Source of the DNA: Sinohyriopsis cumingii
Taxonomy: Eukaryota; Mollusca; Bivalvia; Unionida; Unionidae
Length of the DNA stretch: 64,000 bases
Direction: 5' to 3'
Assembly (NCBI GenBank): GCA_028554795.2
Contig: CM068827.1
Coordinates: forward strand, 139,590,751-139,654,750
Shown: positions 1 to 64,000 of the stretch, piece by piece
Numbering within the stretch: position 1 is the first letter of the stretch
How the letters are laid out: every line of letters begins with the position of its first letter
Translations under genes and position numbers: made by a program
The notes under the pieces: generated by a model
What the model was told of the DNA's origin: nothing
The model's input: the letters and a program-made list of their open reading frames with translations, nothing else
Database searches by the model: none

Positions 1-1553
1 TAATGTGACTAATAAGGCATAATCAGCATCAGCACAGAAGCTGTAACAGTGACAAGCTTTGTGTTGATAGTAGGAATGATAATATTACTGTAATGTATAT
101 ATATTAAAATTAGTATTGTAGGGTCTGTCACCTCTGTTTGGCTGTTATGATTCTGTGGTCTTAAACTAGGTAGCGAAAAGAAGTGAAAGCAACAAGTTTA
201 TTAAATTTAAAGTTAGCTAAGTTACGAAGTGAACATGTATTAAACCATTTATATATATATATATCTGCGTGTGTATGGTTATATGACGAAATTCTCATTA
301 GATTACAAGTTATCACCCAGAAGGTACGACCCTGGGAGAATGGAGATGACCCTTGGTACACAGCAAGATGCATTTTAAAATTGGCACTTCATGCCCAGCA
401 AATTTAGGAATTGTAATGTCGTAGTGGACCTAATTGCTTACATTATATGACCAAGGGTTTAAGTTCTGTGTGAGGGTAAACTTGAAGTGTGTGTGTGTGT
501 GTTGAATTCAAGCACAGAATATGTAAAACGACTTTTTATTCGCTGATTGAAGATAATTCACATCCGTAAAACATAATAAACTTACTAACACCGAATCCCC
601 CCTCCCTCCCATTTCTCTCTCTCTCTCTCTCTCAAATGAAATCGTCATGATCATTTTTCAGTGGCAGAGACTTTGCTGGCTAAAGCAATGTAAGAGTTCT
701 AAACATCACTCGCATAATTCTTTGATTTCACTAGGATAAAAAAAAAAGGATTTTGAGTGTATATACAATATTTAAATATTTTTTAGAAAATACCCGACAA
801 TTGATACTCGGGCTAATACCGTCTGCAGCTTTCTTGAAAACAAGTCGGGGTTCAGAGCTCTCACACTTTACCAGGGAAAAAAAACGATTTTGTTCTTATT
901 GAAAGGGAAGGTTCTCATAAAAACAGAGTACCAGTCCAAGTGCATTGGCATCCGTCAGTTGATTGACCACCATCCATGTCGATAAAATATTGATATATTA
1001 GTACATTGCGGGTCCGTCATTTAAGTTATTGTTTAAAGTATGCAGCAACAGCAAATTCTTAATTGTATTTTTATTTGTATTTTTCCCTCTTTAATCTATA
1101 GTCATTGGAAAGGAGCTGTATGTATATTCCACATTACGAAGAGAAACCTAAATCATGGGTTGAAATTATAAATAGTATTTGCTTTAAAGGAAATATGGTA
1201 ATTTTAAATTTTTTTTTCTTGCATGTATCTCTCTGGCTCATTTACAGATACAATTTAGTCATATATATATCTACCTAGAGTTGTAAAATTGTACCTTTTG
1301 TAGAAACGACGCTACCGATTCGCGATAAAATTAACGAAGATGCAGAGAGAAAATGTAAACCTTTTCAGGCTGTACTGAACAGAGTTATGTCTTTGAAAAA
1401 CACAGAAAGAAACAAACCACCACCATCAATAGCAATAACGTCATGAAAAAGGCAATATATTACAAAGATTGTCACAAAGACTGCATCAGAACATTTACTA
1501 TATCAATTGCCAAGCACTATAATCATTTCAAATATAATAAATATTTGCCAATA
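1..1553. other. No recognisable gene; AT-rich intergenic DNA
   Basis: Short overlapping ORFs on both strands near 160-410 are antisense to each other and have no family character. A (CT)n tract lies at about 614-633 and a short (GT)n tract near 490. Nothing else is recognisable up to the SINE that starts near 1554. Confidence 0.6.
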
Positions 1554-2142
1554 CAGCTCCAGTGGCCTAGTGGTTAAAGCGTCCGCCTCGGAAGCGGGAG
1601 GTTGTGGGTTCGAACCCCGGGCGAGTCATACCAAAGACTTACAAAAATGGTACTGGGTGCCCCGAGTGGCCGAGTGGTCTAAAGCGCTCTCCGTTACGGA
1701 TCACTGCCATCTCACCTCTGTCTGCGTGGGTTCGAGTCTAGGATTCGACCAATGTGGGTATGTGAGAAAGCTTGCCAGTAGCTTCTCGTGGGTCGGTGGT
1801 TCTTCCCGGTGTTTTCCCGGGTTCTTCCTCCACCATTAATACTGGCCGCCATACATAGCCTATCGTTTGCTGAAAAATGGCGTTAAACCCCACAACAACA
1901 ACAACAACAAAAATGGTACTAACAGATGCCTCGCTTGGCGCTCAGCATTAAGAGGTTAGTGTTAGGACTGGTCGGTCTGGTGTCAGGATAATGTGACTGC
2001 GTGGGACATCATGCGCGGCATGATGCCTCATTGCTAGACATCAATATAAACTGACACATTGCATACATCGTAGCTATATGACTGAAAAAATGTCAAAGCT
2101 ACGTTAAAAATCATAATCACACACACACACACACACACACAC
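1554..2142 (+). mobile_element. tRNA-headed SINE (family B), interrupted by another SINE
   Basis: The head at about 1554-1625 has a polymerase III A-box-like stretch (tggcctagtggttaaagcg) and a B-box (gggttcgaacc). It is followed by the family-specific stretch gagtcataccaaagactta. After the nested SINE at 1655-1910 the body resumes with gcctcgcttggcgctcagc and runs to a (CA)n tail at 2118-2142. The same body and the same (CA)n end occur inverted at 36,191-36,445, and the same head occurs at 49,363-49,450. These comparisons define the family from within the window. The head does not fold with matched acceptor and T stems, so it is a SINE head and not a working tRNA gene. Confidence 0.8.
1655..1910 (+). 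mobile_element. tRNA-Leu-like SINE (family A), nested
   Basis: The copy begins gggtgccccgagtggccgag. It has a class-II tRNA-like A box (tggccgagtggtctaaagcg), a B box (gtgggttcgagtc), the body motifs ttcctccaccattaatactg and gaaaaatggcgttaaacccc, and an (AAC)n tail. A perfect 12-bp target duplication, aaaaatggtact, lies at 1643-1654 and again at 1909-1920, where it merges with the A-rich tail. Family A is the commonest dispersed repeat in the window. The body resembles a 3' domain that is widespread in mollusc SINEs; exact family naming needs a repeat library. Confidence 0.9.
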
Positions 2143-4650
2143 TATTTGCCACATTGGAACAAAATGCTTTTAAAATGTATTAAAAATGATTTACTTATCT
2201 GCAAGTAAAATATTATGAAATCTTACCTTTCTTACATGAATGCTCGTGTGTTTCACTGACCTTATGGTCATGTACAACTGTCACTTTTTGTTTTGAGAGG
2301 TGTAGACAAGTCTGACAGATCTAATGAGATATGCCTGTGCTTTGTGTTAAAAATAATATAAACGCATGACGTACGATGTTTCATTCATTTGTCAATTGGT
2401 TGAAAGCTTAGAATAATTGTACCGTATGTTGGAGAGTCAGACGAACGGTATAGCACACAATGACACGCTCACGTTGCGCCTCTGTTGTTCTGGATTCAGT
2501 GCCCGACGCGGTCACGTTTCTTGAAATCGATTGTTTGAACTAAATTATCTCGTTTCAATTGCATTTAACGACCCATTACAAAGTGATCGATATAGACGGT
2601 GGAGAGAGTTTTATATGACACAAAAACTTCTATATAAATGAAATAAGGTTTAAGTTACAAACAAATTTTGTTCTAAACTTCATTGTTTATAACAACAAAA
2701 TTTCTGCATTTTTAAGCTATATAAAAAAGAAGCAGTGTGCCTGACTCATATTATTGGCTTAAAATATTAATTTATTTATGTTTTTATTTTATTTTATTTT
2801 ATTTTATTTTATTTTATTTTATTTTAATAACCAACCTAATGATGTCAATAGGGTATGCCTTGCATCTTGATTGATACCATGCCATTTAAAGTCAGGAGGC
2901 AAAAACACAGAGTCATCAAGACCAGAGTATTCTGTGAAACAAGATAACTAAAATTATTGATAATGTAAGGTCATCGTCCTTCAAATTAGACGAAAGCAAC
3001 GACAGAGCAACATGCATTAACTTTCGATGTATATAATCTCGTCGACTTTTACTTTGCGCGTTGACATCGGCTGAGTTCTGCTGTTGTAGAAGTACGTGCT
3101 GGTAATACTAGATATTGAAATTATAAACGTATTTCATTGTGGATATTTTTTGTCAATCATTTATTTAATATTACAAGTGTAATATTAGGAACTTCATATT
3201 ATAGTGTACATGTTGAAATATCTACTTACCCAGAAATGACTCTCTATCATTGGCATTATATGCCATGGATTTTACTTTCCGTTCAAATCCAAGAAGTTTT
3301 TGTTTTTTTGCATCTACACCAATGTCAGTGCTCCTGTATTAAAAAAATAATTAACTAACCGTTTTACACCTATTGACGTAATTAGTTTTGTAACCTATTG
3401 TACTGTATTCACAGTAAATGAATCTTTTCTATGTAAAGTACTTACAATTTAAACGTTAGCTTTAAGTTTTGAAACTGGTTTTACACTTTATACTTATAAA
3501 GGAATGTGAATGTAAAGATACGGTAGTATTAAACTTGTGCTCCTATATCAAAGCAAGCTAGGAAGAAGGGGGAAACTAAAGCTGGTACAAGAATACAGAG
3601 TATAACGCACGATAATGAGTAATGCAAGTTCAGACGAAAATCCGAAATAATATTGTATTAAAGTCTATTCGTTTTAAGGACAGTCACTGGAAAGTCCATA
3701 CAATAGACTAGATTTTACTGAATCTTAATCGAACTTCTGTAAATAAACGCTTAAGAAATTAAATTATGTAAATTTCCTTGAAAGCATGACGAAATTTAGC
3801 ATCTTAAAACACTATTCAGAATAAATTGAATCGTCTTTGATAAAATATCGTTATTTATTACTTAAATTTGTTTGTAGTGTGGTGAATATTCATCTGTTGA
3901 ACTTGAAAAGTGCTTCAGTTGCATCATGTGCATTGACCCCAAGGACTCGCACCAAAGCATCTAAATATGGATTTCTGTAATAATAATAATGGAAAAATGT
4001 CTAGCATTAAATTACATTGATTTATTTCTTTTCAATCCTTGTAGTAAAGAAATTAAAAATACGGTTAAGAAATGCTCTCGTTTCATTAGGTCCTTAAAAA
4101 ATAAAGTTGTTCAACTGAAATTATAAACTAAATTACAGTAACCAAGGTTTAATGGGAGTGTTACAGTTTAATCCATATATACACTTGCAATGCAAATTGC
4201 TATAAATAGCTTAAAGTGTTCACATCAGAGCACAAAACGTCTTGTAGCAATAGTATACATACAGGGCAGGAGTTCACAGTGACCCAGTTTTGATGTGTTC
4301 AGTGCTTTCATTCTAGCATACGAATTTGTTAGGAATAGTTTAGAAGAAGTTTCATTAAATAATGAAAAGTATATCAAGGTTACTCAGATGTTTTGCTCTA
4401 AAGAAATGTTTATACAGGATACATGCAAATTATATGTGACATGACTATGTACAGTAATATCGATGTTGCAGCCCGGACAGAGATGGTGGACATGATGACA
4501 AGCAAGTTTGAATAAATCCTGAAAAAGTTATATAAATATCTGACCAATCAGTCCTAGAAATCTGGTCAATGAGACCAATTGTCTTGCCAAATAAATATTA
4601 ATCCCAACATTAAAACAAAGTGATATTTTTCTGTCAATAGGTATAGTGCT
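2143..4650. other. No recognisable gene; intergenic DNA with an (ATTTT)n tract
   Basis: A clean (ATTTT)n pentanucleotide tract runs from about 2781 to 2826. An ORF of 73 codons at 3137-3358 has no family character and no splice or start context worth trusting. The rest is AT-rich with no repeat or coding signal that I recognise. Confidence 0.55.
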
Positions 4651-4940
4651 GAAGCTGATACAAACTGGCCCAGAAGCTGATACAAACTGGCCCAGAAGCT
4701 GATACAAACTGGCCCAGAAGCTGATACAAACTGGCCCAGAAGCTGATACAAACTGGCCCAGAAGCTGATACAAACTGGCCCAGAAGCTGATACAAACTGG
4801 CCCAGAAGCTGATACAAACTGGCCCAGAAGCTGATACAAACTGGCCCAGAAGCTGATACAAACTGGCCCAGAAGCTGATACAAACTGGCCCAGAAGCTGA
4901 TACAAACTGGCCCAGAAGCTGATACAAACTGGCCCAGAAG
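4651..4940 (+). repeat. 22-bp tandem repeat, 13 copies
   Basis: The unit gaagctgatacaaactggccc plus a is repeated from 4651 to 4936 and is followed by a 4-base partial copy. The copies look identical, so the array is young or homogenised. Because 22 is not a multiple of 3, all three minus-strand frames stay open and give repetitive peptides of about 100-145 residues. Those ORFs are products of the repeat and are not genes. Confidence 0.97.
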
Positions 4941-5187
4941 GATGAAGATAAATTGTAAGCACTAGTCAGTCCTGGAAACCTTTTCGTGCGCGATACAAGT
5001 ACATACTAATCATTTATCCTCATGGCAGGTGACATTTCGAAAAAACGAAATTCGACATATAGAAGAAAATCATTACATAATACACAACTGTTTGACTCCA
5101 TTCACAGTTTAGAAGAAAACATTTTAGGCGCAAGTTTCAAGCCAATAAGTGATGCAGTAGGAGTTATTGCTCAGACAAGGTAAATGC

Positions 5188-5294
<107 letters not shown>

Positions 5295-5784
5295 AGTTAG
5301 AGTAAAGATTAAGAAATGTCCACGGACAAAACATCAACAACTTCAAATGAAAGAAGATAAATATGCGCGAAAAAATATCTTTTTAGACAAGATAAAATTA
5401 CTCGGCTAACCGCAATGGTGGAATGTCACTCTGCAGTTAGACATCATCGTGCTCAGATTCCATGCCATTGACAAAGTGGTTGGCGGCTTCCTTTGCCTTG
5501 ACCCTAAGGACTGTTTTAAGATCTCATTGGGTCCTGTTTGGGACTCTATGGGACTCTAGGGGGATTAAAGCGTTTTTATACATCTGTAACAAAAATAAAG
5601 AAATGAAATTGTTTTAAACTCATAAAGAGTCACCATAATGTCCGTTAATCTAATGATTGTATGAGCTAATGCAACGACGACGAATAGGTTACAAATACAA
5701 GAAAACATTTTTGTGCCTACCTGTAGAATTATGAGATCACATCTCATCATCGTCGTCGTTGTTGTCATCGTCAGTATTATTAAT

Positions 5785-5789
5785 AATAA

Positions 5790-5826
<37 letters not shown>
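5785..5826. repeat. (ATT)n trinucleotide tract
   Basis: ATT units lie directly upstream of a family A SINE. A matching attattattg follows the SINE, so the tract probably contributed the target duplication. Confidence 0.85.
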
Positions 5827-5828
<2 letters not shown>

Positions 5829-5829
5829 T

Positions 5830-6008
5830 GGCCCCGAGTGGTCGAATGGTCTAAAGCGCTCACCGTTCCAGATCACTGCCATCTCACCTCTGCCTGCGTG
5901 GGTTCAGATCTCAGGATCGGCTAAAGGGGTTTTTCCTCCACCAGTTATACCAGCCACTATGTATAGCCTATCATGTGCTGAAAAATGGCGTTGAGCCCTA
6001 CAACAACA
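5830..6008 (+). mobile_element. SINE family A copy with internal deletion
   Basis: It begins gccccgagtggtcgaatggt and keeps the 3' block tcctccaccagttatac and gaaaaatggcgttgagccc, with an AAC tail. About 60 bp of the middle present in the 1655-1910 copy are missing between ggatcggc and the Pro-rich-looking ttcctccacc block. Flanking attactattg (5821-5830) and attattattg (6008-6017) are a plausible target duplication. The copy is older than those at 1655, 16,412 or 50,141. Confidence 0.85.
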
Positions 6009-6118
6009 TTATTATTGATGTTCTTTTTTTATAAAATAAACTTCCGATCATTCCAATAAGGTAAGAATGCATACACGTGATGAAAAATATTTCTACAGGA
6101 GAAATATTCCTTTGTATG

Positions 6119-6360
<242 letters not shown>

Positions 6361-6382
6361 CATATATTTTATTTATACCCAG

Positions 6383-6560
6383 GGCCGGTGTAGTGTTAAA
6401 TTTTGACCCTCGTTGAATTCTGGCCCTACGGGTCTGCTTTTAACGTTGAAAGTTGACCCAGGGTCAGTTCTTAACGTTGAATTTTGATTTTCACAGTCGT
6501 TGAAAACTGATCGCAGCGTTGAATTTTGATCAGATTTCCGGGTCATTTTTTAACGGATAA
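6383..6560 (+). repeat. Left subterminal array of the hAT-like element
   Basis: It begins ggccggtgtagtgttaaatt and contains repeated tgaccc and gttgaattttga words. The reverse complement of 11,840-12,108 shows the same opening (ggtgtagtgttaaattctga) and the same cctcgttgaattctg block. In hAT elements such clustered subterminal words are transposase-binding sites. That role is inferred here. Confidence 0.75.
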
Positions 6561-7039
6561 TTGTTTTAAGTTATGCATACATGGGCTTGTGAATCGTCAA
6601 TAAGGAAATGCTTAGTATGTATAAAATCAACAAAATCAATGTAATGCAGTACATGTAGTAATGAAATTATGAATATAGTTATCTTCTATATTTGAAATGA
6701 ATGTAATCTAATTTTGTTTGTACTTCGCCTGCTGCGTTCCATCAAACAATCAATGACCCTCTTCGAGCCTTAACCAAACAAAATCAACCATGGGAATGGA
6801 GTGAAAAACGATAAAGCGTTTGAAAAACTCAAACAGAATTTAATAAAATAACGCAATAATAGCGTAATTCGATCCTAATAAGGAAACGCAATTACTTGTA
6901 CATGCAACTCCTGTCGGTCTAGGCACATTATTAACTAATAATGGAAAGATTATGGCTTACGTCTGTAGAACACTTTCAGATGTAGACCAACATTTAAAGA
7001 AAGACGTCAGAGTAGTATAGTGGGACGATAGGGCGATAA

Positions 7040-7312
7040 TGGGAATTAGTATTACAAACCACCCTGGGACGATATGGCGACAAGATTTATAGCGACAATG
7101 GGAATTAGCATTACAAACCACCCTGGGACGATATGGCGACAAGAGTTATAGCGACAATGGGAATTACCATTACAAGGTCCCGTGGGACGATACAGCGACA
7201 AGTACTTTGAAGTACAACCTGGGCCTGTATAGCGTCAAGGGAAAATTAACATAGGAATATATCATGGGCCTGCCTGATGTCAAGGGGAAATAAACATGGG
7301 AATATATCGTGG
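7040..7312 (+). repeat. About 60-bp tandem repeats
   Basis: The unit contains ccctgggacgatatggcgac and agcgacaatgggaattagca and is repeated about three times to 7200. It is followed by two related, more diverged units (gggcctgtatagcgtcaagg; gggcctgcctgatgtcaagg). Copy number is low and divergence moderate. The array lies inside the hAT-like element. Confidence 0.8.
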
Positions 7313-7399
7313 ATTATAAACACTGATACGACATTTAAAAAATAATTTTTTTGGAGGGTTAGGCATGAAAGTCATTTGGTTCTTCTGCTTTTTCTTCTT

Positions 7400-8008
7400 C
7401 TACTTTCTCCATTTCTTTATCCATCTCCTAAATGTTCCCAATATTCCTTTCTTTTTGTGTTCCGACTCAAGAATCCGGTCTGGATGACCTATCGCTCTAC
7501 ATTTCTCTTGGACATTCATCCAGTTTTTATTCATTCTCTCAAATGCTTCTTTTTTCTTTCTGTTCTCTTGTTCTTTCCTATCTTTTGCCCATGTGTCTTT
7601 AACGTTCTTGACTTCTTCTTCCAAGACCCTTTTAATAATTTCTTCTGCTTTATGGACTTGGTCCCGTCCCCTTTTGACAAAAGCCCACTATGTCAACTTG
7701 AAGATATCATCAAAAAAACACCTGACTTTGATAACAATTTCAAGAGACTGCTTCAATGTTCCGACTCTTACATATTCAGGCGAGATGAAACCTCTCAACT
7801 TCTTTACATCTTCTTCTATCATCCCTTCAATGTTCTCCCTGGCTATTTTCAGATTGTTCGCAAATTCCAAGCTGCCTGGGAACTTCCATTCTCTTTCAAG
7901 TCTTTCCACTACATACTCCGGATCTATCATCCAATGCCAACTCTCCTTCAACTGGTTAAACAAGTCAGATACTGCTACCATCTTCTTTTCGCTTATTCCG
8001 TAGAATGG
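7400..8008 (-). pseudogene. Unrecognised coiled-coil-like coding relic inside the hAT-like element
   Basis: On the minus strand a single reading frame runs from about 8008 down to 7400 with one internal TAG at 7688-7690. The upper part, starting at an ATG at 7981, gives 97 residues (VAVSDLFNQLKESWHW, then DPEYVVERLEREWKFPG). The part after the stop continues in the same frame as a charged, helix-forming segment (HKAEEIIKRVLEEEVKNVKD) and ends with a basic tail (FRRWIKKWRK). Staying open in one frame over about 200 codons apart from one stop suggests real but recently broken coding sequence, or stop-codon readthrough. A TAA lies upstream of the ATG in frame. I do not recognise the family. It could be an accessory protein of the transposon or captured sequence. 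Confidence 0.45.
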
Positions 8009-8089
8009 CGCGAATGACGGGCCCTTTTACATTTATATCTAAAGCACGGACGTGAAGGAAAACATCCCCTACTTTTGTCTTCTCATATT

Positions 8090-9180
8090 ATCTACTATTC
8101 ACACAAAGGTAATGAGACAAAAAAACTAACCACATTATATACTATCCACACACGCAGAGATGCCAAATCAAACCCCAAAATCTACCATACACACACGCCA
8201 AGAAGCAGAAGCAAACCCACCATTTACTATCCACACACGCAGAGATGCCAAATCAAACCCCAAAATTTACCATTCACACACGGGAGAAGCTAACAACATA
8301 ACCACAATCTACTATCCACACACGCTGAGAAGCAGAAACATAACCATAATATACTGTCCACACACGCTGAGAAGCCAAATCAAACCCAAAATGTACCATT
8401 CACACACGTCAAGAAGCAGAAACAAACACACCATTTACTATCCATACACACACAGATGCCAAATTGAACACAAATTCTACTATCCACACACGCGGAGAAG
8501 TCAAATCAAACCCAAACTATACTATCCACACACGGGGAGAAGCCAAATTAAACCCTAACTATACTATTCACAAACACCGGGAAGCAAAAACAAAACCCAA
8601 TTATACTATTAACACAAAAGGAAAGTTAAACAACCACACACTCTACTATCCACACAAACCTACGTGAGCGCTTACAAACCCCAATAATCTACTATCCACA
8701 CACGGAGAAGCAGAAACATAACCATTGTATACTATCCACACACGCTGAGAAGCCAAAACATAACCACAATCTACTATCCACACACGAGAAGAAGGCAAAT
8801 CAAACCCAAAATTTACCATTCACACACGTTAAGAAGCAGAAACAAACCCACCATTTACTATCCACACACGCAGAGATGCCAAATCAAACCATACAATCTA
8901 CCATCCACACATGCCAAGAAGCAGAAACAAACCCACCATTTACTACCCACACACGCAGAGATGCCAAATCAAACCCCAAAATCTAGCATCCACACACGGG
9001 AGAAGCTAAAAACATAACCACAATCTACTATCCACCCACGGAAAAGCAGAAACATAACTATAATATACTATCCATACACGTGAAGGTTTAAAAATCCATA
9101 CTCTTTACTATCTACACAAACGTACTTCATCGCTTACAAAACCCAATAATCTATCATCCACTCAAACGTACGTGAGCGCT
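8090..9180 (+). repeat. About 44-bp degenerate tandem array, roughly 25 units
   Basis: Units look like tatccacacacgcagagatg followed by ccaaatcaaaccccaaaatc, alternating with variants carrying aagaagcagaaacaaaccca. Copies differ by substitutions and small indels. The array leaves overlapping ORFs (for example 8160-8558) that encode a repetitive YYPHTRRSQIKPK-type peptide. The peptide follows the DNA repeat and drifts between frames, so I treat it as non-coding. A (CA)n tract follows at about 9193-9218. Confidence 0.88.
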
Positions 9181-9354
9181 TACAAACACATAAACACACA
9201 CACACACACACACACACAATTACACCATGAAAGGAGGGAGTGTTTATATAAACACTACTCCACATTCTCACATTGGCAAATTGAATAGTGTTTCTTTTCT
9301 AGAGTTTTTGGTTAGCCCTGAAAAGGGCTGTGTTTTGGAACTCACATACACCTG

Positions 9355-9645
9355 TTAGTGATGACACCTTCCAGGTCTTGCTCCACAAACACATCTTCTG
9401 CTCCAGTAATTATCCCAGTTGACTGTAGTAGATGGGAGTGCAGAGGCTTGATGATTAGCCTCAGCACCCCAATCTTCTGTCTCTGGGATAATATAAACTT
9501 CCCTCTCTCTTCTTCTATGTCGCAGTCTAGGATGTTGTGGCCTCCTTATTTCTTCTTCCCAGCTTTTAGTTGGGCGAACCACAGGTAACTGTACTACTGG
9601 TGGAAGAGTCTGTGGCTGTGGTTGAGATTATGCTCAGAGAGCCGA
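9355..9645 (-). CDS. Unrecognised short ORF inside the hAT-like element
   Basis: A minus-strand frame is open from a stop near 9650 to 9355, with Pro/Val-rich sequence (PPVVQLPVVRPTKSWEEE) followed by an Arg-rich stretch (RRPQHPRLRHRRREREV). There is no ATG near its 5' side, so if it is coding it would be an internal exon or a fragment. The opposite strand is also open over 9358-9588. I see no known domain. Treat it as a weak candidate. Confidence 0.2.
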
Positions 9646-10689
9646 TTCCAGTCTTGTCGGTTCATGCTAAATGTGATATTTTGTGATCAAAGGTCCAATA
9701 GACTGTATATTTGGTTTCCGCTCCATATCACCCTTACATGCTGAGGGATTTTGAACAAATAATACATAATACTAGTTTAAATGTAGCAAAAACTTAAGAG
9801 ATTTTGCTTGCTTTTTGGAAACTTGATTGCTCCCAACTATTCAATTGTATTCGTCAGAATTTAAAAGATTAATGGAATGTTCGCTACCCAAGCACAATGT
9901 AATTTAATTCCAAGTGAAGGAAGCCATTTTTGGAGATCTTTTAATACAGGTAAATCGTGCTAAATTAGCGATATTTTACGGCCGCGGGTTTTAAGTTTTT
10001 CTTGTAATAAAATTAAGCAATGTATTTTTAAAATTTAAATATATATATTGTTTACATTTGGTATAAACGTAAACATTGTCAATTGATCTCTGCTTCTCTG
10101 TATTGTCGGCCGATAGTTGCATGATAACCGTTATAAACATTGGTGTATTTATAGAGAGATAAGTTATACCCATGTATATTGATAACAGTTGAAATGATTC
10201 GCATTAAAATGCGTGCCATTGTAAGCTTTTTAAATTCTTGTCTATCAAGAAAGGGTCATTGGTTCTATTCCCAATCGATATGATTTTTTAAAATATATAT
10301 ATAATGCATAATACATGCCGATGCATATCTGAGATTTTTATTTGATGTAATATCATAACAAAACAGTTAGCATTATCGATTTTAAGAGCACCGGTGTGCA
10401 ATTTTAAGATCGTATCAAAATGTCTTAAATGCACGTATATATAAACCGCAAGCGAAGGCGCGGTCACTTCAGAAACATACACGGCATATTAGGTCTAACA
10501 AGAGTTACATCGCCACGCCTTTTTTGTCGTATCGCTTGAATATTATTTTGTAATTTAAAATGCAGAATGTTTATGAAAATAAAATAATATGCATTTCCCA
10601 AAAATAATTTCAAAAATACATTATAAACTAGAAAACGTTAGAACAAATTGCATATCAATACTTCAAAATTGAATTTGAAATAAATTAAT

Positions 10690-10733
10690 AAAAGAGTGCC
10701 CTCACTGGGATTCGAACGCTTATACACATACTA

Positions 10734-10824
<91 letters not shown>

Positions 10825-10870
10825 TTTTCTTAAATAATACGCTGAACCGCCTAGGCAATTGATCCATCAC
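10690..10870 (-). repeat. tRNA-like A and B boxes separated by a (TA)n tract
   Basis: Read on the minus strand, ttgcctaggcggttcagcg (A-box-like) comes first, then an 86-bp (TA)n tract at 10,737-10,822, then gcgttcgaatccc (B-box-like). The acceptor and T stems do not pair, so this is not a functional tRNA. It looks like a decayed SINE head whose inter-box region expanded into a microsatellite. The match to the A box is imperfect. Confidence 0.45.
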
Positions 10871-11610
10871 AAACTTTAAACTGAACGTTAATTCTTATAT
10901 ATATTATATAACCTGCATTTTCATTTAATAAAATCCTAATTTTACCCGATCTACCTACAGTAACAAATAGACAAAGTCGTTCATTAGTATGCATCTTTAA
11001 ACCGACTGTAGAAGGTTTATTCAGTATTCACGGGTTCTTATTTACTGTTATAATTATCCTCAGGGACGTAGCTAGTATATGATTTATGATTAGGCATATT
11101 GAACGGCGAAGCCTCGAACTGCTGGAAGAGTGGGGTGTGTGTGGGTACGGGGCAACATTGTTACAATCTAGAGGCTCTGAGATAGCATTTCATGCATCTT
11201 GTTGAGACTTTCTGAACCTTGGTACTGTTTAATACTGTAAAAGTAAAAAGAAAACATCAAATTCTTATGAACAGACTCAATAAAATCGAGTTTGCTACTA
11301 TCTTGTTCGTGTTTTTGCTTCTAATGAATCCTCTTTTCCGTATGTATTGTATTACATAAATATAGATTTCATATCGATTTCGTGAGTGAAACTTAAACCA
11401 TTGAAAAAAATCGTCATAATTCTGTGTAGGCAGCTGCCTTGTAGGCAGCTACTCTCCTGATCATCGCTAATATACTGTTCAGTTGTTTACCTGCCCTGTT
11501 GAACCTTGCGACTTTACCGAAGTGAAACATAGTCATTCATTTATCAGTTTGTCTAATTTGTCCAAAGCAAAGTTCAGCTATTTTGAAAATGTTCCGCATT
11601 TTGGGACATT

Positions 11611-11690
11611 TAAAAAAAAAAGTATAACGGAGAGAATTACGATAGTGACATTTTAAAAAAAAAGTATAACGGAGAGAATTACGATAGTGA
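11611..11690 (+). repeat. 41-bp direct duplication
   Basis: The block aaaaagtataacggagagaa followed by ttacgatagtgaca occurs twice in tandem with only terminal differences, which indicates a recent local duplication inside the hAT-like element. Confidence 0.9.
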
Positions 11691-11839
11691 CAGATTAACA
11701 ACATTCTATTGTACACAATTGTTTCCTTAAAAGAAAAAACAAATTAAGAAAGACACAGCTCAGTGAGTAATAAGTTGATTTCACTTTAGAAGTGGTTCAA
11801 AAATCAACGTTAAGTTTTGATAACAGAACATTTTACCCT

Positions 11840-12108
11840 AAGGTCATAATTTCACCTGAAAGGGTCGTTATTTAACAAGACATTAAAAAAGGGTCAGTTT
11901 TTAACGTGAAATTTTGATCACGTTGAAAAATTACCGACCGGGTCAGAATTCAACGAGGGTCAAAATGTTATACTGCATGTGGGTCGTTATTTAACAGGAC
12001 ATTTAAAAAGGGTCAGATTTTAACGTTAAATTTTGATCACGGTCGTTGAAAAATGACCCGGCGGGTCAGAATTCAACGAGGGTCAGAATTTAACACTACA
12101 CCGGCGCC
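11840..12108 (-). repeat. Right subterminal array of the hAT-like element
   Basis: Two tandem modules each carry gggtcgttatttaac, gggtcag..ttaacg and gggtcagaattcaacgaggg. The outer end (cactacaccggc) is the reverse complement of the left array opening at 6384. The array is longer and more regular than the left one, so one module was probably duplicated on this side. Confidence 0.75.
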
Positions 12109-12226
12109 AGACCCGGCCAGACTATCTGGCGCCCTAGGCAGGGTTAGATTCTGGCGCCCCCCCCCCCCCCCATATCAATTTCCAAATTTATAAACAATAA
12201 AAAAAAAATGCGCCCCCTGAAATCAG

Positions 12227-12262
<36 letters not shown>

Positions 12263-12281
12263 CGTCGGCTCTGTTTATACA

Positions 12282-14454
12282 TCAAAGTTTTCATTTTATA
12301 AGGGAGATAAAACTGACGTCCACAAACAGTGCACTTTAGGGGAGTGAACTCTTCACAACCCCTTGCATATATGTACGCTCAAAAAGAAGTTCTGTAGTGA
12401 TTCATAATTTCCTGTCCAGTTCATTCATATTAATTCCTGTATGTTTCCATTAGCAATATTAAATGAAATGAAAACACAAGGCTGATAGTTAACATTCAAA
12501 ATATTTTTTATAATATGCATGCAAACATTGAATTTGCAGCGTTCGTTGTCATGAACAGTAACAGGGCGGCCATTTGTATCTATAGCAAAAGTACGATTCA
12601 AGCCAAAAACATCAAAGCAGTGAAGGAACAATAGGTAATTAAACAATTTAACCTTAACCACATTTCATTGATATCGTTTATGTCCATATTTCGCTATTCC
12701 TACTGACTGTCAGTGTCACTTTCAATAATTCTCCTAGAATGGGTTGCTGATAATCTGATTCTGCTGAATATTACACGTTTGGAAACTTGATATACTACAG
12801 TCTGTTGCTGTGCAGTTAGAAATTTCTTTGTTGTGGGGGTGGGGGTTGACAGCATCATTACTTGGGTGGCCGGTGTTGCTCACAGGTGTTCGACGCGAGC
12901 ATGATGTTAAGAAAAAAAAATCTAAAGGAAAAAAATCATACAGAGTGACAAAAATACCTTAGATTACCCCCATGACCCGTTTTAACATAGGACCTTCTCT
13001 ATCATAATATATAAGAGAGAAGGTACGGAACTTCCAAATACTTCGCTCCACCCATGACCCCCGATTTCCTTCTGCTATTTCCGTCTTTAAAGGCACACGG
13101 CCATACTGTATGGCTTGTTTTACTTCTGATATATTTTTCTATCCATCAAGCCATCATTGACTTTTCTGCGTTGTACCAAACTGAAGTTACGGGCTCCGAA
13201 ACGTGCGATTTTCGCGAAGTTTTTCATTCTGGACACTTCCGTGCTCCCATGATAATAAGTATAACCTTTTGAGCCAATCATATTTCGGCGTTGACGCGTG
13301 TGCCGTATAGTTTACATATTTTGAAAATAGAGTCGGATGTATACCATGTATGTGCAGTGAACAAGACAATGTCTAATTCTTGCATGGAACAGGATTCCTA
13401 AAGTTGGATCGAGTTAATGCTAAGTAAAAAAAAAAATTACTTTTGCATCTACCGCTGTTCTGTAATTCAAGAAGGGATGCACCATAGAGTTGAAAACATT
13501 GTCCATATGGCTCTTGTCACCGGTTTTTACCCTGACTATTACTCACTCTCTTAAGGATTTAAGGTAGATTCCATTTCTAACCGACACTTGTCGTTTTGGA
13601 CCTCGTCAAGGAGTGAACGTTCTCCATTGTGCTCTCCAGCCATAGGGGTAAGTGTTAAATTCATATTTTATTTGATATGTGAAGCTTATTCAGGTTTTAA
13701 TGTCATATCGTGTAATGATGCATTTATTACAACGCAGATTTGAAACGTTGTGAACTTTGAATTACAAGTTGCTATTAGAGTTTAATTTATTAGCATATAT
13801 CTAAATAATTTTTTTCATAACCCATTATTATGACCAGTTTGGTTTTATTGTAGCTGTTGGCTGTTAAGAGCTGACTGAAGCTGTTCAGGGCTGCTTGCTA
13901 TCTATACGCATGTGTATCTGTACATGTGGTGGATCAGTGAAGGGTGTGAGCGGCCGATAACTGTGGGCCAACCCAAGGACTCTGAAACTGTGTGGTTCAT
14001 CAGTTTAGGAATCATACGACTGTACAAGTGTCAAGAGGCATATGTTTGATCAATTGATGTTTCGATTGAGTACATTTTCCATTGCATGAGATTATTTTGA
14101 ATCTTATTTGTATTCCAGGAGATTATGTAAATCTCACGTTGCATACTATTATTTGAAACATATTTGAATTCCTTGAGTATTATTTGAATCCCACTTTCCA
14201 TACGTGAAGATTACATGAATCATATTTCTTTCAATTTGTGAATGTTTGTGTAAGAGTAATTGGATCAATCGTATGTTGAGAGCGTGAGAGAATCATTGTA
14301 TTTATACACCATATTTTTTTTTTATTAGTTCATTGTATGAATTTCCATCGTCCATCACAATGTGTTTGCGTTATTCATTTAGTCCAAAACCCACTCGGTT
14401 TCCGTTCTGTTACAATTACGCTGCAGACGAATTCAATGTTTCTATTAATAGAAA
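12282..14454. other. No recognisable gene; intergenic DNA
   Basis: Short antisense ORF pairs (12,425-12,661; 13,054-13,369) have no family character. A short gagagaagg/ccttctc inverted repeat occurs near 12,990-13,024. I see no SINE, LINE or tRNA. Confidence 0.55.
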
Positions 14455-14685
14455 ATTAATTTGAGGTAACAAGTTAATAACTTGAGGAAACAAAATAATA
14501 ACTTGTGCGAACGAGTTAGCAAATTGAGGGAACGAAATGCTAACTTAAGGGAACAAATTATTAATTTGAGGGAACGAGTAATAACACGAGGGAACAAGAT
14601 AACTTGCGCGAACGAATTAGCAATTTGAGGGAACGAAATGTTAATTTGATGGAACGAAATATTAATTTGAGGGAACGAATTTTTA
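14455..14685 (+). repeat. About 22-bp degenerate repeats (ttgagggaacgaaat)
   Basis: Words of the type aatttgagggaacgaaatgt and aacaagttaataacttg recur about ten times with substitutions and small indels. Several are locally palindromic. Confidence 0.75.
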
Positions 14686-15549
14686 CCTCGTGTCCTCTCT
14701 GGGGCTCTGTACCTTACTAATAGGACATTTTGAGCATTACACCTCTCATTTTACCCCCAAATGATGATGTCCCCCATTTCTACTAATATAACAACTTTCA
14801 GACTAGTTTCTTTTGAACAATTAAGTTTGATTCGTCTAGACCAAGGTTGTATAGCATCTTCAACACCGTATGCGACCGAAAATGCAAATGTTCGTGGGTC
14901 ATATATTCTATAGTAATTTAACTGTTGTTATAAGTACTGAAATTCTGAATGAGCATGGGTTAAAAAATTTTTACCAGCGAGCCTGTAGTTCGACCATTGT
15001 AGTCTAGATGCTGATTGCTGTATTTACATCAATACTCGTATTGAATGTATTCGCTTGTACTAATTTTACAACTGTGTGACTTGTCATATTCTATGTTCAG
15101 TTTAAAATGTTTAGACCAGTTGATTTACATCGTCTGCAGTCGCTCACAATAGTACACCATAGTTATGTTCATGGTAGGTAGAATCGTGCATTCTTTAAAT
15201 AAACAAACCCGTTCTAGTGTCTCTTCAGCTCTTTGCAGAAGCTTATCTGTCATAATTATACCTCTTTCGTGTAGTACCTGCTTGTTTACACTATGATCTG
15301 CTAGATGTTAAAACCTAATCTGGATGAAAGTGAACGCTCTAGCGATTTGTACTGATAACAGCATTAGACAAATTTAAGCTCTTTTTATCATTTCGTGGAC
15401 GTTGAAAATTAGGACCTTGATCTACATGATTGTTATATATTTATCATTTTTCCAATTACTGCGTCAAGATTTTTTAAGAAAAAGAGTTGAATACTCCATT
15501 AGGAAAGTCATATCAAACACAATTACAACTCTGTGTGTGTGTGTGTACA
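14686..15549. other. No recognisable feature
   Basis: AT-rich DNA without long ORFs, repeats or RNA-like elements that I can identify. Confidence 0.5.
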
Positions 15550-15776
15550 ACTTCACAGGGACATGTGGCCTAGCGATATAAAGTGTTCGCCTTTACAGAT
15601 CACTCGCAAACGTCATCAACGTGGCTATATGATAAGGATTGCCAATAACTTCCCGTGGGTTGGTGGTCTTCCCAAGTCTGTCCCTTGGAAAATTTTCTGG
15701 CCGCTGTGTATGTGTGCGTGCCCTTTCATGTGGTGAAAAATGCGTCAAACTGAACATCTCTCTCTCTCTCTCTCTC
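15550..15776 (+). mobile_element. Highly diverged SINE family A copy
   Basis: A family A-like head (acatgtggcctagcgatataaag), the block cttcccgtgggttggtggtc, and the 3' motif gtgaaaaatgcgtcaaac are recognisable in order, but many substitutions and the lack of an AAC tail show great age. It ends in a (CT)n tract at 15,756-15,776. Confidence 0.65.
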
Positions 15777-16411
15777 ATGCTCTTGCTCGGTTCAATCGCT
15801 CTCCAGTCTCAGGTTCCTACTGGCATATGAAGTTATTTTGGTTGCAAAATTTTTACCATCACTCTTGAAAAGAAGACAATTTAAGGTAATTATTTTATCA
15901 GTAGCATCATTGCACGACTTATTTTTGCAGTAATAGAGCAAACAAAACACAATATCAGTAGATAATTTTGCAACCAAGTATTTAGTCTGAACCGATGTTT
16001 AGTTTCAAACACTGGACCAATGAATATTTTTAGTATGGTTCTCGGTCACACTTTTACCAATTTTGATCAAATAATGACCGAATGCTAAAATTTACACCTG
16101 TTTGTAATAGTCTTTACCACTTTAATATATCCTACCGCGCTAACGTCATATGCAATGTGTTTTTTGATGCTAAGTCTGCTTTGCTTTCTTGAATGTGAGG
16201 TCAGTCATCAGTAGTTGGATACAAAGACGAAATGGATATGCCGGTCACATGCAAAACCTTTTATACGGTGCTTTTCGCTAAGCCTAAGTGTTATAAAGTC
16301 AGTTTTAGCATGCAATGTATAATATCTAACATATAGGACAGATGGATCTTGCCAAAGTCCCTACTACAAGATCAAAATCTTCTCCATCTACCTACAAGTG
16401 CATACTACAAA
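15777..16411. other. No recognisable feature
   Basis: Intergenic DNA. The only notable element is the 8-bp actacaaa at 16,404-16,411, which is the left target duplication of the next SINE. Confidence 0.5.
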
Positions 16412-16652
16412 GGGGCCCCGAGTGGCCGAGTGGTCTAAAGCGCTCTCCGTTACGGATCACGGCCATCTCACCTCTGTTTGCGTGGGTTCGAGTCTAGAAT
16501 TCGGCCAATGTGGATATGTGAGAAAGCTTGCCAGTAGCTTATCCTGGGTCGGTGGTTCTTCCTGGGTTCTTCCTCCACCATTAATACTGGCTGCCATGCA
16601 TAGCCTTTCATGTGCTGAAAAATGGCGTTAAACCCCACAACAACAACAACAA
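16412..16652 (+). mobile_element. SINE family A copy with target duplication
   Basis: Begins ggggccccgagtggccgag and ends with an (AAC)n tail. It carries the full head, the aagcttgccagtagctt block and the gaaaaatggcgttaaacccc block. actacaaa flanks it at 16,404-16,411 and 16,653-16,660. Relative to other young copies a short piece around ttcccggggttttcccgg is missing. Confidence 0.92.
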
Positions 16653-16766
16653 ACTACAAAAAAGTTTTATTTACTGCTCATGTTCAAATAAATTAAGAGC
16701 TATGTAAACAACATTAAATGAGAAAATTCCGTGCAGTGATATATAGAGGTAAACAAAACGCTTGCG

Positions 16767-17018
16767 GTGTTAAAGGTTTCGAGTGCACCCGGAATGTCCT
16801 TGAAAAAAATATATTCTCTCCTTCTGTCTGATAGGGATGCGCATCGTTATGACGCTGCAATACAATTGTTTCAGATACTAATGAATTGTGATGACCTAAC
16901 TAGCTCTCTTCAGCTAAAACGTGCAATCTTTGGCATCGTTTACAAATTCAGAGACTTACCTATCTCCACAGAATTCTACTCACTCACCATAACATCCGAG
17001 TCTTTACAGCACATATAA
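16767..17018 (+). CDS. Unrecognised 83-codon ORF
   Basis: An ATG-started frame (MLKVSSAPGMSLKKIYSLLL, later DAAIQLFQILMNCDD) lies about 110 bp after a SINE. Its composition is more protein-like than most ORFs here, with alternating hydrophobic and charged residues. I cannot assign a family. A faint likeness to the N-terminal helical region of arthropod hemocyanins was considered and not accepted. No convincing promoter or downstream exon was found, so chance is quite possible. Confidence 0.18.
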   Translation: MLKVSSAPGMSLKKIYSLLLSDRDAHRYDAAIQLFQILMNCDDLTSSLQLKRAIFGIVYKFRDLPISTEFYSLTITSESLQHI

Positions 17019-20000
17019 CTAACCAATAATTAAATATTACATGAAGGTTTCAAACACCATAAAGAACTGACAATGTTTCTGGTACTAAATGGGTCATTGG
17101 AACCTTGATGAATAAGACTGGGCGATTAGGAGCAATTTCTATTAGACGGTGTCAAACTGTATCCAAAGTTCTTGGTATACACAGAGAAAATACCATGCGT
17201 CTATAATGAATATAGCACAGAGCATATAGAATAATACAGAAAGACCAGTATAAACTGGCAATACAAACTGAAGCATCGGTAGATACTCGAATTCTTAAAC
17301 TATAGGAATTTGTAGCAATGACTGTCGAAGTTGCAAAGCATGAAAGGGTACTTGACATGTATCTGTTTATAACTTTATTACACCCCAATAATGAACAAAT
17401 TGGTGCAAATTTTCAGTGTTTGGTCTAAACTAAAAGTAATAATGCATAGCAATCACAGACCACAAACATGAAGCGTTAGATTTATACAGAATTATGAGAC
17501 ATGAAACACCCACACCTACCCCTTTTTATAGCATTTATTGATAGCTTTATTCATAGTTTCAGCAGGGAAGGGAACCTAGAGTGTTCGTGATAAATCAAAA
17601 TCATCCTGAAATTAAAGATCTTACCTGACGATGCATCCTTCCTACTGCCTATGAATTATAAAGCCTCAATTTTTTTATTAAAAAACCTTATGATAATTAT
17701 GTTCTAAGGATCAATCTTTCACACTGGGAGGTATACACAAGCACTAACAAAGTGTTTGGGGACCTAATATTGGCCTTCCCACGTACAGTGGGATTACGTA
17801 TGCTGAAAGGAACTTAAGTGGAAAGTAGTTAATTAAAGGCCGTATTTGATCAATAATTCAGGGTCAGTTATATGGTAATATGTATTTGTTTTTAAAAGCA
17901 TTGAATTGCTTTTCAAGCAAGAGATGGATACTGTGGCATAACATTTGATAGTAATCTAATCGCCTTAGCTGTTATATCTATCATATGTCACTGGCAGCGA
18001 AACATATAATTACTTTTTGGCATGTAACGTATTCCTCCTTTACGATAATGTTAAACAGTATGGTCAAAAGAACGGGGCGCTTCAAAAACTTTATTTCTAC
18101 CCTATAGGTAAATATTTTCTTACTTGTTATGTCTACTAAATGTTAATTGTGGATGTAAAAGAGCAACTTCTTATTTCACCGAAAAATATCCCTATCAGCC
18201 AAAGCATTGGAAATTGGGAAATCTTAAGGAAAGTAATACTGCTTTAGAGACAGGATCTTATCGTTCGAGTGACCACTGGCCGTGACCCACAGCTATGTAT
18301 CACTAGTAGTAACAATTCGTAAATGACGCGAAAAATCGCTAACAACAGCATAAATAATGGAGTGTTGCTCCTTGTTGTTGGACGCATAGAATAACCACAT
18401 CTAGCTATCGCTAATGCCCAATGATGTATGTAGGAGCATGGCCAGTTTCAAGCGGTATTGTTTATTGGGCTCATAACAGACCATTAGATAGAATAACTTT
18501 AGCCAGTGCATCCTAACATAACACAGAGGAATACCGTAGACGCAGCCACTGTTACTATTGTAAAATACAAATTTTACTTCATTAAAGAAACAGTTTTCTC
18601 ACAAAAAAAGGGAAAAATATTAAAGAGAGCCATACATCCTCAAAACAAACACTGCTACACACTCATATTTGCAAGAACAAACGTCATTTTATTGTATATT
18701 TTAGAAACATTTTAATTGCAACATATAATTTATACAAAAAAATAATTGCGTCAGCACTCAAATCAATGCTAAATGTAAATCTACCTACCCCTACACAGAC
18801 ATGTTTAAACGCATATACTTCTCTAAACGTTTTATGTTCTTTACGATGAAGACAATAATTTAAATGTTTCTTCTCAACCATAAGTCTACGAATTCCTTCT
18901 TAAAATACTGGATGAAGAATTATGGCTATTATTATATTTGTCCAGAAGAGCTTATGAATTAGAGTAATTGCGTTATCATAAAGCTTAAAAGTTCCCCAGC
19001 TGACATAATATGCAAATCATTAATGACAATATTTATTTGAACATATTTAGAGCCAACATTGGCATAACCTAACGTAATTTTGGAGAGAAGATGGTATATT
19101 TCCACACAGGAAAGGCTTCCAAATTGGTCTCTCTTATCCTGAACACTCTGGCAATCGAATCTTATACAATTGTTCATATACGATTATTACAGAATAATAA
19201 ATATGATTTCATTGCAACTTGATTTTTTAACTTTATACTGTAACAATCGAATATCAAATTATGTAAGATAAAGAAACTATTATCTTGTCCTAAAGGGTAA
19301 TTTCAAAGCAAGATACATACTGTGAGTTCACTATGCACGTAGAGAATTGTAAAATATTGTTTCCTCACACCAAATCTATATCTAATTATGAAGTAAGGCA
19401 TATGTTATAGTCACGAGAATACCTGACTCTGTCATCAATAACTTTTCTATCCTCAAATTCTTCCGATATTTCCAAGACAAAGATCCTTGCCTTTGACTTA
19501 AGTACCGTCTGGATTGACAATCTGGCACTATATTTTCTTACCTAAAGAATATGACAGGCACGAGCCTAAAACTCATAAAGTGCGGCCTCAGAGTAAATCT
19601 CCATAAGACAATATAGGATAAAACTGCCTAAAGAGAAACCTGAATCAATAGCTTTTACCGAAGAGATATTGCAACGACTGGTCATGATCTTCGTTAATCG
19701 TAACTCAGATCCCCATAGCTTAAGATCAGCTAATATTGTCTGTGACTCTAATGCTTATGTAAACACGCTGATACTTGACACTACCGATGGAAATTCGTTA
19801 ATGAAAGCACGAATCCCGCCTCCACAAAGATGCATACGTGCATTACACTCTGTAAATGTCATCAAGATAGCCAGTCCTCTAACACCATATATTCCATTAC
19901 ACGCTGTGAAACAAAGGGCCCACCAAACCAGATCTTCTTTAACTTCCACACACATAACTTGTGTCTCAGTTGTATTATGTGTCTTTGAAAATCATGACAG

Positions 20001-20976
20001 TCGTTTTATGTAGCGCACGCATAACCTCGACTCTTGAGTGTCGAAGAAACTCTGAATCTTAACTGGATGAAAATGTTGTTGATCTCCACTCACATAAAAT
20101 CATCAATACTTCTTTGGACAAAGATAATAAACCGGGTACTTAAATCATCCTTTGAATGGAATTATTAGTCTGATACAATAGTAATAAAACACTAGACTGT
20201 TTACATGAGAGATCAAAATCACTCGTTCATGTATCCCTATGAGTAACCAACAATTTTTATGAATATAAAATTTGTTACCTGGACAATTTGGAAGTTCAGT
20301 GAATCTTTAAGCATCTTTTGTGATTTCGACATGATTTTCCCCATATACTATGATAATTAATTAATTAATCGTGCGTTCAGTCATAGCGTAAGCATATCTA
20401 CCCCGCACATGTTTTGTGTTTCAAGCAACCTATGTCCTCTTACACCCAAATGGTTGTATTTTTCATATTAATAGTTATGTATATCTCCTCATCATATGCT
20501 AAGGTACCACACCTTTTGCATAAACGTCACTCGCTTCAATCGAAAGATTATAATCATTGCAGTGCAAAATAACAGGTAGACAGTCAACAACCACTGACTA
20601 TGTCGTACCATAATTTATTGATGCACCTGTCTGCTTTCATATATGTTTTGCTTTCATATTCTGGAATGCGATTTCTACAGCGCCTTTTGTATCTAAGCCA
20701 TATACCATAAGTATTATTTGTATATTGTGATATACAGTATATGATAAGAACGAAACAAGGTCAACTTCTATTAAGCTTAGTTGAAGTTGCAAACAGATAC
20801 ATCTGACACCTCTGTATGCTGTGGCGTGTCTTTATGTATATATTTCAAAGTAGATAATGTTTAAAGGTAGAGGGAGGATTTTGTGGGATTTTTTGTTATA
20901 GTCACGAAGATAAGATACCCAGTAATTCGTCGAAAACAAACATGAAATTCCAATACGTGTACGAATAAAAATATAA

Positions 20977-20980
<4 letters not shown>
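17019..20980. other. No recognisable gene; about 4 kb of intergenic DNA
   Basis: Several 60-115 codon ORFs occur (for example 19,669-20,013 plus, overlapped by 19,755-19,955 minus) but none shows a known domain, and overlapping pairs cannot both be real. A short taattaattaattaat tract lies near 20,353. No SINE, LINE or RNA gene was recognised. Confidence 0.5.

Positions 20981-21045
<65 letters not shown>
20981..21045. repeat. (TA)n microsatellite
   Basis: Pure TA tract of about 65 bp. A (CT)n tract follows at 21,198-21,224. Confidence 0.97.
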
Positions 21046-21046
<1 letters not shown>

Positions 21047-21949
21047 CTATCTGCAATTCCAATAAGCTTGTTCTCTGTCTCTCTCTGTATGTGACAGTAG
21101 TGATTACACAACTGTATTAGTACAGATCTACTAAAGCTTTAGTATTTACCTATTAAATATACTCTAACCAATTTTATTTTAATATATATAATAAGTCCCT
21201 CTCTCTCTCTCTCTCTCTCTCTCTGGATGAAATAGTAGTGGTTACCTGACTGTATTAATCCAGATCCAGACCTCATCTCCCAGCGTATTCAGTTCAGGCA
21301 ATTAATTTTGCAATATCACACAATTGAACATCAAATAATGTGACCAGGTTAAAGAAAAAAAACATTCCAATTCCATCGATTTTATACAGCTATTCCGATT
21401 TTACACCATTTAAATATTTCGATAGTATAGCTTAGCGATTGTAAACCATTAGCAGCTTTTAAGTACGGTTACATATAAACAATGGGTACATTTATTATAC
21501 TACCGTAACTTGTACTTCTTGAATAAAATATACTTTTGTCGATCCTAGTACTCTTCATTTCATCATTATGATATACTATTTTAGACAAGCAATCCCGCTT
21601 TGTATATATTAAAGTCACATGTATGATTACACCATTCAACTCAATTAACGAATATTTTGTTTCTTTTGCTACCGAGTCAAGATTCACGAACGCGAATATT
21701 TTCATGTGAAATCTTAATGACACGGCCACCTCTTGACCATGATACTGTACAAGTTAGTAATAATCTACCAGCAATGTAACACCACACTAACAATTGGTCA
21801 TGAAGACCTCGGAATTGGATGCTAGTATTCTTATTTTACCAGCAAATAAGAGTAAAAACACCGGTTTCTGTTTAAGAGAGTTCGTTTGACACATGGTAAA
21901 GTTCAATACAATAGAGAATCCATCGATTGATCCTAACTCCAATGAATGG

Positions 21950-22201
21950 TACCCCTGGTGTCAGAGTGGTCTAAATTGATCGCCTTTGCCGATAACAGAC
22001 ATGTTTTCTCTGTCCGCATGAGTTCGAGTCTCAGGCCAGGCCAATAAAGGTATGTTAGAAAGTTTGCCACCAGTAGCTTCCCGTGGGTCGGTGGTTTTTA
22101 CTGAAGTTTTCCCGGGTTCTTCCAGTACCATCTATACTGGCCGCCATGTGTAGCCTATCATGTGCAAAAAATGGCGTTAAACCCCAAACAACTCCAACAA
22201 A
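21950..22201 (+). mobile_element. Diverged SINE family A copy
   Basis: Head motifs (tcagagtggtctaaa; gcatgagttcgagtctcagg), the block gcttcccgtgggtcggtggt, then atactggccgccatgtgtag and aaaatggcgttaaaccccaa are all present in family order. The tail is caacaaaa. No clear target duplication remains. Confidence 0.85.
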
Positions 22202-22811
22202 ATACTTTAAGATAGTCACAACATAATAATAAAACACGAACCTACAATCTTAGCGAAAGAGAAGATACCTTGGTGCATTTATATAACTGAACAACCAACT
22301 TCACACACATCACAATGTACGCTTCAGTGTATGGCATACCTAAAAGCACAAAAAGTATCTGTCATTTAAATGTTGAATGTCTAGCCCTTTTCGCATCCTA
22401 TGCAACAGTGAAATATCAAGTGACGATATTACTAATATTTCATCATCTGTTGCAACGCAATGGTCATTCCTTTACTAGCAGTGTTGAGATTACGATTTTG
22501 AGGATCAAGTGTTACCATCATCAATAACTGAGGATCACATGTTACCATCAGCAAGAATACCATTATTCCGTTGATTCAGTTATGTAGAATTGCTGCAAAT
22601 ATTTGCTGGTGTCACACTGACCGATTCGTAGGTTTGTTTACATCATCATGTGTGTGATGAACTCCATACTCTAAATCAATGTAACCGGTTTAAATGTTAT
22701 ATATTCTGCACGCCGATGATGCGTGCCACACTTTCAAACTCCTCCTTTTTCCTTTGCCTGTGATTTTCTTTTTTCCAGTACTTAAAACAAAATAATCTTC
22801 TAGTATGTATG
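22202..22811. other. No recognisable feature
   Basis: AT-rich intergenic DNA. The 70-codon ORF at 22,315-22,527 has no family character. Confidence 0.5.

Positions 22812-22902
<91 letters not shown>
22812..22902. repeat. (TA)n microsatellite, about 90 bp
   Basis: TA repeats with one C interruption near the start. Confidence 0.97.
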
Positions 22903-22904
<2 letters not shown>

Positions 22905-23160
22905 GAACATGCAGTTCACTTATTTCAAGTCATGAATGTTTTTGTTTTTTCTTCTCGACGGAATTCATCTTTAGGATTAAGGAAGGAAAGGGTCCAATCC
23001 ACGACAGATGTAATGGACATAAAGAATTAAAGATCAACGTGGATTACCCATTGAAAACGTCCAAAAGAATATTTCGGTGCGTACGTGGTGAATATCTGTC
23101 GCAAACCGTTAACTCCTTAAGGTTATAAGTAACTCATACAATAAATAGTGCAAAGCATTA

Positions 23161-23335
23161 TTTAGAGATAAACTAGATACAGTGTAAGAACTTCTGTCAT
23201 GAGCATGGAGAGATAAACTAGATACAGTGTAAGAACTTCTGTCATGAGCATGGAGAGATAAACTAGATACAGTGTAAGAACTTCTGTCATGAGTATGGAG
23301 AGATAAACTAGATACAGTGTAAGAACTTCAATCGT
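23161..23335 (+). repeat. 45-bp tandem repeat, about 3.7 copies
   Basis: The unit agagataaactagatacagt plus gtaagaacttctgtcatgag and catgg recurs at about 23,165, 23,210, 23,255 and 23,300, with near-identical copies until the last. Confidence 0.95.
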
Positions 23336-23965
23336 GACTATTTGGGTGGATTAAATATATCCTCCATTTACATGCATTATTCCCATTTGCGCAAAAGTGT
23401 ATGAGAACCATGCACTGACAGCGTGAACATGCGGGAGTATATTGTATCCTTATCTCTATTGTACTAATATGCTGTCAGTGCAAAGTATCGATCCGGAAAA
23501 TATTTAGAGTCGATAAAAAAAACTTGCAACCGAATTTGTCTGCATGCTAGCATTACGTTTCTGATACATCAATGCAAACAAGTGTAAATATTATTCATTT
23601 GCTGATTAGACCATTTCTTTATTATTTTGCTATGCTCTTGTACAATGAGACTGTTCTATTTTCTTCACAATGTGGCTCCCCAATATATGTGCTGTATTTG
23701 AGTTTTAGTAACCTAGTGAGTACAAATGTTCTATATCCGAGAAAGTAGTGGGGACGCTGAAGTGATGCTATTCAGTGCTTGCTATAGTTACATACATTCT
23801 CAATTAATAAACAGGCGACCTTTCGCGGTTTTTGGAGACAAATATTGTAATCTTTTTGGATGGTCCTTTTTGGCGAGTCTTCATTCGGTAGTAAAAGCTC
23901 TGTTGCTTTGGAGGGCTTATACAAATCTTTCCAGAGTTTTATTGATTTAGATATATGTATCAGAA

Positions 23966-24362
23966 TGTTTTAACTGTTACCATATCTGTCCTTTTCTTTC
24001 ATCTTTCTCTGCCGAATAAGAATGGTTTAACTGTTACCATATCTGTCCTTCTCTTTCATCTTTCTCTGCCTAATACGAATGGTTTAACTGTTACCATATC
24101 TGTCCTTTTCTTTCAGCTTTCTCTGCCTAATACGAATGGTTTAACTGTTACCATATCTGTCCTTTTCTTTCATCTTTCTCTGCCTAATAAGAATGGTTTA
24201 ACTGTTACCATATCTGTCCTTTTCTTTCATCTTTCTCTGCCTAATACGAATGGTTTAACTGTTACCATATCTGTCCTTTTCTTTCATCTTTCTCTGCCTA
24301 ATAAGAATGGTTTAACTGTTATCATATCTGTCCTTTTCTTTCATTTTTCTCTGACTGATAAG
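23966..24362 (+). repeat. 57-bp tandem repeat, 7 copies, open in frame
   Basis: The unit tttaactgttaccatatctg, tccttttctttcatctttct, ctgcctaataagaatgg is repeated seven times with few substitutions. Since 57 is 19 codons, a 156-codon plus-strand frame (23,955-24,425) stays open and encodes seven 19-residue repeats of the type GLTVTISVLFFHLSLPNKN. The peptide is hydrophobic, with no signal or known family. I call it a minisatellite. Coding is possible only if transcripts support it. Confidence 0.9.
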
Positions 24363-24425
24363 AAGCTTTGGTTGAGATTTGTCATGTCTATTGGATCAAA
24401 ACATCAATGGAAACCATGCATATGA

Positions 24426-25339
24426 TATCGGAATCATGGAAAAGATACGCCGGTGTTTCTTGCCGTTTCTTGCGTCCATTATATACTGGTAGTAAATGAT
24501 AGAAACATGTTCGCTTAAAAATGCTTAAATAGTTTATGTTTTGTATATGTAATTTGTTATGAAATAATGTGGTTTCCACAAGCTTCTATGAATCTCTCAT
24601 CTGTATACATATTATGTTTGTTGCGTGCTTTCGGAACAAGAATAAAGTAATGTGCCTTCTTATTGTTGTAGCAATTTATCCCGTGGACGTTAAAACCTGT
24701 TACATGTTCTAACTCGACTTTGTTTCATTTTCAAACTTTTGTAACTTTGTGAAACTTTGTTACTCATTAATTTTCCTTACGAAATAAACAGATATTCTTA
24801 AAAAGCATGCAGGTACTTATCTTCTTCTACAAGTGATGAAGAGAGTACGTTTTTGTTTAATACAATTGTTTTATTTAATGACATTTCGTTACGATCAGCT
24901 GCTTCACAATAAATGAACTCATCATCCATTAACACACTCCTTTTCTTTGTTTTAATACTATTATATACGTTTACATTTTTAGCAATTTATGACACACGGT
25001 AGTTTTATAACGAATGCTCTTTAATATATTGGTATTTCAAAAATCGAGAAACAATTCAGCATGTGATAGTTTTCACTCCTGTTTAGTTATAAAAATAAAA
25101 ACTAAAGCTGACCTAAAGATAAACCCTAACTCCAACCGAGGCCGTTTGGTCCCTTCCATGTTTTAGTTTGCATATTAATTAACTGCCTAATGTAAATGCC
25201 TTTTGCGAACGAGTACAAGTGTAGTAGTTGTAGAAACAAACATTAGTTACAATGACAGTGGGTAGCTAATAAAATGACCTGGAGGCACGCATATCAGCGG
25301 TCAACAAAATATTAAGAAAACCTTCCAATAAGAGTTTTT
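24426..25339. other. No recognisable feature
   Basis: Intergenic DNA without ORFs of interest, simple repeats or known mobile elements. Confidence 0.5.
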
Positions 25340-25554
25340 GTACATATACCGACACAGATTATTTTTCTCATCCAGTATTTTCCAATAAAATTAACATAAC
25401 CCTGCACATTTGCAATGTGGTTAGCAGATTCAAAACACAGCATTCATTAAGTATTTTTATTACTTGCATTCTATATAATAAAGGTTATCATGTTTTGTAC
25501 TCTTTTATGAAAAGTCTGAATAACTGTCCAAGTAGAATCAGGCTTTATATACCG

Positions 25555-26401
25555 ATTGTCACGTTTGCCTGCCCGCGATTACGTAAGTCAGGAACAAAGG
25601 AATGGGTTAGCGCAATGAGTATGTCGACCCTGCACTGTTGTGGCGATTTTGTTTGTACAAGAACCCCCCCCCCCGTTAGGTGTTAACACTAGCATATATA
25701 TGTTAGAAGCTTTGTTCTAAGAACAAAGGACCCTCAACGCTATTGTAAATCTCCCCGCTTTGACAGATGGTCTGAGGCTTGTCTGTTAATCTGAACCAAC
25801 TGGGGGTAGAATTGATATCCAATCAGAACTGAGGAAGGGTGGGGCCATCAATTCGAAACAGAACTTAACAGTCAGTCGGACTGATAACGAATTAGTGATT
25901 TGTAAGCCGTCGTACTGGTAAAGCAGAATATACTCACTCCGAGGGAGCCACTCGTGATTTGGCGGGAAAACTCTTAGTACATTCTAAGGACAGAAAGCTT
26001 TGTAAAGGTCAGTGAGTTATTTGCTCGATTGTTGCAGAATGTTACGGCATTGTAATTGTAATTATGTGCAGTATGTATATTTACTTACTAGAATCGTTAG
26101 TACGTAGAATTACCCTTGTATTGTTTAATTTACATGCGTACTTGAGAAATAAGCTATGATTGTGTAGATTGCTCGCTCGTCAGAATTATTATTGTAATTA
26201 GCCATTAAGTTACTTCGTAGTAAACTAGTGTATTCATTATTGTGATATTCTAGATTTTGCAATTGTTGAATTAAATTGTAACTTTGGAAATAGTTGCAGT
26301 GTGTAAATTTAAATAATTTGAATATTTGGGTACACTTGTGGGAGTGTAAAGTACAGAAATGTGTCGGATTATTGTGATATTGTTGAGAATAATGAGATTA
26401 A

Positions 26402-26472
<71 letters not shown>

Positions 26473-27248
26473 TATATTGATGTGACGCAATTTAGTGATT
26501 TCTGTATGATAAGTAGGATACCGCTCTTATTGCAACGTTGTTTCTATAAGAACGTGTGTGTTTTTCGATGTGCACGAATGCGTGACCAAATATGTAGATA
26601 ACCTTGATCTGATGATTGATTGATTGTTGATTTAGTGTGAGCGAGATGGCTAACACAAATGCTAACGTCCTTGTGTTTTTCGTAGGAAGCTTTTGGGGAC
26701 AGAGTAGTCAAGTCCCGAGTCTCAGAGAGACAGGATAGAAGTAGGCGGAGAACAAGCTTCGTTGAAGGAAAAATAGAGAATAGAAGTAGGCGGGGAACAA
26801 GCCTCGTTGAAGGAGAAAGAGAGAAAGAAAAGGAGGAGGAGAAAAGAAGACGAAAGGGGAAGAGGACAAGGAGAATCGGAGAACGCCGGAAGGAGGAAAG
26901 CAAATGGCGTAGTAAACACAGAGGAATAGAAACCAAGTACAGGGGAAAGCCATCTCACACTAAAATCACGTGATGAAATAGGTTGTCACATGGTCGAGAG
27001 GAAGCGGATTGGTTAAGAACTTAATATCGTTTGATTTGTATTAAATTGTTATTCTTTTGGATTTCACCCTTGTGTTCTTAATAATTTAATTGTCGGTATT
27101 GCTGACTGGGGGCTCGGAGCTTTACCTCTCTCTATCACTAATTTCACTTCCTACAAAAACGAGCCAGGGTGGGAATTCCCCAGTAATTCAAATAAATATT
27201 GGGAGCACCCCACCCCAACGCATAACAGTGAGTCACATAGAACTTCAC
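25555..27248. mobile_element. About 1.7-kb insertion, possible solo LTR
   Basis: Comparison with the uninterrupted copy at 33.2-33.6 kb defines the insert. accg flanks it at 25,551-25,554 and 27,249-27,252, a candidate 4-bp target duplication as left by LTR retroelements. Inside, tgttaac at 25,681 and cataaca ending at 27,226 give inverted TGTTA/TAACA ends, and AATAAA occurs at about 27,191, where an LTR polyadenylation signal would lie in the plus orientation. No gag, protease or reverse transcriptase is visible. A (TA)n tract (26,404-26,477) and a 47-bp duplication (about 26,733-26,815) lie within. LTR identity is an inference; a non-autonomous DNA element is the alternative. Confidence 0.5.
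26404..26477. repeat. (TA)n microsatellite
   Basis: About 74 bp of TA repeats with one C interruption near the 3' end, inside the 1.7-kb insertion. Confidence 0.96.
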
Positions 27249-27513
27249 ACCGCTCCTAGAAAATAAACAAACAAAATCAAGAAAAGTTATAATTGTTATG
27301 AGTTAGAAGTATTGCATAATGAACATCTCGAAGCACGTGCTATTGTTTTTTTAAACTACTGCGTATTAATACGAATATGTTAATGAGAGCAATGAAATGA
27401 CCTGTTGACCCTAAGTAAACAAGTTCTACGTATGTAAAAATAGAAACATAAAACGGTTATATGTTATTACTGTATTATCACATTTAATCAAAGATATCAT
27501 ATGAAAATAACAA

Positions 27514-28880
27514 CGTGGATAATTGGCTATGTGTTAAAGTAAGAAGGAAATGTTCACTGAGATTTGATTGATAAAAGTGTCAGAAAGAGTGTATTTAAAC
27601 AAAGCAAGAAAAGAAAAGGAAGAGTAATTTGTTTTATTTTTTCCTTATTTTTACATTTTAATGAATACTCATGTGAAAATAGGAAATCTATATATATTAA
27701 TCTTGATAATAATTATGTGCAAATAAAATGGCATCATTTAGAAATAAATATTGGTTTTCATATAATCATAAAGACTAGATATTTCAGGATCATTCGAGAC
27801 AAGGCCGGTTACATTGGATCACATTTGATAGCGAGATTCCAGATATCTCACTATAAATCAGAACTTCCTTCCACATTAGTATAGGTTTTGTTGTAATTTT
27901 TTATGCATTCGTACAACCATACAATAGTTCCAGCTTTAAAGCACATCACTCTTTCTCCGGTTTAGGCATCAGTACTCCAAATTATCTGGAGAAATATATT
28001 CAACTCATTAACTTACCATCCTGGGTATTTAGTAATTTAGTACGTGTCGTATTATTGACACAAGCAAGGTGATCGCACTCAAGAGGTCACGAAAGTTTAT
28101 TTTCATTTGGGCTAGGCAGTAACGTAACAAAAATCATATTGTCTCTTTTTCCCATTTTTCTGTGGCACTGTTTTCCTTCTATACTTTATTCAAACGCATG
28201 TAATAATTTGTCTTCCGTGTAAATGAATCCGTGTTAAAAAAAAAAAAAATATTTACTTATACATTTTCTATAAAAGACCCTTTCGATCGCTTTTAAGAGT
28301 TTTTTTTAATAAATCTTCAGTCTCTGGTGATCTCTCAACGAGAAATTGTTCACTGGGTACATGCTGCTTACTTCCTTTACACTTTTATCAAGTCAACAGA
28401 GCAAAACTATTAAGATGCACACTTTCTTTCTAAATAAATAATTCAAGGGTTATGGTCATTATAGCTTAAGAAATTATTTCTCAGTTTTAGAGCCAAGATA
28501 GTTTGTAGAGACCTTGATGTACGCCATCACTTGGACACTAAAAATATTTGCTAATAATATTCAAACGCGCACTGTAAATGGTGCATTTACTATTCAATAG
28601 TTGAAGCGATTTTACTATTAACGATTTGGATGAAAGACAAGGAAAACTTTTGTTTGTGTATTTATCCTCTGTGTAATAACTAAAACTTTTCATCCCCAAA
28701 GATTTTTTTATAAATAGATTTGTACAGTATTAAAAAGTCTATAATTCTTAGGTTCACATGACACACGCTGATTGAAACTAGATCGCGCTCTGAAGAACCG
28801 ATACAAGGTTCGTAAGTGTCAATATTACAAAAGCAAGTCAGACTTTGCGCAGATACATGAAAAGGGCGACTTCATCCTGG
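27514..28880. other. No recognisable feature
   Basis: Intergenic DNA downstream of the receptor gene (its 3' side). One 106-codon plus ORF (27,564-27,884) has no family character. Part of this stretch must hold the receptor's 3' untranslated region. Confidence 0.5.
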
Positions 28881-29653
28881 TCACATATTAGTTTTATTAG
28901 TGACAGCGCTTTCTATGTTTGACACATTGACTTGATCCTCTCTTCCTTCTCCTCGTCTTCTTTTTCGAAGACCTATGCAGAAGCAAAGAACATCATTAAA
29001 AGCTTTTCGGAAATGTATGTGTGTCGTGTAATACACGATCCAGTTAACGGAGGGGTGCAGATGAGCCCACATGGCTATGTATGAATGCGCTTCGTGAGAG
29101 AAGGAATTATTGTGATCCACCACAATTATTAAGGCATATGGGATCCAACACACCGAAAATACTGCGTAAACGATGAAAAAAGTCTTTCCCACTTGAACTT
29201 TGACATTTTTGTGAAGAGGATTATTTCTAGCACAGTTCCTCATATGTTTTTGATGTTGGGAGACGTAATAAAAAATTAGAGAGTAGCAGACGCCGATCAA
29301 AATCATGGGCATCCAGACGAGGACGACAGAGAAAACGATCGTGAAAGTGTGATTAGCCATTCTGTCCCAAATGCAAAGGATTGCTTTCCGGTCAAATTGG
29401 TGATCTCCTATACCCGCTAGATTCAGCAAAACCAGAAATACGCCTAATGTATAAAATCCCACACAGAGGCATATACAATTTCTTTTCGTTAAAAATTTGG
29501 AATACAACTTCTGGTGGCAGATGTGGATATACCGATTTAAGCTCAGAGAACCAATCGACATCAACGAGCCTATACAGGATATGGTGCAAATACTTCCGAT
29601 TATCTGACAAAGTCTGGGTATGGAGTTGAAGAATTCTTCACCCTCTAACTTAG
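28881..29653 (-). CDS. Receptor exon 2 (helices 3-7 and C-tail)
   Basis: The exon begins after a strong acceptor (tttatttacttgcag) with the last two bases of the split Ala codon, then KLEGEEFFNSIPRLCQ. It ends in TGA after a basic, then polar, C-tail (GLRKRRRGEGRED; last residues NKTNM). Reading upstream of the acceptor gives an open but non-homologous stretch, which marks the splice site as the true boundary. Confidence 0.93.
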
Positions 29654-31183
29654 CTGCAAGTAAATAAAATATTGTGAGGTACAGAAAATAGTTAACATTG
29701 AAAAGTTGCATAGATGATTTATAACTGCAAAACAAAACGTAAATTGGATGTTGTTTTATAATTATTGTCCCACTCTCTTTATTCTGAGCTTATAGCAGTT
29801 TAATAAAGTAAAGGAGCAGTCATCTAGAGAAGAGGTGGGTATAATTACAAATTATATTGCAGAGAACTCAACTCTAGCCAGACACCGTTACACACGAAAT
29901 CAGGTTATAACCTAAGATTTATACGTTATCCTTCCCTTTGATCTGTACAACAATTGTGATCCTAATGCTGAGTGCATGTAAACTTGTAGCATACCATCAA
30001 TCTTAATTCCATCCTCTGTAAATATTGACATCTACTTTGACTGACAGTGGATGAATTGATCTCCTGTGTACTTCTAATCTTCACAAAATGCGAATGTAAA
30101 GATTAAGTGCCACACTAATTAAATTACAAATCAAACTTGCTCCTGTTCCTGGAAAAGCTGTCCAAATTAACAAGTCGTTATGACGCCTTTACTGTCTTTA
30201 TGTAAACATTTTACTGTGACAATAAAACTAAATCATATTCTGTTCCTAAAGAAACTAAACCATACTCTACGTTCAAGGAAATCTAAATCTAACTCTATGC
30301 CCAAAGAAATCTAAATCATACGGTCTGCCCAAGAAATCTAAATCATATTCTATGCCAAAAGAAAACTAAATCAAACTCTCTGCCCAAAGAAAACCAAATC
30401 ATACGCTCTGCCCAAAGAAATCTAAATCATACTCTATGCTATGCTCAAAGAAATCTAAATCATACGCTCTGCCCAAAGAAGTCTAAATCATACTCTATGC
30501 TCAAAGAAAACAAAATCATAAGCTCTGCCTAAAGAAGTCTAAATCATACTCTATGCCCAAAGAAATCTAAATCATACTCTATGCTCAAAGAAATCTAAAT
30601 CATATTCTGTGTTAATGCTCAAAGAAATCTAAATCATACACTCTGCCCAAAGAAATCATAATCATGCTCTATACTCAAAGAAATCTAAATCATACTCTCT
30701 ACCCAAAGAAATCAAAATCCTACTCTCTGCCCAAAGTAAACACTCATACTCTACATGATAATCTTTTTTGTAAACATGTAAACAATGGTGTTTGGAATCA
30801 GAAATCTATGTTCACTAACAGCGGTCTTACAATAACAAATCCTTAATTCGTGATTTAAATGCAGACTTTGCTTTCATGTACCTACCCACAATGTTCATAG
30901 GATCGGCAATGGCTGTCACGAACATATCTGAGATGGCCAGGTTCACAATAAAGATCGACTCAATATTCCTTAGCTTTTTATGGGTTGCCACGGCAACGAG
31001 AATTAGAATGTTGCCAAACGTGCCCACCACGGATGCTATAGAAACGATGATAATGCTTGGAATGGCAATATGAGGCTTATCTTGAAGAAATTCCAGTCTC
31101 CCAAATACGTCATTGTTACCAAACATGGCGAATGGAGTAGTTTCATTGTTTATCATTTTGTGACTTTCTACGTCTGACAACAT
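28881..31183 (-). CDS. Melatonin-receptor-like class A GPCR, two exons
   Basis: Joining 31,183-30,886 to 29,653-28,881 gives a complete 356-residue protein. It is predicted to be a seven-helix plasma-membrane receptor that signals through heterotrimeric G proteins. Class A landmarks are all present: an N-glycosylation sequon at N13, GN in helix 1 (N58), LAISD in helix 2 (D86), C115 before helix 3 and C193 in extracellular loop 2 for the conserved disulfide, NRY at 139-141 in place of DRY, CWIP at 268-271 in helix 6, and NWIVY at 303-307 in place of NPxxY. The NRY triplet, SICTISCIGSL in helix 3 and HKKLRN after helix 1 are typical of the melatonin receptor group. The intron is phase 1 and completes an Ala codon exactly. 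An in-frame TAA lies directly upstream of the ATG. Ligand specificity cannot be read from sequence, and invertebrate melatonin-like orphans exist. Confidence 0.92.
29654..30885 (-). other. Receptor intron (GT-AG, phase 1, 1,232 bp)
   Basis: The donor is gtaggt on the minus strand (30,885-30,880) and the acceptor is cttgcag (29,660-29,654). It separates helix 2 from helix 3. Melatonin receptor genes of vertebrates also have a single intron in the first half of the coding region; whether the position is exactly conserved needs an alignment. Confidence 0.9.
30222..30750 (+). repeat. About 28-bp minisatellite inside the receptor intron
   Basis: Roughly 18 units of the type gcccaaagaaatctaaatca plus tactctat, with single-base changes and occasional 1-8 base indels. 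It fills nearly half of the intron. Confidence 0.92.
30886..31183 (-). CDS. Receptor exon 1 (N-terminus, helices 1-2)
   Basis: Starts at ATG 31,183-31,181 with an in-frame TAA just upstream (31,186-31,184). It encodes 99 residues plus one base: a ~38-residue extracellular N-terminus with the NET sequon, helix 1 (IIIVSIASVVGTFGNILIL), HKKLRN and helix 2. Reading past the donor gives RYMKAKSAFKS, which is intronic. There is no cleavable signal peptide, as usual for this family. Confidence 0.93.
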
Positions 31184-33197
31184 TTATGCTAGACCATTCT
31201 AGCGAGATTTCACAGTCATTGAGATTGTTTCCAGAATCTGAAAATTAAGCGGGATAGAAATTGGAATTTAAAATATAAAAAGAGGTTTATGTTACCTTGC
31301 TTAAATGTCTAAGAATCGAATCTTCTGCGCTGAAGTTATATGATTGTTATCAATATCAAATAATTCATCGCATTAATTAAAACATTATCATCGAGGCAAA
31401 TCATTAGTATATGTGTTTTTATTACATTAGAATGTAAACATAATCTATTAGGATATACAAAATGATATTAATCTCTATTTTATCGTACATTTACATATAA
31501 ATAAGTGGTATACACATAACTGACATATAAATAAGTGACATACACATAAATGACATATAAATAGATAACATATACACGAATGAATAAAAGCTGTAATACT
31601 TTTGCAGTTTTGAAAGAAACAAAGACACCGACGTGTGACTCAGCTTGTTAAAAAGACTTTGATCGAATAGTATGTTCTCATTGAGAATTTAATGTAAAAC
31701 CGACATTCAGATTTGTAAATGATATGTGTATGTCATTTCCACAAAAGTGTTACATCACAACACTTCGTCCACTGCGAAGTAAGAAAAGGGTAAAATATAA
31801 GTGTATATTGCGCTGAAACGCATGTATAACTCACAGAAATTTGCGATATTAGGCAAAACGTAAATGAAAAACTTAGCTTTAACTGTGTTTATTTATTCAT
31901 TTACATATGTTCCTCGCAATGAATACCATAGAAGAAGAAATCATTTTTATCACTGATATTACTTTTCTTTTATTTTTTCTCTTATGTCCTTACTTTTATT
32001 TATGTTATATGGTGCTTAAATAGACTTCATATATCATGGGACAAATCGAGGAAAAAAGAGGTGCAATTACTCAGAATTATTTATGAACTCGGATTCCATG
32101 TCATTAATAACATAATATATTTGCCATGGAAATAATACGATCCGAACTTAAATACTCTTCCGGATGTTTTTCCGTATTAAAAATTTAAGATATTTATTTA
32201 CAAGGCTTATCTGATAGCGTTGTTATGATCTGAGCTAAAATCAAAGTAAACTCTTATAACTACTAACACCAATGCCAACGAAAGCTTTTTTTTTCTCCAC
32301 TAATTAAAATGCGGGACGAATTTTAAATGGTGTTTCGTATATGATGATGAAACTTTTAAACAACAAAATAATTCATTTAAGCTCTCTTCATCTGGTGACT
32401 TAGTGTAAAATGTTAGGATTATGGCAAAAGAGTTCTTTGAAAAACGTTAAATGATTTTTAAAGAAAAGAGATATAGACCGTCAAGGAAACGGCAATACAC
32501 AATGTCCAATACTGCCTGGATGATATCTTAAGTATTGAAACAAATAATAAATAGATCAAAAATGACAATGTCCACTATTATCCACAGTATTAGATAATGT
32601 AGACATAAAAATATCCTGGAGTCACGTTTGGTCTAGAAATGGTATTTCGTTCATAAATAACAATCAAAAGATCGATGGCAAGAAAGGGAAACTGGTATAA
32701 TAACTTTTTCGACTCAGAACCGGACTTCAGAATCTGTATAGCCTGTTGCATGTACCTTGACGAGCCGTAAAAGTGAAATAGTATGAAATTCATGAGAAAC
32801 ACTAAGCATTATCACGTTAATATGAGTGTAATAAACAGCACTAATTCTGGTATATGAATCCTGCAAATTATAAATTAAAAGTTTTGAAGGAAGAAAATTG
32901 TTTTTATTATCATCATTTTCACACGCATCTATCACAACTGGTTCTGTATATAATAAAAACTGCTAATAACAAGGCTTGTCATGTCTAATAAATGTAATCT
33001 TGTCCTGAGTGTAGGTAAACAGGTGTAACAGTGCCAGCACAATAATCCCATGCACATAATGGCAAGTAATGACTAAGAGAAGCAATATTGGAATTTGTAC
33101 CGAGACAAGGAAATACCAGTCATGGGGTTACATTATTTTTCTCCCCATGTTGGGAGACAAATAATGTAATCCCTAGACTGAGAATTCTTTGTTTTGG
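31184..33197. other. Receptor upstream region; no recognisable gene
   Basis: It should include the receptor's 5' untranslated region and promoter, but I see no element that I can name. A short ~30-bp repeat (catataaataagtg..acacataa) is present three times at about 31,492-31,575. Small antisense ORFs at 32,590-32,935 have no family character. Confidence 0.5.
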
Positions 33198-33623
33198 TAC
33201 ATATACCGACACAGATTATTTATTTCATCCAGTATTTTCCAATAAAATTAAAATAACCCTGCACACTTGCAATATAGTTAGCATTCTATATAAAAAGGTT
33301 ATCATGTTTTGTACTCTTTTATGAAAATCTGAAAAACTATCTAAGTAGAATCAAGCTTTATATTCCGCCCTTAGAAAATAAACAAAATAATATCAAGACA
33401 AAAGTTCTAATTGTTATGTGTTAGAAGTATTGCAGAATGAAAATCTCGAAGCGTGTCCTTTTGTTTTACAAAACTACTGCGCATTAATAGGAATATGTTA
33501 ATGAGAGCAATGGGATGACCTGTTAACCCTAAGTAAACGAGTTCTACGTATGTGAAAATAGAAACATAAAACGATTATATGTTATTACTGTATTATCACA
33601 AGTAATTAATGATGTCATATGAA
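33198..33623 (+). repeat. Dispersed repeat copy 2 (uninterrupted)
   Basis: Matches 25,340-25,554 joined to 27,253-27,513. It reads through the site of the 1.7-kb insertion (tatattccgcccttagaaaa), so it serves as the empty-site reference. A family A SINE follows 17 bp later. Confidence 0.85.
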
Positions 33624-33640
33624 AATAACAATAAGCAATT

Positions 33641-33890
33641 GGGGCCCTGAGTGTCCGAGTGGTATAAAGTGCTCTCCGTTACGGATCACGGCCATCTCAC
33701 TTCTGTCTGCGTGGGTTCGAGTCTAGGATTCGGTCAATTTGGGTATGTGAGAAAGCTTGCCAGTAGCTTCTTGTGGGTCGGTGGTTCTTCCCGGGGTTTT
33801 CCCGGGTTCTTCCTCCACCATTAATACTGGCCGCCATGGATAGCCTATCGTGTGCTGAAAAATGGCGTTAAAACCCCACAACAACAACAA
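33641..33890 (+). mobile_element. SINE family A, full length, with target duplication
   Basis: Begins ggggccctgagtgtccgag, has all body blocks and ends in an (AAC)n tail. caataagcaatt occurs at 33,629-33,640 and 33,891-33,902, a perfect 12-bp duplication. It is one of the least diverged copies. Confidence 0.94.
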
Positions 33891-34431
33891 CAATAAGCAA
33901 TTAATATCTTTTATAGAGATATCTTTTAACTTTCATAACTTCTAATTTGGAAAAAAAAGTTATATCGCAGACAACGCTGCGATACAGTGCAATACTAATA
34001 CTGGGTTCTTTTCTAAATAAGTGTGTAGTGACGCAGGAGGTATATAGTTCATGACATTTTAGGAAATTAATATTTTCTGTCGTGTAAATATGACAAGTGT
34101 TATTGCTATTACTAGTACAAAGATAGGTTACATATAAAGCTTATGGAATAGCATGCAGACTGATGAATGAACCACTCTGATTGGAAGTGCGTGAAGTTTC
34201 ATTTGTTCACAATGTTTGATTAAACTGGGGCTAGTTGGGATGTTTGACAAAGTTTGAAGAACGCAGGTCTGACATAACACATTTCCATTTATTGCCGTCC
34301 TTGCGATATTTCTTGAGAGAGTTTCGATTTTTGTTAGCCACTGATGTGTATAGTATGTGTGTCTGGAACAATATTTTCTGTTATAGTTCATTCCAAATGT
34401 AGCATCGCAAATTTTATCCAATCAGTAAATA

Positions 34432-34546
34432 AATTTTCAGGTCAGCGTCATTAAATGTGGCTAAAGTTACAAAATTCGTTTCACACAAAGCATTTAAAAG
34501 TAATTATGTACTTTTAGCAACATTTAATGACACTGACCTGAAAATT
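34432..34546. repeat. Palindromic hairpin, about 115 bp (MITE-like)
   Basis: The left arm aattttcaggtcagcgtcat plus taaatgtggctaaag is matched by a right arm ending caacatttaatgacactgac plus ctgaaaatt. Arms of about 40 bp surround a short spacer. No target duplication is obvious. Confidence 0.8.
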
Positions 34547-36190
34547 GACTGAGTTACAGACAGTATAAAATTCACCAGATGTGTGGAACGAACTATAGTT
34601 TCTAGCATAATGCGAAATAGCTCGACCTCGTGTCCGTGTGTGTATCTATCTTTCTCAGAAAGTGTTTTATGGTGTGTTATCAAAGTTGGAGAGACCTTAA
34701 GCTGCTATATAGTTGGTTTTTGACTGAGACAACCTGGCTGAGACAACCAGACTGAAATAAGAAAGGTAAGGTTAGCAAAATAGCTATATTTCTCTGTTGC
34801 ATAAACGAGAAACGTTAATATGAAGTATCAGTCACATCTTGACTTTATGTTCTTAAATTTACTGTGCGACCTACATGTGCTAACTCCTTGAAAGTGCTTA
34901 ATTATAAATGTTTGAAGTATCCGGCAACAATTTATGTCACATTTAAGAACAAAATAAGAAGGAAATTACTCAGGAATAAGTTTGCAACATTTACCAACCT
35001 TTTCAAACGTGAACACGATTTGCAATAATCTAAACTACGCCGTTTAATTGAAACTTTAGAAAGCAGTCATTTCCTCCAATCTATCGGTTAGGCTTGGTGA
35101 ACAGCCGACAGCTATTATAATGTGCATGACGTACTATGGTCAACGTGAGAGTCTTTCATTTGCTTTGAGTTGCTTAGCTCTTATTCTTACAGGATTTAGT
35201 TTGTAGTTCATGTCTGTTTTTGTTAAATATATCTTACAATTGTAGTAAACCATTGCTAGGAACGTCATAATTTGTTTCCTATTGCTTCATATAAGTACAT
35301 GATGAAATATTTGATAATCCAACAAGCGCACTCTTTGGATATGCACTTAGGATGCTTTTGTATGATCCAAAATAAAAAAGAATCTATGCTGTGGCATAAA
35401 AATTGAAACCAGTGTTTCTTTAAAATAAAATGTTACTAATCATAGTTTCTGTTGACATGCGTGTTTCAAAAGGAAGCAATTTTGTTTCAAGACATTTTAT
35501 CAGCTTTCTTGGTAAATTAAATCTGAGGTGTAATGTTGTGTAATGTGCGCTACAGCGAATTATCGTCAGCTTCTGTTTTCTCCTCGCGATGCCACATTCG
35601 ATGTGCCCATCATAGAAATAACAGAAAAATCATTTGAAACGGACTCCCAAAGTAATGAATTGGAAACAGGTTATTTAATTAGTATTGAGAGCCAAATGCA
35701 GGTTCGTTTACATCTTTACCCAGTTTTTAAGCGTGTACACTGAGCAATGTCAACTAGGCCATTTACACGTTTATAAACGTCGAAGCCTCATTCAGAGATT
35801 AGCCCCAGGATAACCTAACAATCGTGTGTAAAGTAAAGTTTTGAAGGAAAGGGTTTTTTTATGACCAGTCAATTGGTAATGAAAGAACTATGCCCTTTGC
35901 GAGACTCTAACTTCACCGACTGTAAATCTGCTGGAATGTTCATCTTGATTACTGTGGAAGGATGATCAGGTTATGACATAAAACGTGGCGTGTTATTAAA
36001 ATAGAGATAATTCCCTGCATTTTTCTAAACTAATAAACAAGAACATACACACGACGGAAAACGAAATATTACAAAACAGTCCAAATATCTATATATATGG
36101 TCATTTAATGTGCCGTATATCAGGAACCACACCTGAAAGACTTTTGTAGTATACACACACATTGTTATACAATTATATTAATCTGTCATA
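34547..36190. other. No recognisable feature
   Basis: AT-rich intergenic DNA. ORFs reach only 66 codons and have no family character. Confidence 0.5.
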
Positions 36191-36445
36191 CGTGTGTGTG
36201 TGTGTGATTTGGATTTTTAACGTACCTTTAAAAAATTTTCAGTCATATCACTACGATGTCTGCAGTGTAACAGTTTATAGTCATGTCTACCACTGGGGCA
36301 TCATGCCGCAGACATGTGGCATGATGTCCCACCCAGTCACATTATCCTGACACCAGGCCGACCAGTCCTAACACTAATCCCTTAATGCTGAGCGCCAAGC
36401 GAGACAGCTATTAATACGATTTTTGCAAGTCTTTGTATTCGTTGT
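36191..36445 (-). mobile_element. SINE family B copy without the nested SINE
   Basis: On the minus strand it reads caaagacttgcaaaaatcgt, ctcgcttggcgctcagcatt, ggataatgtgactgggtggg, and then ends in (CA)n, visible here as (GT)n at 36,191-36,206. It aligns to 1630-2142 minus the 1655-1910 insertion, so it shows the uninterrupted state. Most of the tRNA-like head is missing. Confidence 0.85.
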
Positions 36446-36881
36446 ATAAAGTTATAGCAGCTGTAGTAATGATGAACAGATAGATGATCCTTTATGGGTG
36501 CTCATTTATAAATGAAATTTATGAAGTAATAATTTAGAGTTGTTTTCTTTCCAGTAAAATGTTGAAGTAGATTTCATTTAAATTTAGCACAAATGTACAA
36601 TGGTATTTCTCACAAGACAAATACTATAGATATTAACAAAATAGCATAGTAGTGTAGTACAACGAAAATGAAATCCATTCGGATAAATTTGTGTTACACA
36701 CTTAAATGTGTTTTTCAGTGTTGAACAGCGATGGTGATGCTCGATCTTTAACTGCTGTCTTTCATCATGTTAGCTCTAAATTGGACACAGATCACAAAAC
36801 CTGGCCAAAAAATCCTGAGCGCTATCAACATTTGACATCATTTGAGTATTCATTTGCAAATAATCAAACAACTATTAATTG

Positions 36882-36883
<2 letters not shown>

Positions 36884-36974
<91 letters not shown>
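36884..36974. repeat. (TA)n microsatellite, about 90 bp
   Basis: Pure TA repeats. Frames across it give Ile-Tyr artefacts. Confidence 0.98.
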
Positions 36975-36976
<2 letters not shown>

Positions 36977-37912
36977 TGGATTTTGTCACCTGTTCGCGTT
37001 AGGATCATTGCGCAGAAATCTAAGTGAACAGGTCGGAAGCTATTTGTTACTATTTTCTCGACAATCTCATTTTCAGAGTAAATTGTTTTACGCTCTACCT
37101 TATAATCTTTAAGCTCGAACTGTTTGTTCTTTCATAAATGATCACGTGAAGATGAATTAATTGCAACCGTTGGCATGTTTGCAATCGATGTTTCGCTGGC
37201 ATAATGTTGAGTCTGTAGTCACAGCACATAATTTTGTCTTTGCCTCGAACTTTTAGTTAGTAGGAAAATGAATCATTTTCCATTCAGGATTAGAATTGTA
37301 TGTCAGACAATCAGGAAATAATTGTGTCTGACGTAAACTTCTGACCGTCGGGTATGATTTACCTTTTCTATATGGACGCATATGAAGAATTATATCAAAT
37401 CTGTACATTTATCAACAAAAGTTTACTTTGACGTTGTCATGGTTCCAACGTTTCCTCAAACATACCTTTGAGCTACACTTTACTCAAGTTCATTATCCTT
37501 ACGCCATTTGTGAGGTCATGAAGGGTTGTGATATGTGTGTAATATGAAAAAATAATATATAGGTTTTTGAACATAACTCATGCAGTAATCATGTGATTCA
37601 TACGCGGGTCGGGTGGTTAGTGCTTGGTGATGTTTGACTGCTTATCTTGTAATCCATAAAATCATATGCTATTTATTATATATCTATCTGAATGGCATTG
37701 TGGTTACACATATAATATTTACTAGGTTAATCGTCATTTCTAGGACGGGAATAAAAACAAGTAAAGAGAAATATAAAAATTGGGATGAGAGAGGTTTAAA
37801 AACAAGTTTTAATATAAAAATACAAGAAAGTACTTTTAAAAAATCGGGAGTTTCTATCTCCCGTCGGGCATATGGAACAAACAGAAAGAAACACAGACAA
37901 AAGATTAATGTG

Positions 37913-37917
<5 letters not shown>

Positions 37918-37981
<64 letters not shown>
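37918..37981. repeat. (TA)n microsatellite, about 64 bp
   Basis: Pure TA repeats. The 115-codon ORF that runs into it (37,634-37,981) has no other support. Confidence 0.97.
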
Positions 37982-37984
<3 letters not shown>

Positions 37985-39553
37985 TATGAGATAATACGAA
38001 TTCGAATAAGTTTGAGACAACTAATTTTTTAAGTGGTACTTCCACAAATCCCTGTAAAAATGTTTGCAGATTTTTTAAGTGTCATTAAAATTATGTCCAT
38101 ATGCTTCAATTGTCAACACACAGATACGTTCATGGAATTATTACACATGTGTTACTCCGTCGACCTCACGTAATAATAAAATGATGCCATTGGCTTCTTC
38201 TCAGAATTCGCCTGAAATGGCGTACACGATACTGTAGTGCTCAGGCCATTCAAGGAATTTACCGACAGTAATCACTGAAGATGTTAACGCACACACTCAC
38301 ACACCGCTTATATTGTCCTTTACTTTCTGTGTGGAAAGGTATTAGATGTGTGCAACTTGCAGTTTAAAAATTACAAATTGTGCGTGCCTCAGATCGTGCT
38401 TTTTGCTAATAATAAATTTGTCTTGCAATTTCCGTGTGTTTACAATTTTACTGACAGTCAAGGTGCAGCGAACAGACGATACCTATGGAAGCCTTTTTTG
38501 TTACCATTACATAACGGTTTAAGCATTGTGTTCATGATGCAGTGGGAACCACGTTAAGAAATATCTAACAGACGGTCTGAAGTACTACAGACGCTAACAA
38601 AAATGTCAGCTTAACTGAATTTTCCTGATTAGCATGCTACGAGATAATGGATTTTGTTTTCCAATCTGTTAACAACAGAACTTTGCCGAAGAATTAAAGA
38701 CATATTCAAATTTTAGAAGCTCATGAGACAAACATGCACAACGACAGTGTCGGAAATTAGACCTCCAAATTTAACATAGTGTGACTGAAAGACTGAAAGA
38801 TAGACAACGATAACATTTTTTATGTCCTCCCACCTTCATGCTTGAGGAAATCTACATTTTCACTGATACTTTTAATCCGCATACATACCTTAATGTTCGT
38901 CACTTTAGTCGATGTCCTCTCGAAATGTTTAAAGAAACACTAGTTGATCGTTCACGTGCAAAAACATTTCAATCTTCCTTGTTCGGGGGAAACCACCGAT
39001 AAGACTACATTCAAGTAGAGCAAACATATAATTAAACAAGAACAAAATGTTGACACTGGGAGGACAAGTGATCAGATGGTTCACTTATCTACAGTGGTAA
39101 AACACTGGGGGTATTTTTTGTCAGCAGTGCGAAGAGATATCATATCAATGTTATTGGTCAATATGCAGTTACAAAGTTCGAAAAAGCGGTCTGTTTCTGA
39201 CTTCATTAAATAACAAGTTTTATCTCTAGTTATCCGATAGTTTCTTGTATCACGTTCGATACAATCGATATGAACAGCTAGTTCATTTTGATAAAGGGGT
39301 GGTCAGGTTCATATTTATTTTGAACTGTTCTTAAAATCTCAGATATGACCAGCGGTGTCTGCTAAAGGAAACAAATTGCAAATAATGAAATAAAATGTTG
39401 GTAAATAATCTGAACTCTACCATTCGGAAAGTCTTATATACTTTTAAGATGTTCCATCCATGATTTAGGTACGTTGTGATCTTGGCTCATTTCGGTAACG
39501 CCAATTGGAATGTCAGGGAAACCTCAAAACTAACTCTTCCGCTCGTTCTCTAT

Positions 39554-39587
<34 letters not shown>

Positions 39588-40905
39588 CGGCAAAGTTGTT
39601 TAGACTGTATTATTTAGATTTGTGTCTATATTTTCCTGGATGAAAATCCTTATAAGAAGATAAATCCATTAAAAAAAGCTTAGGGTTTAATGTTTTCCAA
39701 ACCTTGAAGTAATCGGAGAAGGTTACTAACTATAAATATCACACCTACAATACTAGGAAAAAGCAGACAGCGAAAATTAGATTCACTTTTTTATTTCAAT
39801 TTTTACATTTTTTTAAAGATTTAAATATGCAGTGAAACAACCCATAATCAAACAAACACTATACCGGAATCACCTTAAAACGAACTTTGTTTTGAAATCT
39901 TTATTTTTTTTCCTTCTTTGATGTCATCATTTTCTCCAATTAAATCAAAACCCTCAACTCCAAGTACCGAAACAAAATCCGATCCGAAATTTCAAATGTA
40001 CACTAAAACAAACTTTTTAAAAAAAAAAAAGATTATTTAAAACTTCATTTAAAACTTGAAGAAAAAATTACGGCTGCTAGAATCCTGAAACACACTGAAG
40101 AAATTAATTTACGTTTAGCAACTAGCCTAGAAAGCTTATCTGTGAGACAATGATCCTGAAATACGAAGACAATTGGAATTAACACAATACTTGACATGCG
40201 CGTAGACACATATTAGGGCGGATAATGGACTAATCTGAAGCCTTTACACCATAAAAAGCCAACTTTTAAGGTGAATTTTTTAAAACTAAATGCTTTACGG
40301 TAAGCCATTGAAGAAAATTTTTGTTTATCTGATTATTATCCAATTGTGCTTAATGATATTCATTCATACAAAGTTCTGGCAGTTTCACGTACGAAGCAAA
40401 CCGTACGCACAATGAAGCAATAGGAATGACAGGCAGATCGGTGCTTTGAGCAGTTGAGAAGATTTCATTCTGACTTCATCAAAATATGGTGCGTACAACA
40501 GTGAAAATGACAGGAAAGACAAAGTTTACTTTGTTTTTGTTTGGGGTTCTTTTCGTTCATTTTATATTCAATTTTTCACTTTGGTTCTTTGTTTATTGTT
40601 GCTTTTCACAAATTTCCACACATTCATTTCACAAACATCGGAATAATAATTTCGCCTGCTTGTTTTTGAGCTATAGGAGAAGCCTACTGCGACACCCAGA
40701 AACCTGTGAGCCGCACGATCTACGTTATAGTATGACGGAGTGTGCCGCATGAAAAAGCAACAACGTGTGAGTACAGGCAATGACAATCACGGAAAGACTG
40801 AATATTACAGCCGGAGAAAACTGAGCTTTGATATGACTGTATACATGGCATTAACCTTGTTTTTAATCCTTTAAACGAATCAATTAGTCATACCAATAAC
40901 AAGCA
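37982..40905. other. No recognisable gene; about 2.9 kb of intergenic DNA
   Basis: A (CT)n tract lies at 39,555-39,585. The 88-codon ORF at 40,486-40,752 starts with a hydrophobic stretch, but it is overlapped by an antisense ORF and has no family character. No mobile element was recognised. Confidence 0.5.
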
Positions 40906-40959
40906 TTGTTTACTTAAAAAATTAAGTGCGATACAGAACAACCACACATTTTTATTGTT

Positions 40960-41290
40960 ACGATACTATGGTCTTCAGCTAACAGAAAGAATCGAAACCA
41001 ACAAGTTTGGAAAATTCAACAACCAAGTTATTTCCCTAGAATACAAAGTGAAAACTCAAAAAACACTCTTAGTATTGTGAGTTAAATTCTAAAAAATGTT
41101 GTATCGTAAGTCCAAAAATCCTCTCAAATTACATCGGAACACAACTAATAGTGATTCTACAGAGTGGTGTTAATGCCTGAATGAATTCATGTTTACCTAG
41201 ACCTTTATATGCAGACTGTCACAAGAGTCACGAAACAACCGAATTCCCGGGATGTACGTCTTCTTCATTGGAAAATTCCATCAAATATTG
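40960..41290 (+). repeat. Old dispersed repeat, copy related to 48,770-49,215
   Basis: Shared words in the same order include tatggtctt, then cctctcaaattacatc, gaacacaacta, agtgattc and ggatgt. The best-preserved shared block is about 40 bp, and the rest is heavily diverged. Confidence 0.55.
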
Positions 41291-42747
41291 TCAACAAATT
41301 CGCTTCCAGAACATTCTGAGGTCGTAATCAATGTAAGGTATTGAATTGAAATTTAAATTAATTTTTTTTTAAAATTACAATAGTGATCGAGGCCATAACT
41401 CTACCATCAACCACGGACATCAAAGAAGCAATCTAAATTGAATAAACATAATATTATTAAATATTCTGACACGAGGATGGAAGGAAAGAAGATAAACACT
41501 TTCTCCCGCTGGGAAATAGTTACAAAAGAGGATGGGGGAAATAATCCGAGCTCACAGGAAATGGGGGTCTCCGTGTACTAAAATTAAGAGATGTCGAGTT
41601 CAGAGAAAGACCCCGCCCTGCTAGCATATTAGCAAGTCTTTTAGCAAGAGAAGTTATCTTTGAGCAGCTAGAGTCAAAGGAAAATGTTTCATATGCTACA
41701 GGAGAGTATCTAGTTTTGAAAGAGAGTGAGACAGAGATGGGGGGGGGGAAGAGGTACGGATAGGAGGGGCCCCATCCTTAGATAGAGAGACAGAAACTAA
41801 ATTGAAGACATCCATATCGCCAGACTACCACTGGAAATCCCCAAGGATGAAATTTTAGGTAAATTTGAAATAAGATTCCAGGTTATGTTATGTATATATA
41901 TAATTTTTGTAACTTTTATTCTTGACTGTAAATTGTGATTATTTAATGCTGGGTTTGGATGTACGCGCATAGGGTCTATTTTAAGATGTTAAGAATGTAA
42001 ACCTGCGTAGAATCTATAGAAAGATGCTTACTTAAATGTTTACAGTTACTAATAATAAAATTATTAGTAAATATATTGACAAGATTCGGGCTTTTCATAC
42101 TTAACAGGTCAGTAAAGAGGTATCTTAGAAGAATTAAGTTAATTCCCGTTAGATGTTTTTTTAACAATGTTCAATGTTAGAAATTTGCGATTTGTCACGT
42201 ATGTGGTAGTAGAACCCTTTCTTGCTAGCATATAAGTATTTGTAGCTAGACAATTTTAGTCATTCTTATTTCTTGTGTTCTTGTAACACTAAGTGTGCAG
42301 ACGCACTTTGTGTTTTATTCATATGTAATTTGAGAGGAGACATTCGTTTGGATTATTCAGTGCATATAGAGTGTGCTCACTGGACTTTAATATAATTTTT
42401 GAACTACTGTGAATTATTCAAAAGGGCTCTGGACAATGCTATTTTGACGCGTTAGGACTGTTGGCGGAGCAGTATATCCTTAGATCTGAAATTTATACGG
42501 ATCATTTCTTTCTTTTGGACATTAATATAAATTTTTCATAATTATTTTTGGATTCGATTAATAATACTGTTTTCATGGTTAATTTTGGACTTGTTTCATA
42601 ATACTGTAAGTTCCTCTTACATTTTTATTTTATAACATTAATAATTAAATTGTTTGTTATGCTTTACAAAACATGTTGGTTTTGCTTCTTTCTGTTACTT
42701 AATTTGTGACCATAGAGTCAGAACACTTAAAAGTGAATAACTACAAA
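41291..42747. other. Upstream flank of the LINE relic; no coding recognised
   Basis: Contains a poly-G run near 41,740. From about 42,480 the text (gtaagttcctcttacatttt; ttgtttgttatgctttacaa) resembles 57,960-58,080, so this may be LINE 5' untranslated sequence. That is an inference from two loosely matching stretches. Confidence 0.4.
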
Positions 42748-43320
42748 ATGGCAACCCACAAAGGATTTCCAAGAATAGTCACTAGGAATCAGAATAATAC
42801 AATTAGAGAAGGAAGAATATAGGAAGATCCCAGCTTTATTCTATAGCATGGACTTTCACTTTAAATCCTCCTAGTTCCGTTGTATCGACCGCAAACCCCG
42901 GAGGCAATGCAGAAAAGTGGGCCATCTCCCACGAGACTGCATCGAAGAGATCAATAGACAAAAACAAAAATCCAAATGGAAGCTATGCAGGAATGACCGA
43001 AAGTACTGATTGTATTGGAAGCGTCCCTGAGATAGATGATGAAAATGAAGAAATAAGTACTTGAGAAAATAAAAATGGGGAGGAAAGAACGCAAGCCAAA
43101 TCAACAGAAACATTTATGGCGATGTCCCAAAGCGAGGAGAGGACGAAAGGCTGTGATAGAAGGAGAAAAAGGCTGTGCATGGTACACAACGGAGGAGCCC
43201 ATTTTTTCAGACTCGGACAATGAAGCGGACAAAAGAAAACAGTACCCAAATGCCTTCAGAAAATGAGGAAGAAGAGACAGTGTTGGAACAAATCAAAGAG
43301 ATTAGAATTAAATCACTCTA
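42748..43320 (+). pseudogene. LINE ORF1 relic with degenerate zinc knuckle
   Basis: ATGGCAACCCACAAAGG at 42,748 gives MATHKGFPRIVTRNQ before a stop. Downstream, in another frame, CRKVGHLPRDC (about 42,912-42,945) keeps C-x4-H-x4-C of a CCHC knuckle, but the first Cys of the usual C-x2-C is lost. The acidic ORF at 43,075-43,266 (TTEEPIFSDSDNEADKRK) probably belongs to the same protein. ORF1 proteins bind the element's RNA. Confidence 0.6.
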
Positions 43321-43659
43321 AATCTGTCTAAAACAACTGTGCAAAAAAATGAGACAGAATAAGACATAAATAATTACAAGAATACCAATCCGATTGAATA
43401 AAAATCAGCAAGAAGGTAAGAAGACATAAACATGTGTACACAAAAATCAGAGGATTAAATAGAAAAGATGGAATTAAAACAGGAAAAGAACAATAAATAG
43501 TCTGCCGATAAATGGAAAAGTAACAACACATAAAATGGAAATATTAAAAGAAATATATACATATTATGAAATGATATATACGAGCCAAACCATGCAACAG
43601 AACAAAGAGATGGATTGTAATAGTATATATTTATGAAATCTTGAAAAAGAAATGAGATA

Positions 43660-44560
43660 ATTTTATAAAATTGACAGACACGGAAGAATCAATAAAAGAG
43701 ATAAATAAATGGAAATCTCCGGGATCTGATGGGTTAACAAGGGAGTTTTAGAAAAAGTTTTAAAACGAACAAATGTTATTTTAGAAGTACTTATAGTAAC
43801 ACTGTTTTAAGAGGAAAGATATCGCACTCATTAAAGGAAAGAATAATAACACTGTTATATAAAGCGAAAGTGGGGAAATACGATTAAAAACTGGAGATCA
43901 ATATCGTAATCAAACACAGACGATAACAGATTAAGTAAAATTTTGGCCAATAGAATAAAACATGCATGGGGGAAAATCATAAATATAAATCGATGTTGTC
44001 AGGAACAGGGAAGAACATTTCACAATAATACGATAAATAAACAGTCGATCATAGAATTTATCAACTGCCAAGGGGATATAGGGGCAATGATTCTATTCGA
44101 TCAGGAGAAAAAAGCGTTTGACAGAACAGAGAACAAATTTATAGACAATGTCCTCCAACGTTTAGGTTTTAAAATTACTTATGAAAGTGGATAGCAAAAT
44201 TACATAAAAGTTATTGTTGCTGTTGAGGGGTTTAACGCCATTTTTCAGCACACGATAGGTTTTACATGACGGTCAGTATTATTGGTGGAGGAAGAACCCG
44301 GGAAAACACCGGAAAGAGCCACCTACCCACGAGATACTACTGGCAAGCTTTCTGACATACCCACGTTTGCCGAATCCAAGAATTACATAAAAGCGTATTC
44401 TGAAAAGTACTGATAAATGGTAAACTAACTAAAAGTTTTCCAACGATGTACGCAATGTTACTCTACGTAATAGCCATTAAACCAATATCTACAATAACAA
44501 ACAATAATAAAACAAATTAAAAAGATACATATACCAAACCTTGGAAAAAATTAACAATGC
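43660..44560 (+). pseudogene. LINE reverse transcriptase relic
   Basis: Visible RT landmarks in order: NKWKSPGSDG (about 43,705), LANRIKHAW (about 43,943), an F-D-Q-E-K-x-A-F-D block with the first catalytic Asp (FDQEKKAFDR, about 44,097), LQRLGF (about 44,155), and then, after the inserted SINE, VLINGKLTKSFPT and LLYVIAIKPI. The segment that should join the last two, carrying RGxxQGxPLSP, has been deleted. The YADD-box region is not recognisable. The longest clean piece is 43,943-44,194. Confidence 0.8.
44211..44380 (-). mobile_element. 5'-truncated SINE family A inside the LINE
   Basis: On the minus strand it has the aagcttgccagtagt, ttcctccacc and gaaaaatggcgttaaacccc blocks and an (AAC)n tail at 44,211, but lacks the tRNA-like head. 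A perfect 13-bp duplication, aattacataaaag, flanks it at 44,198-44,210 and 44,381-44,393. It was therefore inserted truncated and did not lose its head later. Confidence 0.93.
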
Positions 44561-45259
44561 AGCAACATGCAGATAATTGTACCAAGTTAACCAGGGGCTA
44601 TTCCTAGTTTAGACACTTAGAAATAGAATTTACTGGCTTCGGCATGGCCACAGGATCAAAGGTCAATCATCAAAATGCAGAAATTATATTAATTGGTAAA
44701 TGGAGGGGCACCATCCGTTACTGCCTCGACATAATGTAAAAGATTCTGTACAAGCCCTATAAATTAACTATGAATAGAATGCACTACAAACAAATTACAA
44801 CGTTTCAACGGACACAATCAAGTTTAAATATTGATATATGTAAGCCTTTCAAAATAAACATACTTAAAAATACAAATAGCGAACACCTATTTGTATAGCA
44901 ACTTATAGCATGCAATTGACACTATTTATCTTATATTTGAATATCGATTTCCTACATGATAATCAGAAGGTTTACTACATATTACGAGAAAAAGAAGATA
45001 ACAAAACACGGATTAAAGTATAGCTAGAAAACATAAATCTAAAATGGAATAAATTGTGGAAATGTGGTCGGGTGTACATACAACATATACAAATTTGTGA
45101 TGTTCACATACCTGCACAACAGGTTAACAGTTGAATATGCATATACAAGACACGTGATAAGATACTTACCGCTCTGCCTACTGTGTGGAAGGGGACTAGA
45201 CAAATAAACATGTTGTTTTTCAATGTATAAAAACAGAACCACTAAGGAAACCTATAATA

Positions 45260-47870
45260 AGCCCTATAAAAACGAATACGGAAATAATAATGATGACTCT
45301 ATTTTATACAAATGTCATCGACAAGGTAGTCAACTACTTAATAATGTAAACAAACAGCGCAGGGGAAATTATGATTATTTTGAGGGGAAATAAATGTATT
45401 TACTCGTCCCCCCACCCCCTAGCAAATGTCCTCGGAGTTGTTTTATGATATGCCCATAAATAAAGTACCCTTTGCTGATAACCAAACAATTAATTATCAT
45501 ATAAAAAAGACGAAGATTAGACCCTCCGATACTGGTATCCACAAAATAAATAGGTGCTAGGACCAGCCTGAAACCACATTTCAACACTAGCACATCATAT
45601 CGCTCTTCTCACATTGTTTTGAGGCAATCCAAGACTGCGTTGATGAAAAAAATACACACCATTGTCTAAACAAAAAATCGAATCTGATCCTTGTAGTCTC
45701 ACATTACTGAACTGAGTTGATACAACATTCCTTCTCATAAAGTAAATAATGTCGTCTCCCAGAGGAGTTGATCAATAAGAATAATCATATTCCACACTCA
45801 GATTGTCCAGAAGGTAGACAGCTACCAAATGATTTCCTGGAAGATGACTGTCGTCTGTGTTGATGATAGGATTGATTTCCTGGAAGATGACTGTCGTCTG
45901 TGTTGATGATAGGCTGGATTTCCTGGAAGATGACTGTCGTCTGTCTTGATGATAGGCTTGAACCTCTTTAGGTTTCTGATATGGAAGTTCATCTTTAGCA
46001 CACACCAAGGATTTCAAGAAACTGTGTACGAATTGTGAGTCAAGAGGTAATGAAGTTCCCATATATTCATTCTTTTCACAGGTAATGATAAGTCTTTCTT
46101 ATAAAAATATCTGTCTAGTAAATAGATAAACCGGATGTCTCTGTACTCTGCTGCAAGACAGCTTCGATGCGCCTTGTTTCGGTTAATGGAGGTAACAATG
46201 GTCACACAAGTCTTTATGCCACTCTTACAAAATCTTCTCTCCTGAGTCCAGGCAATTTTCAGTTTATCTTCCAACTTTTTTCTCATCATCAAACAGTTGT
46301 CGTCTTATTCCGGACTAGGATGATCGATTTGGCAACCATGACAATGTTCTCTGGTCACCAGGCGACGAGCAGAACAGGAGACTGTGTGTTATTGTGTGGT
46401 CTGTGACTGCTGTTCTTGTTCTGGATAGCAAGCATCACCTATCTCATATGTATTTTAATAGTGTAGGATCACGTCAATCAAACTATGGGTTTCCGCAGTA
46501 TTATCGAATTCTGCAAATAATATGATGTTCTCTGCAAACTGACATTCCACGCGAGGTTGAACAGATTTTATAGGGCGGAAATGTCCATTGTCGCTGCTTT
46601 TATATAGAGTGAATAAAATGCACAAAAAGTACATCCGTCCTGCATATTCGTCGTACGAAATGTCCTGATTACTATTGATTCCTACTTGTCCCGTCGCTTT
46701 AGACGGATTTAAATTAGATCTGAAATGTTTTTCTGACCCTGTTAGGTTCCAAGGAGCTGCTACAACGTCTAGCCATTTCAGGTGACATCGGTCTTAAACA
46801 CGTTGAACTGCTGGAACACAAAACTATTTTCATTTTGAAGGCCCCACTGCTGACGATGCCACTGAGTAAACGGCACTCCACTCGTACTGGATGATACTTG
46901 GCTATCGTTGTGCTCAGAGTTGGCCTAAGGTGGTTTCCCTTCTTCGATGTTCTTTTTGTACTCGCTAGCATTAGTAATCAAATGGAACACGGTCCTATTT
47001 TGATTCAGGCTCAGAAGTACACTCACCCCATTGAACAAATACTGGTCTTTCAACCACATATTAAGCGATCCATCATTTCTAATCTACGTTCTTGTTTTAC
47101 TTTGACAATCTTTAAATTCAACATTGTGGTCAGCATCATCATCTGCAATCAAAATCATTGAACTTGTTCAAAATGTCATGTTCCCACATCACCGAAGCAT
47201 TCAGATGTGTGTTCGTGACTTCTTTTTGTTTGTCATGAGATTTTCTATGTTCCATTAGCAGGGGTAAGTGTCCATGCTGCTGCTCATCAGTTTATTATTC
47301 AAGTAATTCTACTTCGCTGAACAACACATCCATGAAACTGTTGGCGGGAATTAATCTGGCGTCAGCACCTGATATGGTGTTGCCTGTTTGGAACAGTAAC
47401 TGTTAGTCATATCAATATAATATGCAGTTGTTTCTCCGTTGATTTCAAATTTGATTGGTGCAGATGTGGCAAAAAAAAAAACACGATAAAATTACATTCA
47501 CCGGGATTTTAGCATCATCATCATCGTCGGTGGCATGACAAACAGATCAAATTTGATTATTTTTTTTTTAAATCTTAGACACTATACTCGCCAATATAAT
47601 TATATACTTTGACAAAAGTAGGGTAATTATATTGGAGGAAATAAGTTTCGTTTCACTGTGGCAATCATTTCAGTAATATCTCTTTCCAAGGAGATCTAAA
47701 AAGTTTAGAAAGGTTTGTGTATGTCTATGTCTTCCATAAAGAAAGGATAGCAGTTTATCAATACGTACTTTTGTAGGAATAGTGTGTGTAAGCAGAGCAT
47801 TACATCTAAGCAAACACTATGCACCATGCATAATTTACTTTTGCCGCTTATAATCTCAAACAGGGAGTTT
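45260..47870. other. No recognisable gene; contains a 43-bp tandem repeat
   Basis: A unit with ggatttcctggaagatgact and gtcgtctgtgttgatgatag repeats three times at 45,829-45,960. The minus strand over 45,770-46,300 and both strands over 46,700-47,160 have ORFs of 80-95 codons without a domain that I can name. Some may be eroded mobile-element coding sequence. Confidence 0.4.
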
Positions 47871-47872
<2 letters not shown>

Positions 47873-47912
<40 letters not shown>

Positions 47913-47922
47913 CGCTCGCTCT
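47873..47922 (+). repeat. (CT)n tract ending in (CTCG)n
   Basis: CT dinucleotides followed by ctcgctcgctcg. Confidence 0.95.
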
Positions 47923-47984
47923 CTTAATCATAGGTTAGCACCACATATTTTACTCAAAGTACCATCACCATTCTGAAACTGAAA

Positions 47985-48520
47985 CTAAGGTGAAAATGAC
48001 AGTTAATAAGCAATTAAAATTGAAAAACAAATGTTGGAAGATGAACATTAAAAACCAAATTTCAAAATGTAAACGGAGAAGAAGAAAAAGAAGTAAAATT
48101 GGAAAAATTTGAAAATGAAAAGTAAAAATGAGAATTGAGAATTTAAGATTCAAAATAAAATTTTTAAAAATGAAAAATAAAATTAAGAAAAATGAGAACA
48201 AAACACTTGAAAATGACAATTTGAAGCTTAAAAAACTGGCAATGAGATTTAAAAAATGTAATCTAGAAACTACATATTTAAACTGAATACTGAAAATGAA
48301 AAGAGAAAATCAAAATCAAACAATAAAACACATTTTAAAAAATGAAATTTGAAAGATGCTTAAATTTATAAACGAAATAAACAAATGATATCAGAAAACC
48401 AACAATTCGAAAATTAAAATTAAAAATGAAAATTGAATACGAAAACTAATAGTTGAAAATTGGAAACGACGAATTTTGAAAGTTGGTCATGAAAATTTGA
48501 AATGAAAATTGAAAACAAAA
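47985..48520 (+). repeat. A-rich degenerate repeat (aaaattgaaaatgaaa)
   Basis: About 530 bp of words such as aaaattgaaaatgaaaa and aatgaaaattgaaa with little C. This looks like a decayed minisatellite of about 12-16 bp. Confidence 0.75.
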
Positions 48521-49362
48521 GTCTGTCCTTGACTTCTAAAACAAGTTTACACATAGTGCGAGCTTTAAACCTGTCTTAAATAAGAATTGTTGACACTCTC
48601 AACGATGGAAAACGGACAAAAATACCGAATTTCCTAATCACCTTTATCCTCTTGTGTGATAGTATATAAGTATGTTTGTGGGCATAGTGTGTGTATGCAC
48701 TCCTACCCTTGCTTGTGTGTGAAGGTGTCTTTGTGTGTCTTTGTTATTCACAAATTTATAACATTACGACTATATGGTCTTACACTAAGTAACAAAATGA
48801 AGCAAAACAACAAATAGTTTAATTCTCTAAGTTATCAATGAAAATTCTAGAGAAACATATTGTGAATTGAATTCGAAAAAATAATCCTAAAAGTTCTATT
48901 ACAAGTCCAAAAGTATAGAATGTTCCGAACGAATTCAAATAATCTTGAACGTGTTTGTCTTGAGTGTCTTGTAAGCCTTAATGTCTTTGAATTAAGTTAC
49001 AATAATCCCAAAACAATGTTTTAATCCATAGTCAAGGAGCACTTTGTAATTCCAATGAATTAATTAAATAAATGATTCCTCTCAAATTACATCTGAACAC
49101 AACTAAAAGTGATTCCACTAGACCGATATTAAAATGTGAATCAATCATTTTGTTAAAAGATAAAAACCTAAGACACAATAAAATAACCAGGATGTGGGTC
49201 AGGAGTTCATCTTCAGAACATTTAAAGTTTCTTTAAAAATAAAACTTGAAGTAACAGTAAACAACCTATTTATAACTCAGAAATGTAAATAGGCACACAC
49301 TAACATTCTATTCTCAATCATGGACGAAGGTGAAGCACACAAAATAAGTTAAATATACAAAC
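48521..49362. other. Old dispersed repeat and intergenic DNA
   Basis: 48,770-49,215 is the diverged partner of 40,960-41,290 (shared cctctcaaattacatc and gaacacaactaaaagtgatt). Nothing else is recognised. Confidence 0.45.
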
Positions 49363-49450
49363 CGCTCCTGTTTCCTAGTGGTTAGTGCTTCCACCTCGGA
49401 TGCGGGAGATCGCGGGTTCCAGCCGCAGCCGAGTCATACCAAAGACTTGA
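49363..49450 (+). mobile_element. SINE family B head fragment
   Basis: ctagtggttagtgcttccac, cgcgggttccagccgc and gagtcataccaaagacttga match the head and junction of the 1554-1645 copy. It stops right after the junction, so the body is missing. Confidence 0.75.
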
Positions 49451-50045
49451 TCAGATATAATTAAATCAAATATACATAACACACCAACCAGCCTTGCTCC
49501 GTTTTTTCGTTCTTTTCCAGTAGTAGTTTGGCGATTTCAACCTGATTCTGTTTTAAATCACCATTCAACAAATGTTGGATCCATCTTGCACACATCTCTC
49601 TGAGCTTGAAATTGATCTTTAATATATTAAATACAGCAAATAACTACATGTCTCTAATATAAATACCTTCTAGTAAATGCTGATCATCTTCAACAATTTA
49701 CCCCTTCGCAGCAGCAATTTTCCGCTCACCAATCGCAGACAACGGTCTTCCAGATTGTGATTCATCTTCAGGACTAACCATACAAATTCAGTTTCCATAG
49801 TAAACCCATTCAACCACCATTATATTAAAAATTATATAACTTTAAATTTCTGAATGTTCGTGATTAAGCCAAATTTATCTAAATGTATTTGAAACCGAAG
49901 AGTCAGGCGCAAATTTCAGTGATGTGTTTTCCAAAAACAAAATTGTAAAAGGACTTAAATTACATCAATAAAATAGTGTCTCTGTTTTATTTTCAATTAG
50001 AATAAGTTCTCAAAAGATTCGTTTTAATGAAATCTAACTTTCATT
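49451..50045. other. No recognisable feature
   Basis: AT-rich intergenic DNA between a SINE fragment and a hAT-like element. Confidence 0.5.
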
Positions 50046-50550
50046 CAGAGGCGGCGTTAGGAGTACGCGGGGCCTAGGGCCGACCATGACCGCGCGAGGC
50101 CAGAGCATCGGTATCTCGATTGATATGCTACTGCAAACACAGGGGCCCCGAGTGGCCGAGTGGTCTAAAGCGCTCTTCGTTACGGATCACTGCCATCTCA
50201 CCTCTCTCTGCGGCGGTTCGAGTCTAAGATTCAGCCAATGTGGGCATGTGAGAAAGCTTGCCAGTAGCTTCTCGTGGGTCGGTGGTTCTTTCCGGGGTTT
50301 TTCGGGTTCTTCCTCCACCATTAATACTGGCCGCCATGTATAGCCTATCGTGCTGAAAAATGGCGTTAAACCCCACAACAACAACAACTACTGCAAACAC
50401 TGATTATATCTAGACTAGATCAACTTTCGCGATTTGGCGGAGAATATAGTTTGACAAACTCATAAGGACTTTTGTCCTGGAGCGCGGAGCCCCCTCAAGA
50501 GCGGGGCCTGGAGTGGTCGCCCCACTTGCCACCCCCAAACGCCGTTCCTG
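50046..50550 (+). mobile_element. Short hAT-like element, 505 bp including a nested SINE
   Basis: The left end is cagaggcggcgttaggag. The right end gccgttcctg reads CAGGAACGGCGTTTGGGGG on the other strand. The flanks ctttcatt (50,038-50,045) and cgttcatt (50,551-50,558) match at 7 of 8 bases. Without the SINE and its duplication it would be about 245 bp and has no coding capacity, so it is a MITE. Confidence 0.75.
50141..50387 (+). mobile_element. SINE family A, young, nested in the hAT MITE
   Basis: A full-length copy beginning aggggccccgagtggccgag with an (AAC)n tail. The perfect 13-bp ctactgcaaacac occurs at 50,128-50,140 and 50,388-50,400. Confidence 0.95.
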
Positions 50551-50558
50551 CGTTCATT

Positions 50559-51930
50559 GACAACCAATCCTAGCCAGTCAAACCGATAATACTCTAATTT
50601 ATTTATAGACCTGTTCCCTCACCTCATAGAAGATATGGTACTAACAACAACAAAAATGTACTGCGAGTCCTCAAGTGGATAAAAGTAGATTTTAATCCTT
50701 CCTGGTACAATACCGACCCCGTATTTCCAATTTGGCCAGAGTGGCAATAAATGTCATGATGGTAAGGCAGATCTGACATTGCCGCATAACTTGAACCTCT
50801 GATCTCCATTCATGAATATGCCAATATCTTTGAAACGACGAAACAACCAAAAGATTTGAAGATACGACAAAGAATTACATCGGTAAATTTTATCCAAGAC
50901 GACCTCGTTATCAGTAGGTGAGTAATCTAAGAACGCGATCTGATTTCCGTGTTTTATTGCTCTTTTTCGACATGTTTGCTTTAGTTGGTCTATCGATCAT
51001 TCTTGCTAGGTCGAAATAGCAAATAAGTTATAACAAAATATTCAGAACTTTTATAAAATCCCTAGTACATTTACATCGACACCATTTATGACTGCAAGAT
51101 GGTAAAATACCAAAATCATTTCGATTCATGTGTACAAGATTGTCATTAGTAGAACCAAGTTCCGATCTTAAAAATAAATTGCCATCAACTTCCATGGCAC
51201 ATATAGTATTTATCTTCTTATCGTATATGTGTTGATAATAAAATAACCAAACAAACTCTTTAATTCTAACCGTCAGTTTGCACTACTTCACGCTCTACCC
51301 ACAATCCAATGGGAGAAAAATACAGGCGAATGAGTATGTATAGTCGTTACTAGTTACTGTCATAGGTTCCGGCTCAGTGCACAGCCGACTTCTTATACTC
51401 TCAAGCAAGGGTTCACCGTAGCTTCTAATCCTACAAAATCGGATATCGTAACATATTATACGCTGAATGTGGTCTTATTTATGTGTCACTAATTTAATCA
51501 ATTTGCCTCTCGTTCGACATTTTTGGACAAAACAAGCGACTTTTAATATATACCCAAGGTTTTTTTCGGATATCATTTAAATTCGGCTTTTAAACAGATT
51601 CACAACCGTGATCAACAATTCTTTTCCCAAAGCATGCTTTCTATCTACTTTTCTTCGTTTTATACATCTTCAATAATAAAAAAATCGAGACAGGAGGGCA
51701 ACAATTTTCCTTTGGTCAGTTTTTTCTTTGTTACATCAAAATTGTTGTTTTACTTTTGATAGATTAGCTTTAAATCATCAGACATTTTTTCCTTCTTATT
51801 CTGTACCGTGCCCAGTAAACAAATTAAGTGATACGTATTTTGAAATGAAGTATGGTACAAGAAATAATAACACATAAATGTACTGAAACCCAAACTTTTT
51901 ATTTATAATCGAAAAACACAGCTCGTTCTA
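50559..51930. other. No recognisable feature
   Basis: AT-rich intergenic DNA without ORFs over 61 codons. Confidence 0.5.
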
Positions 51931-51934
51931 CGTT

Positions 51935-52350
51935 TGTTTAGAACATCCGAAAACAATATTAAACTCGTTTGAGCTATTTTGCAACACGTTTAAGCTAGTT
52001 TGGAAGTCGTTTTAGGGACTTTGAATCCCGTTTGAACAAGTTTCAAAACTCGTTTGAACGAAAATATAATTCGTATATAAGAGTTTAAAAGTCGTTAAAA
52101 CGAGTTTCTAACTCGTTTTACTGACTTTTAAATTAGTTTGAATGATCAAAAGTTTCCTTTTGAACAACTTGTAAGCTCCTTAAATGACTTAAATCTGTTC
52201 GAAATGAATCGTTTAAAATACTTCTACAATAGTTCAGACCAGACAAAAAGTACTTGCAAAGTGACATCTAAACTTGCTCAAAGGAGATATAATCTCCTTC
52301 AAACGAGTTTAACAAATCGTTCATGAAAGATTTAAAGTCGTTTAAACGAT
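51935..52350 (+). repeat. Degenerate repeats built on actcgtttgaacg
   Basis: About 15 occurrences of words such as aactcgtttgaacg, agtcgttttaaacg and aacgagttt on both strands, with a spacing near 20-25 bp. The motif is partly palindromic. The array ends about 100 bp before the Polinton relic. Confidence 0.65.
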
Positions 52351-52459
52351 TCAAAGGATTAAAGTGATTGCAGTTTCTGATCCTGCTAAAGCATAAACAA
52401 TACTACAAAATATGTAAGTTGGACAATGAATTCTCTTATATATCAGCATACCAACTGTA

Positions 52460-52938
52460 ATTCAATTAAGGCATCTCGTGAGAGAGCATGGGATACGAAT
52501 ACCATGCGGTATAAGAAAAGATGACATACTTGTAACGCTAGGACCAAAAGAACCATGGTCAACAGTAAAAGCAAACTCGTGAAATCGCAGTGCAGCATTA
52601 TATCAAGATTCTTAAAAAAAAAGCTAAACGGGCTCAAATAATATGGGTTGTTTCTGATGAACAAGAACGTCGTTGCCGTATTACACTTACCACTGCTAAT
52701 GAGGCTGCCGCAAAGCACGATAATTACAGGTGCCACGTTCGAGTTGCATAAACTCCGTGGTGTTTTACAACATCGAGCAATTATCCCGGCTGAATACGAG
52801 CCATGTAAAGACACGGTAAAACTTCTTTCAAATATGTGTCCAGGAATCACATCAACAGTATTCATTAGTATTTCATTATACCACTTAACAATGCATCTAA
52901 AATCACAAATCCATGGATTTATAACGGTGTTCGTTTAA
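52460..52938 (+). pseudogene. Polinton coding relic upstream of the polymerase
   Basis: A basic stretch in one frame (about 52,605-52,750) contains KKKAKRAQIIWVVSDEQE and RCRITLTTANEAAAKHD. The frame then shifts and the open segment to 52,938 contains EYEPCKDTVKLLSNMCPG. Both pieces look like one protein split by a frameshift. Its function is not assigned. It may be an N-terminal part of, or a neighbour to, the polymerase. Confidence 0.5.
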
Positions 52939-52984
52939 TCCCTACATCCTATTCAGCAATCGATATTCACGCGCAGGCAGTATA

Positions 52985-54250
52985 ATATTGATTTGTTACT
53001 GCTGCACAGCCCACAGTCGTTATACCATTTCGCGTGGATCAACGAACAATATATGGGCATAGACAATCTAAGGGCAGGAAATTTCCATGCAGACGTGTAT
53101 GTATGTAGTACCCAATGATACTTGATAAGCATGACCTTTACTGCGGAGGAATCAGTGAAAGGCTGCAGCGCACCTTCATTTCAGAATATGGTAAAACATT
53201 CTGAAATTTACAGTAGTACAATGAAAAATGAAAGTAACGTACATCATCTACGTGGACTTCGAATGTCTTAATATTTCCAGGTTGTCACCTGAGGTTCAAT
53301 CGAATACCATGCATCTAGCTGAACAAATCCGATTATACTGTTGTCAGATGTGACGGGCAAACTAAGTCATACATTGTTATTTCGTGGCCACTGCTAACTT
53401 GAGGTGTTTCTGAAACTGATGGATGTTGCGGCGAAATGCATCAGACGACAATTCTGCTCTCTCATAGATATGATTATGACTAACGATAACATTCACGAGA
53501 TTTCAGAAGCCACTCAGTGCAGGATCTCCTATCGCACTGTTAGCTCCACTAACGGCAAAGAGGGCAATCACTGTCACACTACTTATGTGTCTATAGGAGC
53601 AGCACATGACACATGCAATCTACAGTTGCGAATTTACCCAAACAAAACAAAATCACTGTGGTGCATCATAACCTGCGTTGGTATGATGGCCATCTAATAA
53701 TGCGAGGAACTGCAACAGCATCAAAGGTGCCAATACGCGTAATCCCTAATAACATAGATGAATACATAACGTTTAGGCTGGGTCAGCTGCAGTTCATTGA
53801 CTCATTACAGTTTGTGAATTCGAACCTGGACAAGCTAGTCAGTAACCTTGGTATTGATCGTCTTAAAATCAGCTTTCGATATGGTACCATTAACACCGAC
53901 AAGCTGAAGTTGAAAAGCTGAAAAGGAATGTATTCCCAGGAGTAGTTAAGCGGATGGGATAATTTTACTGAAACACAGTTACCAGGTCGAGGCATTCCAT
54001 TCGTCGTTCTCTCGCAACGGCACTTCCGCCAACGACTATGAACATGCAAACAAATGTCTGTCTGATCTAGGCCTGTCGGTGGTCCTACGCTGTTTGGCGC
54101 CGTCCTGACATTAAACCTCGTCTTTGTAGAGCGACGAAAACAGCTTTCCGATCCCACGAAGTGATCCTGCACGATTCGACTCTCACACATATTTGGATTT
54201 TGCAGACACGTTCGTAAACTTATTCTAGGGACCCAGCATACAGTCACAGT
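52985..54250 (+). pseudogene. Protein-primed DNA polymerase B relic (exonuclease part)
   Basis: In the living element this enzyme replicates the DNA using a protein primer. From the 5' side: a His/Cys-rich region (YHFAWINEQYMG, about 53,018), the Exo I motif DFE (53,255-53,263), a Cys/His segment (GAAHDTCNLQLRI, about 53,600), the Exo II motif with NLRWYDGHLI (Asn at 53,670), FIDSLQFVNSNLDKLV (about 53,793), GWDNFTETQLP (about 53,955) and NDYEHANK (about 54,031). The frame 53,613-53,921 is open and continues in frame past a TGA. The palm motifs, including the DTDS box, are absent, so the catalytic half is deleted. The match is to DNA polymerase type B, organellar/viral (DNA_pol_B_2). Confidence 0.85.
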
Positions 54251-54378
54251 AACCGGTAAGAATCACGCTAACAATGTAGTTTGGTGTGTTGTTAATGGCT
54301 CTGAGGACGGTAAAGTTGAGTTATCCAAATTTAGGCTTTAGATGCATTAAATGAATCTCCCTCAATAGACAAAGAGAA

Positions 54379-54633
54379 ATGTTTGACGACATTTGTCGAG
54401 TCTGGTATAACATTTATGATGTCATTCCACACAGTGACTACAGACTCTACTCAGAGCACTATTCTGTGAGCATTTGCATGGCAAAAAAAAGTACCCAAAA
54501 AGGTTTTTGCTTACCCCGGCACGTGTTCATATCTTTTCAGCTCCTGGCCAAAATAAACACCCAAACGGTAGGTTTGATGATATTTTCACCACTGACAGTG
54601 ACCCATCTCTCGCTGAGGCGTAACGGTAATTAA
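54379..54633 (+). pseudogene. Unassigned Polinton ORF
   Basis: An 84-codon open frame (FDDICRVWYNIYDVIPHSDY; later LPRHVFISFQLLAKI) lies between the polymerase and the capsid-protease region. Collinear text continues after its stop in the same style (IFLDLGNLLLKYLG near 54,650), so the original gene was longer. I do not recognise the family. Its position suggests an element gene. Confidence 0.45.
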
Positions 54634-54801
54634 GAACCAACCCAGGACATTTTCCTCGACTTAGGAAATCTGCTGTTGAAATACCTGGGCCGCACCAGTG
54701 AACAATTCATAGAATTTATAACTTAACTTGTAATGTGAAATATGTCACATCTACAGTAACTTGTTACGTTCAGCCGATGTAAACTCGAAGAGATCTCAGC
54801 C

Positions 54802-54990
54802 GTGATGAAAAAAAAAAACCGGAGTCATTTGAAACTTTCCGGAGACAAGTTATCTGGGACCACCCCACTAACGTGGACACCGATGCAGGCGCAACAGTTT
54901 GAAGCAGCGAAACGTCAAAGGTGGAATATTTCCATTCCTCGAGGGCATTCCAGAGCTGTTAGCGGCCGCTGCTTATGCTGTTGAAAGAGC
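54802..54990 (+). pseudogene. Possible Polinton minor-capsid (pVI-like) relic
   Basis: A basic segment TPMQAQQFEAAKRQRWNISI is followed by IPELLAAAAYAVERAVA in a shifted frame near 54,945-54,995. A lysine/arginine-rich repeat followed by an Ala-rich hydrophobic helix is the layout of the small membrane-active capsid protein in Polintons and adenoviruses. This is inferred from composition and position and is weak at residue level. Confidence 0.35.
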
Positions 54991-55064
54991 GGTTGCATAA
55001 GGGTCGTTGGAAGTGAATATGGGATGGCTCTAAAACTAGCGATCTGTGTAAATAGTCTTCGATT

Positions 55065-55300
55065 ATACAGGTGTGGGAGTCACCGGCTCCTGAGCAAAAG
55101 TGGTCTTCGGTTGTGGTCTCGCTGTTGATACGTCCATTGACTGATTATGATTTACTCGCGATGACAAAATCAAACATTTCTGGGGTGTTTTCATATGGAA
55201 TGAACTTCCATCGTGGAATCATAGAATCTGATGTGTCTGTTGCCTCTGTCAAAGACCACATCATTGATGCCAGTGCTGAGATGGAGGAATAAGTGGATGC
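55065..55300 (+). pseudogene. Possible Polinton cysteine protease (adenain-like) N-terminal relic
   Basis: RPLTDYDLLAM (about 55,123) is followed, in another frame, by KIKHFWGVFIWNELP (about 55,170). That spacing and wording resemble the N-terminal part of Polinton PRO, which cleaves capsid precursors. The catalytic His and Cys regions are not identifiable, and the frame is broken. Confidence 0.45.
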
Positions 55301-55690
55301 CAAAGCTGCCGAGGTGCTATCAACCGTACCAACACGAATATGCGTGGCAAGTTCATGGACAGAGCTGAATAAATATTAACCAATGAAGCAGAGATACAAA
55401 ATGAAAGCGAAATAAATGGTCTGTTTGTTTTCCATGTTGTCGGGGATGCTTTTGATATACCTGAACCTCCCATCTTTGAGATCCACAAATCTGTAACAGA
55501 GTTGATCATTTTAACCGGAAAATGACAACCGGCATGATGGTCCACAAATATCACATGTCGACGTTAGCAGTGTTGCAGAATCTTGCATATTTACATTAAC
55601 AGGACCGCTGGCCGCCGGAGATGAAATTCAGTTTCAAGGATTCAAAACATACCGATACGGGCACTTTACCACTTTTATTGTTTTTATTTA
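55301..55690 (+). pseudogene. Unassigned Polinton segment, jelly-roll-like end
   Basis: Broken frames include FVFHVVGDAFDIPEPPIFEI (about 55,428) and TGPLAAGDEIQFQGFKTY (about 55,600), ending FTTFIVFI. The Gly-Asp-Glu turn and beta-rich end suggest a C1q/TNF-like or penton-type jelly roll, but this is only a fold-level guess. Function unknown. Confidence 0.3.
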
Positions 55691-55788
55691 AGATTAGAGC
55701 TTACGCGAAAGAGATATGCAATATCTGTCTATCTTGACCATTAATATACTGTCTTTCCCCTTACAGTTTGTATAGATGCGAATTGATT

Positions 55789-56025
55789 TTAGGCTCTTAT
55801 GCATATAAGGTTGTCATCTTTCAGGTTGCAGAAATTGTTCAAATCTGTTGTTAAGTCCCCTCCTTGAATTTCTTGCAGTCCACGTTCAATACCGGTATCT
55901 ATGGCAAAACAGCCGGTATAGTAAGTAAACAAAGTTTCTTCATCCAACGTATTAAAATCTTTGCAGTCAGTCGTTAACATGTCTTCCCAGCCAGTCATTT
56001 GACAGTCACAGCCACCTTCAACCAT
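55789..56025 (-). CDS. Unrecognised 78-residue acidic ORF, antisense within the Polinton
   Basis: An intact ATG-to-stop frame rich in Asp/Glu and Cys (MVEGGCDCQMTGWEDMLTT; ends KDDNLICIRA). It sits in the gap between the protease-side region and the capsid gene. Polintons carry genes on both strands, so it could be a small element gene. It could also be chance. No family recognised. Confidence 0.3.
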   Translation of the reverse strand: MVEGGCDCQMTGWEDMLTTDCKDFNTLDEETLFTYYTGCFAIDTGIERGLQEIQGGDLTTDLNNFCNLKDDNLICIRA

Positions 56026-56079
56026 TGTGATTTAGCTATACTAGCTTGTTGAAAAGAGGCGCGTGAACGCAAATAAAAA

Positions 56080-56935
56080 ACAACCACTATGAGTATGTCG
56101 TCTCAATATGAAAACAACTCGACCCATTTCGTTCTCTTCGACGCACGATCAGTGTAATGGGAGTCCGCAACACCACTGTTGAGACTAATAACCCACCCCG
56201 ACGAGAACGACGTGATTGTGCCAGGCACCGCTAGAATGGCCTTCTCGTTTGTTTTAATAAGAGTGCAGGTGCAAACGGCAACCGCTAGAACGTAAAAAAA
56301 ACCTTGGTCGCACTATCGATAAAAAGATCATTGTAACGCTGTGAAGTAAATGAATTGGCTTGCATTGACGATACAGCCATCTTTGGCGTCTGCAATGATC
56401 CTTGGATGGCGGAGAAAGAGCTGACCAGCTCTGTTTGTCAGGGAATCCATAATGAAAACACTACTAGAATCGGTTATTGACAGCAAGCTCGACTAGTCTA
56501 ATGCAGCTGCGTTTATCTGAGCTGCTCAATTTCTAGCCGCTACATGACCGTATGCCATTCCACCAGCCAGACCTTTCAGACCGCCTCACCGTTGAGCTGA
56601 CATCTAACGAATACAGCAGGGTGTTCAAGAGAACTGAAGGTAGGGGTAGGGGAGCTACATCAACAGCGGAATTTCATTGGAATTCCAAACCGTTGTCAAC
56701 CCGGACCTGGCCTCTATGATTAGAAATTAATACATGGGAAAAGTGGAGATTCTATATTCGCAAGTTCTTAGCCATCGTAGGATGGTGGTGAATAAGAGTT
56801 ACAGCGTGCGAGATATCAAACTAAATATCACTCCTGTTCAAAACATTAGAGCAACCGTACTCTTGTTTGATCATTCAACAAACGTAGGTTTCGCACGTGA
56901 TACTGGGTACAAAATCTATGCCGAACGGGGTCGAG
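56080..56935 (+). pseudogene. Polinton double-jelly-roll major capsid protein relic
   Basis: Collinear pieces in shifting frames match the Polinton/adintovirus major capsid protein: DENDVIVPGTARMAF (56,200), DDTAIFGVCNDPWMAEKE and CQGIHNENTT (56,367 onward), DRMPFHQPDLSDRLTVEL (56,546 onward) and an open C-terminal part at 56,734-56,931 (VEILYSQVLSHRRMVVNKSY; LLFDHSTNVGFARDTGYK). The usual C-terminal end of the second jelly roll is missing. At about 56,935 the sequence switches to GC-rich unrelated DNA. This protein builds the icosahedral shell in related viruses. Here it is clearly dead. Confidence 0.82.
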
Positions 56936-57098
56936 GGAGGGGTCGGTTGCCCCGGGCGCCAGAAGTCTTGGGGCGCCAAGACCACTTTGAATCGTCATCG
57001 TCGCCCCTGGTGCCATTTACCCATAGTACGCCACGTGGTAATCATATGATCAGACTCTTGCACCATTGGACATTATCAGACGAAAATCTGGTTAAGAG
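56936..57098. other. GC-rich non-Polinton stretch
   Basis: ggggtcgagggaggggtcgg and ggcgccagaagtcttggggc mark an abrupt change in composition. This may be the edge of another insertion that removed the capsid gene's 3' end. Confidence 0.4.
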
Positions 57099-58176
57099 CA
57101 GGGCCGGATCAAGTCAGATGTGGGTGGGTGGGGGGGCTACAAAATGTTAGAAGGACCATGATATTCCTCGAAAGGGCACCAAAGTAAGAAACTCAAAGTG
57201 TGCATAATATCCCATAAACGTGAGCAAGAATAAAAGGATGCTCGAATTTAAAGTGAGAAGTGATTGTTATGTATATTTCATATAATTTATATTTGATTTA
57301 ATTTAATTGTTTGTTTGTTAGTTTTAATTATACATTTAATATTGACTTAAAAACTTTATAGAGACTTTGTATCTAATGTTGACCTAATTCCTGACCTTGA
57401 TTCAGAAACACTGATAGTTTCTGGTAAACAACTTTTTGGTTATTTTTTTTAAAATTCATTCCCACTGAAGGAACCACTGATTGCAGTCAAGGTCATATCT
57501 GGCCTACGTGTCAAATAACATTTATCAATTATTTTTTCCAGAGGATTGACCCACATCCGGGCATCTGGTTTGCGTTTTAGTCAGTCTAATAATTTATGTT
57601 ATGAAAAAAGAATTAGCCAATCGGGCTCTAAACCATAGACATTTAAAGGTGTTTTGTTGTGACCAGTTTGAGTTGAATTTTTAATTTTTCTTCCAATTAT
57701 TTGAATTCAAGATTATTTTCTTTGGAAATACTAGTGCTCCGAAAAAATTTTTGGACAAGGACAGTTATCGAAATTTCTACAGAATTCAAACTGGAATATT
57801 ACTTTTTATGATTCAACAAAGAACTGTTGACATATCAGTACGACGATGACCACAACCTACGTCATCGCTTCCATTTTGGATTTCATCGGGATTGGAACTC
57901 ATTTTCATTAGGACTTTTATTACTAGGACTTCTATTTTTTAATTCTTGGATAATTTTCGGTTTTGATTCGTAGAACCGTAAGTTCTTTTTCTCATTTTTA
58001 CATTGTTTTTTTTTCTAGGGAAATAATTTATTTGTTAAATTTTACAAAGCTTGTTGTCTTCACTTTTTTCTTGTTACGTTTTGTAAGAGCCTAAACACAT
58101 AACATGGTGTGTGTGTGTGTACGTTTTTTAATATGGGGATGGTTGTCCTGAAACCCCGCCCCACCCTCCGGCCCTG
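57099..58176. mobile_element. Possible hAT-like element, about 1.08 kb
   Basis: The left end is cagggccggatcaag. The right end ctccggccctg reads CAGGGCCGGAGGGTGG on the other strand, giving a 10-base CAGGGCCGGA terminal repeat and G-rich subtermini on both sides. The flanking 8-mers (gttaagag; aaccgatt) do not match, so no target duplication supports it. No transposase is seen. Part of 57,960-58,080 resembles the flank upstream of the LINE at 42.7 kb. Confidence 0.45.
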
Positions 58177-59327
58177 AACCGATTGGTTAGTGATTTCGCT
58201 TTTATGAAGATACAGATTTAATTTGAGAACATGGGGTGCGGCCAAGTTTTGAAAAAGGGAAAGTCATGGGTGCATTTTATATTTAAAATAGTGTACTTGC
58301 CAGCAGTTCCGACATTTTCCGAAAATAAAACTGGTGATGTAGAACTAAAATTAAATCTTTCAGGTCTTTTATGCGCATTTATTCATGTTAAATTAAATAT
58401 AAAAGTTTGTTTTTAAATTTAAGACCAATTTTATTTAAACCAAAGTCTATTCTGTCCTGATAAATGAATGCTCTGCACCTTATCTGTCATCAAGAAAATT
58501 GCAGACGAATATTATCGATCGCTATAAACAGTTACAATGGTGGACAGGTCCTAATTTGGTCAGGAAAACAGCATCTTGAGTATAATCGTCACAATATAGG
58601 TACGTATGAATTTGCGTACGAAGATCCCAATATAGTGAATAAATGCCATACAATGGTACGTATAATCAAATTCTAAAAATAACTGACACATTACTGAATT
58701 AATCGGTAAATTTATTGTCATTCAGTGTATACAAGATAACACGCGACAGGTGGCGCAATGCAGACAAATACCGAAAACCTTCAATGCGGGGATACGAAGA
58801 GCCCGCGATATCGCGGGAAGCTTCCAATAAAATGTATCGTGGTAACCAGGTCTCCCAAGATGATGCGCACATAATGGAAAGGGGAGGAGGGGGACTGACC
58901 ACTATGTTTTTGCTCCCCACCCCCTCGTCCACAAAAATTCAAGCCGGCGCCCTAACACACACACACACACACACGTCGTTGAATGGTCAATACCAATGTG
59001 TATACTGATAAATATAGGTTTGATCATGAGCAGCGTTAAGTTATTGAATTTTTAATATATTGTTTGCATAGGTCTGCTATTGGGGCAGAAATCGTACCGT
59101 GAGTCATATAGGGCAAAATTACTGTGACGATTTGGTAACTCTTCAGTCATTAGGAGCAATTAAGTGAAGTGGGGTGAGGCGGGAAGTCCAGTAAAAAACG
59201 CTTTACTTCCATTGGAAGAAGAAATAACAAGCGTCTTCAAGAAAAAAGTCACTAAAGGGTAACCGAAGTGTTTGTCACACGATGACAGGTGCTTGCAGTG
59301 AGTGTTTTGGACGTCTGTCACAGTCGA
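58177..59327. other. No recognisable gene; (CA)n tract
   Basis: (CA)n at 58,952-58,974. A plus ORF (58,715-59,008) and an antisense ORF (58,699-58,932) overlap and have no family character. Confidence 0.5.
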
Positions 59328-59455
59328 ATGTCATTGATTATAAGTATGGAGGTATCGTCAGAGTGGCATTTTTCAAATGAAAATGGCAAGAAAATATTTT
59401 GCAGATGCTGGAATGAAGACCCCGCTTTAAAATCTAATTCCTCCGGACAGTTAAG
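59328..59455 (+). CDS. Possible orphan exon with CRCW motif and splice donor
   Basis: From ATG 59,328 (or the in-frame ATG at 59,346) the frame reads SSEWHFSNENGKKIFCRCWN and ends at a good donor (ttaag/gtaagt, donor G at 59,456). KxxxCRCW recalls CDGSH iron-sulfur proteins, but the CDGSH motif that should follow is not in this exon, and no downstream exon was found. Chance is likely. Confidence 0.2.
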
Positions 59456-60596
59456 GTAAGTTTTACTGAGTAGGTCTGACACGGGCACTTGATTCAGGAG
59501 GAAATTAGTACTAGATAGTGTACAGACTCGTCAATTAATTGGTGAGTTCAGCCCAAAACACTGTATTATCGCGGTACTTAATGTTCGTATCGGTACATAT
59601 CAAAACTGTTTTGCTATTGCTGATTACTTATAATTTGTAAAGTTGCAACGACTTTCCCTCTTTATATTACTTTAAAAAAATCTTTATCAATCGTAGCTCG
59701 TAAATGTAAATAAAACAGCATATGGTGGCTGACCCAGAGTAACGTTCCATGGGGGAACAGCTATATTATCGCTGTATTTGCCAAACTTACGTATGGTGGT
59801 AATACGCAGGTATTATAATAACATAAAATACAACTTGCCTATGAGAAGAAATGTACACGCTTGTACTGGCATATTTCCACAAGTATAAACGAAATGATCC
59901 AATGATAAAATCGAACACACAAATGTAATTCAAGTGTAAATCCATGAATATCAACATTACAAATTAAAAGCAAACTATTAGTATTATCTAACTTGAATTT
60001 AAATGCAGTGTGGGCACACAAAAAAGTAGAATCTAACAGCTAATATTATTACTGAAATATTACTGATTTAAAGAAAGTTTAGCTGTTATTATATTCTTAT
60101 TTATCTATGAGAAGTATGATCATAAGCAACATTTTGTAAATTTTAGTCCATATTGGCTACCATGAAATGAAATTAAACCGTAACATTTTAAAGACGTGTG
60201 TCACCATCTGCATATGACCTGTAATCATCATACATCAGACGGTACAGAATATATTTCGTAATCAAAGCCAATGCAGGTATAGCAAGTTCGACGGGACATT
60301 TTACATGATGATCAGCATATATGTATGTACTTTACAAAAAAGTGATGTTCATTCTTTTTCATTGTAAACTTATAACAAATGTTGATATTTTAGAGGAAAT
60401 TATGCTGTAAGATATTTGCGTCCTTACTGGCTACAGCTTACATCTTTAAACAACCACTAGATGGCACATGTCCAAAATTAATTGGAAAATCCCATTTGCA
60501 GCAATAATATAGAGCCAGCAATAATACAGCGTTGGAGTATACACACTAGTTCCCCCTTGAACCAACTGTCTGAGTATTCAGAGTGATGTAATTTCT
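59456..60596. other. No recognisable feature
   Basis: AT-rich intergenic DNA. Confidence 0.5.
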
Positions 60597-60717
60597 TTAT
60601 ACACACTGGAGTTTCGCTATTTCTTCAAATAACGTTATGCTGGAGTTTTGCTTTCCACATTTCTGACAGCTGGAAGATGCAGTTGTCTTTTTCATTGCCT
60701 CTCTCGGTCTCTGCAGG
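60597..60717 (-). CDS. Possible terminal exon with CxxC, minus strand
   Basis: On the minus strand a strong acceptor (cttttttgtcacccctgcag) is followed by an open frame (RPREAMKKTTASSSCQKCGK) that ends in TAA near 60,597. A terminal exon is one reading. I found no partner exon, and the region upstream on this strand is a LINE relic. Weak. Confidence 0.15.
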
Positions 60718-61479
60718 GGTGACAAAAAAGAAGATAATTGTTTAAAATTTATGTAAAACGATGTGGAAACATTGTGGCACATAGCTTGTGCTTTATTTTC
60801 AGACTTAGGCCTTACAATATATGACGTAACAGTGCTACTGCAGCGTACAGCAAACAAAATGAAAACTGGGAAGTTTGGGGATGAATTAAGAGCCCAATTT
60901 TTTCATATTATTCTTTTTAGTTATCCTCATAATAGGTTGACCATTGGGTTGGGGAATGCCATCCCAAGGTCACATTGACAAAAAACAAAAACATGCAACC
61001 ACACGTGCATACTATTTTGATGTACAATTTAGATAGTCAAATACACATATACAGTGACTATGTGACAGACTTTTTTATATTATAATCATCTGTTCCTGTT
61101 TACCTTCATATCAAACCAAAATATTAAATATAAAGATGGGTTTTATCAGCTTATATACAAACATGCACACTGTGATATGATGATATTAAAGATGTATTTA
61201 TATTATAACACTTCTTTCTCAATAATTGGTGAAGTAATGGTTCCCACTATAACCAAATCAACATAAATACATCCTTCTTTTCTGATTTGATTGCAGTGTA
61301 CATTTCCAAATTATATGGGTCTTAATGAAAACCTTTCTAATCTAGGCATACCCAATTTTGATTTTAATATTATGGATGTAGCATTGGGGTAGAATTTTTT
61401 TTAAACTGTTAGTTCATATATTCCATATTTACTTGTATCTCACAATATAACAGTTTTGCACTGATGGCACCAGTATCTA
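60718..61479. other. LINE 3' flank or intergenic DNA
   Basis: The LINE relic on the minus strand may continue to about 61,100, but no motif can be recognised past its Cys/His motif near 61,530. Confidence 0.4.
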
Positions 61480-62280
61480 TGTTCACTTTATTCTGAATCT
61501 AGTGGGACACAACCTGATTATCATGTTACATTCCCGAAAGAAATGCAGCATTGTTTCTAGAGATTTTTACAAAAAGCACATTCATTAGTATTAGACAATT
61601 TTATTTTATACAGAATTGAATTCATTGGTAAAATTCTGTGAACACAATATTGAAACCATTGTAATTTAAGTTTTTTGTTATTGTAAAAACTTGAGGATGC
61701 CAGCCATCTATCAATATTCAAATTGAAAATTTCATTCCATTGTCACTAGTTGTTTTAACATCCTATGTCAGAAGTGATTTATAATAGTCTTTATATACTT
61801 TATAAATACAATTTCTACATGGAAAGAGATAAGTAGTCTAACCCAGGGGTCTCAAACATGCGGCCCGCCACGCTGTATCCTGTGGCCTGCAAAATAATTG
61901 GCGTTACAAGGTGTCATGAAACCATCAAAAATGCCCTCATGTGGCCCTCGGAGTGATTTGAGTATGAGACCTCTGGTCTAACCAGTGTCTCTATATCTAA
62001 CTGTAACTTTTACATAAGAACTTTACACATTGAATTATACCTTGAATTTTGTGTTGAGACCATAATTAGCTTTAGAGCTATCAAAATCACTAATAGTTTC
62101 CTGATCTGTAAGCATAGCACCAAATTATATTACACATGTTTGAACCATTTGCTATAGAAAGTTGGTGCCTTGTTCACCCTTAAAGGTTTGCTCATCCATA
62201 AACTTCTTTTATTGAGATCTTCTATCCAGGATATATTTTTCTATATTTCACCAAAAACTTTATGCCCAATGATGTAAATT
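61480..62280 (-). pseudogene. LINE ORF2 C-terminal region
   Basis: Reading the minus strand: LFGAMLTD-like text (FGAMLTDQETISDFDSSKA, about 62,110), then past the MITE KLKLQWFQYCVHRILPMNS and CAFCKNLETMLHFFREC (about 61,530). The last piece is the C-x2-C-x7-H-x4-C type motif at the end of many LINE ORF2 proteins. Confidence 0.75.
61844..61975. mobile_element. 132-bp hAT MITE with perfect 8-bp duplication
   Basis: Ends are caggggtctcaaacatgcgg and, on the other strand, cagaggtctcatactcaaat. gtctaacc flanks it exactly at 61,836-61,843 and 61,976-61,983. The CAGGGGTCTCAAAC..GCGGCCC start is a hAT terminal sequence seen widely in animals. It has no coding capacity. Confidence 0.93.
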
Positions 62281-62299
62281 CAGTCAACCATTTTAATTT

Positions 62300-62690
62300 T
62301 TAACCGCGATGATATGTTTCTGCACTGTACTTGTTGCTTCCTATCCAAGCTGCTCTCATTTTGGCAATGTTAAGTTTCAGCTCTGAAATCCTTGCAATGA
62401 AGTTTAATACTTCATTAGAGGATTCCAAGGATTCAAAAGAACCATCAAGAATTAAAGTAGTATGATGCTTTCACTTGGTACTTTTTATATTTTTGTTGTT
62501 ATTTAATACTATAGAAAATATTTTTGCACATAATAAGAAGAGATATGGGGATATTGGTTCACCCTGTGGACAACCTCTGGAAATTTTGAAATACTCTGAA
62601 AGAAAGCCATTTTGCAAACTGCTGATGAGATATTTCCGTATAAAGTTTTGGTTCAGTGCCTGATATTTAAGTCAACCTAGACTATATCTT
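62300..62690 (-). pseudogene. LINE reverse transcriptase fragment
   Basis: Minus-strand text reads LQNGFLSEYFKISRGCPQGE, PISPYLFLLCAKIF, then LILDGSFESLESSNEVLNF and KLNIAKMRAAWIGS. RGCxQGxPISPYLF is the conserved RT block. The YADD box that should come before LILDG is deleted, and everything upstream of the QNG block (including KSPGxDG) is missing, so less than half of the RT remains. Confidence 0.85.
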
Positions 62691-63379
62691 CAGCTCCTTT
62701 TCCTCAATATACAGATTATTATTATACTCTTTTACTTTCCCCATGAATATCAAATAAATAGTAATGATCTCATTTTTATCATTACTTAATTTTGTAATTA
62801 TTTGATTCACAATTTATATTTTTTCGATGGCAAAAGTTTCATGTTGTTTTCTTGCCCTCTGTCACTCTAGATCTAATAATAGTTCCTCAAAGCTTTTCTT
62901 TTCTCATGCTTTCAAGCTCATTATTGTTAGACTCCAGTATTTCTAAATCACAAAATCCCATGGAACCATTCCCTGAGGCCCGTATTTGCTGCACAAGTTC
63001 ATTTTCATGTTTTAATTTACATTTTTTATATGAAGCGTATGAAATGTTTTTTCCACAGATTTCCATCAACAATGTATCTAGAAATAATGAATCGGATATA
63101 GTCAGTTTATTTTGTATCAAACCAGTAAACTGTTATTAAATTTCCACATACATGTACCTTTACCTCTTGTGAAATTATTTGAACTCAAATGCAGTATTAA
63201 TATGGTGTGGTCAGAATTATAAGTTAATTTGGTTCAGTTATTACTTTTCCTAGATTTGGCATCAGAGATTCAGACACAAGAAAGAAATCTGATTTAGCAT
63301 ATTTGAAAGGACTTTTTGCTCTTTGTATATCTCTTTAATCCTGTTTTTAATGCTCAAAATAGATTAAGGCCAAAAGTTG

Positions 63380-63865
63380 GTTTTATACTTTGTATTTCTT
63401 GCATTATGGTTATTTACATTTCTATAATTATATGAATCTAATTCTGGATCTTAAACCAAGTTAAAGTCCCCACATATAATATAATATCATTTATATTATT
63501 TTAAATTTCATGGCAATCATAAATTGTCCCATATACAATAATTAAGAAGTTCCTTTCACCAATTTGAATATCTAATGCAATCAGATTACAATCAGGATCT
63601 TTTTTCCATTCTTGTATATCATATTCAGAGTTGATGCTTAATAGAATGCAAACTCCTCAAGAGTTTGACCATTTTTTTCAATTTACAATTTGTTGATAAC
63701 ACCATTCTACCAAGTATATGAAACTCTGTAAAATGTGTATCTTGTGATATATTACAGTGTGTATTACACTGTTTTTTGTCGAAGATGTTCAAAAATATCC
63801 CTACATTTTTCAAAATCTCTCAGTCCACAACAGTTGGCAGATTAATTTTTTGTTTGTTTGAGCGA
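63380..63865 (-). pseudogene. LINE endonuclease (APE-type) relic
   Basis: Minus-strand pieces in order: CCGLRDFEKCRDIFEHLRQK (about 63,815), SQDTHFTEFHILG (about 63,735) and, in another frame, CGDFNLV then DPELDSYNYRNVNNHNAR (about 63,465-63,395). QDTHFTE holds the catalytic Glu-like site region and GDFN is the Asp/Asn motif of the apurinic-type endonuclease that nicks target DNA. Confidence 0.85.
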
Positions 63866-63870
63866 TCCGT

Positions 63871-64000
63871 TTTTAGTATAAAACTAAATTTCATCATACA
63901 TAAAATGCACAGTGTTTTATAACGAATAAAGACAGTAGTGATAAATACTACATATAGATTAAGAAACATTACATGTAGATTAGGAAAAACATCAAGGAAA
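63871..64000. other. Upstream flank of the minus-strand LINE
   Basis: Possibly its 5' untranslated region or unrelated DNA; the window ends here. A short direct repeat (acatgtagattaaga-like) occurs near the edge. Confidence 0.4.

Follow-up and report, generated by a model that had tools for sequence, protein, structure and literature searches.

A probable Polinton/Maverick-type relic carrying polymerase and capsid-type pieces in the genome of Sinohyriopsis cumingii

The window, the whole 64,000-nt stretch of Sinohyriopsis cumingii DNA that was analysed, raises the question of whether the broken coding pieces at 52.35–56.92 kb are the remains of a virus-like element and, if so, of one element or two. 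A sequence-only reading had proposed an endogenous, dead Polinton-type element in which genes for family-B DNA polymerase (PolB) and for a capsid-type protein share a strand, and this proposal was supported. The region (+ strand) is very probably a dead Polinton/Maverick-type relic, the remnant of one ancient endogenous DNA virus copy, and this core reading holds with or without the hexon-like piece at its right end as a member. The left edge lies near 52,326–52,354, as judged by blastn and tblastx against other copies (L015, L016 and L021). The right edge, at about 56,921, coincides with the start of a high-copy repeat, and the right end of the relic is cut there by this other repeat.

The leftmost piece (52326..52546, +) comprises a PolB N-terminal region with a short helix-extension-helix (SAP/HeH-like) motif. 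It was recognised by tblastn in 4 of 20 other copies (E 3e-7 to 1e-4) and by blastn/tblastx matches to L015, L016 and L021, and matched Pfam HeH at E 0.056 only. Collinear tblastx and blastn alignments with other copies then define the N-terminal region (52777..53340, +) up to YVDFECLN (within 53,225–53,340), which we take to be the Exo I motif and which contains the DFE residues singled out earlier. The exonuclease domain follows at 53398..54063 (+), identified by PF03175, tblastn, other genome places and DNA matches. Its segment NLRWYDGHLIM...FIDSLQF (53,637–53,915) matched PF03175 at E 1.9e-4 in the profile search suggested with the sequence-only reading; its score of 20.9 bits is below the curated Pfam cut-off of 25.8. 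A DNA polymerase family in PHROGs matched the PolB piece at E 0.0029; PHROGs offered no helpful match to the remaining pieces, and PDB no helpful match to any piece. PolB ORFs with long open frames at eight of eight loci in the same genome matched 53,655–53,900 by tblastn (six at E 3e-5 to 2e-4, two at E 0.001), with about 26% identity between the long-frame PolB and the relic piece. None of 300 dinucleotide shuffles equalled the real score with any of five queries. The PolB residues first picked out from the letters are upheld. A match of the PolB piece to 6-phosphofructokinase in Pfam and PDB was taken as chance.

At least 149 other places in the genome are related to the PolB piece (150 of 15,822 candidates scored); across these 149, open frames do not exceed 258 aa. 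Nucleotide identity between the relic and 20 copies ranges from 66 to 76%, with a mean of 71%. Differences at the three codon positions amount to 0.29/0.18/0.40, a pattern biased by the picking of the 20 copies mostly from the best protein matches; it suggests that part of the divergence accrued under coding constraint. The relic itself most likely has no present-day activity.

Of the family-B polymerase, the relic retains only the exonuclease half; palm and thumb were not found, the palm being absent from about 54,060 onward. The same point marks a break in the DNA matches. Sixteen of 53 other matches stop at 54,019–54,064, in the last 45 nt up to 54,064, and no match among the 53 crosses that position (40 of 1,254 candidates scored, a sample rather than an exhaustive set); by tblastx, two of the 20 copies align weakly as far as 54,087–54,093. 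Past the break, other copies run on into PolB-type coding sequence. A strict scan for three sequence motifs was positive in 6 of the 20 copies (at least one motif each), with the palm type present in 4 copies, and was negative for the relic. A single deletion at about 54,060 may have removed the PolB palm and the start of the next gene together.

That next gene is a double-jelly-roll (DJR)-like relic (PF21738; 54066..54693, +) from which about the first 160 codons are gone. It was located by tblastn with ORF pieces of L039–L042 (E 4e-15 at 54,066–54,344 and 9e-10 at 54,490–54,693), and 0 of 300 shuffles equalled its real score; it would have encoded the major capsid protein. Further along the same strand lies a scrap of a small 'GGIFP' protein (54890..54961), recognised by tblastx to L015 and L023 and by its same place in the gene order, direct tblastn being weak (E 0.8–2.9). 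A scrap of an adenain-like cysteine protease (55077..55213, +) was matched by tblastx to L015, L023 and L028, with direct tblastn reaching just E 0.27–0.67. The part of L015 that contains the matched stretch (5331–5798) aligned at E 6e-18 with a protease ORF of the long-frame kind, which itself matched Pfam Peptidase_C5 at just E 0.05–0.08. Next comes a coiled-coil gene relic (55215..55698, +) with DNA matches at 8 other places and tblastx matches to L028 and L033; its label derives from weak Pfam hits of an ORF of L043, and that it is possibly fibre-like is our guess. A repeated stretch of unassigned content (55732..55961) matches one other place at 71%. The DJR-like gene (54,066–54,693), the two scraps and the coiled-coil gene had all been missed in the sequence-only reading. 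Gene order is kept elsewhere in the genome: among the 20 fetched copies, PolB is followed on its own strand by the DJR-like gene in 7 and the protease is present in 4, and a further locus at C16:71,267,725-71,276,134 (+) has PolB and coiled-coil pieces in the order and strand of the relic.

Neither integrase nor packaging ATPase was matched at 52–57 kb by the corresponding long-frame ORFs, consistent with the earlier statement that these ends are missing; the relic is truncated and the queries are distant, such that scraps could escape. A search for terminal repeats across 46–64 kb gave just short pairs (20–55 nt, 70–91% complementary), some of them bracketing the relic and none convincing. 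An array of AACTCGTTT at 51.96–52.34 kb was dropped as a candidate terminus because 0 of the 20 copies carry the array form. Elsewhere in the window, a second relic (46453..47554, −) corresponds to a 448-aa gene found in the long-frame PolB family, with tblastn at E 3e-43 in three pieces spanning residues 24–448, blastn identity of 66–68% and 0 of 300 shuffles equal to the real score. The 448-aa gene has no match in Pfam or PDB; we presume it to be capsid-type. A scrap at 48523..48647 (+) resembles the integrase of the same family (69% nucleotide identity across 111 nt by blastn, E 1e-5; tblastn E 0.003), its source ORF matching rve at E 6e-14.

The rightmost piece (56021..56921, +), for which 'hexon-like' is our working label, was identified by tblastx to L044 (E 3e-16) and, for its N-terminal part, to L052 (E 6e-5). 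A query with L044 gave 39 hexon-like places, two of which are the query locus and the window's own piece; for the pieces at 56.2–56.9 kb, 0 of 300 shuffles equalled the real score. The piece at 56.02–56.92 kb belongs to a real decayed coding family. The earlier reading of 56.2–56.9 kb as pieces of a major capsid protein stands as far as coding is concerned, but the DJR name does not, the hexon-like piece having no named match in Pfam, PHROGs or PDB. Scans of viral contigs with the PolB piece, with the DJR ORF, and with two hexon-like pieces plus one alignment gave nothing of use. Pattern searches hit prokaryote genomes and viral contigs, but these hits were set aside as chance (L047 looks by eye like an acyl-ligase-type gene; L050 and L051 are short frames), as was a likeness of the hexon-like piece to a 519-aa ORF (E 0.05).

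The hexon-like piece is tied to the relic by position in the window alone, and a reading with somewhat less than even prospects is that two relics adjoin, a Polinton with PolB, DJR-like, protease and coiled-coil genes (52.35–55.7 kb) and a hexon-like gene of another lineage (56.02–56.92 kb), brought together by chance or nested insertion. At none of three other hexon-like loci (on C3, C1 and C131) was a PolB, DJR or protease match present upstream within about 4.4, 1.4 and 2.6 kb, respectively. The claim that 56.2–56.9 kb is the same element's DJR major capsid protein is unsupported in that form; the Pfam DJR-like gene is a different, nearer piece. With 40 of 99 candidates scored, the hexon piece has DNA matches at no fewer than 5 other places, versus at least 53 for 52,460–54,064 (40 of 1,254 candidates scored) and 51 for 54,064–55,700. 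Among the 39 hexon-like places, compared by eye, the window's own alone lies within 20 kb of any of 150 listed PolB places, and three old copies extend about 1–2 kb beyond the coiled-coil gene without a hexon-like match. On the other hand, the piece and the rest of the relic share a strand, lie about 0.3 kb apart and are decayed alike; many of the loci concerned carry insertions; and PolB neighbours were sought among 150 listed places of 15,822 candidates, so that an absent neighbour proves little. It is unlikely, though conceivable, that the whole represents an extinct Polinton lineage with two large capsid-type genes (PF21738 DJR-like and hexon-like) beside PolB, of which no full-length copy is left in the host.

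Adintoviruses, animal viruses with adenovirus-like capsid genes, combine PolB with such capsid and protease genes, and such a virus, as opposed to a narrow-sense Polinton, is a possible but doubtful source, one that the hexon-like piece and the scrap of adenain-like protease would suit. That the likenesses arose by chance in broken translations, with no element present, is scarcely credible. The sub-threshold Pfam score of the PolB piece would agree with chance, but the shuffles of all five queries, the 149 or more related genome places and the DJR-like tblastn matches have already refuted it.

By analogy with its family, the Polinton/Maverick-type element favoured here would have been a linear dsDNA element that was inserted by its own integrase, entered the germ line and multiplied, with copying by protein-primed PolB, a capsid, and maturation by the adenain-like protease. 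Many sister places of the relic exist in the genome. After insertion, this copy would have drifted neutrally, with deletion.

The relic is a known type of genomic fossil and adds one more decayed Polinton to the S. cumingii genome. In this animal genome of 2.9 Gb, a PolB lineage is known just from short decayed pieces, and one or two further Polinton sets keep long open frames, which makes the genome usable as a fossil record of the DNA viruses of animals. Within-genome comparison can recognise decayed copies that profile libraries barely detect.

Among the long-frame sets, the PolB family (L001–L008, L037 and L053) encodes a PolB homologue of the relic, with a packaging-ATPase-type ORF (Pox_A32, E 1e-7) and an rve integrase ORF (E 6e-14) nearby; it differs in its long open frames and in its 448-aa gene, which belongs to another family with no Pfam hit. 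A DJR-like 456-aa family (L040–L043), for which no PolB was found, has its DJR-like gene, GGIFP protein, adenain-like protease and coiled-coil protein ordered as in the relic, but its frames are open and a 519-aa gene lies downstream of the DJR-like gene, whereas in two old copies that gene lies upstream. With Polinton/Maverick elements (PMC4028283), the relic shares a family-B polymerase piece, a putative cysteine protease scrap, a DJR-type gene and dispersed chromosomal copies; it differs in consisting of fragments, with integrase, ATPase and termini not found within the stretch. In a survey of vertebrate Mavericks (PMC8097293), stops, frameshifts and insertions have eroded 96% of the 3,511 loci mapped; the relic is eroded likewise and, since most vertebrate loci are fossils, is in itself ordinary. 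The vertebrate elements, as described there, carry PolB and the capsid/protease genes as two modules on opposite strands, whereas the PolB, DJR-like gene and protease scrap of the relic share one strand.

Stop-free pieces of the region 52.3-57.2 kb were searched one by one. A 103-residue piece at 53,610-53,918 (+) matched the Pfam PolB family PF03175 with an E-value of 1.9e-4, although its score of 20.9 bits falls below the curated cut-off of 25.8. The interval 53,655-53,900 was also matched, at ∼25-27% identity, by the PolB ORFs of the long-frame family of the same genome (L001-L008; E 3e-5 to 2e-4 for six of the eight loci and 0.001 for two), two of these queries having a stop within a matched part. 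Five queries (two for PolB, two for the DJR-like gene and one for the hexon-like piece) were run against 300 dinucleotide-shuffled versions of the region, and none attained its real score there; Exo I can be read as YVDFECLN at 53,225-53,340. The PolB residues claimed by the sequence-only reading, and with them the PolB half of the finding, are therefore real. The relic yielded no palm, integrase, ATPase or termini.

Within the 2.9-Gb assembly the PolB piece recurs at no fewer than 149 other places with 40-66% identity (best 150 of 15,822 candidates scored), and none of the 149 listed has an open frame longer than 258 aa. PF03175, in contrast, gave at least 150 matches with frames of 648-1,363 aa, a few with an internal stop (75 of 21,499 candidates scored). 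At the sequence level this difference indicates that the relic is a member of a decayed set distinct from the long-frame set, which is probably the younger of the two. Behind PolB, the long-frame set carries an ORF for a packaging-type ATPase (Pox_A32, E 1e-7; FtsK, E 1e-4), and a further ORF encodes a chromodomain-bearing integrase (rve, E 6e-14; Chromo, E 1e-7). Twenty relic copies, chosen mostly among the best matches, were fetched; all 20 share the PolB stretch, and jointly they are collinear with parts of 52.35-55.7 kb. Compared across 211 nt, they show 66-76% identity to the relic (mean 71%). Differences by codon position were 0.29, 0.18 and 0.40, a pattern exaggerated by picking copies on protein match, and indicate that part of the divergence accrued while the copies were still coding. 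Two PolB relics that lie 40.5 kb from each other shortly before the start of the window (G000, the S. cumingii assembly, C4:139526865 and C4:139567367) have near-equal scores and the same kinds of stops, and so are probably a local duplication.

A DJR-like gene follows PolB on the same strand in 7 of the 20 copies, and a protease is present in four. The Pfam DJR-like family PF21738 had at least 126 genomic matches, mostly open frames of 455-458 aa (126 of 15,190 candidates scored), and in the window, ORF pieces from four of these loci aligned to 54,066-54,344 with E-values down to 4e-15 and to 54,490-54,693 with E-values down to 9e-10. This gene escaped the sequence-only reading. Scraps of a small GGIFP protein, an adenain-like protease and a coiled-coil gene follow 3′ in that order; each is weak singly, yet the order is retained and other copies link them to long-frame relatives. 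Relative to the DJR-like gene, a 519-aa gene lies 5′ in two old copies (L017 6551-7319 and L021 6129-6395, minus-strand orientation of the loci) and 3′ in the long-frame family (L043), which at sequence level is a gene-order change.

The interval 52,460-56,935 has at least 53 other DNA matches (40 of 1,254 candidates scored): 16 of those listed stop at 54,019-54,064 and none crosses; by tblastx, two of the 20 copies extend weakly to 54,087-54,093. In other copies coding sequence with PolB-type motifs continues past the 54,064 point, and a stringent search for three known motifs found at least one in six of the 20 copies (palm-type in four) and none in the relic frames. The DJR-like match in the relic starts near codon 160. 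A single deletion at about 54,060, removing the PolB palm and the start of the DJR-like gene, would account for both losses. Among 54 other matches to 54,064-56,935, 12 stop at 54,912-54,921 and 10 at 55,206-55,216. At the former point one copy aligns across and two (C8:56.836 Mb and C2:154.534 Mb) carry ∼55-60 nt that the relic lacks, which makes a small deletion likely; none of the matches listed crosses the latter. The right edge, at ∼56,921, is the start of a high-copy repeat. To the left, 51962-52343 holds a degenerate AACTCGTTT/AAGTCGTTT motif cluster (7/9 of the window's total) with weak inverted repeats; none of the 20 PolB copies has such an array. A reverse-transcriptase-like scrap at 52169-52291 (-), presumably a LINE, matches L044 2827-2949 by tblastx.

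The piece at 56,021-56,921 (+), read from sequence alone as the major capsid protein, has relatives elsewhere (L044, tblastx E 3e-16; L052, N-terminal match, E 6e-5) but no name in Pfam, PHROGs or PDB; 'hexon' is our assumption. The window's 65-residue piece was found at six other genome places, and a 69-residue piece of L044 at 39, counting L044 and the window. Strand and spacing make it somewhat more likely that the hexon-like piece and the rest of the relic are one element. Two neighbouring relics, with the hexon-like piece separate from the PolB/DJR element, are a serious rival: ∼4.4, 1.4 and 2.6 kb upstream of three hexon-like loci gave no match to PolB, DJR, protease or long-frame-family genes, and hexon-like DNA has matches at five or more other places, far fewer than other relic parts. 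Four hexon-like relics on C11 of G000 (84.49, 84.90, 85.75 and 86.77 Mb) have similar scores and stops, which suggest amplification of a single dead copy.

A second relic, absent from the earlier reading, lies at 46,453-47,554 (-) as three pieces of a 448-aa gene of the long-frame PolB family (E 3e-43, 0/300 shuffles); the query ORF (L053) comes from one copy, where it follows PolB at 6.4 kb. Pfam and PDB give the gene no name, and we take it to be capsid-type. An integrase-like scrap lies at 48,523-48,647 (+); along 111 nt its DNA is 69% identical to the integrase ORF of the long-frame family. Together these make it most likely that the window holds relics of two Polinton lineages. The PolB/448-aa and DJR-456 sets are inferred to be two families, since the stretches read of the PolB/448-aa set showed no PF21738 gene, and those read of the DJR-456 set no PolB. 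At 9193-9336 (-) the window is 76% identical to L053 2842-2980, a stretch beside the 448-aa gene, and exons of a rhodopsin-type receptor gene lie at 28884-29789 (-) and 30830-31183 (-) (Pfam 7tm_1, E 1e-24 and 1e-8).

PMC4028283 gives the Polinton family an integrase, protein-primed polymerase, DJR capsid, packaging ATPase and protease; attributed by family, such activities would have been those by which the relic's ancestor worked. Among the paper titles listed on Polintons, Mavericks or adintoviruses, molluscs included, none concerned this set, which may nevertheless have been reported; PMC11071308 is not decisive on whether it was already known. According to PMC8097293, 96% of mapped vertebrate Maverick loci are such fossils, so that by analogy the relic is an expected kind of object.
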